The notes under the pieces were generated by a model, which was not told where the DNA came from, ran no database searches, and saw only the letters and a program-made list of their open reading frames with translations. From the NCBI GenBank assembly GCA_025449115.1, contig JAHLKC010000024.1:62001-126000 (forward strand): a stretch of DNA of 64,000 nucleotides, given 5' to 3'. This stretch comes from Chytridium lagenaria (taxonomy: Eukaryota > Chytridiomycota > Chytridiomycetes > Chytridiales > Chytridiaceae). Numbering within the stretch: position 1 is the first letter of the stretch; every line of letters begins with the position of its first letter. The translations under genes were made by a program, and so were the position numbers. Shown here in pieces: positions 1-64,000 of the stretch.

Positions 1-74
1 CCTTGCGTGCTTCCACAAACCTTTGTTGGTGAAAACCTCAAAAACAGAAAAACTGACAACAGACTGACGCTCGT

Positions 75-300
75 GCGGGGTTATGTCCTATAGTACAAAA
101 CCGACAACTAGTAATAAATTTTCGTCGAATTTCAGATCGCATACTAGCATCTAGCATGGTATGCTAAGAGGATAATAAATAGTGAATAGCATTTTCGAGT
201 AGGATGCCTGGACAAACCTATACTTTTGTATACCGTGCTGTTGTCAAATTCATTTTGTAAATGCTGTGAAATGTTCAATAAAACAGTAAGCATATTTTGC
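75..300 (+). repeat. Repeat module, copy 1, left end
   Basis: The stretch from about 75 matches 7949 onward: both begin GGTTAT(G/A)TCCTATAGTAC, continue with ACAAAACCG, TAGTAATAAA and TTTCGTCGAATTTCAGATC, and later share a GAGTAGG..GTATACC..GCTGTTGT stretch. Bases left of the shared start differ between the copies, so the module has a defined left edge, as expected of a mobile element. No transposase was recognised and the right edge was not found. A later segment at about 2570-2990 matches 8470-9410, so copy 1 is probably interrupted or rearranged. Confidence 0.6.
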
Positions 301-1890
301 AAGATGCTATTTGTACAGCTTTTCCTTTACCCTCCTGCTTGTACACTAACAAAGTCTTTAGGATTTTTCATGGTAAGTCTTACTTACCTTACACAGTAAG
401 TCTTTACTTACTGTAGACAGTAAGCAGGTTTCTCACGATATTTATATATATGTCGCCGTTGGGTTATCCCTGTTGGCCGCCCATTTGTATCTTTGAACTT
501 TGTTTTATTTGTATATATCTCTCTTCTTCCTCCCCTCGCTCACTTATACCCACTGTCTATATGTTTATTTATTATTTATGTTTATGTTGAGCGAGAGGGT
601 CTTACAAATAATGAGAAGTAGATGTCCCATCCCAAAACCTGTCCCCAGTCCTGTCCGGGTCCAGGTCCAGGTCTTCTCAAGGTACACACGCGCCTATCTC
701 TGAGTATTAAGTAGTCTTACCAGAAGGTGCCCCCGTCGGGTCTTTGGACACACCACGTATGTTCCGTGGCGTTGGGTGCTGTAAAGCCCTAATCAGCAAA
801 CCCCCCTTTGGCTCACAGCTGGAAAGATAGAGTATTAACACAGCTTCCCCTTGTCATCATCACTTGGGTTTTGAGATTGCCCTCAGCACTGGGAACACTA
901 AGAAAACGCCATTACCGCCATGACGATGGACGGAATGGGCAAAAATGGTTGTAGGAAGACTACTTGAGAATGCTGCGGCTAAGAATATTATATTCCTTGT
1001 TCGCTTGTGCGTTTCCCTCTATGACTTCTAAAGCCTTGACCACCATGGAGAGAGAAATCACTGTGTCACGCTATACTCATCCTTGGAGGTTATCCAAGGA
1101 TGAGTATATCCAAGATGCAGGTGGCTGCAACTCCTCTTTTGCTGAGGCAAGGATTCTGTTTGCTGTACAGCTTAACTGTTCCCAACAAGTTCTACCAAAA
1201 CAAAAATGGAAAAAACAACGAAAAACAATAACAAAAGAACCTAGGTCAGGGATCACACATACCTAGGTGGGAAGTGCTCAAGGATGTTAAATCCTGTTCA
1301 TACGCAACCAATTTAATAGACTGCTTTACTTTAGTCATCATGTTTGAATGTTTATTGATTTAGTTAGCTGGAAATTTTTTCGCTATTTAGTGTAAGTTTT
1401 CCGCGTACAAAATACGCGGATCAACTTTGCTATTAAACTATTTCACATAGTATGCTTTGAGCCCAGCTTACAGTAACTACCGTTCAACCTCAGTGATATA
1501 CACCAAACTAAGGGTTGTGATTTTGCAAGCGTATGTGATTGTAAGTGAAATCAGAATATCTGCATGAGCTTTGTAGTTAAAGCACTTGGCAAAAATCAGA
1601 AACTTCTGTATCACAAAGATTATTTGACCGTAGATTATTGTCACCTGAAGGGTGATATTTGCTTCAACACAAAGCAAATATAATTACTTGATCAGGAAAG
1701 AAACTAACATTGAGACTTTCTGTTTAAGCAGAAACAGCACACTGTTGCCTATAAATACGGCCAGGTGACCTTCTTGTTCAATCCAAAATTTTCACTACTA
1801 TTATATTTCTCTCCTCACTTACAATCACCTTCCCACTCTGACAAAGGAGGGAGTCCATCCACGCTCGTAGGAGTTTACCAAGCCTCAAAA
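301..1890. other. Intergenic, no supported gene
   Basis: No credible coding signal. Contains two adjacent small inverted repeats built on GTAAG/CTTAC (about 374-415), an inverted pair CCCTCGCTCA / TGAGCGAGAGGG (about 533-601) and the hairpin at 1073-1107. Short open frames here resemble no known protein. Confidence 0.5.
1073..1107. repeat. Perfect 15-bp stem hairpin
   Basis: ATACTCATCCTTGGA, a 5-nt loop (GGTTA), then TCCAAGGATGAGTAT, the exact reverse complement. No T-run follows, so a terminator role is not supported. Confidence 0.8.
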
Positions 1891-1897
1891 TTGCGGA

Positions 1898-2030
1898 AGG
1901 AAGCCGTTTTAACATGTTCAAATCTGATCTCATCTACCTAGGGTCCTGCTCATGCCGCTCTTGCACTCACAGGCAACTAGATAGCCTGTCAAAGCCATTG
2001 AGAATAGAACAAAGGTGGTTATACTACCCA
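1898..2030 (+). repeat. Dispersed repeat D, copy 1
   Basis: About 130 bp that match the reverse complement of 21721-21860 at roughly 85 percent by eye. Shared blocks include AAGCCGTTTTAACAT, ATCTCATCTACCTAGGG, CCTGCTCATGCCGCTCT and ACTCACAGGCAACTA. A third partial match is at 20744-20792. There is no coding potential. A SINE origin is possible, but clear pol III A/B boxes were not seen. Confidence 0.65.
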
Positions 2031-2649
2031 AACCGTCAAAGGAATCATGCCACAGAGGCGTCTATCCAGGGCTCAAGCCTTCTTAGACTCATGTCTTGGT
2101 TCAAGGTGTAGTCTCCCCTGGCGGCTCCCCTATCTGAGCGCAGCCTGGTAAAGCTCATAACAACAATATTGAATATTCAAACAGAAAAAGATAGCACTGG
2201 CCCAAAGGCAGTCAGGCCTGGGGTGTGCAATGGACTAGTCCAGGTCTTCAGAGGGTGAATGTAAATCTATTCAACTTTCTTCTTCTTTATTATAAACATC
2301 AAAAAGACAAATAAATACGATAACTATCAGCATAAGGCAACAATAAACAACACGATAACTATCGGTAGTAAACAACACACATCTCGACCACGCGCATTGA
2401 CACAGTGACCACTTAGATTTATTTATATTAAGACATGCTATGTACCATAAGAAGATACTAGTCCTATTTAAACTCCTACCATATATTTGGATACTTGGTA
2501 GTAGGCCGTAGTTTCACAATGCAACTTGTTGAAGGATAAATGCAATCTGTAAATGAATTCATGAAGACAATATTCCACTCTCTATGGCTTGATAATTTAA
2601 CCCGTGTTATTGCCAGTTTCAACCATGTGCTGCTAGCTACTGTAGCCTT
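2031..2649. other. Intergenic, no supported gene
   Basis: AT-rich sequence without a supported gene. From about 2570 it aligns loosely with about 8470 onward, so it is probably decayed module sequence. Confidence 0.4.
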
Positions 2650-2985
2650 ATTCAGTTTTTATAGAATAATTAGGTGGCAACACTGATATACAAGCAATGT
2701 AACTGTACTTCAGGGATTGAACCATAGTGTCAAAAGGTAATTTAGACTCAAATTTCGAGTTTTGGTTATGCCATACAAGGAGGACAAAGACTGAGTAATC
2801 TCCAGAAGTAATCAGAGTCCTTCTTTGCTCCTCCACAGAAAGGCTTGCTGATATTCTAATGCTTTCCGATTGGCAAGGCTGCAATGAGTCCTTAAAGAAG
2901 CGATGACACACAAGTGTTAATGTTTGGCTGTTATCGGGAATAGCTTGTAATCCTGACCCTTGGAGCAACCACTTATATTTCAATT
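2650..2985 (-). pseudogene. Decayed paralogue of the 9117-9743 gene
   Basis: On the minus strand this region aligns base for base with the second exon of the gene at 9117-9743. In the matching frame it reads A-L-E-x-Q-Q-A-F-L then K-E-G-L, an in-frame TGA, then L-L-E-I-T-Q, where the other copy has ALEnQQAFL, KEGL and LLEVTQ. The stop and an upstream length difference mark it as non-functional. Conserved residues with silent or mild changes suggest the ancestral frame was once under selection. The frame that is open across the region is a shadow. Confidence 0.55.
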
Positions 2986-3031
2986 ATAGTTTAACAAAGT
3001 TTAACCCAGAATTCAATTTATGCAGCACCAT

Positions 3032-3280
3032 TGCTGAATACTTGTTGTTTATGGGGCTCAATTAAAACAAAGTTAAACGCACTTTTACTCAAACAACGTT
3101 CTTGATTTATTTCGACTCAACACACGAGTCTTTAAGTTCTAAAACAAAACGAACAAGTAAAGAGGAAAGAAAACACAAAGGTAGACCTATCAGAGACGCG
3201 TGCACTCACGCGTTAAACTCTCCACTACAAAGATAAACAAACCAGAGAGCCTTGACGGGAACAAAGGGAATAAAGGCTAG
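3032..3280 (-). mobile_element. Inverted LTR-1 fragment (3' half)
   Basis: Reverse complement of the 3' 249 bp of the LTR ending at 3703; both arms are 249 bp. It starts TGCTGAATACTTG, the reversed LTR terminus. It is fused at a CTAG to the forward LTR, replacing that LTR's first ~78 bp (judged against the solo LTR at 22610-22878). Confidence 0.8.
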
Positions 3281-3703
3281 AGTGCTCTGGAATTTACCTG
3301 TTGTTAGAGTTGAGCGCGAACGCGCCCACTGGACTTCTAATTCGCTCTCTGGACTCATTTGAATTTCCCACTTTGATTTACCTTCCTTGATTGGTTTATT
3401 TTCTTTATGCCAGTTTCATTATAACTCTTCCTGTTTGTGATTGGACATTCCCTTCTAGCCTTTATTCCCTTTGTTCCCATCAAGGCTCTCTGATTTCTTT
3501 ATCTTTGTAATGGAGGGTTTAACGCGTGAGTGTACGCGTCTCCGATAGGTTTACCTTTGTGTTGTCTTTCCTCTTTACTTGTTCGTTTCGTTTCAGTATT
3601 TAAAGACTCGTGTGTTGAGTCGAAATAAATCAAGAACGTTGTTTGAGCAAAAGTGCGTTTAACTTTGTTTTAATTGAGCCCCGTGAACAACAAGTCTTCA
3701 ACA
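3277..3703 (+). mobile_element. Copia-1 5' LTR, 5'-truncated
   Basis: Forward LTR of family 1. It carries an AATAAA at about 3626 and ends ..CTTCAACA just before a tRNA primer site. The solo copy shows that the family begins TGTTGGGTTTCGCTC; that start is missing here. The intact LTR would be about 505 bp. The inverted duplicate lies immediately upstream. Confidence 0.8.
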
Positions 3704-3704
3704 G

Positions 3705-3713
3705 TGGTAGCAC
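3705..3713 (+). other. Copia-1 primer-binding site
   Basis: TGGTAGCAC lies one base after the LTR end. It resembles the initiator-Met tRNA primer site used by Ty1/copia elements (TGGTAGC..). Copia-2 has the identical site at 19548-19556. Confidence 0.7.
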
Positions 3714-3725
3714 TTCTCTGACGAT

Positions 3726-4430
3726 ATGGGAAAGAAAGAGGACTCAGATGACGAGCGCAGCAAGCCAGTCAAGTTCGACGGGCAAGACTTTCACATCTGG
3801 AAACGTCGGATGACCACTTACCTCAAAGACAAGGGTCTTTGGGCAATCACTGAGATAGGATTTACGCCGTACGTTAACGAGAACGCTCCAACCAAAGAAG
3901 AGAAGGATCTGCGGGTCAAGGAGCAGTCGGCTAACGATCGTGCTAAGAACCGGATAGAGTCTCGAGTGACAGATTTGGTCTTACACTTGATTGGAGAGGA
4001 CTTAACGGCCAAGGAAGCGTGGGAGTGCCTCGTGTCATCATTTCCTTACGCGTATTCGATGCAGAACTTTAGACAATGGTCAATCAACTCAAGGCAGCCG
4101 GCGAGGCTATCTCCAACGAACAACACATTGCTCACCTGCTCCACCAAACTCCCGGAAGCTTACGACGTCGCGGTTGCCAACATTGAACTGACGACAAAGC
4201 GGTCAAGGACTACAACCTGGTCGTTGCCAGGCTTCTCAACTGTGAAGAGAAGATCAAGGACCGCGTGGAGGCATTGGAGGAAGCGGAGGCCTTCTTCACG
4301 ACAAGAGCGCGTAAGGGAAGAAACTAGCAGGAAAGGGCGCGTCGAAAGGTGGAGATAAAAGGTTAGTGACTTGTTTTAAGTGCAAGAAGATAGGACACTA
4401 TGCAAACAAGTGTCGCTCTGGGAAGAAGCA
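3726..4430 (+). pseudogene. Copia-1 gag, frameshifted
   Basis: The start ATG lies 12 bp after the primer site. The N-terminal part resembles copia gag (FDGQDFHIWKRRM, later KLPEAYDVAVANIE) and is clearly related to the Copia-2 gag (FDGTQFHIWKYRM). The frame shifts after about residue 155. In another frame the sequence continues to a CCHC zinc knuckle, CFKCKKIGHYANKC (about 4373-4414), which binds RNA in the virus-like particle. Two or more frame changes make it non-translatable as given; some could be assembly errors. Confidence 0.8.
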
Positions 4431-4559
4431 GGACTCGGACGAATGATAATACCTCAGAGAACGAGAGAGATGGTGGTGGTAGGAACTGACATCGTGGGAA
4501 GTGGTGGAAGAACCGCGCCTCCGACAAGAAGAAGTCTGCAAACACTGCGCGTGCGAGTC

Positions 4560-6717
4560 CAATTGCCTTTATGGCTAATGTGCGTCAGGTTGACGCAGAG
4601 GCTGGGGAAGCCTTGTCGGTTAAGCTGGGGAAGCGGGATAACTGATGGATTCTGAACTCTGGAGCCACTCACCATATGACCTTCTCGAAGGAAGGTTTGC
4701 GGGGTTACCGCGTCGCGAGCAGCCGCGTAAAAACTGCAGAGCACGGCGAAGGAATACGCGTGGAGGAGTAGGAGACTTGACTCTCAGCATCAAGGTCGGA
4801 AGGCCACGCAAACGATCACGCTCAAGAACGTACTCTATGTGCCGGAGCTCACGCGTAATCTCATCTCCCTGGTGCAGCAGCGTCGCGTGGCGTTGTTTGG
4901 AGTCATCCAGCGGCAAGTATCGCCTCAGACACGTCGGATCGAACGACGTGACGGCAGAGTTCAAGGTTGAGGACAACCTATTTTATCTGGTGCAGCCAGA
5001 CACCGCAGCAAACACCACGATGGGTGTGAAAAGCCAGTCGCTCAACAGCGCGCAGATTTGGCATCGACGGATGGGTCACATCTCGATGAAGGCGGTGAAG
5101 AAGCTTGAAAAATCGGCAACGGGTGTACGCATCACGTTGTATAACGACGACGACGACGTGCTGTGCAAGGGATGCATTGAGGGGAAGCTTACGCGCTCCT
5201 CTCACCCGGAGAGAGTTGAGAAGGACTACAAAGTCTTGGAACGCGTTCACGTGGATTTGGCGGGACCCATGAAGCGGAAGAGCTTGGGAGGGTCGCGTTA
5301 CTTCATGGTGGTTGTGGACGCGTCAACGGGTTACTGCAACACGTACATGCTCAAGGAAAAGAAGCAAGCGGTTCAGTACATCAAGCAGTACAAGAGAGAG
5401 GCCGAGGCACTCACAGGTCGACGGATTGACGCGTTGAGATACTCGGAAAGGAACCCTGAGGAGATGGAACGACTTCGAGAAAAGCCGCATCTCCTGGAGA
5501 TTGTTGCAGATAACGGTGGGGAATTTAAGAACAAGCAGCTGGAGGCATGGTGCCTGGAGGAAGGCATCAAGCTCACGTTCACCATGCCCTACACGCCTCA
5601 GCAGAACGGTGTCGCGGAAAGAATGAATCGGTCGCTCATTGAGAAGGCAAAGTGCATGCTTAGCGACGCGAGTCTTGACGACAAATTCTGGGGAGAGGCC
5701 GTTACGTGTGCCACGTACTTGTACAATCGATCTCCTCGTAAGGATGGGATTTCACCTCTGGAAGGCTTCACGGGAAGGAAGCCTAACCTGAAACGCGTTC
5801 GAATCTTCGGTTGCGCATGTTACGCGCACGTCCCAAAGGAACGACGGAAGAAGATGGAGAAGAACGCGCGCAAATGCATTTTCTTGGGATATGAGGCAAT
5901 GGGATATCGCCTTTATGACCCAGTCACGAAGAAAGTAGTGCGCAGCAAGACTGTTGTGTTTGACGAGTTGAACACTGGAGTGTGGGAAGGACACGACGCA
6001 GACGTGTCCACCTGGAAGGTACACAGGAAGCTGCTGGACAAGGTGGGAAGCGATTCAGGGAGTTGGGGGAGCGATGAAGACTCCGAGGATTCCGAAGATG
6101 AGTCATTGAGCTCTGAGGATGATGGAGATAACGCGTCACAGGTCAGTGAAGACAGCGAAGCGTTGGAGGATGATGTCGAGGATGCTCAGGAAGAGAACGA
6201 CGCGTCAGAAGAGTTCGAAGACGCGCCAACCTCGCCAAGAAGGACTCCTCAACGCGCTACACGCAGCGTTTCACGTCTCCCGGTACCAGCAACACCACCA
6301 GCAGAGGAAGGCACTCGTCGTTATTCCCTGAGAGAGAGGAGGCCAGCAAACGCAGAATGGTTTAAGGCTCAAGCGCCAGGAAAGCGCGCTCCTGCTCCAC
6401 GTAATCCTGCAGCACACACCGTTACCGTGATGAGTGACGAGGACGTGACAGATCCAGCAACCGTTGAGGACGCGTTGGGACGTGTCGATTCAGAAGAATG
6501 GTTGAAGGCGCTCAGGAGGAGTACCAGTCGTTGCTGGAGCATCAGACGTGGCGTCTGGTGCCTCGACCAAAGGGCAAGCACATCATCAAGAGTGGATGGG
6601 TGCTCCGTTACAAGCGAAAGGAAAACGGCTCCGTGGAAAGAAGAAAAGCTCGATTCGTTGCGAAGGGATATTCGCAGAAAGAAGGCGTGGACTACTTGGA
6701 GACTTACGCGCCAGTGA
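4560..6717 (+). pseudogene. Copia-1 protease-integrase region
   Basis: The protease motif reads WILNSGATHHM (about 4645), with Asn where the aspartic protease needs Asp. Then follow the pre-integrase H-x3-H..C-x2-C zinc region (about 5055-5180, ending CKGC) and the integrase core with HVDLAGPM (first Asp), VADNGGEF (second Asp) and PQQNGVAERMNR (Glu). A chromodomain-free C-terminal part follows, with an acidic, Ser/Glu-rich stretch (about 6060-6240). One long open frame runs from the protease through integrase into the linker before RT, so this is the best preserved part. The N-terminal pol frame around 4430-4650 is broken. Confidence 0.85.
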
Positions 6718-7948
6718 TGAAAGGGGCGACCTTTCGGACAGCACTCGCGGTGGCAGCTCACGAGGGGATGGTGTTACGCCAATACGACGTCAAGACGGCG
6801 TTTCTCAACGGCAATCTCAAGGAGGAGATATACATCGAGCAACCAGAGGTTTTGTGATTGTTGGGAAGGAAGACTGGGTTTGTCTTCTCTTGAAGACCTT
6901 GTACGGTTTGAAGCAATCACCTCTTGGATGGAACGAGGTGTTGGATGAGTTTCTCATCTCGATAGGCTTCACACGTTCGCTCTCGGATCCCTGTCTTTAC
7001 TACCGACGCAACGGCGAGAGGTTATCGTTACTGGTTGTCTATGTTGACGACCTAGTGCACGCGTGTCCTGATCAGGAAGAGGCAGACGCGTTTCAAGACG
7101 ATCTCAAGCGTCGGTTTACGGTCACAAGCCAGGGGGAGCCAAGATACGCGGTTGGAACCCAAGTTCGCTACAATCAACACGAGAGGCATGTGCGTATCAA
7201 GCAGGAGGCCTATATCATCTCGATGATGAAGAAGCTACGAGTGCCAGAAGGACATCTCAAGAAGCTTCCGCTAAGGCCAGGAACGCGTCTCAGACGCGTT
7301 GAAGACAACGAGACTCCATTGGAAGAAGTGGAGGGACTAGCCTATCGAACTGTGGTCGGTTCATTGATGTACGCGATGGTTAATTCGCGTCCCGACGTGG
7401 CATTTGCAGTTGGAATGCTGGCGCGCTACCAGGCGCGTCCTGGACACGAGCACTGGGAGTGTGCTCGTGATTTAGTCGGGTATTTACAGTTGACGCGTAG
7501 CTTGGGCATAAGCTATTCGCGTCAAGGGAACAAGTTGAAGCTTGAAGGATTCAGCGACGCGGATCTTGGGAACGATCCGGACGAGAAGAAGTCAATCAGT
7601 GGATTCGTCATCATGCTGAATGGAGGAGCTGTGATGTGGGGTGCGCGTAAACAAGCGTCAGTAGCTGTTTCCAGCGCAGAGGCCGAGTATGTCGCGTTGA
7701 GTGAGGCATCGTCGGAGCTCATCTGGTTGAAGCAGCTCTGGAGGAGATAGGATACTCCTTTGACGATCCACCAACGCTTTGGTGTGATAACACGGCAGCA
7801 GAGGCCATTGCAAAGAACCCCATCATCAGCTCGAGGACGCGACACGTGGATCTTCGGTTCCACGCGGTTAGAGATCGCGTTGCCAAGCGTTTGCTTCAGG
7901 TGGAGCACATTGGAACCAAGGAACAGCCTGCAGACATGCTTACAAAAG
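6498..7948 (+). pseudogene. Copia-1 reverse transcriptase and RNase H, frameshifted
   Basis: RT begins HIIKSGWVLRYKRKENG, passes through the catalytic region QYDVKTAFLNG (about 6780), changes frame near 6855, continues WVCLLLKTLYGLKQSP and reaches the active-site motif YVDD (about 7041). The linker SLMYAMVNSRPDVAFAVG and RNase H (SDADLGND, KQASVAVSSAEAEYVAL) follow. A frameshift near 7745 separates the last RNase H block (CDNTAAEAIAKNP, RHVDLRFHAVRD). The frame ends at the junction with the repeat module. Catalytic residues are present, but the gene is broken and 3'-truncated. Confidence 0.85.
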
Positions 7949-8177
7949 GGGTTATATCCTATAGTACAAAACCGGACGACTAGTAATAAAATTTCGTCGA
8001 ATTTCAGATCATATACGTTCGCATACAAACGTGTACCATGGTATGACGGTAGTGTTTTTCGTTGTAAAATGATGTTTCGAGTAGGTTGTTTTGACCGCGG
8101 TATACCTGTGTATACCATGCTGTTGTGAAAATTATAGCTTTAATACAAATTGTCAATGGATATTTTTTAGCCACAGG

Positions 8178-8530
8178 CCACCGTATACGGCTTGAAACTT
8201 AGTACCTAAATTTTGTCAAATCGTTATCAAATGCAAATTGTCAACGAATTCATAAAACGGTATACCACCGTATACAGCTTTAAACTTTGAACTATAGAAT
8301 TGTCAATTCCGGAAAGATGACTACTTTTCATGAAATAATTTATGGTTAGGAAATACCACTGCATACGGCCTCATACTTTAGCCTATATAATTGTCAATTT
8401 TATAATCCTAACCGATTTGTCAATGAATCATAAAAACGGTATACCACGGTATACGGCTTCACACTATAACTTGTATGATGGTCAACTTTAACCGTGTGCT
8501 GCAAGCGACCATAGCGTCAGTCCTTGTAGA
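8178..8530 (+). repeat. ~88-bp degenerate tandem repeat
   Basis: Units start at 8178, 8265, 8356 and 8444 (spacing 87, 91, 88). Each begins CCAC(C/T/G)G(T/C)ATAC(A/G)GC and contains ..ACTT..CTATA..AATTGTCAA and AACGGTATA near the end. Three full copies and one partial. Confidence 0.75.
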
Positions 8531-8825
8531 ATATATAGCAGATATCACTGATATACCAACAATGTAAATGGACAATCAGGTATTCATCTGATATCAATAG
8601 GCAATATTCACTCAATTTACGTTTTTTTCTATGCCACATAAGGGCTCGATATAAAAAAGGGAGAACATGGTATATATTTCCTTCTTCTTTAAAAATCTAA
8701 GTAGTGTATAGTTATTCTTTTAGTAAATGTTATTAGTAGCAGTACTAGTTATGAGCGCCACATAAGGAGTATCGAGGAAGTGAGATAATTTAATTATCAT
8801 CGCTTCATATATACATTTTCGCAGA

Positions 8826-8945
8826 CGTACGTGCGGACGTATGCGTACGCATACAAACGTTTGCGCTTACAGTCGAAAGCGTACGTACGCGAGCGTACGT
8901 AAGCGTACGCTCACGTACGCAATCGCTGATTTACGTGCGTAGACA
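8826..8945. repeat. GTAC/CGTACG palindrome cluster
   Basis: At least seven GTAC tetramers, mostly within CGTACG or GCGTACGC palindromes, in roughly 90 bp between 8826 and 8920, in otherwise AT-rich DNA. Confidence 0.7.
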
Positions 8946-9116
8946 TACGCTTTCTTGCGCCATTGCTTATATATAAGTGCTAATGCTGTGTACATTAACA
9001 TTACATCTTAACTATTTTACAAAAATTTTTACGGCATTTATTCATATGATTGAGTTTACATAATTATCGATATCTGTCGCTTCTCCGAGATGATCTGGAG
9101 TTGTACCTACTAATTT

Positions 9117-9743
9117 TCATAGGTGAACTCCCGCGCTCTGAAGAGCTGTAATCAGTTCGAGATCTTGATCGGTCAGTTCCTCTAGATGACAAAGGCCTTG
9201 AGTAACCTCTAGAAGTACTTCGAGTCCTTCTTTGTTTTTCGGGAGAAAAGCTTGCTGATTTTCTAATGCGTTCGGATCGGCGAGGCGGCGATGAGTCTTC
9301 CGAAAAGCGAGGTAATGGCCTTGACACACGTGATGAAGTACGGCTGTTATCAGGAATAGTTTGGTGTTCAACGGGGGCAATCCTGACCCTTGGACGTATC
9401 CCTTTTTAATTTATTATGGTTAGATTAATTTTTTTCCAGACTAACCCCGAACCGAATCAAATGTAATAAAACAATATTCAAATTAAGACGTACCGCTGCC
9501 ACTTTCGAATGACGAATCCAGCTTTTCGGCAATATCAGTGAGCTTCTTGTCGAATTCGTCCAATATGTTTTTAAATGAAAGAAGCGATGCTTCGAAGCTG
9601 TCTTTCATTTCGTCCTGCGCTTTGTGTAAAAACGTGAAGTTGGATATCATGGTCCTCTGTATCGCATTGTTTTCGTGCATCGTCATTCTGTGCAGCTGCG
9701 GTCTGTAGGTTTGAACCTCCGACGCCAACAATGTAGCAGTCAT
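9117..9743 (-). CDS. Hypothetical two-exon coiled-coil/helical protein
   Basis: Not recognised. Exon 1 starts at the ATG at 9743 (an in-frame TAA lies just upstream). It encodes about 84 residues, rich in charged heptad-like sequence, from MTATLLASEVQTYRPQ to DEFDKKLTDIAEKLDSSFE: a probable coiled coil. A GTACGT donor follows at about 9490. A CAG acceptor near 9384 keeps the frame and leads into a helical exon (LFLITAVLHHVCQGHYLAF, later LEVLLEVTQGLCHLEE) ending at 9117. This frame is favoured over an Arg/Ser-rich overlapping frame because residues are conserved in the decayed copy at 2650-2985. It sits inside the repeated module, so it may be element cargo or an element protein. Confidence 0.45.
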
Positions 9744-9839
9744 TTAATCTTTTCAGCTCGCTAATCCCAAAGCCTATTTAAACGTTAACAACCATCACCA
9801 TTATAAAAAATTAAACAGATAAGAACTTCACGGTATGCG

Positions 9840-9930
9840 TTAATATACAGCATTGTGCCGCGCAGTTAAACATACTGCTGCAGTAAAATGCTGTATATGG
9901 CGGCATACTGTGGTTACCACAGTATGTCGC
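9840..9930. repeat. Palindrome-rich patch upstream of the coiled-coil gene
   Basis: An ATACAGCATT/AATGCTGTAT inverted pair spans about 9848-9897. A perfect palindrome with 11-nt arms (CATACTGTGGT / ACCACAGTATG) and a single central T lies at 9904-9926. GTATAC-type motifs recur here and again at 11080-11230. Confidence 0.6.
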
Positions 9931-10027
9931 GGTATACCACGTACAACTGCTGTATGCGTTGATAGACTATGGCATACCACAGTTTCCGTTGGTAGATGTG
10001 TATAACGCAATAAATTTGCAGCCGTTT

Positions 10028-10135
10028 CTCACCTGGAACATGCTGCTGAAATCCTGGTGACGTATAAGCCTTGGCTGCCATAGCCCCCGGGTAAGTAGCT
10101 AATAAGAGAATTCCAGCGTTGATTTTTCGACTCAT
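10028..10135 (-). CDS. Possible first exon of a small secreted protein
   Basis: The ATG at 10135 opens MSRKINAGILLLATYPGA, a short hydrophobic N-terminus, and runs to a good donor (G|GTGAGA at about 10032). No downstream exon in a compatible frame was found. It does not splice in frame to the gene at 9117-9743. Speculative. Confidence 0.2.
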
Positions 10136-11332
10136 GTTATCAGCCTAGATACAGGGGTAAGAATGTTTATGAAATGTTAAACTGCACTTACCGTTTGAAC
10201 GAGATGCTCCCAATGCCGTCGAAAAAAGGAATTCGTCATTGATCTAGTTTGTGCAGGGCAGTTCACATTGGGAAATGCGTTTCTTCGGTTGTTGGACTGC
10301 TTCACACTTACTTAAACAAAAAGGGTGAGCTATTGTTTGCCATATTCAAGTTAATGTACCATCCTGTATAACTTGGCCACTTCTAATTTTGTATGCACCT
10401 TCAATGGGAAGAGGAAGAGGAACAGGAAGAGGAGGAGGAGGAGAAGCCGCCGGAAGAGAGTCTGAATGGGATCTGTTACGGCTTTGATTTGTATGTTGGT
10501 AGTTTGCTGATTGTTCACGTTGTCCTTATAAGTTCAGAGTTGTCAACAATATACCAGCATTGAACTCACTGTTTTCATTTGAAGTGTCTCCCCGTGCGGC
10601 GGTACTTCTATCAACCCATTCGAACATATCTTCGTGAGAGTCTTTGACTACGATTCGAGTCTTCATTCAACGCATCAACCTCCATCATCTCCTCAATCTG
10701 AGTTGGCTCATCATCATCGTCACTGTAAGTTTGGCTCCTCAGGGCTTCCCGAGCCATCATAATCTATAGATTGTGGTGTATAAAGATCAAAGTTAATAAC
10801 GTTCAAAGGCTTATTATTCAATGTATTCTGTATTCACCAATCATCATATGTGTTCTGCAGTTGTTGCCGTTGAACTTCACCGTTCTTATCCATATTCTTT
10901 GAGTCCAAAAAAAATTTGTTGTCAATGCGTCAAGCATGTTAATACAACTGTTTATTGTTAAATACCCTCTATGTCTTTGCATAGCATTTATAAACGTTCG
11001 GCTTGTTGGCCTTATATTGTTTAGCTGCATGGTGAATATGTACCAAAATAAACCGTATCTGTTTGAAAAAAAAGTAGAAAATCATGGTATACGCTTGTAT
11101 GCTGTGGTTTACGTAGAGTTCAGTGGGTTGGCTGGTTAGGGAATAACTCACAGCAAACATGCGAATTATGTTACATTAAAAGTATGCAATGGTATGCCAT
11201 AATATTTAACGGTATGTAATGGTATGCAATTTATACGCTGATAGATGCTTGTGCTCAACGGATTTATTTGAAGTCCAACAGCAAATATCCGTATGACTGC
11301 TACAGTAACACTAAAGAAAATCGTTGCAAAAA
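10136..11332. other. Intergenic, no supported gene
   Basis: Contains a GAA/GAGGAG purine tract (about 10395-10445) and repeated GGTATGC/GTATAC motifs (11080-11230) like those in the module at 8178-9970. Short open frames lack recognisable similarity. Confidence 0.4.
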
Positions 11333-11754
11333 ATGTATTGCCCATGTTGTGACGAAGAGGTGGAGTCCATCACAACAGCAAGGCATTTGGAGGACCACTT
11401 GCGCAGTACTAGCGCCAATGGGCATGCAATGCGTGGTCCTATCATTACCATGATGATGAGACTGGATTCCTCGGCATCCGTATACCAGGGTCTGGCCTCG
11501 ATACTTGGCGGTTCCCACGCCACCATTCAGCAACCTCAACGAAGTACAGCAACAGAAAAACGCGGTGCGAAGGGCCACTATCATTTGCAAACGGTCACAG
11601 CAACCCGAAAGTAAGTTAGCTATGATGTTAAATTCTTATTATGGTAAAAGTATATTAGGAGTCACAACGCGATTATATCGCCTGACTGAGGCGGAGAAGA
11701 AAGCCATGGATGTGCTACTCACGGAGAAAGTCAGGATTGCAGCATTGATGGACT
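11333..11754 (+). pseudogene. Zinc-finger gene fragment cut by LTR
   Basis: The ATG at 11333 begins MYCPCCDEEVESITTARH, followed by LEDH. This is a C2H2-like pattern C-x2-C-x11-H-x3-H at the extreme N-terminus. A GTAAGT donor near 11610 and a downstream exon-like stretch (LTEAEKKAMDVLLTEKV) suggest a spliced gene. It stops where LTR-1 sequence begins at 11755. An N-terminal zinc finger of this sort occurs in some transposase genes, but no transposase core is visible, so the function is unknown. Confidence 0.35.
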
Positions 11755-11905
11755 CCCTTTGTGTTGTCTTTCCTCTTTACTTGTTCGTTTTGTTTGAGTA
11801 TTTAAAGACTTGTGTATTGAGTTGAAATAAATTAAGAACGTTGTTCGAGCAAAAGTGCGTTTAACTTTGTTTTAATTGAGCCCCGTGAACAACAAGTATT
11901 CAACA
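11755..11905 (+). mobile_element. LTR-1 fragment (3' 151 bp)
   Basis: Matches the 3' end of the Copia-1 LTR (CCTTTGTGTTGTCTTTCCTC .. GTGCGTTTAACTTTG .. GTATTCAACA). The 5' part is missing. Confidence 0.8.
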
Positions 11906-11947
11906 AACACAAATGGACAACTGCGACTCTGCTATCCCCAAACTCAA

Positions 11948-12310
11948 ATGGACACCATCCGCGACAACATCAACAAAATCATCAAAGGCCACCTCACCTC
12001 ATCCTTAGCTGCTGAACTCTTCACTCTAATTGAACTCTTTGTATTGCAACGCCGCAACAACAACAATCACATTTTAAACACATCAGAGGAAGAGGGGGAA
12101 CAGGAGAGGGTTGAAAGGAACTTTCTTCAAAGTGAGGATGATGGACAACGTGAATATGAAGGGGGGAAAGGGCACAAAGAGGACGGAAGGAGGGGATCCA
12201 TTAACAGTATTGAGCAAATTCCCTCCACTGCTCTGTCTCCATTCACAGCAACTGCTACTCCTACAACGTTGACTAGCAAGCCCGGCGCCAAAGGGATAAA
12301 GATGTTATAA
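11948..12310 (+). CDS. Hypothetical protein fragment, possibly LINE 5' region
   Basis: From the ATG at 11948 the frame reads MDTIRDNINKIIKGHLTSSL and continues about 120 residues into a Glu/Gly-rich, low-complexity part. No family is recognised. It lies upstream of the LINE relic and downstream of an LTR fragment, so it may be the degenerate first part of the LINE. Confidence 0.2.
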   Translation: MDTIRDNINKIIKGHLTSSLAAELFTLIELFVLQRRNNNNHILNTSEEEGEQERVERNFLQSEDDGQREYEGGKGHKEDGRRGSINSIEQIPSTALSPFTATATPTTLTSKPGAKGIKML

Positions 12311-12752
12311 CAAGTGTGAGGGAGAAGAAGAAAAGAGGAGGTGACAACGATTTGCCAGAGCGCAACAGGTTAGCAGACAAGACCAGTGGTGAGGATAAAC
12401 TTAAGCTCACTGTTACCTTTGGCAAAGCTCTGGCTCGTGATGTTCGCAGCAAGTCAACCCTCACTGAGTCTGCAAGAAACTTTTGCAATCTCTCAATTAC
12501 TCCTATTCAAGTGCCTCACAGATCACTGCAATGGTGACCGTACACTATGTCTTCAAAAGTGGGGAAACTGTGGGCCCTCCAGCTTCCGAAAGCTTCGCTG
12601 TGATGGCAAGGAAGCTCACTTCGGGGTAAAGAGGGCAGAGGGTGGCAGTGGAGCGCCATCTGGGTGGTCAGGGAAGGATGTGCTGGGGGTGATGGATGGC
12701 AATGGTGTGGGGCGACGAGAAGAATAGGGTGCCACCCACTTCACCAAATAGT

Positions 12753-12979
12753 GGTAGAGTTATAACTAAACTGGCATAAAGAAAATTAACCAGTTAAGGG
12801 AAGTAAATCAAAGTAGGGAAATCAAATGGGTCCAGAAAGTAAATAAGAAGTCCGGTGGGCGCGTTCGCCCTCAGCTTGATGACGTGTGAATTCCAGAGCA
12901 CTCTAGTATTGCGCTAGGCGCCGCGGACTAATGGTGCGAGTAATCCTGACGCGTCCTTGTGAGTCAAGTGAGCGAAACC
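12753..12979 (-). mobile_element. LTR-1 fragment (5' half), reversed
   Basis: About 227 bp matching the solo LTR at 22610-22878 in the same orientation (GGTAGAGTT..CTAAACTGGCATAAAG .. AGAGCACTCTAGT .. GCGCTAGGCGCC .. AGTCAAGTGAGCGAAACC). It lacks the terminal CAACA on the right and the 3' half on the left. Confidence 0.8.
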
Positions 12980-13163
12980 GTCAACAAGCTGATGAACTTC
13001 TTAACAAGCCTCAAGTCGCCGCCAAGATAATGTCTTGTCACCTATCTCGCCATCAGCGCACCAGCTTTGGGCTGGATCCTGCCAAGCTACCTGAGTACAC
13101 CAACCACTTCACTTCAAGACAACCTTTGGAGCCGCGCCTACTGGAACCGCCATTCCTGACGAC
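12980..13163 (+). pseudogene. LINE relic, segment 1
   Basis: Open frame NRQQADELLNKPQVAAKI .. LPEYTNHFTSRQPLEP, which reads on after the next LTR into the RT segment. This is consistent with the region upstream of the reverse transcriptase in a non-LTR retrotransposon. It is bordered by LTR fragments on both sides. Confidence 0.5.
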
Positions 13164-13554
13164 TGTTGGGTTCATCTGTCTAGTTTGTTTTACTTACCCG
13201 CATTCTTTATTTCACTAAGTTCATTTATGCCCCCGCACTATTTCCTGCCTTAATTTCTGAGTTTAAATTTTTTTTATTCATTCCGCTGCTCATGCGATTT
13301 AAGTCAGCGTCAATCCCCGCACGTTAATCCCCGCACGTTATTTGGCTAAGTAACTTTACATGTTTGTTTGTGACAATGAGGGATGAACAGGTCATGAGAC
13401 CTTGTTAGCTTGGAGTGCCATCCTCATACTTACCTGTAGTGTTTTTCAGAAGCTTTTAACAATAATTTAGGTTGTTATCAGTATTATTCAATAATTACCT
13501 CCGGAGACCTTGTCACCAATTTACATTCGTTATTATAACTTTGTTAGTTATTCA
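13164..13554 (+). mobile_element. Diverged LTR-2-like solo LTR
   Basis: Begins TGTTGGGTTCATCTGTC and aligns, with many differences, to the LTR at 13732 (..TACCCGCATTCTTTATTTC..CTAAGTTCATTTATGCCCCC). Older or a different subfamily. The right edge is placed where the LINE frame resumes. No clean target duplication is visible. Confidence 0.55.
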
Positions 13555-13726
13555 GGTGATGATGAGATCTTGGTGAGATGCTCTCACGGGCTATCCCTGT
13601 CGTTAAAGATCACCTGGGGCATTCTCTTCAATCTGTTGGCGGTCTACAACTGTGTTCTTTCCTCCTGGTTGGTCGCCAACGTGGCTCTGGTCTTCAAGAA
13701 CAAGGGCAGTAGCCAGGAGGTTGTTG
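13555..13726 (+). pseudogene. LINE relic, segment 2 (RT start)
   Basis: Reads ITWGILFNLLAVYNC, VLSSWLVANVALVFKNKG, then SQEV. This is the LINE reverse-transcriptase region before the YRPISL motif (typically LFN..SW..A.V.PI.KKG). It is interrupted within the codons of QEVANY by the solo LTR at 13732. Confidence 0.7.
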
Positions 13727-14124
13727 GTTTATTCATCTTTCTATTTTGTTTTTCTCACCCACATTCGTTATTTTGTCTAAGTTATTTTTCCCCCGAACTT
13801 AATTTGTTTACGCGTTAATTTAAGTTTTGATTTGATCCGTTTTATCGAGCTCCTCATTCCATTTGAGGATGCGTTAATTCCTTAACTTTATTACTTTATG
13901 TTTAGTTAATGATACGTAATTGGAGGGATATACGGGTCATGAGTTCTGGTGTAAATCCCCATCTTCTACATGTATTGCGAAAAGTAGTTAGAATCAATAT
14001 ATGGAAGTTTCGTAGTTATTAGCTCCCGTCACCGCTGGAGACTCCATCATCACTTTATAGTTTAATTCACTTTATTAATTCATTATATTTAATTACATTT
14101 GAGCCCCGTAACCCCTACAGAGGT
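13727..14124 (+). mobile_element. Solo LTR-2 with GAGGT target duplication
   Basis: The LTR occupies 13732-14119 (TGTTGG..CCCCTACA) and is flanked by GAGGT at 13727-13731 and 14120-14124. Removing the LTR and one GAGGT rejoins the LINE frame as ..SQEV|ANYRLISL.. The structure is a recombined solo LTR of the Copia-2 family. Confidence 0.92.
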
Positions 14125-14735
14125 CGCCAACTATCGCCTGATCTCTCTCATTTTTGTCATCCGCAAATGGTTTGAAGCTGTTCTGAGGCCTGTCATGCAC
14201 ACGAGGATCCAACCTTACCGTGACATTGCCCAGGGCAGCTTCCGCAGCCAGCGCTCCTGCCTTGATCAAGTCTTCAATTTGCATGAAATCATTCAACACA
14301 ACTCTGGACTCATGACACTTTACCTGGACATCAAAGGCTGCTTACGATACCGTAGACCGCCGCCTGCTCTGGTCTCGGTTCGCCCATTTACCCGCATCAC
14401 CGGTGACTCCCTGGGAGCGAAGCCTTTGATGTGGACACGTCGCAGTCTCTCTGCTCTCCACCTCCTTTGTAATACAGTCCCCATGTCCTCGTGCAATCAC
14501 ACTTTAAATGCCTCCTTCTTTATCCGCTTTCATCAAACCAACAACGCTTGCCACTTGGCCGGGCGTATCTACTGCTTTTCGCGTGCTAATGTTGCCACCC
14601 ATTCCTTCGTTCGCCGGTCAATCCTCCACTTATGCTTCTGCAACCCTCTTTGGCCCTCTGTTGCCGCACTTCTTCAAATATTGTTTTTTTAACCTTCTTC
14701 ATCCTGTTTATTGCAATTCAAGGTGTCAGCCAACC
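14120..14735 (+). pseudogene. LINE relic, segment 3 (RT core)
   Basis: ANYRLISLIFVIRKWFEAVL, then QGSFRSQRSCLDQVFNLHEI and LDIK; a one-base shift then gives AAYDTVDRRLLW. These are RT motifs of non-LTR retrotransposons (YRPISL, QxGFR..RSC.DQ, LDIxxAYD). The catalytic FADD/YADD motif is not found. Sequence after about 14400 has stops in all plausible frames, so a deletion is likely. Copia-2 is inserted at the right end. Confidence 0.75.
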
Positions 14736-15137
14736 TGTAGGGGTTACGGGGCTCAATTGTATTAAATTTAATTATTAATAAAAGGAATTAAAACTATAAA
14801 GAATAGTGATGGAGTCTCCAGCGGTGACAGGGAGGTAATAACTACGAAACTTCCATATATTGATTCTAACTACTTTTCGCAATACATGTAGAAGATGGGG
14901 ATTTACACCAGAAACTCATGACCCGTATATCCCTCCATTACGTATCATTAACTAAACATAAAGTAATAAAGTTAAGGAATTAACGCATCCTCAAATGGAA
15001 TGAGGAGCTCGATAAAACGGATCAAATCAAAACTTAAATTAACGCGTAAACAAATTAAGTTCGGGGGAAAAATAACTTAGACAAAATAACGAATGTGGGT
15101 GAGAAAAAACAAAATAGAAAGATGAATAAACCCAACA
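14736..15137 (-). mobile_element. Copia-2 3' LTR
   Basis: 402 bp, reverse complement of the LTR at 13732-14119 and near-identical to 19559-19954. It differs from its partner by scattered substitutions and small indels, so insertion was not very recent. Confidence 0.9.
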
Positions 15138-15148
15138 TTCTCCCCCTC
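15138..15148 (-). other. Copia-2 polypurine tract
   Basis: On the minus strand GAGGGGGAGAA lies immediately before the TGTTGGG of the 3' LTR, as expected for the plus-strand DNA primer. Confidence 0.8.
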
Positions 15149-15194
15149 AGCTTTCTAACCTTGCAGTTTTAATCAACCACTTTAACCATCCCAA

Positions 15195-18100
15195 ACTTTG
15201 CTCGTATTCTTCAAACTTCGTTCGCGGCAAAAGCTTTCGTAAACAAGTCTGCAGGTTGCTCTTTTGTGTTCAGGTACTCTACGCGTATTTCTTCGCGTTA
15301 ACCCTATCTCGTATGACGTGGAACCTTCTATCCACGTGTCGCGAACTTTGCGATATTATCGGCGTGCTGGCGAGGGAATTTGCCGTAGTGTTGTCGCCGT
15401 AAATCACCGGAGGGTCATTAAACGTATAACCCAACTCCCCAGAAGTTGGCTAACCCATATCATATGTGACGATGCTTCACTAAGTGAAACATATTCAGCT
15501 TCTGCGGTAGACTGAGCCGTTGTTGCTTGTTTCTTCGTTCCCCACACCACAGCTCCCCCGTTCAAACGTGATCACAAAACCGCTCGTTGACTTCATGTCG
15601 TCTGGATCCGTTCCCATGTCGGCGTCTGCATATCCCACCAATTCCAGCTTGTCCTTTCTAGTATACTGAATTCCAATTGCTTCGTTTGCTGTAAGTATCC
15701 ACAAATTCGGTAAAGCGCATCCCAATGCGCTGGGTAAGGGTTCTCTTGAACCTAGCGCTCATTCCAAGCGCGAATGCTATATCAGGTCGAGTTCCAATCA
15801 TCGCATGCATTAAGGATCCAGTGTACTGTCGGTATCCTTGATTCTTTCTCGTTCGTTTTCATTATCTCCCCTTCCATGTTCTTCAGGAGTTTCTTCACGG
15901 GCGTCCATTGGGGTATAGTGTAAAAGAGTTTTTCGGGTAATTCCAGCTTTTGACCCATCGTTTCGATGTATCTCTGCTGGAACCCACAATCTTCCCTTTT
16001 ACACGATCATAGCGACATTGCCACCCCAGGACGTATCGAAAACTTGGTGCTCTTGTACCTCGGTAACGTCTCATGAATCGTTTTTTCTGAACGATCTAAT
16101 TCCTCCTTGCTCGTCGACGCTTCTATGATAATCATCAACGTACACTCCCTTCAAGGTGAGATCCTTGCCGTTTCGCTTGTAATAAAGACATGGATCCGCC
16201 GCTGAGCGAGTAAACTTCTCCTCGTCGACTTGGAACGTGTTTAAGTCGGTGTTGAAACACATTGGTGCTTGAACGAGTCCGTAGAGGCTCTTCATGCACA
16301 GGCACACCCAGTCTTCCCGTCCTTCAACGACGAATCCTTCAGGCTGTTCAATATATATCTCATGATCTTCCCAACTTCCCATTCAAGAACGCGGTCTTGA
16401 CGTCGTATTGTCGAATCTCCATGTTTTCTTGACAAGCGACCGCAAGCATCACTCTCAACGTTGCTTGCTTGATTACGGGTGCGAATTTCTCGTCATAGTC
16501 GATTCCTTGTTTCTGCGAGTAGCCTTTAGCAACAAATCTCGCTTTCCGTTTATCGAGATTTCCCAACTCATCTCGCTTTGTTTTGTACACCCATCCAGAT
16601 TTAATAATCTTTCTCCCTTTGGTCGGGGAACCAACCTCCATGTTCCATCTCAACTAAACTCTTCATTTCCTCCTCCATCGCTTTCCTCCACTCATCCTTC
16701 TCCTTCCTACCCATCGCTTCCTGGTAGGTCTTTGGTTCGTCGTCATCTTCTAATGATGCCGTGTTTGCTGATGGTCTAACCGTCCAAAACTCTCCAGGTT
16801 TCTTCTTACGTGATGACCTTCGAAGGGATGTTTCGTATGGCTCATCCAGGTCTTCACGGAAGTTTGGAACTCTTCTTCCACCAGATCGACGAACCGTAGG
16901 TGAGTGAGGTTCCTCTCTTTCTTCATCTTCATCGTCGTCGCGATCGGGTGTATGATAACTAACATTATCATCTTCTTCATCTTCAGAGTCTTCGTCGTTT
17001 ACCGCCGTATCAAGTTCACTTCCACCAGAGCTTGACGAGTCTGTAGAGTAATCCGGTAAGTCTAGGTCGTTTTTCCATTCTCCTCCCCTTCAAACTTTGA
17101 TTCTCCCTTCTCTGCTTCCGCCGCCATTACTCCCTCGTTAAAAATCACTGACTTGCTTCTAACCAACTTATTCGTTTGTAGATCCCAAAGGCGATAGCCC
17201 AGCGGCTCATACCCAACGAGAGCACACCGTCGTGCGTTAAAGTCTCCCTTCTTTCGTTGCTGCTTGGGTATCAAGACAAGTGCCAGGCAACCCCAACCAC
17301 GAAGTCTCGACAAGTCAGGTTTCACTCCAGCGAATCTCTCAAGCGGCGTTGCATCTTGTTCGTTCGTTCGGGTTGGTGATCGGTTAATGAGGTAAGCTGC
17401 AGCCATCACGGCTTCACCCCAAAAACGCGTTTCGAGTTTTGAAGAACTTAACATGCTTTTAGACCTCTCGTTCAAGGTCCTGTTCATCCGTTCGGCAACA
17501 CCGTTCTGTTGCGGTGTGTAAGGCATGGTGAACGTAAGTCGAATCCCATGCTCTAAGCACCAATCCTTCATTAGTTTGTTGTTGAATTCGCCGCCGTTGT
17601 CTGCCACGATTTCAATGAGTTCCTTTTGATTTTCTTCTCGGCTTCTTCTTTAAAACTTTTGATGACTTGAATGACTCATTCTTCTTCTTGCACAGGTAAA
17701 CGGTAACGTAGTTTGTCGCGCTGTCGACGATGGTGAGGAAGTAACGTGCGCCGCCATTTGACGCGGTCTTCATAGGTCCAACGATGTCGACGTGGATTTT
17801 CTCGAGAGGCTCCTTGGCTTTCAACTCGTCGGGTTTGTCAGGAAATGATGTCCTTGTCATTTTCCCATCAACACAACCCTCACACAGGTAAGTGTCTCTT
17901 CATTCGTCATCTTGACCCCTTCGCTACCTTCATTAACTTCTTCACTCCCTTCTTTCCTAGATGACCCATCCGCAAGTGCCACTGGTGCGGTGTCAGAGAC
18001 TTCTCGGCCTTTGCTGAGGCGGTGCTTGGCTTGAATTCGATGACTTGATCAAGGTAAATGAGATTCTCTTTGCTGCTGTAGGTGAACGTTGCAAGTGCTT

Positions 18101-19441
18101 GTGCTGACGGTTCTTTCTTTGGTTTAAGGTCGTATCCGTCGTCCTTCGGGAATATGTCAAGATCCTTCTTTCTCGCCATCCCAAGCGAGATCAGGTTCCG
18201 TCCGATGTTTGGTACGTATAAACGTTCTTGAGTATTAACGTTCCTGTTCTTTCACCGTTTCTAATCTTCACTTCACAGTCACCAACTCCACGGGATTCAA
18301 GATTGCTGTTGTTGTCGGCAGTGCTGATGTTGCACTGGATGGAGCGGTAGTTCGACAGGATGTTGCGCTGGAACGTCATGTGGTGAGTGGCTCCAGAGTC
18401 TAACATCCATCTGGTGTCTCTAGTCTGCGGACCGCCTTCCGAGCTCATGTTGACGGTAGGTACTGCTGCAACGAATACCACAGGATTTCCTCCGTTGTTG
18501 TTGTTCTGATTGTTGTTTTGGTTTGCCAGGTTTGCATTAGGTCCTCGATTCCAACCACCTCGGCCTCGACCTCCTCTTCCACGTCCTCCTCGACCACGGA
18601 AACCACCGCGACCTCTTCCTCGGTAAAAACCTCTTCCTGCAGCCGCAGGTTGAGCTTGGGTTCGTTGTCTCTTTCATTTCTGTTGTCGTTATTTCTTCTC
18701 GCGCTCCAACAGTCTCTTGCTAAGTGGCCTTTCTTTCCGCAATTGTAGCATTCTCGGTCCTCGCCGCCGCGGTGTCTTTGTTGTTGATTATTGTAGCGTC
18801 CCGCAGCGTGAGCCTGAGCGCCTTCGTTCTCTTCATTTTCTTTCTTTCTCTCTTTCAGTTTCGTTTCATGATCTAACAGCTTTCCAACGACATAGGCATA
18901 GTCAGCCTCGGCTTTGGGTTCGTTCTCGAGGAGATTGACTATGATGTCGTATGCTTCAGGGAGGGTCGTCAAGAGGATGGAGATGTGTTGCGGGGTTGCC
19001 GTGTCTTCCCCCGCTGCCTTCAGTTGCTGAATGGTTGACGAGACCTCCGCGATGTAAGTCTTTAAGTCGTCTTCTTCTTTCATCTTCAAGTTCGTGAGTT
19101 TGCGTCTAATCGCGTTTCTGTTCGTCTGAGCCTTTCTCTCATAGGTCTCGATTATTTTATCCCAGTCGCCTTTGCCGTGGATTCATCCTGTATCAACGGT
19201 AGATGATGTCGTGAACTCTTGATTCGATTCTTGCTTTTGCTTTCATGTCCAGGTCTTCTTCTTCTAACCTAGTCTTCTTTTCGGCATTTGTAGGCGTGTC
19301 AACGACTGCATAGGGCGTCCAGCCCTTCTCGACGATCTTCCAAAGGCCTTTGCCTTTCAAGTACCCGATCATGCGGTACTTCCAGATGTGGAACTGTGTC
19401 CCATCAAACATCACCGGTTTGTCGTCGTTCTCTTTCGTCAT
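15195..19441 (-). pseudogene. Copia-2 gag-pol, multiply frameshifted
   Basis: Gag starts at the ATG at 19441 (MTKENDDKPVMFDGTQFHIW) and carries a zinc knuckle CYNCGKKGHLARDC (about 18740). Then follow protease WMLDSGATHHM with intact Asp (about 18395), the pre-integrase HQWHLRMGHLGKKG, integrase HVDIVGPM, ADNGGEF and PQQNGVAERMNR, RT with RQYDVKTAFLNG and VYVDD, and RNase H (VGYADADMGTDP), ending near LNTKEQPADLFTKAF. At least six frame changes fall between these blocks. The order and spacing are complete, so the element is full length but not translatable as given. Confidence 0.88.
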
Positions 19442-19547
19442 CTTCTCGTGTTGACAGCTTGCTTTCTTTCTTGGGATGAATGCTCTTTTCTCTTTTACTC
19501 TTCGGCCCTCAAATGGATCGATTCACTCCTCCTTCCAACCAGGTGAA

Positions 19548-19556
19548 GTGCTACCA
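19548..19556 (-). other. Copia-2 primer-binding site
   Basis: On the minus strand, CCCCTACA (LTR end), AG, then TGGTAGCAC: the same nine bases as in Copia-1. Confidence 0.75.
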
Positions 19557-19558
19557 CT

Positions 19559-19954
19559 TGTAGGGGTTACGGGGCTCAATTGTAATTAAATTATAATTAT
19601 TAAAAAGGAATTAAACTATAAAGAATGATGGAGTCTCCAGCGGTGACAGGGAGGTAATACTACGAAACTTCCATATATTAATGTTAACTACTTTTCGCAA
19701 TACATGTAGAGGGTGGGGATTTACACCAGAACTCATGACCCGTAAATCCCTCCAATTACGTATCATAAATAAAACATAAAGTAATAAGGTTAAAGGGATT
19801 AACGCTTCCTCAAATGGAATGAGGAGCTCAATAAACTGATCAAACTCAAAACTTAAAATAACGCGTAAACAAACAGGTTCGGGGGAAAAATAACTTAGAC
19901 AAAATAACGAATGTGGGTGAGAAAAACAAAATAGAAAGATGAATAAACCCAACA
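19559..19954 (-). mobile_element. Copia-2 5' LTR
   Basis: 396 bp, TGTTGGGTTTATTC .. CCCCTACA in element orientation. Five extra bases (AACCC, 19955-19959) separate its outer end from the target-site copy CAACC. Confidence 0.9.
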
Positions 19955-19959
19955 AACCC

Positions 19960-20330
19960 CAACCCCGTGGTTCAGCACACCGCCTCCCCTCCGCCTTCTT
20001 CAGCACCGCCCATCGTGCCGCCTTGACTACTCTTTGTGAGGATGGGTCTCGTGTAGGCCGTGTCTTTCCTGTTCTGGCCCGTGTGCGGCGTCGCCACCTT
20101 CTGGCGTCTGGATCTACCCTTCACCACCACCATTTTGATGCTCTCGCCAACTTGATGCTGGGACGCGTTGCCTATCACCAACCCTGCCAAAATTGCGCTA
20201 ATGATGATGCCGAGGTTAGTCGAGACCATGCAGTTGTGTGTACCCAAGTCAACGTCCTCCTCAATGCCATTCCCACCCTTCCGCTCTCCGTGCCTTAAGC
20301 AACTGGCTCCAGTGTTCTAAATGTCCTCCT
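19960..20330 (+). pseudogene. LINE relic, segment 4 (C-terminus)
   Basis: Continues the LINE after Copia-2: ..QPRGSAHRLPSAFFSTAHRA.., LANLMLGRVAYHQ, then PCQNC and SRDHAVVC. The last part makes a C-x2-C-x10-H-x3-C knuckle like that near the C-terminus of LINE ORF2 proteins. The central RT domain between this and segment 3 is missing. Confidence 0.5.
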
Positions 20331-22609
20331 CTCTCGACTCCGTTTTCCTGCTAATGCGACTCGCCTTCACCTCTCTGGTATAAATGTGCGCCTGTGTGTG
20401 GAGGGGATTGAGCGCATCTGTTGGGGTTGCTCTGTATGGCCTTTGTGGGATCTCATTGCCAACTCGCGTGCAAGGGAACTTAAAGATATCCTTGACGGGC
20501 GCAACCATTAAGACCTGGCATAGGTGGCAACGGATTGGCAAGAACAAGGCGGCTGACGCGGGCGGTGCTGCAAGATCATTGGGTGTTGGCACCTGAGGAC
20601 CCTCTCTGAGGGATCCGTATTTTCTCCTAACGTGTTTCTTTTTCTTTTCCGTTTTGTTAAGTCCTTCCTTTTCTTCTGAAGATACATTGTCTAAGAAGAT
20701 ATGAGCAATGGGAAGACGGCTCAATGGTGTGTGATTACTTCAAAGGTTCCATCAGTATAACTACGTCTGTTCTATTCTTGATGTGTGATCTTCTCTTGAC
20801 CCATCCCTCCCTATCTAGCTTTGACTAGGGGGTAGGGGAGAAGAGTAAAGGAGTTGCTCCAGCAGAGCAAGTCCACAGAGCACCTAAAGGACAGATGTAC
20901 TCCGCCGTCTAAGTGATGTTAGTTGTTGTTTTGGCTGTGTGTGGTAGTTTTCGCGAGTTCTATTAAATAAAAGGGAGAAAGGAATGGTTTTAGTATCTTC
21001 AATATCAACTTACCTTGCTTCTAAACCAATATCAGCACAAGATCGTCTCCTGGCGATCGGGAATGGCTATAAGTCTCCATGCCACCCTACTATGGCACCT
21101 TTTGGAACATGGGCTCTCTTTGCCTCTCAGAGCTTAGAACAGGGTAACCTTACTCATTGCCTGCCGTTAGCGCCTGATCATTGGGTCGGAGAGCACCAGA
21201 GGTGGAATATAGCTGACCAAGCCTTGACTAAAGGACACTGTGAATGAGGAGGGATTCCATCACAGCCTTCTGTCTCAAACGGCCGGATTGCAGCTTCACC
21301 AGGTGGTAAGGGGGCAGAGGGGTCGACTGTCATCCAACTAAGAGTGAAGGGGAGATCACGCCGCGAGGCCACGCCCGTGGTGATAGAGGATAGGGGATCA
21401 ACTCAATATCAACTACTGGATTCAACAAGGTACAAATTAAATCAAGAAATCTCTCATATTAAAGTAATACACAAAATACAAATAAATAATAGACACAACA
21501 TATGCACACACACATAAACGGCACATATGCGCGCCACCTCCTTCAATAAAAACCCTATAAACGTGGGGGAAAACTATACATAAAAAACCCAAAGGGAAAA
21601 GAAGGGAGGATTCGATATGACGCGTAAATATACGCGTCGACGTGGGATATAACAGAACTCAACGGACTTAGACAAAATACCCGTATGAGCCATAGGCCAT
21701 GTGAATGATGTAATTCTTCACATTCATCAGTATAACTATGTCTGTTCTATTCTTGATGGCTATGACAGGCTATGTAGTTGCCTGTGAGTGGAGAGCGGCA
21801 TGAGCAGGGCCCTAGGTAGATGAGATTGAGATGGAATATGTTAAAACGGCCTATTGCGGCAAATATGAGGCCTGGTACTCTCCTTGGAGCGGGATGAAAT
21901 CCCGTCTTGTAGACCAGTTCTCCGAGTCACTTTAGATCCAGTCACTAGGCACTTTCCCTTCTTTATCCCTTTATTATTAACATTGTAGAAGAAACTGGAA
22001 CTACTGCAACTTAAATCCCCGCTGTTACTAAAGGCAGAATAGGGCTTGACTCTTGATCTAGAAGCACATCCTAGACTCTAGTCTTGTCAGCTATTATGTG
22101 GTTCTTGACCTCTGTATGCTGGGACTGAGCAGAGGAGGCTACTAGAGAGAACTTCACAGATAGGGGCCCACCCAAACATGGTGGTTTGTGTTTCTCTTTC
22201 ATATTTTTAATACCTCCTTTGATTTTTACATTTATTGTATTGCCACCATCCTTTTTGTTTGTTTTTTTTTTTTGAGCAAGATATTGATTGTTGTAGTCGC
22301 GCCAGAACTTGATATAAATAATTGTAAATTACCTTTGGGGCATGGCGGCGTTACATCCTGGTTGACCAAAAGCTGATGAAATTTGGTTTTTTGAATTGCT
22401 GTTTTCCTTGACTGAGGCGCGACAATAGTTGTCAAAGCCATTGCCGCAAAAATCATGTTTAAAATAACATTAGCAAAAACAATCATGCAGAGCTCTAGAC
22501 GACAATTTGAAGAGTTAGTAGCGTGATAAATGTTGGAGGAATGTACCATTCCCCTCCGGCGTGTTTGCTACCCACTGCGAGGAATTAAAACAGGACATCC
22601 ATGCGTACT
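20331..22609. other. Repeat-rich intergenic region
   Basis: No supported gene. Contains parts of repeat D (20744-20792 and 21721-21860), AT-rich stretches and a patch of LTR-free unique sequence (about 20980-21420). A minus-strand frame at 22232-22549 has a hydrophobic start (MIVFANVILNMIFAAMAL), but nothing else supports it. Confidence 0.4.
21721..21860 (-). repeat. Dispersed repeat D, copy 2
   Basis: Reverse complement of 1898-2030 with roughly 85 percent identity by eye. The shared unit has sharp similarity edges but no recognised termini or target duplication. Confidence 0.65.
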
Positions 22610-22883
22610 GTTGAATACTTAAAGGGAATGTTCAATCACAAACAGGTAGAGTTGTAATTAAACTGGCATAAAGATTATTTACCAATCAAGGAAGGTAAAT
22701 CAAAGTGGGAAATTCAAAATGAGTCCAGAAAGTAAATTAGAAGTCCAGTGGGCGTGTTCGCGCTCAGCTCTAATGACGCGTGAATTCCAGAGCACTCTAG
22801 TGTTGCGCTAGGCGCCCCGGACTATTGGTGCGAGTGATCCTGACGCGTCCTTGTGAGTCAAGTGAGCGAAACCCAACACGTAC
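22605..22883 (-). mobile_element. Solo LTR-1 with CGTAC target duplication
   Basis: The LTR at 22610-22878 (269 bp) begins TGTTGGG and ends CAACA in its own orientation. It is flanked by CGTAC at 22605-22609 and 22879-22883. Compared with the Copia-1 LTR it has lost an internal block of about 235 bp next to its 3' end. This copy defines the true 5' end of the family. Confidence 0.92.
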
Positions 22884-23130
22884 AATACCCTTTTTACCTC
22901 TGCGTCAACAGGTGTTCATTATTGGTCGCGATAAAACAGTATCAATAAAAACAGAAAAACGCGCCTTACAAGGACAAATCATTCCGACAGTTGGGAACCC
23001 GTTTTTCGCGCATGGCCAATTCTACATTGCTTTATCAAACCTAAACAAAAAAAATGTCCAAATACTAAGGATCTCGGAGGTAGAATCACCAGAGACAAAG
23101 GACAAGGTTTACAAAGATATCTTTAAATGA
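22884..23130 (+). pseudogene. Pif1/Helitron-type helicase relic (C-terminus)
   Basis: Reads VFIIGRDKTVSIKTEKRAL, QGQIIPTVGNP, then FFAHGQFYIALSN and NKKNVQILRI, ending VYKDIFK and a stop at 23130. The segment resembles the last helicase motif of Pif1-family and Helitron helicases (typically F.HGQLYVALSR..), including the Q-G-Q that usually precedes it. Sequence upstream is interrupted by the solo LTR, and earlier helicase motifs are not found. Whether it came from a Helitron or a cellular Pif1 paralogue cannot be told. Confidence 0.6.
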
Positions 23131-23945
23131 TGTACATAAAATTCCCCGCAACGAAGTGTTGGCCTGCCTCCTGGTATATTATATTTCGGAACAATTTTTG
23201 TGGTGAAACGTTCATTTGAACACTTCACAGACTACTTTTCACTCAAACCTCATCTTTCGGTGGTTTCTTTTTGCGTTAATATGTCCGCCAGGTCCATCGG
23301 ATTCATTGAAGCCACCCGGTGTTCAGATACGGTCTGCGCGGCACCTCGTTTCGCTACATAACACACGTGGTTAGATTTTCGAGATCATTTTCCAAATATC
23401 TGAGGGCTACACAGAGACCGCAGTAGCTACGGAGAGGGTATCCATAATTTCCTGAGACCAGCCTGTATTATTGAAATAATAATGGGAGTGGTGCGGGATT
23501 TTAAATTCTCAAAGCCAATCGGAGATGCAACCTTGGGCATGGTGAATAATCATACTTACGACGCAGCTTTAATATCCGCGGTCTCGTCGGAAGCAATCCT
23601 AAAGAATCCACATATATCTGTATGTCTATCCTGGACCAGAATTTCATATACATATTCAATATGATTTATCACCATCAACATGTTTTGTGTACCCATCATT
23701 CTCTTAATCTGCTTCACTTTTGCTAAACAGCACTCTGCATCATGTGAGCCGAATCACTCTTTTAGACAACCCTCTCGCCATTAAACTCATAAGTCAAAAG
23801 ATAAAGGATGCGAAAAACGATTTAGTAGTTTACATCCTTACTTTTCAAAAGAGCTGATTGATTACAAATGGAAATGAATACAAAAGGTCCTTTTATAAGT
23901 CGCCAGAAGAAAGAGAGGGGTAGAGTATTTGACTGTAAATTTTAT
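23131..23945. other. Intergenic, transposon/gene border
   Basis: No supported gene. A 61-codon frame at 23482-23664 starts with a real ATG but has no recognisable similarity. POL3 ends at 23946 on the other strand. Confidence 0.4.
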
Positions 23946-26900
23946 TCAATCGCTACCAATTGTAATTAAACCTTCAACAATTAATAAAATGTTATCATTT
24001 TTTTCAAACCTTGATAATAGTGTTGACGCTTCATTCATATCCTTTTGTGCCCTTTTCCGCATGTAAAAAATGGGACAATCTTGAGCGCTGCAAATAATAT
24101 CCTGATGCAAGGAACCCTGACATCTTTGGCATTGCGTCCAAAGTTTTCGAAAATTTCGCCTCCAGGTCGTTGAGTGATTGCCGATTTTTCTCATATAACT
24201 CTTGCGTTTTTGGCTTGCAGTTCTTGCAAACAGCGGACTCCACTAAAAGGCAAAGATTTCTTTAGATAAGTAGGGAAGCGACAACAAACAGCAAATAACA
24301 TATACAGAAGGCTTAGGGTAAGTTAGAAAAAAACATACCGTTCTTCGGCAATGGCGTTTTGCATCCAAGGCAGGTTGCAGTACGCACCGCAAATTTCATC
24401 AAAGCGCCAGTTGCAGGTGCCGCGACTTGGATTTTACGAACATGATCGCCAGCTTGTAAAGTTAAATCGGCAATACACGCATTCTTACAAAAAAGGGTGC
24501 TTGCCTTTTCCCCAAGGATTGGCTCAAATATTCGCATCACGGGATTGGCAAGCTGGTTCTCCAAGTAATATTTTGTGTCGATTGGAAGATTGTTCTCAAG
24601 AACGTAAAGGGGGTCTTCTGCCTTCTCATATGCGGCAGCGTCTTATAAACATGAGAATTTTCATTACAACTAAGTCTCACCTTTTGTTCCTTTTATAATA
24701 ACATAGGACACACGATCACCAGTGCTTGGAGCAGAACCTAAAAGGACATGGTTATTGTCATCAAACGAAGAGGACGAATAAAAGCAATATATCAAAACTA
24801 GGCATGAAGATACCTGAGTCTCGTTTTCTCATTCTCTCGGCAAGCTCATTGTGAGCCTGCTTCCCAGCATACTCTATTACAGTCAGTTTAATGATTTGAC
24901 GTTGTCGAACCTGTTTTGCCGAGTGCTTTAGAAATCACCAGCTGCGATAGATCTATTTTATTTTGAAGGAGCTCGGCAATGACTTTCTTAACATAACTGC
25001 TCGAGTCAATATTAAATCAACTCAATATTATTACTTCTCTGCTCCTTTTACATCTCTCTCGATTAAAAGCTTTTTCAGACAAGTATCAATGACGACTGAA
25101 ACCATACGGCAACTATCACGACGGACAGTCTAAAAATTTAAGATCCACCAGAAACGGATAACCTACCTCAATACCCTTTGCATCCAGCTTGTCAAACTTC
25201 GTTGGGTTGCTCCAATATAAACCGGCGTACTTCTTTTACTAATCAAAAGGTATGGACAATAGACTTTCTCAAAATCCAGATTGATTGGCCTTATAAAGTG
25301 GCCAGTGACGTAAGCTGCTGCCTCTCGCCCTAAAAAAAAATTCAATAAAGATTGAAGGTAAGAACTTTTTACCTAAAGCCATAGCCTCGCCCACATCTTT
25401 CGGGCCAAACTTCACCATTACGGAATCGGTATCTCCGTAAATGACCTAACATGGTTATAGTGATAGCTACGTTCAAAAACATACCCTCGCATCATGCTGA
25501 TATCCGTTTTTTATGCAAAACTTTTCTTCAACGAGCTTGAAAGTTAAGCAATCGCCACTGATCGAAACGAGATACCAGTTTGGTTTTGTCAATCATCTCA
25601 CGACCATATGCAGTAACACTGGATGAAATGGCCAGCAGAGGTAACTTTCCCACGGTGGCTCCTGTGAAGCCATAAACTGAATTTGCACTGATCTAAAAAG
25701 AATTAATGGAGAGAAGTCAACGATAGAACCTTCAATGCTAATTGACGTCCATCTAATACAGCCTTGACAAATGGATCTGTCGCTTTCTTGAGATCAGCCT
25801 TCGCCCGCTTTCTGGCTGCTAAGAGATCCTCAAGAACTGTCGGTAGCAGCCCCTTACGCAGCTTTGGCTTGACAAAAATATCTAAATGTGAGAATAAATT
25901 AATAGTGTTTGTACCGTTATTAGGAGTTATATCGTATTCGTCTTCTGAGAGTCCCAACTTCCTCACAGTCGCGATGTCTGGTAAATATGTTGAATAGCAT
26001 AAATTATGTGCCATCATAATAGAAGGATATAGTGATGTAAAATCGAGGGTGGCAATAGGATCTTCATAGAATCCTTTCTCGGGTTCGATGACGATAGCAC
26101 CTTTAGGTGATCAATAAACAGCATGCAACACATTTTTTACCTTCATATTGTTCATCTGAGCCTTCAGAGTTTAGGCTGGGAATGAGAAGACCCTCGTCAC
26201 GTGCTTTTCGATAAAGTTGTGAAACGACTTTAATTTGTTGCCCTCGGGTTAGCAACATGTTAAAAGGAACGCCCGTCACTCTTGCCATCTCAATATAGTT
26301 AATCATACACATGAGTTTATCCAAAAGGCGCTGTGGTAAGTATGCATCCTGAGGAGTTTAATCAAACAACGTTATGGAACTAATCATACCTTCAAGCAAT
26401 AATGGCTAGCCTTCGTCGAGTTTCTTCGTTGCCGTTTTGTAAATCTGCGATGATGGAATGGTGCACGTCTTCCTTTTGTTCGCCTAATCATTTATAATAA
26501 AAACTTAAACAAATCATTGTTCTATCTCCGCGCTTACCTAAGAAGTGAGCACTAACAGAATTTAAAGAATACGACCGAAGTTTGTAATCTCTCTGCATTA
26601 GCTGCAGAAGATCAACTTGAAGTCTGCCTTCCAAATGTAATTGGGAGTTAAGAGAATAAAGAAGAAGGTATGAAAAAACTATGAATTGATAAATGAATAA
26701 GGATATTGATTGCTTTGTTGTCTCTCGTTCCAAAGGCTTTGGACGAAAAACGTGTATCTTTCGCCTTCGTCTGCCATCCTGATTTATTTCAGTAGCGTTT
26801 TGAATTCTTTCAAACCTTTAATACGGCCGAGAAAGGGAAAATCATTGATTCCGAGCTTAGTGGCACGATCCAAAAGGTATGGAAAATCGAAATTTGTGGT

Positions 26901-28284
26901 GTTGTAGCCGATAATCACATCAGGGTCAACCTATAAAATTAGGAGTATCTTGACTTCTACTCATACAGTTTCGACGAATTCCCGCCATTTTCTCAAAAGA
27001 TCTCCTTCCATATCAAAACATAGAGTATGAGTTCCCACGATGTTGGCACACTGTTTAAGTGTGAAAACATTTCGAATAAAAGGTTTTTGCTGTCCTAACA
27101 TAGTATTTGCATGTAGAATAACGTGGTGATGTACCTTGAATGGTAACCATGTTTGCAATCTGAATAACGGGATCTTCTTCGGCGTCCGGGAAGACTCCCT
27201 TTCTTCCAGCACATTCAATATCAAAACTTAGAATTCGAAGGGGTGCCACTTTTGACCATTCGTCCTCAGGATCATGCGACATAATATGCTCAAAGCTAAA
27301 GGAGTTTAAATAACAATAATTGGAAAGGTACGGATTCTCACTAGACATCAACTTCGATCTGGCAATTAGATATCTTATTGCTGGCGTTGCGAACGGTATA
27401 TTTGTTCTTCGGAAGAGTGAGCCAATTAGCGCCGACTATCTAAAGCGAACGTTAACTATCAGATAGCGCCAAATTAATTGACGTACTTTGGTATCAATCA
27501 TAAATCTTAAAGTGAAGGGTATATTGCTTTCAAAGGTCGTGTAAGACCTATTAGGGAATCCGGGGATGTTCAGTCCATGCTCGAAGAGTCGCTTCGCTAC
27601 GGTCACTTGATCGGGGAAGCGTACATAAATTTGCAAGAACAGATTTGTGTCGGGTCCTTGATATCCGAAAATACTTTGCTTCATCACAAATTCAATGGAA
27701 ACAACGGCGGATCCGTGATTTTCCTGTCGCTTACTGTCGGTTCTGATGGCAGTCTTTTAAAGTTAAAGCAATAAATAAAACCTCAAACGTCAAGAGCTGT
27801 CCGGAATGCTGGGAGGTGGTTTTCGTTGAATCCAGGGGGTGCTGGGACGTAGAAATACGGAGAGAATCCATGTACATGACACACCACACTTCCACCTTCC
27901 TTCAACAGAGTAAGTTTCCTCGGGCCAATGTCGATACTCACATTGGTGGTCCCATACATTCGTAAAATGGCAGACTGTGAGAAGGTTGTTTTATAAAATT
28001 GCCGAGAGTCTCCAATAGTTTCGTCGATATCAAGTTGTTGAAATACTGGGGCAACCGTAAGTCTAATGATATCAAGCAACCCAACCCAAGTCTTCCATGT
28101 TGTTTATGTCACAAGGCTTCCTGGGCCACAGATCGAAATAGTCCGAACTAACGTCCATATCCTCCTCATGCATGCTTTGAAGTCTCTCCTCAAAGCTCAA
28201 TCCCTCAGACTTCCCAGGAACTTTCTGTCGTTTTAAGGGCATGGCAGGCACCGTGTCCGCATTGCGTTTTCCTTTGGAAGTCAT
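23946..28284 (-). CDS. POL3: DNA polymerase delta catalytic subunit
   Basis: B-family replicative polymerase, lagging-strand synthesis, nucleus. Start ATG at 28284 ([11 protein letters not shown]). The N-terminal part has [10 protein letters not shown], joined by a 40-nt intron, and [18 protein letters not shown]. The exonuclease has [12 protein letters not shown] (Exo I) and [17 protein letters not shown] (Exo II). Polymerase motifs are [10 protein letters not shown] (A), [10 protein letters not shown] (B) and YGDTDSV (C). The C-terminus has two cysteine modules, CLGC..CKNC (CysA, zinc) and CQRC..CSAQDC (CysB, Fe-S). More than ten introns, mostly 40-60 nt GT-AG; one at 26637-26706 is AT-AC of U12 type. 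Single-base frame breaks occur near 24155, 25240 and 26410, with both sides conserved, so they are probably assembly errors. Divergent from the ubiquitin-like gene, 62 bp between starts. Confidence 0.95.
26637..26706 (-). other. U12-type AT-AC intron in POL3
   Basis: In POL3 orientation the intron starts ATATCCTTAT, carries TTCTCTTAACTCCC near its end (putative branch A about 11 nt before the splice site) and ends ..AATTAC. Splicing it out joins GCAATCA to ATTTGGAAGG and gives [15 protein letters not shown], matching the conserved polymerase delta sequence. No GT-AG alternative keeps the frame. Confidence 0.85.
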
Positions 28285-28346
28285 GCTGCTGTCGTTCGTA
28301 CCGAGCATTGTCCGAGAGCTCAGAGTTTGTGGAACGCACACAAAAG
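28285..28346. promoter_or_regulatory. POL3 / ubiquitin-like divergent promoter
   Basis: Only 62 bp separate the two opposing start codons, so the two genes must share promoter elements or overlap in their 5' UTRs. No TATA box is evident. Confidence 0.5.
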
Positions 28347-29019
28347 ATGGAGGAAAAACGTTTTGTAGCGAACACCCTTTCGTTTCTTGGGCGGAAAGCG
28401 GTCAAGAATTCCCTCGACTATGAACCCGAGCCTTCACAACTGACCTCCCTTCCTCCGGCAAGCAGACCTTTCGATCTAAAGGCATCGCTGGCTTTGATCG
28501 CTTCTAAGTACTAACATATTACGATAGGCAAATGACGCAGGTGATGAGGAAAAGATTACAATTAACATCAAGCCTCTGAAGGGTGGGAAAGCCTTCAAAC
28601 TTCGACTGGAGAAGCTGGAATCTATTGATAACTTGAAGAAAATAATCGAGAAGGAAGCAGGGATCCCATACAATTCACAGCGACTCGTTCTTGGTGGAAA
28701 AGGACTATTGGATCACAAGACTTTGCCCGATTATGATATTAAGGACAACGCTACCATTCATTTGATGCTCAAAGCCGCCGAGAAGCCTAGTGAAAGCCAA
28801 TCTGCGAGCACGGAGGCACCTGCTCCTAGCTATGACGAACAATTAAAAGCCTTGGCCACTAAAAAGGACTTTTGGGCTTCTTTGGATACTCTAATCCAGC
28901 AACATATTCCGAATAAAAACCATCGCGATCAGGTAGGTTCACGCGAAAAATTCTTGAGCGCTGACTGGTTACTCGATAAACAGCTTCTTGCTGAGATTAA
29001 GACCCTATTGAAGAAATAA
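28347..29019 (+). CDS. Ubiquitin-like domain protein
   Basis: The start is the ATG at 28347 (MEEKRFVANTLSFLGRKAVK). A clear ubiquitin fold follows the intron: ITINIKPLKGGKAFKLRLEK, then IDNLKKIIEKEAGIPYNSQR, LVLGGKGLLDHKTLPDYDI and ATIHLMLKA, about 75 residues. There is no C-terminal Gly-Gly, so it is a built-in domain, not a conjugated modifier. A linker (PSESQSASTEAPAPS) and a helical C-terminal part (KDFWASLDTLIQQHI .. LLAEIKTLLKK) complete it. Exon 1 joins exon 2 in phase 0 only through a GC-AG intron (28458-28527, donor GCAAGC, branch TACTAAC). The exact orthologue was not recognised; a role in protein quality control is inference. Confidence 0.8.
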
Positions 29020-29952
29020 ATCTTATAGTTCTGCTTCATCTCCTTCACAACCTCCTTGCTCTTGTCAACGTTCGCTGTACAGTTTACAACTGTTCTTTTC
29101 TCTAGTATGACTCCAAGGACGCAAACCAATCAAAACATTACCAATGACTATCTTCTAACTCATGGTGTCCTGCAATTAATATAACGATTCCGAAGCTACT
29201 GAAACTTTCCTCGTATCCGTGTCGGTCAGCGTTGAAGTAATATTTTTTTCCGACGTCGTAAAAGATTAAGAGAAGACAACTGCACAACAATAAAGGCAAG
29301 AACTTTGAAGATAAAGAAAAATATAATGTGAACTTGAAAAATGACAACAAATCCAACAAGAACAGAGAAATAATCTTCTGGCAGGCATTACGCGTTGCCT
29401 GCATAGGTACATTGGCGCTTTTGTGGCAATTTCGGAATCCCTTTGAATCTCCATTAAAAAGCCTTGCCCACTTCCTGTCGAAGTATTATCCCCTTCTGCT
29501 AGATCTGTCCCTCCTATTAAATTCGAATTAAGACGTTCTTACTGCATCTATATGCTACATCTTCATGATTTTCATCATACGGACGTCCATGTGCTCTCCA
29601 GCTTGACCAAGGATAAGGACGTTGCAGTCGGATCGCAAGCTCAACGCACAGTTTGATTATCAAAGATGTCCGCGCAAAGCGGACAAAGTCACGGTATATT
29701 GCCCGTCAAACTTACAGCAGCAAAGCAAAAATGTCCCCAACGAAAATAGATGAAGATTAATGTTTACGCAAATCACTCCAGAAAGTAAAGAAGTATAGTC
29801 AAAGGTACAGTGAGAGACACCTTCTTGCAACCGCAAAAATTGCCTCAGTAGCAACGCGGGGGCTGAGGTCATTTTGAATAAATATCACAACTTGTTTAAA
29901 TAGCTCTCCCGATGAGAAAGTTTTTAGTTTGAGGTTGTTTACTTCAATGAAG

Positions 29953-29985
<33 letters not shown>

Positions 29986-29988
29986 TGC
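29020..29988. other. Gap with possible small membrane ORF
   Basis: A minus-strand frame ending at 29138 reads IISLFLLDLLSFFKF .. LLLCSCLLLIFYDVG .. FGIVILIAG and could encode a small membrane protein starting at 29404. No homologue is recognised and no splice pattern supports it. A second minus frame from 29872 (MTSAPALLLRQFLRLQEG) may be another exon. An A30 run lies at 29953-29982. Confidence 0.25.
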
Positions 29989-32435
29989 ATGACATTTCCA
30001 AAACATATGCCTTCATTTGACCCACTATCCATCCGCACGATTGAAGATGATGAGGAGGTTGAGGAGCTCGACTCCAAGATCCCCACATCAGGCTTATCTT
30101 CAAAGAGATTGCTTAAGTTAAAGGTCAGTTGATACAATGAGGATGATTGTTGATCTTTACGAGGCTGTCGACAAGAAGGCAGCAAAGAAGATAAAGTTGT
30201 CTGAGTCCGCATCGTCAGATAGTAAAGCCGGAGCTGTTGATGTAGAAGTAAATCCAGACTTTTCGTTTGAATCGGATGATGACATTGGTAATGCTGCTGG
30301 CTTCGATTGGGATTTTTCTTCGGCAAAAGCTATGGCGAAAGATGGGACAAATGGGAGGACTTCAGTTGATGACAAGATCCAAAGGGCACGACAGGACACA
30401 ACTCTAAGAGAGTTAAAGCTTGATGGAGTTTCCGAAGAAGGTAAGAACATCTAGTATTGCGTAGAGCTAACGTGGCAGAATTAGAGAAGACAGCTAAGAC
30501 GGCCACTATTAAAGAGAAAACGACTGCAAGTAATCCAGCTCCCATACCCGACAAGAAAGCAAAGAAAATGGTGGAGTTAAGATCTGATTCGTTGGAGGAT
30601 ACTGTTAGAGAAAAGGTGCATTACCCGACGTTGTGCCGTAATTAACTTTTTGCAGCGGAAGGCCGATTTTTTCAGTTCGGAGCCAATAGTAACAGAGGAC
30701 ACCACCGATTCCTTTGGCGAAATGCGCTTGTCTCGTCCAATTTTGAAGGCGATTTCAGACTTGGGATACTTGAAGCCAACTCCTATTCAAAGTAAAGGCA
30801 TCCCGGTTGCTCTACAAGGGCTTGACCTTTGTGCCGCAGCTGTGACTGGATCCGGGAAGACAGCCGCTTTCATGGTCCCGGTGCTGGAACGATTGCTTTT
30901 TCGTCCTAAAGGAATAGCTGCGACAAGAGTATTAGTTTTGGTTCCTACTCGTGAATTGGGTGTCCAATGTCATTCTGTCGCTACAAAACTTGCAAAGTAC
31001 ACGGATATTCAATGTTGTTTGGCTGTTGGTGGTTTATCAACAAAATTCAGGAAAGTGAACTTCGGAAGAAACCTGACGTTGTCATTGCCACTCCTGGACG
31101 TTTGATTGATCACATACAGAATAGTCTTTCCTTCACCCTCGACACAGTCGAGATTCTTATTATTGATGAAGCCGATAGGTAGGTTTTTTCTACTTCACAG
31201 CATATGAAATATAGCATCCTTATGCCCCCGGTTGCTTTTTTGTTTGTTTCTCATCGCCCTTGTTGTGATTTTGTGGTTTGACAATATATTAGAATGTTGG
31301 AAGACGGATTTGCCGCTGAACTTGACGAGATTATCAAGTCGACACCAAAGTCGCGTCAAACCATGCTCTTTTCTGCTACTATGACGGACAACGTGGACGA
31401 TTTGATTAAACTTTCGTTGAACAAGCCCGTACGACTTTTTTTGGACAAAAACACGGCGATCGCTTCAAAACTTACTCAAGAGTTTATTAGAGTGCGAAGC
31501 CATCGCGAGGCAACTAAGTCGGCCATGTTGGCAGCACTTTGCGCGAGGACGTACAAGGAACAGTGTATCGTCTTCTTTGCGAGTAAAGTTGCCGCGCATC
31601 AAATGAAGATTGTATTTGGTCTTCTTGGATTGAAGGCTGCAGAACTCCACGGAAATTTGACTCAACTTCAGGTTACTTGAACATCATCTGTTTCAGCTTT
31701 ATGACATTTAATTTTAGCGCCTCGAATCCCTCAATCTTTTCAGGGAACGGAAAGTGGATTTCCTTTTGGCGACTGACCTTGCCGCAAGAGGATTGGATAT
31801 CACAGGCATCAAAACCGTTGTCAACTACGATATGCCAACTTCATACTCCCAATACATTCACAGAGTTGGTAGGACGGCCCGTGGTTCGAGTGCGGGAAGA
31901 TCTGTCTCGTTCGTTGCTGAAGGAGACAGGCTTATTCTGAAGCAGGCGCTTCGGAGTTCTACGGAAGAGGTTAAGCACAGAGTCATTCCTGCGGAGGTTA
32001 TTGCAAAATTTCACGAAGCCATTAAATCTTTGGAATCCTCCATCAAGGATATTCTTGAGGAAGAGAAAGCCGAAAAGGAGTTCCAGAACGCGGAAATGCA
32101 GGTCACGAGGGCCGAAAATTTGATCAAGTATGAGGATGAGATCAAGTCGCGACCTGCAAGGACTTGGTTCCAAACACCCCAGGAGAAGCTGGACGCAAAG
32201 GAAACCTTAAACAAAGAAAAGGACGATAAGGTGAGATTGGGTAAAAAAAGGCTGCTTCTAATTCATATAACAGCCAAAACGTGGCAAGTACGATGGGCTT
32301 ACTAGGAAGAAGAAGCGCTCTAAAATGTTGCGCGAAGAGGATCAAAAGGCGATGAAATCCCAAAAGGTGGTGGCTCGTGCGGCCAAGCGAACGCAGAAGC
32401 CAAAGCGCCTGCAACAATTTATGAAGAAAAAATAA
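29989..32435 (+). CDS. DRS1: DEAD-box RNA helicase Drs1/DDX27
   Basis: ATP-dependent helicase of 60S ribosomal subunit assembly, nucleolus. Start at 29989 or 30007 (same frame). An acidic/lysine-rich N-terminus is followed by the Q motif (GYLKPTPIQ), [11 protein letters not shown] (I), PTRELGVQ (Ia), [11 protein letters not shown] (Ib), IIDEADRMLEDG (II, DEAD), LFSATMT (III), [16 protein letters not shown] (V) and [11 protein letters not shown] (VI). A basic tail ([12 protein letters not shown] .. RLQQFMKKK) ends at 32435. About six introns; the one at about 31183-31292 is the longest (~110 nt). A one-base loss in an A run near 31048 shifts the frame before motif Ib. The QxxR motif VI and DEAD box are intact. 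Confidence 0.93.
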
Positions 32436-32589
32436 TAAACTCTTTTTATTTATCATAACTCATGGGGTCGATTTTGTATCGAAATGACTCTAAATTGTCA
32501 ACAAAAATGGAGATCTCTTTACGTCCGTGAACGCAAAAGGTGACATTGCTTTCGGACGACGATAAATATTGACTCTCCCTGTGGTTAAA

Positions 32590-34156
32590 AGTATTTGCAA
32601 AGTTCGTCAACGTACTGCAGAAATTTGGTGAAGAGATCACGCTTTCTGTTTTACCGAATAAAGTAGGTATTTAATGCAATTTCAAGGAATTTATTGTAGT
32701 TCCTAGCTTGATCTCTCTGCTGTCAATACCTCAAGGTCAGCCTTTGTCTTGATAAGAAGCAGCGATATCTTCTTTGAATCTTTTAAAGTTATACCAGAAG
32801 AGTTGCCTGAATCGAATATTAAAGTACTTGGAAAGGTGATTATATATGTCTGCGGTATCCATATGCTGACGTCAACTGCAGACTTTGGGAAGCATCTTTA
32901 AATTGAAGGGAAGCTTGGAGAATGCCAATTCAGTAAAAATATCACTTAACGGTAGCCACGCAAATCGCTTGGTTGTAGAATCACTATGCCGCTACGGAGT
33001 TCGACGAACACATTGCCTCCAATACGAATCCTGTGAATCCCTTCAGGCAGTCTACTCCAAAGAAAACTGTCCCTCCAAAGTAATAGTTACGCCCAAATCC
33101 GTCCTTGAATGGATCACTTGCTTTTCAAGCAAGCTCGAGGAGTTAACGATTCGGCTTTACGAATCTAGCGTTAAGTTAAAGAGTTTTTTTGATTCAGCGG
33201 CGGCTGTACCGGAAAGTGAACGAAGCTTGGAAACAGAGATTACGGTGGACAGTGAAGAATTTGATTTTTATAATGTTACGTCGGAGACAGAGTTGACTTT
33301 CAGCTTCCGGGATTTTAAATCGATATTGGCGTTTGCAGAAACGAGTTCTTTGAATTTGACCATGTTTTTCTCGGAAGCTGGAAAGTGAGATTAAGGCCCT
33401 TTAATCTGTAGTTTGATTTGATTAATACGCTTTGATTATAATGGTTTAACATTTTTAACAGACCTATTGTTTTTAACTTGCAACACGGTGATATTTGCTC
33501 GATGGATTTCGTATTGGCAACATTGGAGAGGGATAGGACTGCAGAAAATCCTCCTGGAACGCAAGAGTCCCAAGTTCGCCCCACATCCATAATGAGCAAT
33601 AGTCAGCCATTACGGGAAGTGTCGTCAAACCTCAGCGGCTGGAACACGACACCTCAACTAATTTCTCAACCATCAAGCCTTATCAGCAAGTCTGTAATTT
33701 TTCATTTAGTTGCTCTCCCCGTTCTCGCATTTTAACAGTACTTTTGTATGCATTTGAATTTCGTATAGTCCACCGCATGTAGCCGATGAAGACGACGAGG
33801 AGGTGGTCCGCCTTCTCCGCCTAGTCAGAGAAGATATGCGGCGTTTCGCACGAGAAAGGAGCCCCCAACCCTCCTCCATCAGTGGACGCGGAAAGCTCAG
33901 GTATTTTTGCCATTGTGCCATTTAAAATTATTGAACAAGATTTTAGTTAATTTTCGTTCAACTTATCAAACGACTTCTACGAGAAAGAGTTTGCCAGATC
34001 AGGCATTCCCTTTTGGATCCCCAAATTCTTCAGTGAACGACATAGGCTCGAATCCGGTGAGAGTTTCTTAATGAAATGAATCTGAGTTGACACAACCATG
34101 CAGGATCGCCCCACATCGGTCATTCAGGTCGCATAGATTTTCGACGAGGACAGTAA
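32590..34156 (+). CDS. RAD9: DNA damage checkpoint clamp subunit Rad9
   Basis: Subunit of the PCNA-like 9-1-1 clamp loaded at damaged DNA. Exons join as LKVFAKFVNVLQKFGEEITL, intron 32663-32706, LDLSAVNTSRSAFVLI, intron 32836-32881, KISLNGSHANRLVVESLCRY, THCLQYESCESLQAVY, FSFRDFKSILAFAETSSLNL, then an intron and PIVFNLQHGDICSMDFVLATL. This covers the whole PCNA-like Rad9 domain. The C-terminal tail after about 33520 is Ser/Pro-rich and acidic, as in Rad9 phospho-tails, and is split by further introns. The start codon is not resolved: an in-frame stop precedes LKVFAKF, so an indel or short upstream exon is likely. The 3' end at 34156 is the best of several splice readings. Confidence 0.82.
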
Positions 34157-34673
34157 AACGCTGATTGCCGCAACTACCAGAAAAGTGAAGAAAAACTAGA
34201 CGTATCGTACAAACAACATTGAAAAACCCATTCATCCTCATATATTCACGATCAAATCAATCGTACATAGCAAAAAGCCATATACATGGTAACGAAAAGG
34301 TAAAAACTGGCATAAAAAGGTAAAAAGAAGTATAAGAAAGAAATCAATAGAGGGAAATAAAGGATGGTCCCCGCCCACCCTTGGGGCCTGCTTACATGAT
34401 GAAGCCAAACAAAACAAAAAGGGAGAAAGAAAAAACGCAAAAACCTCTTGAAAGTAGGCGACTGAAGTACGAAAGCACAACAAACACATAATCATGTCAT
34501 TAATCAACCGCCATAAGCAATGAAAGGCTTCGTTGGTGAAGGTTGGCATAAAAAAATATGTTCGTCCAATGATAATAAAAAATCAACAGAGGCCAAGTCG
34601 TGTTGGAAAAACTTCATGATAGTGCAAAAGAAAAGATAAGAGGTAGAATAAAGTCACAACGTAAATAATTGTC

Positions 34674-37600
34674 TTCAAACAATCTGGTATGTCCTTTGCA
34701 ACCTTTCACGTACTTCAGCAGGGAAGTTGCGGGCTGCCTGCCCATTGGGGACCGAAGGCCTCTTTGAGGTTCTTCAAAGTCTGAAGGTAACGTCAGTATT
34801 CATCTTTCACAAACGTTTTTGTCTTACCAGAGCGAGTTGATTTCGCAGACCTTGCGAAGGAGTATCCCAACGAACAACAGCATCACAGAAAAAGGCAAGG
34901 TACTGTAAAGAATGGTATAAGAACTACATATACAAGCGAAAATTCATCTAAAAGAACGTAGACGCTCACCCGGAAAACAGCAGAAGGATTCAACTCCGCT
35001 ACTCTGCAAAGCCCAAGGAACGCACTCTCCTTCTCAAGATTATCCGGAATGTTTCTCAAAGCCTTGCACCAGAACATTAAGAATTGCTCCAGATGGGGGG
35101 CCACACCAGCTGAATGCACAAATGCCAAACGTCCAATCGTAATGGCAGCGTTCTCAATAAGGGTGGTCTTCCTTGACCTGTCGTGACCATCGTCTTCGCT
35201 GAGGATAGGAACAAGGCTCTGCATAATGGCGACGCTGAAAGGCGCGATATTCTCTCCAAGCTTGAGGGCGATTTCCAGTGGCCCAAGTGGCGTTGTTGCA
35301 GACAGACAGCTCGTCATTAATATCCCTGCGTTGGATCTGTTGAAGAATGTGAGGCATGGCCCTGTCGAGGTAGGGTGCAACATTCTCAAAACAAGCACTT
35401 GCAAGGTCGCCGAGAAGAGCGTAAGCACTTTGTTTGACTTCATGGGGGGGTACTGCCAGAAAAAAAAAAATTAATACTTTTAAAACTAAGACCTAAAACG
35501 GATTTAATTAGAATAACTCCCACCTGCATGCAAATATGCACAATATCCATCAACGGTGGCTGAGTGTTAGCCACAAGCGGCGCAACATCCTGCTTCAAAC
35601 CCTGCGCAATCCCACTAAGGAGATCCAGCGACACAATGACAAAGTCCATATCAGGCTCCTCAATACCTCCGGGGTTTTGCGAGTACGCTTGTGCAGCACT
35701 TAAGGTGTGTCCAATGATCTGAATGCAACGCTTCCACACATTCTCAGAAAACTGTGCGAAACCAGGGCCAAGCGCAATCGCAACGGAAGAAAGACATTCG
35801 AATAGAGGGAAGATATCACGACTGTCATCAGGAGTAGCGTCCCATTTTTGAATAAGGGGCTGCATAAGCCAGGGAATAAGTGCTGGGTTATTAAGCTCAA
35901 GGCCGACGGAGTCAGCAAGAGTGCCGACAGCGTCGAAAAGGATGAGCAGGTTCTTTTTCTGTATATTCGTGATTGTAATCAGTTTCCAGATCCTCTCTAG
36001 GTAATTCCAAAAACGTACCTGGTAAATGCGGAAAGCATGTGCAATGTGCTCAAGAATGGCGGGTAATGACGGTACCAATAATTCGCATGCCACCTCCTCA
36101 ATAGTAGCGAGAGCGCTGCAACCAGCTTGTTGAACACGCTTGTTTGTGTCGATGACAAGGGCGAGAATCTGCACGAAGGAAAAATATAATCTCGTTAAAC
36201 TCATTGAAAAAGGAAACGACTGTCAATAAACATACATTTTGCAAGGTAGGATAGAAGAATTGGGCCAAGTGATCTTCCTTCTTCAAAGGATTTTGGTTCA
36301 TGGGGTTGGGGTTGTATCCCGTCACGATCCAGGAAGAATATCGTCCGAGCGTCCAGCAAGTGATAGAACGAACCAACGGCTATAAACCCAAAATTCGTTA
36401 GAGCGTCGAGGAGAAGGAAAACTTACGTGTGGGTGCCTAAGACAGTTGGTAACCATAAATGACACTAAGTGGGGCAAGTGGCTTTGGATGTGGTCACGGC
36501 ATCCTCAGCAATGGCACCGAGGGCCAAAATACCGCACTCCAACTCCTTCCAGTTATCATGAGTTCGAGATCCAGCCTCGAGGAGGACCTTTAAGCGATGC
36601 AAAAAGTGCTCAAGAATGTATTCCGAGAACACCGTTGCCATTATGTCAAGGGCAGCTGCGGAGCACTTTCGAAGCGTCCATGAAGAAACGCCAGGATCCT
36701 CCTCATCATCATCGTCGTCATCATCGACGTCTTCGTCTTCCGCCTGACCATCCTTCTTCTTCTGCTGCTCCTCCGTGCTCTCGAAAGCGTGGGATTTTGC
36801 CTTGTGGAATCTGGGCTGAATGTCCTCAGGTCTGTCCGCCACATTGGTATCCTCATCCACCCCTAGTTCTTCAACCTCCTCATCCGTGTAGATCATTCCT
36901 TGAAGCAAGGTCTGTATAAGCTTTTCCAAATGAACTTCCAAAAGCTCCATGTAGTTAATATCCTCTTGCTCAAACAGAGCCAGCCAAAACTCGCATGCTT
37001 CTAGCGCAATATCGTGGTTGGAATCTCCAGTACAAATAAGCATATAGGGGATGACGTCAGCGAGATTCAGCACGTTCCCACCAGCCTCAAGGCAATAACA
37101 AAACCTTGGCAAATATTCTTCTTCACCTCAGGCTCAGAGTCGTTTGCCCTGCGGTAAAGACCTTGAACGTAGGTGGGGAGAACATTGTGATTCCTGAGGA
37201 CGACAGATTTGTGAAACGCAATGTGGTTGGCAGCCGTGATGGCTAGCGCCCGGATAGCAGGAGAGCGGGGAGAACCGTCGTGTTCAAAGTTCGCAATGCA
37301 AATCGATGCGATGATGAGAATCAATTCGTCATCAAGCTTGTCGGCGATGTCCTCGCAAATATTCACGAAACATTTAAGCGTTGGCTGTGAACCGATATTG
37401 AGGGCGTTCCGTAAGTGATCATCTCGAAATAAAACAAGAAAATGAGTCAAATAAAAAGAAATTACCTCAATGAGATGGGGTTGTTGCGAAAACCCGTAAA
37501 GACCCTCGACAACAGTTTTTGCTTGCCTAGGATCATAGGCAACCAGAGCCGGGAGAACGATGGATGCAGTTTTTAGAATTCGGGGATCACTGGCAGGATC

Positions 37601-37998
37601 CTGAACGGTAAACAGTGCGGCCCTTGCGCAAAAGGTCCAAGTTTCAAGACTTATTCTGTTCCTGTTTTCCGAGTTTGAAAGGTTGGTCTTCAACAAAATG
37701 CCTGCCATCTCTCTAACGTCTACGGGAGCATCTACTTCCTGCTTAGCCAGAACGAAGGAGAGGTACATGCTGAATGCATTGGGATCCTGAGCGAAAGCAT
37801 CCAAATACTAACGAATTCCGAACAAGGAAGTAAGATTAAGTCCGATCACTCTCCCCATGCTGAAAGCATGATAAATTCAGCAACACGACGAGTCCCCACC
37901 TGTCTAACTTGAGCCCTCACACTACCATCGACACTTGCGAACTTTGAAAGAGCATCCGCGAGCCGCGTGAGGGTTTCTGGATCAGCCTGCCCACTCAT
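34674..37998 (-). CDS. KAP104: Transportin / karyopherin beta-2
   Basis: Nuclear import receptor for PY-NLS cargo such as hnRNP-like proteins. The ATG at 37998 begins MSGQADPETLTRLADALSKF. HEAT repeats run throughout. Diagnostic parts are KTNLSNSENRNRISLE, YVQGLYRRANDSEPEVKKNI, the acidic H8-type loop (VDDDDDDDEEDPG, about 36700) directly before SSWTLRKCSAAALDIMA, GTLADSVGLELNNP, and the C-terminal NFPAEVRERLQRTYQIV. About eight short introns. A one-base frame change lies near 34745, just before the last 20 residues. The length of about 900 residues fits the family. Kap104/TNPO1 is favoured over importin beta-1 because of the acidic loop and the WTLRKCSAAALD segment. Confidence 0.9.
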
Positions 37999-38076
37999 TC
38001 TTTTGAATAGATGCGGAAAAAGGGGCAAAGAAGAATGCTTTCAAAAATCAAAAATTTCAAGCGGGTGTGCTTGTTG

Positions 38077-38112
38077 GTTTTTTTTTGGTTTTTTTTTTTT
38101 TGTTTTTTTTTC
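38077..38112. repeat. Poly-T tracts upstream of transportin
   Basis: Runs of 8, 12 and 9 T separated by GG or G, about 80-115 bp from the transportin start codon. On the gene's strand these are poly(dA) runs of the kind that exclude nucleosomes in fungal promoters. Confidence 0.5.
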
Positions 38113-38244
38113 CCCGCTCAACAGACTTCCATTAAGAGCTGACCTAACTTATGCTATATTGTTCCAGGAAAAACCTCCTTTACATTAACTTTATCATTAT
38201 CTGCACAACAACATCCACAAGCGAGCCTTATACGTGGGGCCCTC

Positions 38245-39122
38245 TCACTCCTTCTTCTTCTTCTTGGGCGTCTTGCTGGAAGAGGATGAAGACTTCGCCA
38301 CAGGCTTTCCACCATAGATAAGAATCTGCGCAAACAAAACTGCGTTCAAACTGGCTGCAATGATACTGCCCATGATGAGAACTTGATCCGTTATTTCGCG
38401 CATGGTAGTGAAAACGCGAGCGGCGCTGCCGACAGACTGGAGACCCATCGTGATTGCAGAGAGTTGGCCAGTGCTACCCTTAATAAAATTGGAAGTAATC
38501 TGGGGAAGCTTGGCTGCACTTCCGGAGAAAATGGAAATCCATTGTAGGTAGACCAGAGTAGCCTGAGGAACGATTGCAGGTTGAAGGAGCGCGTACATAG
38601 CAGCCTGCGACAATACGAGGAACAGAAGCATGAGAAGCTGTTTCTTGCCGTAATAGAGAATGAGCATGGAGATAATGACGTTCTGGATCGTAATGAACGC
38701 AACTGTTTATCATTCAAGCGATATAAATAAAAGATATATTAGGTTGGCGAAACGCGCTTGAGAATGTCGTCAAAACAAAGAACATATAAAACACTCACGT
38801 TCACCGTAAGTGGAGAAAGGATTCTCAGCACGAAAGTTATAAGCCAAAGAGAGAGTGACAAAGTCTCGAGAATGTACGAGGACAGAGAGATGCCCTCAGC
38901 TGAAGACGCAGCCACAATCTTGATGAGCTGCGGCACCTTGACTATGGAGCCTCCAACAATGATACCCAAGCCCAGCCCCTTTGATACCAGCAGGGAGAAG
39001 CATGGTGATTGCAGTGTTTGAACGGAAATGTTCGAGATCAAATCAAACGAGCATTTTTCACCCACGAGGGGCAGAAGGAGCTGTTCTCTCACAAGAGCAA
39101 CAAGCTGGTCAACAGAGGCCAT
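38245..39122 (-). CDS. MPDU1: Mannose-P-dolichol utilization defect 1 homologue
   Basis: PQ-loop membrane protein of the ER needed for use of dolichol-phosphate mannose/glucose in glycosylation. Start ATG 39122. The first PQ loop is GSIVKVPQLIKI followed by ASSAEGISLSSYILE; the second part has FSGSAAKLPQITSNFIKG and STGQLSAITMGLQSVGS, then ARVFTTMRE. Several hydrophobic helices and a lysine-rich C-terminus (TPKKKKKE), an ER-retrieval-like tail, are present. One intron separates NPFSTYGE from LAFITIQNVIIS. A one-base frame change near 38845 (in a CTCTCTCTTT run) separates ETLSLS from LAYNFRAENPF. Length about 250 residues, as usual. Confidence 0.9.
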
Positions 39123-39504
39123 ACTGAATTTTCTTTTGGAATTCTTGTGTAACGCTCGAGAATACTGTGCAGTCCATGTCTCTTTTCTGATAAATAATAA
39201 ATAAATATTCCGAGGACAATCTACAGTATTATCATTTATATCATTAGATTTTTTAATTTCGTTTTCACTTTTTCTTTCTTTATCACAAAAGAAAGAAAAA
39301 AACTACATCACCTCGAATCATCATCGAATCCGTCGTGCTGGCAAGGGTACGGCTGCCCTCCTTCACGCGTGCATTCCAATATACCTCAACTCATCTTCAT
39401 TCTCATCGTCATCGTCGTTTTTTAGTCGTCTACGTCCTCTTCAGCATCTCCGTCATCATCATCCATCACTAGCGCACCCTCACCACTACTCCACATTCAT
39501 CACA
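39123..39504. promoter_or_regulatory. MPDU1 / LARS divergent promoter region
   Basis: 382 bp between divergent start codons. Contains a TTTCTTT/AAAGAAA palindromic stretch (about 39277-39300) and a pyrimidine-rich CATCGTC-repeat part before the LARS ATG. No coding signal. Confidence 0.5.
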
Positions 39505-42500
39505 ATGGCAGAAGCACCAAAGTCGGTATGTACTCCTCCTTATGTTGTCGTGATAAATTTTGGGAAATTATGCATGCATGCATCGCTCTGTTGGGTCTTT
39601 TATCTAACTTCCTCTTCTCTATCATTCGTCCAGTTTGCCAAATTAAAGGCCCTCCAAGAGATTGAGGCCAAAGCTCAGCAAAGATGGGAGGCAGAAAAAA
39701 TGTTTGAAGTGGATGCTCCCGAAGGCAAGTCCAACGTCGAGGTTCCCAAGTACATGGTCTCTTTCCCGTTTCCCTACCAGAAGGTCGCCTGCATTTGGGC
39801 CACACCTTCAGTCTTTCTAAAGCCGAATTCGCTGTGGCTTTTGAAAGGCTTAAGGGAAAAAGAGCTTTGTTCCCTTTCGGATTTCATTGCACTGGTATGC
39901 CCATCAAGGCTTGCGCTGACAAGCTCAAGCGCGAAGTTGAGCTGTTTGGAAAGAATTTTGAAGGATGGTCAGAAGGTGTGTACATTTTATCCATTCCAAT
40001 CCATTTCTTTTTTGATATTTTTTCAGCAGTTCAAATCCTGATGTTTTTAAACTTCAGAAAGTGAAGTTGCTATCGATCTGAAAGAGGCTCAAGCGAGTGG
40101 CGGTGACACCGCGAAAGTCGTCAAGAAGCACAGCAAGGTTGCGGCGAAGAGTGGCGATAGCCAATACCAGTTCCAGATTATGTTGAGCATGGGTGTTGCA
40201 CGTGAAGAAATCCACAAGTTCCAAGATCCTATTCACTGGCTTTACTTCTTTCCTCCGTTGGCAATTGTACGTTTTCCTCTTTCATGTCTTAATCATTGCG
40301 ACTTGGCTTGCTGACATAATATATTTTAGGCCGATATGAAGGCTTTGGGAACCCACGTTGATTGGCGTCGTGCATTTATTACCACGGATGTCAACAAGTA
40401 CTTCGACTCCTTCGTTAGGTGGCAGTTCAACACCCTTAAGAATCAACCTTCACCCAAGGTCAAGTTCGGCGAGAGATACACTATCTACTCTCCCCTTGAC
40501 GGCCAACCCTGTATGGATCACGACAGAGCATCTGGAGAAGGTGTCGGCGTTCAGGAATATACTTGTGTCAAGCTCGAGGTTCTTTTGCACGAGCTGAACG
40601 CGACCCCTGTAGCACAACGTGCCACGATCAAGGACGTTCCTGTTGGCGAAAAGTTAACCGCACATCCTCTCTGGGAAACTTTGAAGGATAAGAAGGTTTA
40701 CCTCGTTGCCGCCACTTTCCGTCCCGAGACCATGTACGGACAGACCAGTTGCTACGTCGGCGTCGATTTGGAATATGGCCTTTATGAGGCAAGTCCTAAA
40801 GAAGTCTACGTTTGTACCGAGAGAGCGGCAAAGAACATGGCTTTCCAAGGAATCTTTGCACAGCGCGGTGAAATTGTGAAGCTTGGAACCCTGAAGGGTT
40901 GGGACCTTGTCGGTGTTCCTTTGAAGGCACCTCTTGCTCAATACCCTAAGGTCTACACGCTCCCTATGGAGGGTGTTCTTGCAACAAAGGTCCGGTTTAA
41001 CTTGCCATTTTTTATGCTTAACCTTTATTTTTAGGGTACTGGTGTTGTTACTTCTGTCCCTTCCGACTCACCTGACGACTGCATCACCATGATGGACTTG
41101 ATTAAGAAGCCCGCATTCTACCATGTTAAACCGGAATGGGTCGAGCCCTATATGCCTCCAAAGCCTATCATTCAAACTCCCAACCTTGGCAACGTCGCAG
41201 CTGCTGCAGCCATCGAGAAGTACAAGATCAAAAGTCAGAAGGATAAGCTTCAGCTTGCTAGCGCTAAGGAGGATGTTTACAAGGAAGGCTTTTACAGTGG
41301 AGTTATGTTGATTGGACCTTACGCCGGAAGGTTAGTGTTCATAGTTCATTGAAATTTTGAATTCCCGTTTTCCATAAAATTGTCGTCGTGGTGATGAGAC
41401 TCAATTTCAAACATAACTTTCGTTCTTCTGAATAATTATGAGGAGAAACTGTTCTGAGCGACGCATACCTGTCTTCCTTTTCTTCTTTCTGTCCTCAGTT
41501 TTTTGTTTACACTTTTGTAAAGACCTGTACAGGAAGCCAAGCCTCTTATCCGTGAGATGCTTATTAAGCAGAACCTTGCGTTCGCGTACTGTGAACCTGA
41601 GGACACTGTTATGAGCCGAAGTGGGGATGAATGTGTTGTTACGCTCGCTGATCAGTGGTACATGGATTATGGGGAGGCTCAGTGGAGAGCGGTTACTGAA
41701 GAGTAAGATTTTTTAAGATTTTTTTGTTACATTCACTAATATTTAAATAAGGTGCCTTGCTCGCATTGAGACTTTCGGTCCTGAAACTAGGAATGCTTTT
41801 CAAAAGACACTCGAGTGGTTGAATCAGTGGGCTTGCTCTAGGAGTTTTGGTCTTGGCAGTCGTCTCCCTTGGGATCACCAATACTTATCGAATCTTTGAG
41901 TGACTCCACTATTTACATGGCGTACTACACTGTCGCGCATATTCTTCATGGTGAGTTTCTCTCTTTTGTTGTTATCTTCCTCTACAGTGGAATGGCATTC
42001 TAAAAATCTTGTTTTAGGCGGAAACCTTGACGGTGTCACTCCTGGCCCTGGTGGCATCAAACCGGAACAAATGACGGACGAGGTCTGGAGCTACGTTCTC
42101 ACTAGCGGTCCCCTTCCCAAGGGTACCAAGATTCCCGAGAAGGTCCTCAAGAAAATGCGTCATGAGTTTGAAATACTTCTACCCCTTGACCTCCGATGCT
42201 CTGGTAAAGATTTGGTCCCCAATCACCTCACCTTCTTCCTTTACAACCACACTGCCATCTTCCCGAAAAGCACTGGCCTCGTGGTGTTCGCTCCAATGGC
42301 CATTCCCTCCTTGACGGCAAGAAGATGTCCAAGTCTACCGGAAATTTCATGACACTCGGTGAATCCATTGAGCGGTATGGAGCCGACGCTACCCGTTTTG
42401 CTCTCGCAGACGCTGGTGACGGTCTTGATGACGCCAACTTCCTCCACAAGACCGCTGATGCTGCGGTCTCAAGCTTTTCACCGAAAAGGAGTGGTGCGAA

Positions 42501-43573
42501 GAGATCATGGCCGAGTCTAAGGCTGGTAAACTCCGCAAGGGCAAGCATACTTGGAACGATCGTGTATTTGAGGCGGAGATTAGCCGTATCGTGCAACAGG
42601 CCGAGAAGGCTTATTCAGGCATGCTCTACCGTGAAGCGTTGAAGTTAGCCTTAATATGATCTTCAAAAGCGAAAGAGAAGTACCGTAGGCTACGACTCCC
42701 CAATTCGATGAATTCATCGCAGGTTTCGGATGGGTCTGCGGGTGGCGAGCACTTCGATGGTATAAATGACAGCTTGATCAAGAAGTTTATTGAGATCCAA
42801 GCCCTTATCTTGGCTCCCATCACGCCTCACTTCAGCGAGTACTTGTGGGTGGATATCTTGGGCAAGGTGAGATTAATTTTCAATCCTTTGCATCTCTACC
42901 CATGTCTGCAATAATATTAACCCCCTTTTTTTGTCAGCCTCAATCTATTCAGAAGGCTCTTTGGCCCGAAAATCTCCCTCCTGTTGACATGGCATCCTCG
43001 CCGCGGCCTCTTACGTCAGAAGCGTCATTTATAGGATCGTTCCGGCGAGGAGATCGCAGCAAAGAAGCGTGCCAAGAAGTCTAAGGAAGCTGCTCCTGTC
43101 AACGACGCACCTAAGACTCTGTACCTTTACTGGGCTAAGGCTTTCCCGGCTTGGCAAGATGATTGCTTGGAGGCTCTTCGCAAGACGTATGATGAGAAGA
43201 CCTTGACTTTTAATGGAAAGGAGAGGGAAGAGATTCCTGATGCTCTGAAGAAAGATAAAAGGGTAATGCCTTTTATTGCTATGATGAAAGTAAGCATTAC
43301 GTTGCTAGTTTTTTATTATTTTGTTGAGTCATCTAATTATATCGGTTCTATTTAGAAAAACGTTACTGAGCAGGGACCTTCTGCTTTGGACCGTATGCTT
43401 CCGTTCGACGAGAAGGAAACTCTTGATGCCAACAATGATTCATTAGGAGAGATCTTTCTAGCCTTAAGGTGGAGAAGGTGGTGATTATCCTTAAGGATGA
43501 CGCCAAGGTTCCCGCCGATGTGACTGCAGCAGAGCCTGCTGTCCCTGGCGAGCCCGCCTACCGCCTTGTTTGA
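39505..43573 (+). CDS. CDC60: Cytosolic leucyl-tRNA synthetase
   Basis: Class I synthetase charging tRNA-Leu. Start MAEAPKS at 39505, followed at once by an intron. HIGH motif [14 protein letters not shown] (about 39795) and [20 protein letters not shown]; editing domain with [46 protein letters not shown] and [18 protein letters not shown]; then [10 protein letters not shown] (KMSKS, about 42325) and an anticodon-binding domain with [15 protein letters not shown]. The C-terminus of the archaeal/eukaryotic type ends at 43573. Frame-breaking single-base indels were seen near 39780, 41888, 42262, 42468, 42652, 42672 and 43060, each flanked by conserved residues. For an essential gene with intact motifs, consensus errors are the likely cause; a recent pseudogene cannot be excluded. 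Confidence 0.9.
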
Positions 43574-43861
43574 TCGCTTTTCTTATACCGTAATTAAATT
43601 CGCTCCTTTCTCCAACCCCCATATGGCGTTGTTTGTTCATCTGTTTTGTTTATCGTTTTGTAAACTGAAAATAAATAGTTGTGAATCGTGATTATTTAAT
43701 AGGGGTATCTTGTCTCTTTTGAACCTCGGTAAATCTTTAAGATTTTGCGGAAACAGATTTGTTCTGACACGTTTTTTTGTTGCTGTGATATTTCTGTTAC
43801 TACTGGTCGCTTCACGTCATCCTCTAATTTGATCTCGTCTGGCTCTTGCTTCACGACATCT

Positions 43862-45092
43862 TCATCGATTCCAATCCTTCCTTCCGCTTGGTTTAAGGAC
43901 TTCGTCTCCGCTCTTCTTGCCTTTTGCAATCTCGGCTTTGAAAAGGACCGAGTGAGCCCATCCGGCATAAGGGCCGAATCGTTTTCGAAAAACATCGGCC
44001 GACTTCTTGGTAGATCTTTGGGGTTAACGATTTGACGGATTTTGGGGAATAGCCGTAGTCGCGTGTTGCAATCTTTATATCAAAGTGAAACAAATATCAG
44101 AACGATGTGAGATAACATATAAGTAATAATATTAAAACGAATTTAAGTGAAATATTAAACGATGTGAGATAAATTTAACAAGAAAAAAGCACTCTGATTT
44201 ACCTGCCAGACATGAGTATCCACGGGAACGGCATCAAGCTTATCCAACGACATCAACAAAATACAATCCGCAACCTTTGGTCCCACTTATTCAACCGTCA
44301 GATATCATCGTCAATGTCTCCCACCGAAAAAAAAAGAAAGTAAACAAACCTCCACACAGTTCTAACAAATCCCCTCTAGCTTCCTCATAGCTCCGTTGCC
44401 TCAATGTCGCCAACCATTCCCGGCCTCCCTTCTCCACCACCATATTTGCGGTAACGTTAATGAATTTCGCGCGATACCCCAAACCCGAGATCCCTCAGAG
44501 TTTTTTCGACGGTATCAGTGCAGAGGGATTCGAGGGGAGGGAAGGAGTAGAAGGAGGACGTGGAGTAGTCGCCTATGTAAGATCCGTAATGGATGCAGAG
44601 TTTATCAATCTAGACAGTTAGGGGAGAATCGGGATGGGGACTTACCATTTGGGTAATGCGAGAAATGTTGTTGTTGGATGTGCAAATGAACGTGATGAGA
44701 TTTTCGATGGGATCTTGGCTTTAGTAGCGTTAGATACAGGTTAGGTGTATCCTGGACAAACCGTAAAAGCCGAACCCCCTCGAAACCCATGCATTTCTTC
44801 TTAAAGTTCTTATCGTTTGCCCACTCCTGATACAACTGTTCCAGCTTTACATCTAACCGAAAGTAATCCTTAATACAGGGGTCAATTCGGGTTCAGGTGA
44901 CGAAGCGGAATGCACGAGGATATCGTTGTCAGTTTGTTTAAGGGTGACAATGTGGCCTTGGAGGACAGATGTGTATTCATTGGGGGCGGTTTGACGCCAG
45001 AGAAAAGATTGACCGCTGAAGAGGGTAGCGTCGAGGCGAAGTTCTTTGGGTGGAGTGCGGAGAGACCACCAGCGAGGAGGGATGGGGATCAT
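43862..45092 (-). CDS. OGG1: 8-oxoguanine DNA glycosylase
   Basis: Bifunctional glycosylase/lyase removing oxidised guanine. ATG at 45092 ([20 protein letters not shown], then [14 protein letters not shown]). [16 protein letters not shown] and GFEGVRLLR follow. A 46-nt intron then gives [18 protein letters not shown]. Then [16 protein letters not shown], and the HhH-GPD active site [17 protein letters not shown] and [10 protein letters not shown], with the catalytic Lys (GPK) and Asp (PVD). The C-terminal [16 protein letters not shown] ends at 43862. One-base frame changes near 44880 and 43995 interrupt the conserved order. The gene starts only about 27 bp after the CLC stop on the same strand. 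Confidence 0.9.
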
Positions 45093-45119
45093 TGGGAAAA
45101 CCAAGCAACAGGATTTACT

Positions 45120-48100
45120 TTATATTTTTTTTAGTTGAACATGGAACCAAGAGGGACTTTCGTCGGTGGGACTGAAAATGGAATTGTCATCTGTGCTGCG
45201 CTGCTGCTGGTTTTGACGAGCATCACTAAAAAGAAACAAAAATGGTTGTGAGCAAGCATACTGCGGTGGAAAAACAAAACGTAGCAAAAATCAACAGAGT
45301 ACATGAATCCAGATAAAAGACTCACCGTGTCTTAATAAATCCTTCTTTGTAATAATGCCTTTCAATACCCCTCTATCTGTTACAAGCACGTAGCGCGACC
45401 CCATCTTTTTAAACAACTCCACACAAAGTCCCCCGGGAAATGCGGAGGAACCGTACTAGGCGTCACTTCAATCCAAGGTCTCATATCAAGTAACTCGTAG
45501 GATCAATTCCATCAGGTGGATCCGAAAAATAAATCGCCGTGGAGCCCGTCGTTGTTAATAGTTTTTTTGAATGAGCCTAATTTATCACAGTAAGGGCTTG
45601 GGCGGGTTAAATGTTGTTAAATTTTGTTACCTATTGCGAATCGGAGCTCGGCACGACCTGCGTAGGCGATCAACTTCATTCGGGAATTGATGATAGGAAA
45701 CCCCTTAAATTTGGTATTATGGAGTAATCCTCTAAAAAACATGATAAAAAACAAACATCAGAACATTTCATCATCAAGCAAAAACGAAAGTAAGGGGAAA
45801 TAATGGATACGCACCAAGTCGAGACCACATTCAACCCCCGTCTCCGTAACAACCTCCAACTGCGTCGCTTTTGTCATAATATCCTCGACAACTGCACTCC
45901 CTCTATACTCCTCACTCCCATCCCAAGGAACGGATAACCCTCCAACCTAATCAACAAATAATACAGCCCCTTCCCTCCAACATCACCAACCCATTTCGCC
46001 GTCAAAATCGTAATAATAATCGGCAAAACATACGAAACAGCCCCCGTCAATTCAAACATAATCACAGTCAACGACACTGTCATCCGCGTTGTACCAGACA
46101 GAAATGCGGCAGCCCCGACCATCGCGTAGGATCCGGTGTGATGCATTGTGGATGGTTGGGGTTGCAAGCCGAGAAGATGGGATGTTTAGGGTAGGCGTCT
46201 TGAAACATTTGCATGAGTATGCCAAATGCCCGACCGACGCATGCACCGATGGCGATGGTTGGAAGGCTTTTGTAAAAAAAACATCAGGTCGTTTGCGTCG
46301 TGAATGCCTTTGAAAAAAAAATCCAAGGGAGATACTTACAACACTCCGGCAGGCAACATGACTCCAAAACGTGAACACGGTCAACATGAATTTAATCACA
46401 GCAGCCATTAACAGTAACAAGGCAATATACCCCGCATCTTCCTTCCTGCATACCATCAGTATCCTCTTCCAAAAACAAAAAATCTTACTTGCAAAGCCCA
46501 TAGAAATCTCCCGTCTTTTCTTCACCACTCTCTAAACAAATTCGCCACAGATCAACCGTACTCACACTATATAATCAGTACCCAAAAAGAAAGAATCAGT
46601 CCCTACCGTAGATACACATGCGAGTACCCCACAATCCCCGTAATGAGTGCAATGACAGCAACCTCCATTACCGGCCGTTCTTTCAACCAAGTGTTTTTCC
46701 TCACACTTGCAATAAACAGATTCTACAAGAATATAAAAAGGCAAATAAATAAATAAACAAATAATAAACCGGTATAACGGGAATAATTACCATTCGAATA
46801 AACAAGGTTCCAGCTAGACCTCCCAAAGCTCCGAGGAAGACAAAAAGGGGGAGCTCAAACGCATGCCAATCGCGGCTATACTTAACTTGAAACCATACCT
46901 GCGCCAATCTCAGTTGGATGTTGGTGGAGGGGTAGGCTAAGGGAAGAAACCTTACCAACTTTCCGGTTCGAAACGGATCCAGTAATCGTAATGCGATGGC
47001 TCCAACCATGGCACAAAAAAAGGACCGCCACATGGTTTTGTAAGGGAAATAATAAGAGACTTCCTAATCGTCCCAAACCAAGTGCCACGCAGAAAAGAAA
47101 TCAGCTATAAAAATAAAAAGCAGCGACATACCTCCAACGAAAACAACACCCCCCCAATTGGCGCCCCAAAGGCAACCGACACACCAGCAGCACTAGAAGC
47201 ACTCTAAAAAAGGAAGTAAAAAAAGAAGAAAAAATCACATCAATAACAGAAGAATATTTACTGCGCCCAAAGTAAAAACAAAAAAAAAAAAAGTCGCTCA
47301 CCAGAATTTCCCTCTTCTTCGCTTCATTACTCGCATACTTTTTAAACATTCTAGGCAATATATTTCCTAAGCAACACGAAATATGCACAAGCGGGCCCTC
47401 TTTGCCCAACGAAAGTCCACTCCCAACACTCAATACAAGCCCCACAATCTTGATCTATCACCCAAAAATAATCAACTCCCGCCTCACCTCCAAAAAAATA
47501 AAGAGAAAGAGAAAGAAGAAAAACTTACCAACAGAGTCCATCCCCCCAAAAACTTTCTAATTACAAACCCCCCCAAAATAGTTTTAATCTCAGGTACCCC
47601 CTCCCCAGCAGCATAGGGCGCGTAAGCCTTCACAAGCATAGACGCTGTTGTCGCAAAGAGAACAGCGAAAAATGAGTACATCATGCATGAGAGCGTCCAT
47701 GCAATGGCACGGTCTTTGACGCCAAATGCGGTCGACCATGTAATCCATTCAGAGCAAAACGCGTTTTCTATAAACATGAGGATGAGAAAAAAAAGGGGGG
47801 ATGATGGGAGTACCTGGACGATGCCAACAGCAGAATTTACGATTCAGGTAGAAGCCGGCGGAACAATAACCTTCCTTTATATCGCTTAACCAACCAGACC
47901 CAATATCAATGTATCCCGCAATCCAACCCGTCAATATCCCTTTTCAAAAGAAATGTGAACCGCATTAGCAAAGAAGGGGATGACCAGAAACTTTTAAAGG
48001 CATATCCAACGCACCCACAAAAAACACCACAATCCAAGCCTGTGCAGCATCAAACATCCTCGCGACCCTCCCCTCCCACCCTTCCACAGCGCGTAAACCG

Positions 48101-48935
48101 ACAAGTCTCATCCGTTCCATCGTTAAATCATGTATCCAATCAATCGTCGTGAAATTATCGTATGCTACACGTCGACCACTGAACCCAACCCAATCTGGAA
48201 AGGACGTGCCGCGACGGAGGGAGGTTGGGGGGCCGGCGCGGAGGGGACGGGTGGGGCCGTAGTAGAGGCCTGGGATGCGATGGTCGTCGTCGGGGGATGT
48301 AGGGGACGTCGCGGATGTTGGGGATGATGGGTAGAAACGAGAGGCGATGGTACGAAGGAATTGCGAGGCGCGACGACGGTGTGGGGTTGTGATGCGTTTT
48401 TTTGAAGCTTGTACGGGAGAGGGATGGGGTTCTAATGGGGTTTTCGTTCGTTAAAAAGAAAACTATGGGTGATTGTTTGGTAGAAAGCTGGACTTACTCC
48501 CCAGGACGTATCTCGGATATATCAAATAACTCATCGTCTTGGCCGTCGTCTCTGTATGGGGAGTCTGTGCGTCCACCCATTAGGGGCCGTGAGCTGTGTG
48601 CAGAGTTGAGGGATGGTGCGGAAGATACAGAAACTCTTGGGGTAATTCCAGGGAGCGCTGAGGAAGCGGGTATATTGTTCTCAGAGTCATCTTTCATGAC
48701 ATGCAATATCGTTAATATATCATCTCGTCATGCATGCCAGGATTCGGATATGAAAGAAAGGTAAAGGCTAATAGATACCATTCAAAGGTTCCAACAGATC
48801 ATTCCATCCGGCATCGCCAGCTCCCGCATTAGACATGAGCCCACTCCCCTGCCTCAGAAACCTCGTGGCATCCTCATCATCTCCATCAAGTCCATGATCG
48901 AGACCAAGGAGATCGTCAATCGGTCTATAAGACAT
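45120..48935 (-). CDS. CLC-type Cl-/H+ exchanger (CLC-3/4/5-like)
   Basis: Intracellular (Golgi/endosome/vacuole) chloride-proton antiporter of the yeast Gef1 kind. The ATG at 48935 starts a cytosolic N-terminus of about 250 residues ([18 protein letters not shown] .. [14 protein letters not shown]). Core: [43 protein letters not shown] with the gating Glu, [19 protein letters not shown] with the proton Glu of the exchanger subgroup, and a late pore helix ([20 protein letters not shown]). The C-terminal CBS domain ends [18 protein letters not shown]. The stop is at 45120 or 45131 depending on the last frame. About a dozen short introns. The exchanger rather than channel reading rests on both glutamates. 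Confidence 0.88.
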
Positions 48936-48988
48936 TGGAAATTTTTTTCTGGCCAGTTGACAAGGACAGCGACTTGCGTCAAAAAACC
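48936..48988. promoter_or_regulatory. CLC / Snf7-like divergent promoter
   Basis: 53 bp between opposing ATGs, the shortest divergent spacer in the window. The 5' UTRs must overlap, or one gene starts inside the other's leader. Confidence 0.5.
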
Positions 48989-50428
48989 ATGTGGGCGATG
49001 GCGAACGCTGCAATGCCAGCTCCCCTCAAAGCCCTCGGCACCGTCTTCAATTCCCAGCCCATGGCGCGTCGCGAAGATCGCTTAAAAGACGCAAAGACGA
49101 ACGCAGAGAGATGTTGTAGGGATCTTGCGAGGGATCGAAGCGCGTTGGAGAGGAAGGAAAAGAACCTTGTAAGTTTGTGAGTGTGTTCAGTTTGGATGTA
49201 CTGAACATTGGAAATTTAAGTTGGCGCAAGTGAGGTACTATGCAACAAAGGGGGATTATCATAAGGCAAAGGTGGTGGCGAAACAGATTGCGCATTGAGA
49301 ACTGCGGCTGATCGAAACTTTGAGGGATCGGTCATGATCGCTACAAGGGCTCAGGTAACTAACGGCTCTCATTCATTTTAGCAGGAATCATTACTGATGG
49401 CTTCTTTTTAAAACCAGCTAATGGTGTCTAACCATAAAGTTAGTCGTGCCGAAATTGAAGCATTAAAGGTAAAACTTGTTCACCACATCCTCTTTCCTTC
49501 AATTTTCTGATCACATTTCTGTTTATGTAGGGCATCCGCTACGCCAACATTGAACAAGACATTACCTCAACCCGCACTAAAGGCTTTAAATACGCTCAAC
49601 GCATGTCCGAATGCGAAGAAATTGAAACAACTCTTAACGACGGTCTCGACGAGGTAAACAACCCATCACAACCTTTCTCCACCTCACCTTTTAACCATCA
49701 CCAGGTTTACGAAGATGCCGAATCCAGTCGCAAAAGACGCGAATATTTCGACCTTGAAGCTGACCACGTAATGAGAGAAGCGCTTGCTCCCAAGCAAGCC
49801 GGGTGGGAGGTTTTATATTCAACCAAAACAAGTGAGTTGGATGAGACCCTTGCATCTTAAGCGTTAACATTCTCTTTAGGATTCACAGGCTATCGTGATA
49901 CATTTCAGACTCTACGACCCTATTGCTGCGGCACGGGAGTCGGTTGTGGGTCCAAGTGGAGAGAATGTGGATGACGTACGACAGGTTAGGTTTCCTAGTG
50001 TTCCCAGTATTCCAAATTTATCTAGGGATAAAGTGAGTTTAATACAGTTTAATTTTTTTCCATGAAACTGACGAAAACAAACACAACATTAGAGTTCATC
50101 TTCCCCAACCATATCTCCCCTTAACGATCTTTCGGCTTTATACAACTCCCTCCCACCCACGGGCGGTTCGTTTACAATTCCAACGCTTGACCTCTCTGTA
50201 GACATGTTGAAACGCCTAATGCTTCAGGACCCGTATCTTCTTTCACAACTCTCTCTATCACCTCCAGCCATCACCACTGCTCGGTCACGTGCCTTGGAGA
50301 CAGCGTTGGGGATGCCAGCGTCCGTACCGTTTGTGCTGGGAAGATTGGTGAATGAAAGCTTTGAGATGTTTGATTTTGTCAAAAGTTTGAAGGAGTGTGG
50401 AGTGAGGAGGGGAGTGAGGTGTTGGTGA
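48989..50428 (+). CDS. Snf7/ESCRT-III-like coiled-coil protein
   Basis: Start MWAMANAAMPAPLKALGTVF at 48989. The helical core REDRLKDAKTNAERCCRDLA, DRSALERKEKNLLAQVRYYA, TKGDYHKAKVVAKQIAHL follows the spacing of the Vps2/CHMP2-type Snf7 domain (..LERxEKxL..IKxxAKxGxxxxAKxxAKxLVxLR). It goes on with SNHKVSRAEIEALKGI, SECEEIETTLNDGLDE and EDAESSRKRREYFDLE. A missing base near 49297 (CAT TGA) breaks the frame inside the core. After LAPKQAGWEVLY a GTGAGT donor leads to further exons (SQAIVIHFRLYDPIAAARES .. MLKRLMLQDPYLLSQLSL), giving a C-terminal extension unlike a classic CHMP. A role in membrane remodelling is inference. Confidence 0.55.
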
Positions 50429-51926
50429 TGGTGACGGGACGTGTTGCAGCAGATGATGAGGATGCTTGAGGCGCTGTTTTTGTTGCTCGTTCATTGGTTT
50501 GGTTTAGGTTTGGTTCGTTTCGTTAAATACAAAACAATATAATAAATTATTTTGGTATATATAAAACCTGGTATAGCTGATTTTTATTGCTACACTTGGT
50601 GATGAAGATGATCTTATTACCGTTATTATCGCGTGTCTGCTTAGAAAAATAACATAAGATATACGACATTTTGCTCACTACATATAATGTAAAACTAAAC
50701 AGGAAATAGAAAAAATCACATTAAATTAATCCGACGATGACAATGAAAAAAAAAGCAAATATGAGGTTGGTCTTCACGAAAATTAAGTGTATAATGTAAT
50801 GACACATGACTTTTTTGGAGTCAGCACTCTGTCCTTCCTCGGTTCTATTCTTCTGCATATGCATACGCTAAAAGACGCTGAAATCACGTCCTTTGCAACT
50901 TCTTTTGTCGTAGTTTCGATAGTTCACCCCTCACCGCAATATACGGTGGCTGGGGTTGGCGTTCAGTTGGCCTCTCAATCATTTTAGCAGTGGCATCAAT
51001 AGCTAATTACAATCGCGCTTTTTCCTCAGAAACACTAGTCATCATCCCTTCCGGAAGCGTCCCCTCATATAATCCTCAACTCAGTATTACATCAAGCAAC
51101 TGATAAACCATGTCTCATTCTTTGATACTTTATACAATGTACGACTATATATAATCCTTCTCTGGCTAGTTGTATTTCTAACGTCATCCCTGACATTTTA
51201 TGTATTGCACATTATTCATTTATACTACATAATACATACGGGTGGGAAGGAATACATAATAAATAAAAGAAATGTCAATCGGATGTCATGAGTATTATAT
51301 ATGGAATTGATTCAAGAGGGCAGTTTCTGATCCGATATTTAATTATTATTCATGTATTTATTATAAGATATGTACATTATTATGTAAATATTAATTATGA
51401 ATGTATGAATGTACACTTATAAATATATATGTAGGTGTGAATATACACAATATGTATTTACTATTATACATTTATAAATTCATTGATGAATAGTAATAAT
51501 AAAAGGATCCACTGGCCAATCGGATCATTCCTTTATTTGATTGGCTCATCACATCCGATAGTGGAGCATTAGATCTCAATATGTAACAAATCCACATCTA
51601 TTTATTTAATTTACTAAGTTATATATTAATTAATTAAATTGTATAATGTTTGCATGTATATATGCAGGATCTATATTATTTTATATTAATATAATCTATA
51701 TATCTATGCACTTGAATGTCAAAATATTACTCTCTAATCAATAAATAATATATACTCTATCCATCACCATCCTTCCATCCATCCATCATAGATAAATACT
51801 ATATATTATTACTCCAAACTCAACCCTCCTTCTTCTCTCTCTCTTTCTATATTTTATTCATTCACTCATTCACACGCTATTTACTACTACTACCTACCTC
51901 CTACCTCCTACTTACTACTCATACTC
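50429..51926. other. AT-rich intergenic region
   Basis: About 1.5 kb without supported genes, very AT-rich from about 51160 to 51740 with many ATATAT, TTATTA and CATGTATA runs. Two CCAAT/ATTGG motifs (about 51517-51545) sit in a TGGCCAATCGGATCA / TGATTGGCTCA partial inverted repeat. A TCCATCCATCCATCATAG run and a pyrimidine tract (CTCCTTCTTCTCTCTCTC) precede the phytochelatin synthase start, as in fungal core promoters. Confidence 0.5.
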
Positions 51927-54109
51927 ATGACTACTACGACGACTACTGCAATGCGCATCTTGTGTCGTTGTCGACCATCATCATCACCTTCACCATCTCT
52001 CATCCTACAGAAAAGATCAAGGCATGCCATCTGTGCAGCATCTTCAGCATCTTCATCATCTTCATCACCATCCTTTTTGTGCTCCTCCTCCTTTTCACCA
52101 TCCCCTTCATCTTCCGTCCTTCGTGGCAGCCATGCTGGTCACTGTCAGCAATGCAGGTGCTCATCATCCACCCGAGTCCTCAGAGCAACCATGCTCCCCA
52201 TGGCTTTTGACCAATCCATCAATGGTCGATACTACTACACCCATCGTCCTCCTCATCCTACCTCTACGTCCTTGTCACCCGCTTCCAACCCTCCACCAAC
52301 TCCCTCTATCTCGGACCAAAAGAGAAACAGGACGCTCAATACCTCCACCACAACCAGCGATCATGATTCTACCAATCCCGAACAGGAATTCATGGCTGTT
52401 CCGACTTCGCAGCCCTTTGATCCGGCTACCTATGTCGCACATCCGTCTTTTCATATTTCAGACACTACACATCAAACGTCTCCCATACCTTCTTCCACTT
52501 CATTCCCATCAACCACTATTCCCACTCCTCAACAACAACAGCAACAGCAACAGCAACAGCAGACTCAACCCGACATGACCGACAAGACCTTTTACCGTCG
52601 CGACCTCCCTCCCGTAAGCATCTCTTTTATCTTCTTTAGTCTCTTTGCCTCACCCCCCCAAATCTATGAATTGAACTAACCTTTCATTTCTTTTCTACAG
52701 TCTCTCACCTCCCTCAACTCTCCATCAGGTCGTCTTCTCATTAAACAATCCCTCGCATCAGGCTACGCTGAAGCATTCCTGCAACTCTCGGGAAACCTTG
52801 CTCATCAATCTGACCCTGCCTTTTGTGGGTTGAGCAGTCTGGCTATGGTCTTGAATGCCCTCGAGATTGACCCAAAGAGGCAGTGGAAGGGTGTGTGGAG
52901 ATGGTATGATGAGACTTTGTTGGACTGTTGTGCCCCGTTGGAGCAGATTAAAATGAAGGTGAGTACCGAGCGAGATTGCTTGAGCTTTTGAGCTTTGCGA
53001 GGTTTAGATTTTTCCAGAGGAGAGGATGACCACTAGTATACGCACTTGACTCTTTACAATTACCATCCTTCGATATACTCATACATGTCATCTTCATTAA
53101 TAGGGCATGACCTTTGACGAATTTGCCTGCCTCGCACGCTGCAACGGTCTCGCCGTCGAATCCCGATCCGGCGATCAAGTCACGCTCTCCCAATTCTTGT
53201 CTGACGTCAAGTCTGTCTGTTCCGGTGACGGAGCCGTTCAGATGGTTGTCTCATTCAGTCGTGGGACCTTGGACCAAACAGGGGATGGTCACTTTAGCCC
53301 CATCGCGGCGTTTTCATGAGGACGAGAATAAGGTGCTTGTGTTGGATGTGGCGAGGTTCAAGTATCCGAGTTATTTCGCGCCCGTGGAGATGCTTTATGA
53401 GGCGTTGAAACCGCTCGATAAGGAGACGGGGAAGCCGAGGGGTTATTTCTTATTAAGAAAGGGTAAATTATTCAGCTTATTTTGTTTATTATGAATTTAT
53501 TCTAATATGTACCTTTATTTTTTTTCCATACTTGTAGAGAGCCAAACTACCATGCCCCTTTGCAAGATCAGCGTCACCCAATCCAAACCAACCTTTACCA
53601 CTCTAGAGGCCAACCTTCGCCTCCAACCCCCAACCGCAACCCTCCCGAAACCCTCACCACCCTTATTCAAACCCTCACTCTCCCACACCAACCCTCCCTC
53701 AACTCGTCTTTCGTGAACCCGGTGTCGATCTCGCTGGTCGCAGCACGCTCCTCCTCGCTCACCACGAAGAAGAGATTGACCGTCTCGTCAGTGAGATTGA
53801 GCAGTTGCCGCTGTACCCCCATGTGAGGGATATTGTTGGCATGCCGGATGATGAGGAGCAGAGACGACGGGCGGCGGTGTCAACGCTTTTTGTGGTCACC
53901 ATGCCAAGGGGGGTTGTAGAGTGTTTGAGGGGGGAGGTGAGGGAGGTTGTGGAGGTTTCGAGGGGGTTGGCGGGGGTTGGGGAACGGCTTGGTGGGAGGT
54001 GGGGAGGTTGAGGAATCAGATGGAGAGTTTGGTTGAGAATGCGGGGGAAGGGGTAAGGGAGGGTGATTGTGTTAAAGTGGAGTGTTGTCAGGGTGCGGCG
54101 AGGATGTAG
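51927..54109 (+). CDS. Phytochelatin synthase (PCS)
   Basis: Papain-like gamma-glutamylcysteine dipeptidyl transpeptidase making metal-binding phytochelatins from glutathione. A long N-terminus of ~230 residues is rich in Arg/Ser (MRILCRCRPSSSPSPSLILQ, presequence-like) and has an 11-Gln run. The catalytic domain starts SLTSLNSPSGRLLIKQSLAS, with the nucleophile in SDPAFCGLSSLAMVLNALEI, then GVWRWYDETLLDCC, the His in TGDGHFSPIAAF and the Asp in VLVLDVARFKYPSYF: the Cys-His-Asp triad. Introns at about 52614-52700, 52959-53102 and 53463-53537. One extra T in a TTTT run near 53316 shifts the frame between His and Asp. The variable C-terminus has ILxLEANLRLQ-like and HHEEEIDRLVSEIEQLPLYP segments, with further frame changes, ending at 54109. 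Confidence 0.92.
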
Positions 54110-55286
54110 TTTTCTCTTGCTTTCTTTTTTCTTTTTTTTTAAGGTGCTTTTTTTTAATATTTCTGTTTTTTTGGAGATAGCATTCTTGGCCTCATCGTTG
54201 ACTGTTTTTGTTTTTCTGTTGGGGCCGCTTTTTTATCGTATCTCTTATACTTTTTTCGTGGATTTTTTTAATTTTTTAAATTGGAGAGTGTATATAACCA
54301 AAAAAGAATGTGTGTGCTTATGAATAGATCATAAATAATATTGATTTGAGTTTTCGTGATTTTTGTTATTTCCATGGGAATCCAGCTTATGCCTACACGT
54401 TTAACTACCGGTTAATCCCGTATGCGCTTCCCACAGGAACACGTTTGACTCTGTTTTTTTATGTTGGGGACAGCTAAAACACTTTACTTTTATAGAATTG
54501 ATGTCTTTATCATTAAGCGTAGAGTTGGTATTCCAACGTTAGGAGATGGGCTCGGGAAAGTCTCTTTACCATATAGTTTTATTTATCTTTTCAACACCAA
54601 ACTAGTACGATACACGTGAACAAGACAAGAGATGAACTAACATCCACTATCCTCACATCACTTTAAGCAACCCAAATAAAAAAAAGCGACCACAAACAGG
54701 AGGAAGACAAGAAAAACTGGGAACCTTTGAAGAATAGAATGGTGCATGATCTATTGAAGGAACGCAAATCTTGAAAATCCCATCATAACCACCCCTTCTC
54801 CTTATCAGTCCTCCCAACTTGCTACTCACGGAGACCCAACATCTCTAAACCCTCGCTCGCTTGAACTTTGTTCCGTGGAGGTGACCTCCCATAGGGCGGA
54901 TCAAACTTGACACCCCCCACGGTTTTTGCTTGTAGATGAGGAGGAGATGCACACGTTTTTTTCATCAAGTTAACCAACCAAAGTAATAGTTTGCAAAGGA
55001 GAACCTCTTGTTCATTTCACAGTGTTGGATTCTTTGAAAGACGGGAAACGACCAGAAAAAGGGGGGCAACCAGCCTCGCTTTCTCCCTTTAAACCACTCC
55101 TACAACTGGACTACCGAAACCCCCGAAACAACTTGTAAACTTTTTTTGGGAAAGACGACTTTGAGAGAGAGGGGCTTTGGATTTGGAGCTTCAGCAAGAG
55201 GGCTGGAAGGCAGGGGGGAGAAGGTGTCCAAACACCCGTTTTCTTGACAACCACCAAAACCAACATTTTTCGGGACACGCCTGAAA
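54110..55286. other. Intergenic / PDE leader region
   Basis: About 1.2 kb. T-rich just after phytochelatin synthase, with mixed sequence further on. No supported gene; the last part is probably the phosphodiesterase promoter and 5' UTR. Confidence 0.5.
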
Positions 55287-58200
55287 ATGAGTCGCCCAGT
55301 CTCCTATACGGGTCCCTCCCAACCAGTGCTAGCAGACGTCGACGAGGATTTCAGCAACGACGAAGAAGAAGAACTCGAAGCACGTCTCATCTACCGCGCC
55401 TCCACAAACGCCCCGCCACCCTCCAACTCCTCCCCAGGAACCCACACCCCCCTCATTCAACCACCACGGTCAATGGCAAAAAACGTCGAATCCGTCCCGC
55501 CTCTTACGGGGGTACAACCAACGCCACAGCTATAGGCGCTATCCTTGCCGCCGATTCCCACTCTGTCTCTGATTTAACAAAATTCCTGCAACGCGCTCAC
55601 TCTGCAACGCCTCTCGCATCGTCCACGGGGTTGAGCGCGTCTGCGGGGACATCACCCATGGCATCACCTCAGGTGTCGCGGAATAATTTGACGGGACGAC
55701 CGAGAACCGTGTTGATGAAAGAGGGTTATACAACCGTCTGGGTTAGGGTCGCCTGGGAATTTACGGCTTTCGGGACGATCGAGAACGTTGGAGGGAGCGT
55801 TGCAGGATGGGGTTGCGCCGGCTAAAAGCGTGGAGGTGTTGACTGGGAGAGGGGTAGGGTTGGTGCATGGGGTTCCGCATCATGGGTCTACGAATACCAT
55901 GTTGATGACGACGGGACAGGGAGGTATGTCGAGACCGGTGGATTTTTCAAATGTGAGGACACATGCGCATTATAGGTCGAGTCATGTGGGTGGTGGTGGT
56001 GGTGGTGGGGGTGGGGGTGTGTTTTCAGAAGAAACGCCGTTCTCGAATACATTGGGACATTCCAAGAGTTTAAATCAAGTTCCCGCTATCACCACAGCTG
56101 CAGCGGTCGCGGTTGCTAATATGGTGATATCAAATGGAAGTGTCACAAATTTAAACGTTGGAGTCCCCATCCTCACCAACCCCACATCATCACGTCCTTC
56201 CGTCCAAGTCAGACGCCGACACCAACACCTCCACACATATCATAGGTGTCTCGAGTCCCATCACCAGCAGTCCTTCCCAATCCCACGATCACGTCCATCA
56301 CACCCCATCCAGAAGCACAAGCGGCAGCGCAAGCGTTGTCGCCGTCTTCCCACCGTCATTCATGGCCAACGCCGGTTCGTCCGCCACTGAAAAACCAACA
56401 CCCTCCATCACCGCCGTCGTCGCTACTTCCGCAACTGCATTGGGAACACGATCACAATCACTCAACTTGAAAAACGACGACACAGCACGTCCTCTCACAA
56501 CATCCACCCCCGCCCTCCCCTTGGACACAAATGCAGCCAGGGATCTTTCATACGCGCAGTGCTCTACAAACTCCCGTCGTCTTTCCGGTGTCACACCGTC
56601 ATCACTGCAGGGGTATCGTAACCGCAGCGTGGGGGTCACAGGAGGTGGAATCGCCGAAGTCTCCACCGTGGATGAAACCCCACCCACATACACTGGAGGT
56701 GGGCAATCCACGAAATTTGTGAAACGAAAAGGATCGCGTCGGGAATCGTTCATGGGACGTTCGCATGTGTTTTCTGTGCCCGTTCAACAGAATGTTCAGA
56801 CGGTGGAGGAACGTCCTGAGATTCGAAGCTCTACCACTGGGACGGATGTGGCGGGGCCGTTGCCGGGGGAAGGTGGGATGAGACGACAGTGGAGTTTTTT
56901 TAATGCCGGCGCGGGACGCAAAGAATCCATGTTTCATGGTGGGAGTGAAGTTAGTGCACAGGAGGCTGGGGGGACTACGACCATGCCTCCGAGTCAATCT
57001 GTTAAAAACATGGTAGCGATACCAGGTGCAGCACCGCAACCAACATTATTCTCAAACATAAAACGTCGCGCAAACTCCCACATTCACACCAACGTCTTCT
57101 CCGTGGGGCTTTCCCTCCAAAACACTGAAATGTCTGCTGAACTTAACGGTATAGCCGATAAACTCACCCTCACGTTTCTCGACTCTGAAGTGGAGGACAG
57201 CTTTCGAAGTTATTTTGTCCGCTCATACATGCCAATGTGGCGTCTCGGGCTACTCATAGAACTCATCTTTGGTTCCATATTGTTCATGTACCATATGCTG
57301 GTGTATCCGATTGAATCCGATGATTTTCTCAAGCTTCAGACTGAACGATTGATAGCGTATCCAGATTTTTCGGCTTGGACGAACGTGCAATGTATTGCGG
57401 GGTATGTGTGTGAAAGGTGTCCCCGGAATCGGCTTTGCAATGATTTTAATCCGCTCTATGAGACATTGTTCTTTGGGTTGAGTCTTGTTTTGCCGAATCT
57501 GGCTTTATACGTGTTATCGTATCAACTGGGACCTTTGACGACATTAAGTCGACATACTCATACCATTTCGATATTGCATACGCTGTTGATTTGTTCCATC
57601 ACCGTGTCTGCACGTCATTACATTGTAGAACCAACATCATCAGCGTATGGGAGTGCCGCGCTATACCTCTTTTTCTTATTTGAAAGCGCCATGATTTTCC
57701 GCGTGCGGTTTCTCCATCTCGTAGCATGTGCACCAGTCTTTGTGGGGGTCTTTGTCGCGGAAGTCGTTGGCGCGTACAATGACTCCCACATGGGTTCCCT
57801 CTCCTCCATCGCCATCAGTATTGTCATGATTGTCTGCGGGCTTTGTATCATCTGCCTAGGATCCTATGATCATGAACGTAGCATGCGTTCACATTTCGTG
57901 AGATCTCGAATGTACATGCGGACAACGGCGAAATTGATGGATCAGTTGAAGGATTTAAATCGGAATTACAGTGATCAGATTGCAGACTTTGATTCGCCGT
58001 TGGAGAAGGCTATTGCTATGGTGAAAGGGATTAGAACGGATCCTGGATTGGGGAGAGAGTGGTTTGAGAGCTTGGGGGTTGTGTTGGCGTTGTTGAATTC
58101 GAGTGATTTGATGACACCCGATATTGAGAGGCAGGTGGAAGGAGGAAGGGTTGCGTTGGACGAGGAGGGGGAGGTAATAATGCTCTCTCAATTTTTTACC

Positions 58201-60985
58201 AAATCCCAGAACTCTTCCTTTATATGAATATTGACATCGTAATGTGTCAGGCACTTTGTTTTTATTACTTTTTTCTTTTTCCCCTTGTATTTTCTTGTTC
58301 GGCGTCATTCTCCTTTGTCCGTTATATTTTTAAAAAAAATCTCCATGTACTGACACTCGTAACCCTTTTTTTTCTAGGCATGGCTCTTCACCAACCTCTA
58401 CCGTGGCCGCGTCCGTGGAAACTCTAAAACCAACGCGGCGCGTCGGAAAAGCGCAGTACAGGGAGCAGGAGAATCCGGAATGGTGTTGCCTCTTGCTGGG
58501 AACAGTGAACCGACACAAACGATGCATCCTGCGGTCGCTGCAACGACGGGGGCGAGGCAGGTGTCGTTTTCGAGTCAATCAACTTATGAGACGGGAGGAG
58601 GGAAGAATGGAGAAGTGAGGAGGAAGAAGAGTCATGTGGACGACGAGTCGAGGTGAGTAGTCAAATTTGATGTTTTTGTTTGAGAGAGTGAGAGGAAAAG
58701 TGTTCTTATTATTATAATGAGTTGTAATTTTCTTTTCATCCATTTGAACATTTTGATGGTTCGTCTGATGGTTATTTAATTTGATCAGAGCCTCCTCAAA
58801 CCGCCGTGAATCCAATGCCGTTACCTCTCTTCATGCCCGCAAAGAATCCATCGCCTCAGTTGCTGTCAATGGCATCCACCAGCACTACCAACACCAACAA
58901 ATTAAAATCTCTATCGCAGATTCCGATGGTCCCAATCCGCGTCGTCTCTCTTCTACAGCAGAAAATCTCCCGGCCCCCTTTACAAATCCCCCAACGCTGT
59001 CTGCCCCAATAACCCACGGTCAAACCTCCCTCGGACTTCCTGCCATTCTCAGTGAAGCATCGCTAGAAGTGAAACAACATATGCCGAAATCCATATCTCA
59101 TTATAGGATCGAAATGGGGACACCTGTACCGTCTCCAACTTTAGGGGGGTTTCCGAGTCTTACAGCCGCCACACAAGCTGCACAAGCCGTCCCCACCGAT
59201 ACAGGATCCGAGGAATGGGATTCTATCACAGAGCTTAACGCACATCTTCAAATGGTCTCCCTTTTAGAAAAAGTCGACCACTGGAACTGGGATATATTCG
59301 ATTTAACTCATGTCTCTAAAACTCGTCCTTTGTTCACCTTGTCCCATTATTTGTTTTTGAAGGCGGATCTGTACAGCAAATTTCAGATTCCTATAGACAT
59401 TTTCTTGACATTCTTAACGAGGATTGAAGATGGGTATCGGAGGGATGTGCCTTATCATAATTCGGTACATGCAACAGATGTCCTTCATGGAGTGGCGTGG
59501 TTGAGGGATCGGTGTTTGGAACTAGTTGAGCCGACGGATTTGGAGACGTTAGCATTATTCCTTGCGGCGATTGTCCATGATTTCGAGTATGTTTTGATGA
59601 TTCTATTCGTTTTTCGTGGCATGAAAATATTTCTAACAACTTATGTGTTCCTGGCGTATTCCACATGTACTTATAGTCATGTAAGTTAATTTCCGTTTCC
59701 AATGTTCGCTATCATGCGTAATTGTTTTGCTGATACATTTATTTAACTAGCCCGGTCGCAACAACAACTTCCTCATCAGCACATCCGACCCCAAAGCCAT
59801 GCTCTATAATGACCGCTCCGTCCTCGAAAACCACCACGTTTCATCCGCATTTCAAGTCCTCACAACCGCCGAATGCAATTTCCTCAACCACCTTCCGAAA
59901 GACGATTACAAGCAGATTCGTGAAATTGTCATTGAGCTGGTTCTTGCGACGGATCTTCAGACGCAGCATTTCGTGATTTTGAGTATGTTTAAAAACAAGG
60001 TTTGTTGAGGACCGTTTGATTCGATGCAGAACTTTTTTTGACGAAATGATGTGGCTGTTCTAGGTGTCGCTTACAAAGACGTTTGATCCGGAAGGTGTAC
60101 TTGAAGATAGGACACTGCTGTTTAAGATGATGATTAAGTGTGCGGATGTGTCGAATCCGACAAAGGCATGGTCATTGTACGAGCAGTGGACGGCGAGGGT
60201 GCTGGAGGAATTCTTCCTACAAGGTAAGCATTCTATTATCTCTGCTTCATCCTCGTTTGTTTTCTGTTTCTTTTTTCCAAAATATTTATTTTGAGCATAT
60301 CTGGCATTATCCTGATCTTAACAAATCCTTTTTAAAGGCGACGCCGAAAAGAGTTTCGGAATGCCCGTGTCTCCCTATTACGACAGAGAAACGGTAAAGA
60401 AAAGTCAAAACAGAAAACAAGTCTAATATTGTTAAGATATTTGTACCAGCTTCACAACTTGGTTTTATCGACTTTATTTGCGTACCCCTCTTTGAAGCAT
60501 TTGACCTCTTCGCCACTGTTCCCTGCGCACTTGAAGGTTTGTTAAGTACTTGTACAAAACCATACTAACCCGGTCCAGGCCTCTACACCAACCGCGCCTA
60601 CTGGATAAAAGCCCGCGACGAGGCTCAAAAGAACAGCAACAACTTTACCAACCACAATCCGCAACACCAACACACTATTATTCCATCACAACCCCAACCT
60701 CAGAACACCACGTCAAATTATCCTCCCAATAACGTGCAATCCACAATCCTCCTTCCAGCAGATGCCGGGTCAGAGTTTGACATTGATTACCTCACGTCGA
60801 TGGGCGAGAATTTGCAAGACGATGGGGGGAGGGCAGGTTGTGACGGAGTCGTCCCACATACGACTTCGATGCCGAGTTTGGGGATGCAGGGGTCTTCGGA
60901 TGGGATACAGAGGGGTGATGCGAGATTTGATGTGGAAAAAAGTAAAAGTGGATTCTTCTTACGGAATTCCGGTGACCACTACTAA
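55287..60985 (+). CDS. Membrane-anchored 3',5'-cyclic nucleotide phosphodiesterase
   Basis: Hydrolyses cAMP and/or cGMP. The ATG at 55287 (MSRPVSYTGPSQPVLADVDE) begins ~600 residues of low-complexity Ser/Thr/Pro sequence with a Gly run (about 55985-56020). Six hydrophobic helices follow at about 57240-57860 (LGLLIELIFGSILFMYHML, ETLFFGLSLVLPNLALYVL, ISILHTLLICSITVSA, SAALYLFFLFESAMIF, LHLVACAPVFVGVFVAEVVG, AISIVMIVCGLCIICLG). Next comes a helical linker (MRTTAKLMDQLKDLNRNYSD), then a second disordered part. The class I PDE domain has PYHNSVHATDVLHGVAWL, then FLAAIVHDFEHPGRNNNFLI with the metal-binding HD..H.G..N signature, MIKCADVSNPTKAW and FIDFICVPLFEAF. About seven introns. Frame changes near 55510, 55790 and 56160 lie in the disordered N-terminus. 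Confidence 0.88.
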
Positions 60986-61232
60986 ATCTTCTTTATATAT
61001 TGTTTTTCGTTGTTTGGGTGCAAAGAAACCCCTGACGTCTCGCTACTCCTCTTTAAATAATTAAGTTCTGTATCCGTTTTGTCAAGTACCTCATGTTTTC
61101 TTTACATACTTCCTCTTTGTTCGTTATGTCGTATCCTTCATGAACGCATGTTTTCTCTTCAAAATATAATATTGTACGTATAGCGAGAATGCAGAGCTAT
61201 CCACTTTATTTTCAATTCCACTTTTTCCCGCA
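60986..61232. other. Convergent 3' spacer
   Basis: 247 bp between the stop codons of the phosphodiesterase (+) and the E3 ligase (-). AT-rich, no gene. Confidence 0.6.
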
Positions 61233-62670
61233 TCAATACAGCAAAATGACTATGAAAATGAGAATCCCAATCATCATAAACACACGCGAAATAAACGCTT
61301 GTTGGGCAGCAACGTCTGGATGAGAGAAATAATTTAGATCTTCTATATAAGCAAAAAGTGGAAGCGGTCTTACCTGCCGGCCCAGCTGCTCCTCCGCCAT
61401 AAGCCTGCCGAACAAAATATGTTAAACACATGTCATTAGACGAAAGGTGAGCGCATTAAACACTCACAAAGTGAAGCATCGGAAAAGTCCAAATGGTCCA
61501 AACCCAGCCGCAAAATGTACATTATTATGAAAACCCCTGCCTGTTGTGCACCACCGGGTGTCGTGAAATCCATACCGAACGGGAAAAAACCTCCAAACCC
61601 AAACCTCTGATTAAAACGATTGACTTGTGGAGGTGTTGGAGGTCGTTGTCCGGCAGGTCTTTCGGGAATGGGCGCGGCGGTGTCCCTATTCAACGTTAAC
61701 AGCGAAAGGAGAAACCTCAAACCTTGGGTCCTGCGTCCGCCCACGGGCGTAGATGGGGATTAATTTCGATTTTTCGAGACCGGCTTTGCAGACGGGACAA
61801 GAATTTGAGGCTGGGAGACGAGATTCCAGCCACCTATGCATGCATGGCCAGCAATATAAGTGCCTGACGTGGTCGTTAAAGATTATATTATTACAGCTTA
61901 TGACAGCATACAAGATAATAACTTACCCACAGAGAGTGACAACAGGATTTGAAGCCATCTCGAGACTGATCATGGGGGAAAAAAAGGCAGCATAGTAATC
62001 AATATACAATAATCGGAAAGACAGCAAGCACGAAAATATATGCAATTAGAAAAATGGGAAAGGAGACGCCCACCAAATATTGCACTCGTAACGGCTTTCT
62101 AGAGAATCGTCTGAGTCCGTTGTAGGTAAAGAGGTAGAGGTTGGGTTTTGTTTTTGGTCAGCCCCGGGGCAGAAGAAAATTGAAATGTTGCATTTGATAA
62201 GTTGGGGTGGAATCAGAAGGTCGTTCGCTTGGTGAAGAATATGAGGATGCCGATGTCGGTTGAGCAGCGCCAGTCGCAAATCCAGAGTCAGATCGGGTTG
62301 TCGAAGAATACGAGGATTGTGTTGTTTGTTTTGAAACTACTGGTAATGAATGCCTCAAATTGACTCGCCTATGACGCAGGGTCGACGGATCCACAGAGTA
62401 AATGTGTCCTCCTCGTATTGGTGCGGGAAATATATCTTCATTCTCGTCTTCATTCTCGACTACAGGGCCACCGTTCACCGCAGAGCCAGCTGAGGTTCCG
62501 TCTCCACCGCCGTGGCCTCCACGAGAAACACCAGAATCATCACCAAATTCAAATTGATGATGTTGATGACTATGATGATCAGAGTTTTCAGCAGTGTGAT
62601 TATCAGCACCGATACCGCCGATGGCGTTCTCGTGGTGATGTGGAGTGGCAAAAACGTTACTGTCTGCCAT
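61233..62670 (-). CDS. RNF5/RNF185-like membrane RING E3 ubiquitin ligase
   Basis: ER-anchored ubiquitin ligase of protein quality control. The ATG at 62670 ([20 protein letters not shown]) begins a ~170-residue disordered His/Ser/Gly-rich N-terminus, longer than in animal RNF5/RNF185. RING (C3HC4) over three exons: [17 protein letters not shown], then [35 protein letters not shown], then ARGR. The spacing and the sequence after the RING fit RNF5/RNF185/RMA1. Next are [28 protein letters not shown] and a C-terminal anchor ([20 protein letters not shown]). Introns of about 40-70 nt. A one-base frame change at about 62155 joins the N-terminal part to the RING exon. Confidence 0.88.
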
Positions 62671-63058
62671 TGACGACTGATGCTCAAAATTCCCACTCGT
62701 TTGGAGCTGTGCGACCGAAAGGCCCTTTGTACGTCGTCTTGTTCCTGCCGTCTCCCTCCGAAAGATTTCTACAACCACCACCACCCCCTGCAAGCGATAT
62801 AGGGAACAACGGGGATAGTCAGAGTGCACCGAAACAAGAGCTCTTAAAGATCGCTGGAAGAAGTGCGAGGATTTCTTCTTTTAGTTGGGTACGACATCAG
62901 GAGAGAGAGAGACGGGCCGTTGCCACCAGGCCCGATCAAGGCTCCTTCCAACAGGGCTCCCTCCCCCCTTCACCCCCCCACTCCCCCTCCCCATTCGTCC
63001 GATCGTGTGAAGATCTTACCAGCAAATCATCATCCAACGTCGATTGATCCTGCCCACC

Positions 63059-64000
63059 ATGTCAGACTCTCCAAAGAACGGCTCATACTACATTGCAAGA
63101 CGGCATTCTCGAGGATCACTGCCTCGGACCGCAAGCAATGGAGCTTTAGGTCCACATCCCGCAATGCCCAACAGCGCATCTACATCTCCCACCAGCTCAG
63201 CCGCAACTTCGCCCGAAGGATCTCATCTACCAAGTCCAGGCCATGGCATTAATGGCACTGCACAAGGCATTGTCCCGGACATGACAGGGAAGAACAAGGA
63301 GGAACTAGTCCGGCTCAATTCCAAACTAGTAGCCGAGATAAATATCAAGAACAAGATCATATATGATTTAAAGACAAAAGAGAACTGGTTGGCGGCAGAA
63401 GTGTATTCTGTAAAGAAGGCCAGAGGAAAGGATAGTGCTACGACGGCAGACGAAGATCTCGATCAGTCAAAGGCTATCGAGAGAGTATTGAGCGATAAGT
63501 CAAAGGACTTGGATGAAGCGTCAGTAAAACTCTTCCAGACACTCTTGCATTTCCGAAAAGAACTTTCAAAAGCCAAGCTAGCTGTGGAACAGGTATGAAT
63601 AGGAAATACGAGCCATCTCTGGGTATTCTTTGTGGTTTTAAACCGAAATATTCTCATAGAACGGAAACCTTTTACGAGAATCGGAAAGGAAGATGGCTTT
63701 GGCGCAAGAAGAACTCACATACTACCGAAATCTCGTTCAAACCCTCACTAATAACTCTGCTGGAAAGAATGGCGGCACTACGCCATTGACTGACCCTGAA
63801 CGCCAACGACTTCAGACTCTCGATTCTGCTTTGAAGAATGCACAGGCTGACATTGCAACGCTTCAATCAAAAGTGGCTCTCTGGTGTCGTGCGTCCAAGA
63901 AGAATCAGGTATTGAAAATGTTAAAAATGTGTTTTGTTTCTAATCATGTAATAGGAAGCACGTATACAAGCCGAGGCCTGCCAAAAGATGGTTGAAACAG
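63059..64000 (+). CDS. Coiled-coil protein, partial
   Basis: ATG at 63059 in a good context (CCACCATG), reading MSDSPKNGSYYIARRHSRGS; an upstream alternative start is only TTG. A Ser/Pro-rich N-terminus of ~75 residues is followed by a long coiled coil: MTGKNKEELVRLNSKLVAEI, NIKNKIIYDLKTKENWLAAE, SDKSKDLDEASVKLFQTLLH. A short intron (about 63594-63659) leads to ESERKMALAQEELTYYRNL, then LDSALKNAQADIATLQSKV, with another intron near 63907. The gene runs off the window end. No family is recognised with confidence; a cytoskeletal or polarity scaffold is possible but not shown. Confidence 0.7.

Follow-up and report, generated by a model that had tools for sequence, protein, structure and literature searches.

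The window analysed here, a 64-kb stretch of DNA, carries POL3, the gene for the catalytic subunit of DNA polymerase delta (Table 1). In a protein search with POL3, Chytridium lagenaria (Chytridiomycota, Chytridiales) came first among the best 120 of 4844 proteins at E<=0.001, and the public C. lagenaria POL3 protein (1035 aa) maps letter for letter onto the window, so at this locus the window is C. lagenaria or cannot be told apart from it, in agreement with the initial annotation, which had attributed the DNA to an early-diverging fungus. An automatic gene model of POL3 was poor, and the mapping of the public protein, in which all 27 introns are GT-AG and no donor is GC, was used in its place. 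The earlier statement that the other POL3 introns are all GT-AG fits this mapping, although one of the 27 overlaps the AT-AC intron described below. The public protein is also without a conserved 22-residue stretch that is coded in the window DNA; since the model has such further flaws, not all 27 introns need be real. A long A run was observed between two genes, at about 29953-29982 of the window.

Table 1. Features of POL3 in the window and of the candidate minor snRNA loci elsewhere in the genome.
Feature	Position	Strand	Details
POL3 (DNA polymerase delta catalytic subunit), extent as in public model	23953..28308	-	
Putative U12-type AT-AC intron of POL3, phase 1	26637..26706	-	70 nt, ATATCCTTAT...TTCTCTTAACTCCCAATTAC
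5' splice site of the AT-AC intron	26697..26706	-	ATATCCTTAT
Branch site of the AT-AC intron	26647..26656	-	TTCTCTTAAC
3' splice site of the AT-AC intron	26637..26638	-	AC
Exon upstream of the AT-AC intron	26707..26778	-	
Exon downstream of the AT-AC intron	26538..26636	-	
GT-AG intron of the public POL3 model, overlapping the AT-AC intron	26628..26679	-	GTTTTTTC...TTTGGAAG
U6atac candidate (L001 1501-1650)	C23:22439-22588	-	Rfam 32.9 bits, cut-off 33
U11 candidate (L039 1501-1772)	C173:27606-27877		Rfam 37 bits, cut-off 39
U12 candidate (L040)	contig C21, 99026 onward		Rfam 32 bits, cut-off 53
U12 intron 1 (model)			117 nt, GTTTGT...CTGATGATTGCAG, read from sequence
U12 intron 2 (model)			98 nt, GTAAGA...CTGAC...TTTTCAG, read from sequence

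The initial annotation had proposed a U12-type AT-AC intron in POL3, and this stretch, one of 13 distinct candidates kept from the genome, fits that class in its 5' splice site, its branch site, the distance between branch A and intron end, and its terminal AC. The 5' site follows the U12-type form (A/G)TATCCTTT, and its claimed match to the consensus holds overall, except that position 9 is A where ATATCCTTT has T. The branch site is TTCCTTAAC-like and lies at the short fixed distance of U12-type introns, the branch A being the second A of CTTAAC (26648), 11 nt from the AC end, much as had been described; the terminal pair is one of the two, AT-AC or GT-AG, that U12-type introns use. At the predicted junction, AAAGCAATCA is joined to ATTTGGAAGG, and the reading frame KAI|NLEGRLQ is regained in phase 1 once the 70 nt are taken out. 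The joined peptide can be aligned with Pol delta of yeast and human and with chytrid orthologues, for example those of Chytriomyces and Obelidium, and is kept by many fungal orthologues, which bears out the claim that excision restores a conserved polymerase sequence. Searching the window with the pattern ATATCCTT-N25..55-CTTAAC-N5..14-AC, we obtained one match against a mean of 0.01 expected (100 shuffles, one of which matched); the 5' motif alone is unremarkable, RTATCCTT occurring seven times against 4.1 expected. Together with the companion introns and snRNA candidates described below, these features make it highly probable that the stretch represents a genuine U12-type (minor) AT-AC intron of C. 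lagenaria, removed by the minor spliceosome.

The public gene model implies a different reading, in which POL3 is spliced through the overlapping GT-AG intron and the AT-AC ends arise by chance. That intron is open in frame and is present in the public protein; however, it adds ILIHLSIHS and drops the conserved NLEG kept by many orthologues, since it runs across the AT-AC intron and causes part of it to be translated. Such splicing would also leave the 5' site, the branch site, their distance and the AC end unexplained, a combination expected 0.01 times per window, and equivalent introns interrupt conserved domains in other genes. We regard this reading as very improbable and favor the AT-AC intron, by which the public POL3 model would be wrong at this place. 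The POL3 models of Phlyctochytrium planicorne and Dinochytrium kinnereticum break at the same exon boundary (FLGRVKGRLQ and FLGRVKEGRLQ, respectively), which hints that these two chytrids share the AT-AC intron. Counting that of C. lagenaria, the public POL3 gene models of three chytrids (P0001, P0002 and P0004) are broken at this AT-AC site.

Across the genome, the pattern TATCCTT-N25..55-CTTAAC-N5..14-A(C/G) gave 69 matches versus 45 for the backwards pattern, a modest excess. By hand count, the 69 matches amount to 51 start sites, of which 41, comprising 39 distinct sequences, were read. The base before TATCCTT, free in the pattern, was A in 21 of the 39 distinct sites, and CC or TC before CTTAAC, likewise free, was present at 14 of the 21 distinct A-preceded sites versus 2 of the 18 preceded by C, G or T. 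From these we kept 13 distinct candidate introns, a motif-selected set of short introns chosen partly by eye, which measure 61-75 nt and all have the form ATATCC...AC. Whereas the ATATCCTT common to all 13 is imposed by the search pattern, position 10 was left free and is T in 13/13; a C stands before CTTAAC in 12/13, the exception being POL3.

Joined peptides from ten of the 13 introns were scanned, of which seven passed the Pfam cut-off (zf-HIT, Spc24, two BRCT stretches, CLP1_N, DNAPKcs_CC3 and DNA_pol_B_exo1), one fell just below it (FancD2, 24.9 bits versus 27) and two were without a match. All eight matches span the splice junction, and the CLP1 and ZNHIT1 joined peptides match solved structures (PDB). 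Judging from the joined peptides at L033 and L013, this chytrid may have genes of the DNA-PKcs-like and FancD2-like kinds. Two of the introns, at C6:173819-173886 and C6:177507-177579 (minus strand), interrupt BRCT stretches 3.7 kb apart, possibly in one gene. Second copies on other contigs were found for 3/13 introns: two pairs are identical over 200 nt, and the third differs by three substitutions and one indel in the intron, none of which touches the splice signals (5' site, branch site, 3' end) or the exon parts shown. These duplicated loci lie on contigs C24/C142, C3/C210 and C5/C211, as in a partly duplicated (two-haplotype) assembly.

Among the five G-preceded sites read, none was a convincing GT-AG minor intron (the frame test covering the sites other than L022 and L035). 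L015 lies inside an open coding frame, the frame reads through L050, L014 has no AG within the scored range, and L022 and L035 combine weaker branch sites with an AG beyond that range. A further site, L058, resembles the AT-AC class and was left out of the 13 for its branch distance of 14 and its length of 53 nt.

Minor introns have been reported earlier in Rhizophagus irregularis (205), Basidiobolus meristosporus (249), Spizellomyces punctatus and Neocallimastigomycetes (PMC10639083), and in Rhizopus and Phycomyces (PMC2846911). The POL3 intron would therefore add one chytrid to an already known list of minor-intron hosts, and the initial annotation's use of it as a pointer to an unusual fungus is weaker than was thought, given the reports for Spizellomyces and Neocallimastigomycetes. 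C. lagenaria resembles the early-diverging fungi of these sources in its U12-type 5' and branch sites, in its minor snRNAs (here candidates) and in its position outside Ascomycota and Basidiomycota. By contrast, GT-AG is reported as the commoner subtype in most species, whereas all 13 introns kept here are AT-AC. At the human AT-AC share of about 26%, such an outcome would be very unlikely, although the present sample was selected by motif, confined to short introns and kept partly by eye. The same source gives 77% AT-AC (196/253) for the minor introns of Blastocystis (PMC10639083); C. lagenaria shares this strong enrichment, in a sample that is small and motif-selected, but Blastocystis is an unrelated organism, with minor introns much shorter than those described here.

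An snRNA search, which the initial annotation had named as a check, yielded candidates for U11, U12, U4atac and U6atac, each of them below its Rfam cut-off. With these sub-threshold candidates for all four, the genome does not appear to be devoid of U12-type snRNA, the situation that had been held to speak against the intron. The 14 control genomes of the snRNA searches carry no information here, being prokaryotes; weak matches turned up in some of them too at the lax E-values used. The U6atac candidate carries AAAGGAGAGA and a terminal T run, with a TATA box lying 41 nt upstream, and the catalytic AGC triad of the Rfam consensus is replaced in it by GGC; a second U6atac match (L002, 26.3 bits), without AAAGGAGAGA, was set aside. 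The U11 candidate has the 5' end AAAAAGGG and the motifs AUCAAGA and GCAUAAU. Inside a stem is an insert of >100 nt with a predicted fold of long hairpins (fold z -3.6), and this insert was rejected as an intron and read as structured RNA.

For U4atac, the candidate L041 scores 27.5 bits against a Rfam cut-off of 53, and a second match, L042, scores 24.4 bits. As L041 scores higher with the U4 model (33.2 bits, itself below the cut-off of 46), it might be a major U4. Nevertheless, GAUCUCUGUCUCUGUUUCGAGG at its 5' end and an AUUGCC in it are complementary to CCUCGGACAGAGACGG and GGCAAU of the divergent U6atac candidate, forming a predicted stem II of 17 pairs (-27.7 kcal/mol) that is matched by only 1 of 24,538 other 40-nt windows; we consider the U4 assignment improbable and treat L041 as a putative U4atac. 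A U4atac motif search built from the U6atac candidate returned 17 sites, none of them U4atac and one the U6atac gene's own complement.

Minor-spliceosome proteins, another check that had been named, were not identified with the two probes used, which covered 59K/PDCD7 and 65K/RNPC3 out of the specific proteins 65K, 59K, 48K, 35K, 25K, 31K and 20K. The PDCD7/59K (PF16021) profile gave no match in the genome at E<=1, the prokaryote control genomes being equally silent, and with the human U11/U12-65K (RNPC3) RRM probe five RRM matches were obtained; the three that were read (3/5) look like other RRM proteins.

AT-AC ends by themselves are no proof of minor splicing (PMC3584512), and the POL3 intron could on that ground be removed by the major spliceosome. 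However, minor introns are defined by their 5' site and branch site, both of which fit the U12 class in POL3 and in 12 further introns, and candidates for all four minor snRNAs exist in the C. lagenaria genome. We give removal by the major spliceosome very little credence and retain the minor spliceosome as the highly probable agent. Divergent yet complementary minor snRNAs, together with motif-selected introns that are all AT-AC, may provide a natural test of drift in minor splicing.

At E<=10 no other U12 match than this candidate was obtained, 42 out of 2345 first-look candidates having been scored, and a DNA search showed one copy only, besides some short matches to repeats. Its main exon starts with GAUAAUAAC and holds stem-loops, an Sm-like site and AAUUUUUG; a GCCUCUUUUGC loop lies near GCCUACUUUGC, and the elements stand in the right order. 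The DNA does not carry the canonical GUAAGGA as one uninterrupted stretch; it appears only after removal of GT-AG introns. Upstream of the main exon, GCAGTAAG is followed by the strong donor GTAAGAAG, and CTTGTTTTCAG directly precedes the main exon, such that removal of this second intron would give GUAAG|GAUAAUAAC. A donor preceded by GTAAG occurs in 0.2% of shuffles of the U12 upstream region.

We modelled the locus with two introns, as an 18-nt exon, intron 1, a 4-nt exon (UAAG), intron 2 and the main exon. The resulting join, AUUUGUCUCGAUUUUGAG-UAAG-GAUAAUAAC, agrees with 10/11 canonical bases, and 0/2000 shuffles reach 9; the model was conceived after the sequence was seen, and the 11-base yardstick agrees with the overlapping part of the Rfam consensus. 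A one-intron model agrees with 7/11 bases, a value reached by 6.9% of shuffles, and a single long intron was rejected because UAAG would be lost. The mature 5' end is predicted near AUUUGUCUCGAUUUUGAGUAAGGAUAAUAAC with two introns and nearer GAUUGCAGUAAGGAUAAUAAC with the second only. Between two readings of this 5' end, both formed after the sequence was seen, TTGCATAAACTGG was dropped for ATTTGTCTCGATTTTGAG because of the latter's closer TATA spacing, canonical length and UGAG|UAAGGA match.

Alternatively, L040 may be a decayed or partial U12 copy, the real U12 lying elsewhere or having been missed, with the introns read into it being accidental. This would accord with its sub-threshold score (32 of 53 bits), with the need for a 4-nt exon, with the agreement of the one-intron model being reached by 6.9% of shuffles, with a modelled start that follows the TATA box by 32 nt, where U11, U4atac and U6atac have 35-44 nt, and with the weak pairing predicted between U6atac and the modelled 5' end (-5.1 kcal/mol, no control run). 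On the other side stand the uniqueness of L040, its ordered structural elements, and the scarcity among shuffles both of the GTAAG-preceded donor and of agreement approaching that of the two-intron model. We hold a decayed copy to be a tentative possibility, on the doubtful side but deserving consideration. To the fuller reading we give roughly even chances: a single-copy U12 gene would be split by two major-type introns flanking the 4-nt exon UAAG, the core of GUAAGGA, with stepwise maturation, a minor spliceosome dependent on the major one, and introns placed where reverse splicing would put them. That only the second U12 intron is real is somewhat more probable than the two-intron form.

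The POL3 intron and its companions in other conserved genes, together with snRNA candidates able to pair with each other or with these introns, can be read directly from the DNA, and they suggest a mechanistic model in which the candidates are presumably expressed, assembled and used. In this model, U11, through its 5' end AAAAAGGG, would pair with the POL3 5' splice site, while U12, carrying GUAAGGA after the loss of its own introns, would pair with UCCUUAAC, leaving one A bulged. The U4atac/U6atac duplex would deliver U6atac (AAAGGAGAGA), and splicing at the AC would regain the exonuclease-domain reading frame of POL3. U12 itself may mature stepwise, removal of intron 1 joining UUUUGAG to UAAG right before the GUAAGA donor of intron 2. 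Both U12 introns would lie at places expected from reverse splicing into the RNA of an active spliceosome. If the split U12 is true, the major spliceosome must act before the minor one can recognise branch sites. It would also explain how U12 can come out as weak or absent when snRNAs are searched for with standard models.

Five U2 matches and seven full-length U6 matches above the cut-off were found in the genome, without an intron-sized insert in any, suggesting that the splitting of snRNA genes is not a general habit here. The U2 snRNA gene of Rhodotorula hasegawae reportedly carries an mRNA-type intron; U2 is the major counterpart of U12, yet a different RNA, and the five U2 matches of C. 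lagenaria are full length and unsplit. The U6 snRNA gene of Schizosaccharomyces pombe contains an mRNA-type intron attributed to reverse splicing (PMC10484740), and the U12 candidate resembles it in having a GT-AG intron near functionally critical nucleotides of an snRNA gene. S. pombe U6 is, however, an RNA of the major spliceosome, whereas the C. lagenaria gene would be U12, in which two introns seem to be separated by 4 nt within the branch-recognition element. Fungal U3 snoRNA genes likewise carry introns, four genes having two per transcript, and the same 2017 paper states that among small structured RNAs only U3 and U6 often contain an intron (PMC5832005). The likeness to the U12 candidate lies in a small structured RNA gene being split, sometimes by two introns, but U3, unlike U12, is not a spliceosomal RNA. 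No intron in U12 and no split U12 gene was found in the literature searched, outside which lie most subscription papers. If the split U12 is true, a minor-spliceosome RNA joins the case for intron entry into snRNAs by reverse splicing near catalytic or recognition sites. Separately, a partial U6 match (positions 1-58) was observed at C54:61411-61469, with a full-length U6 match at a distance of about 5 kb.
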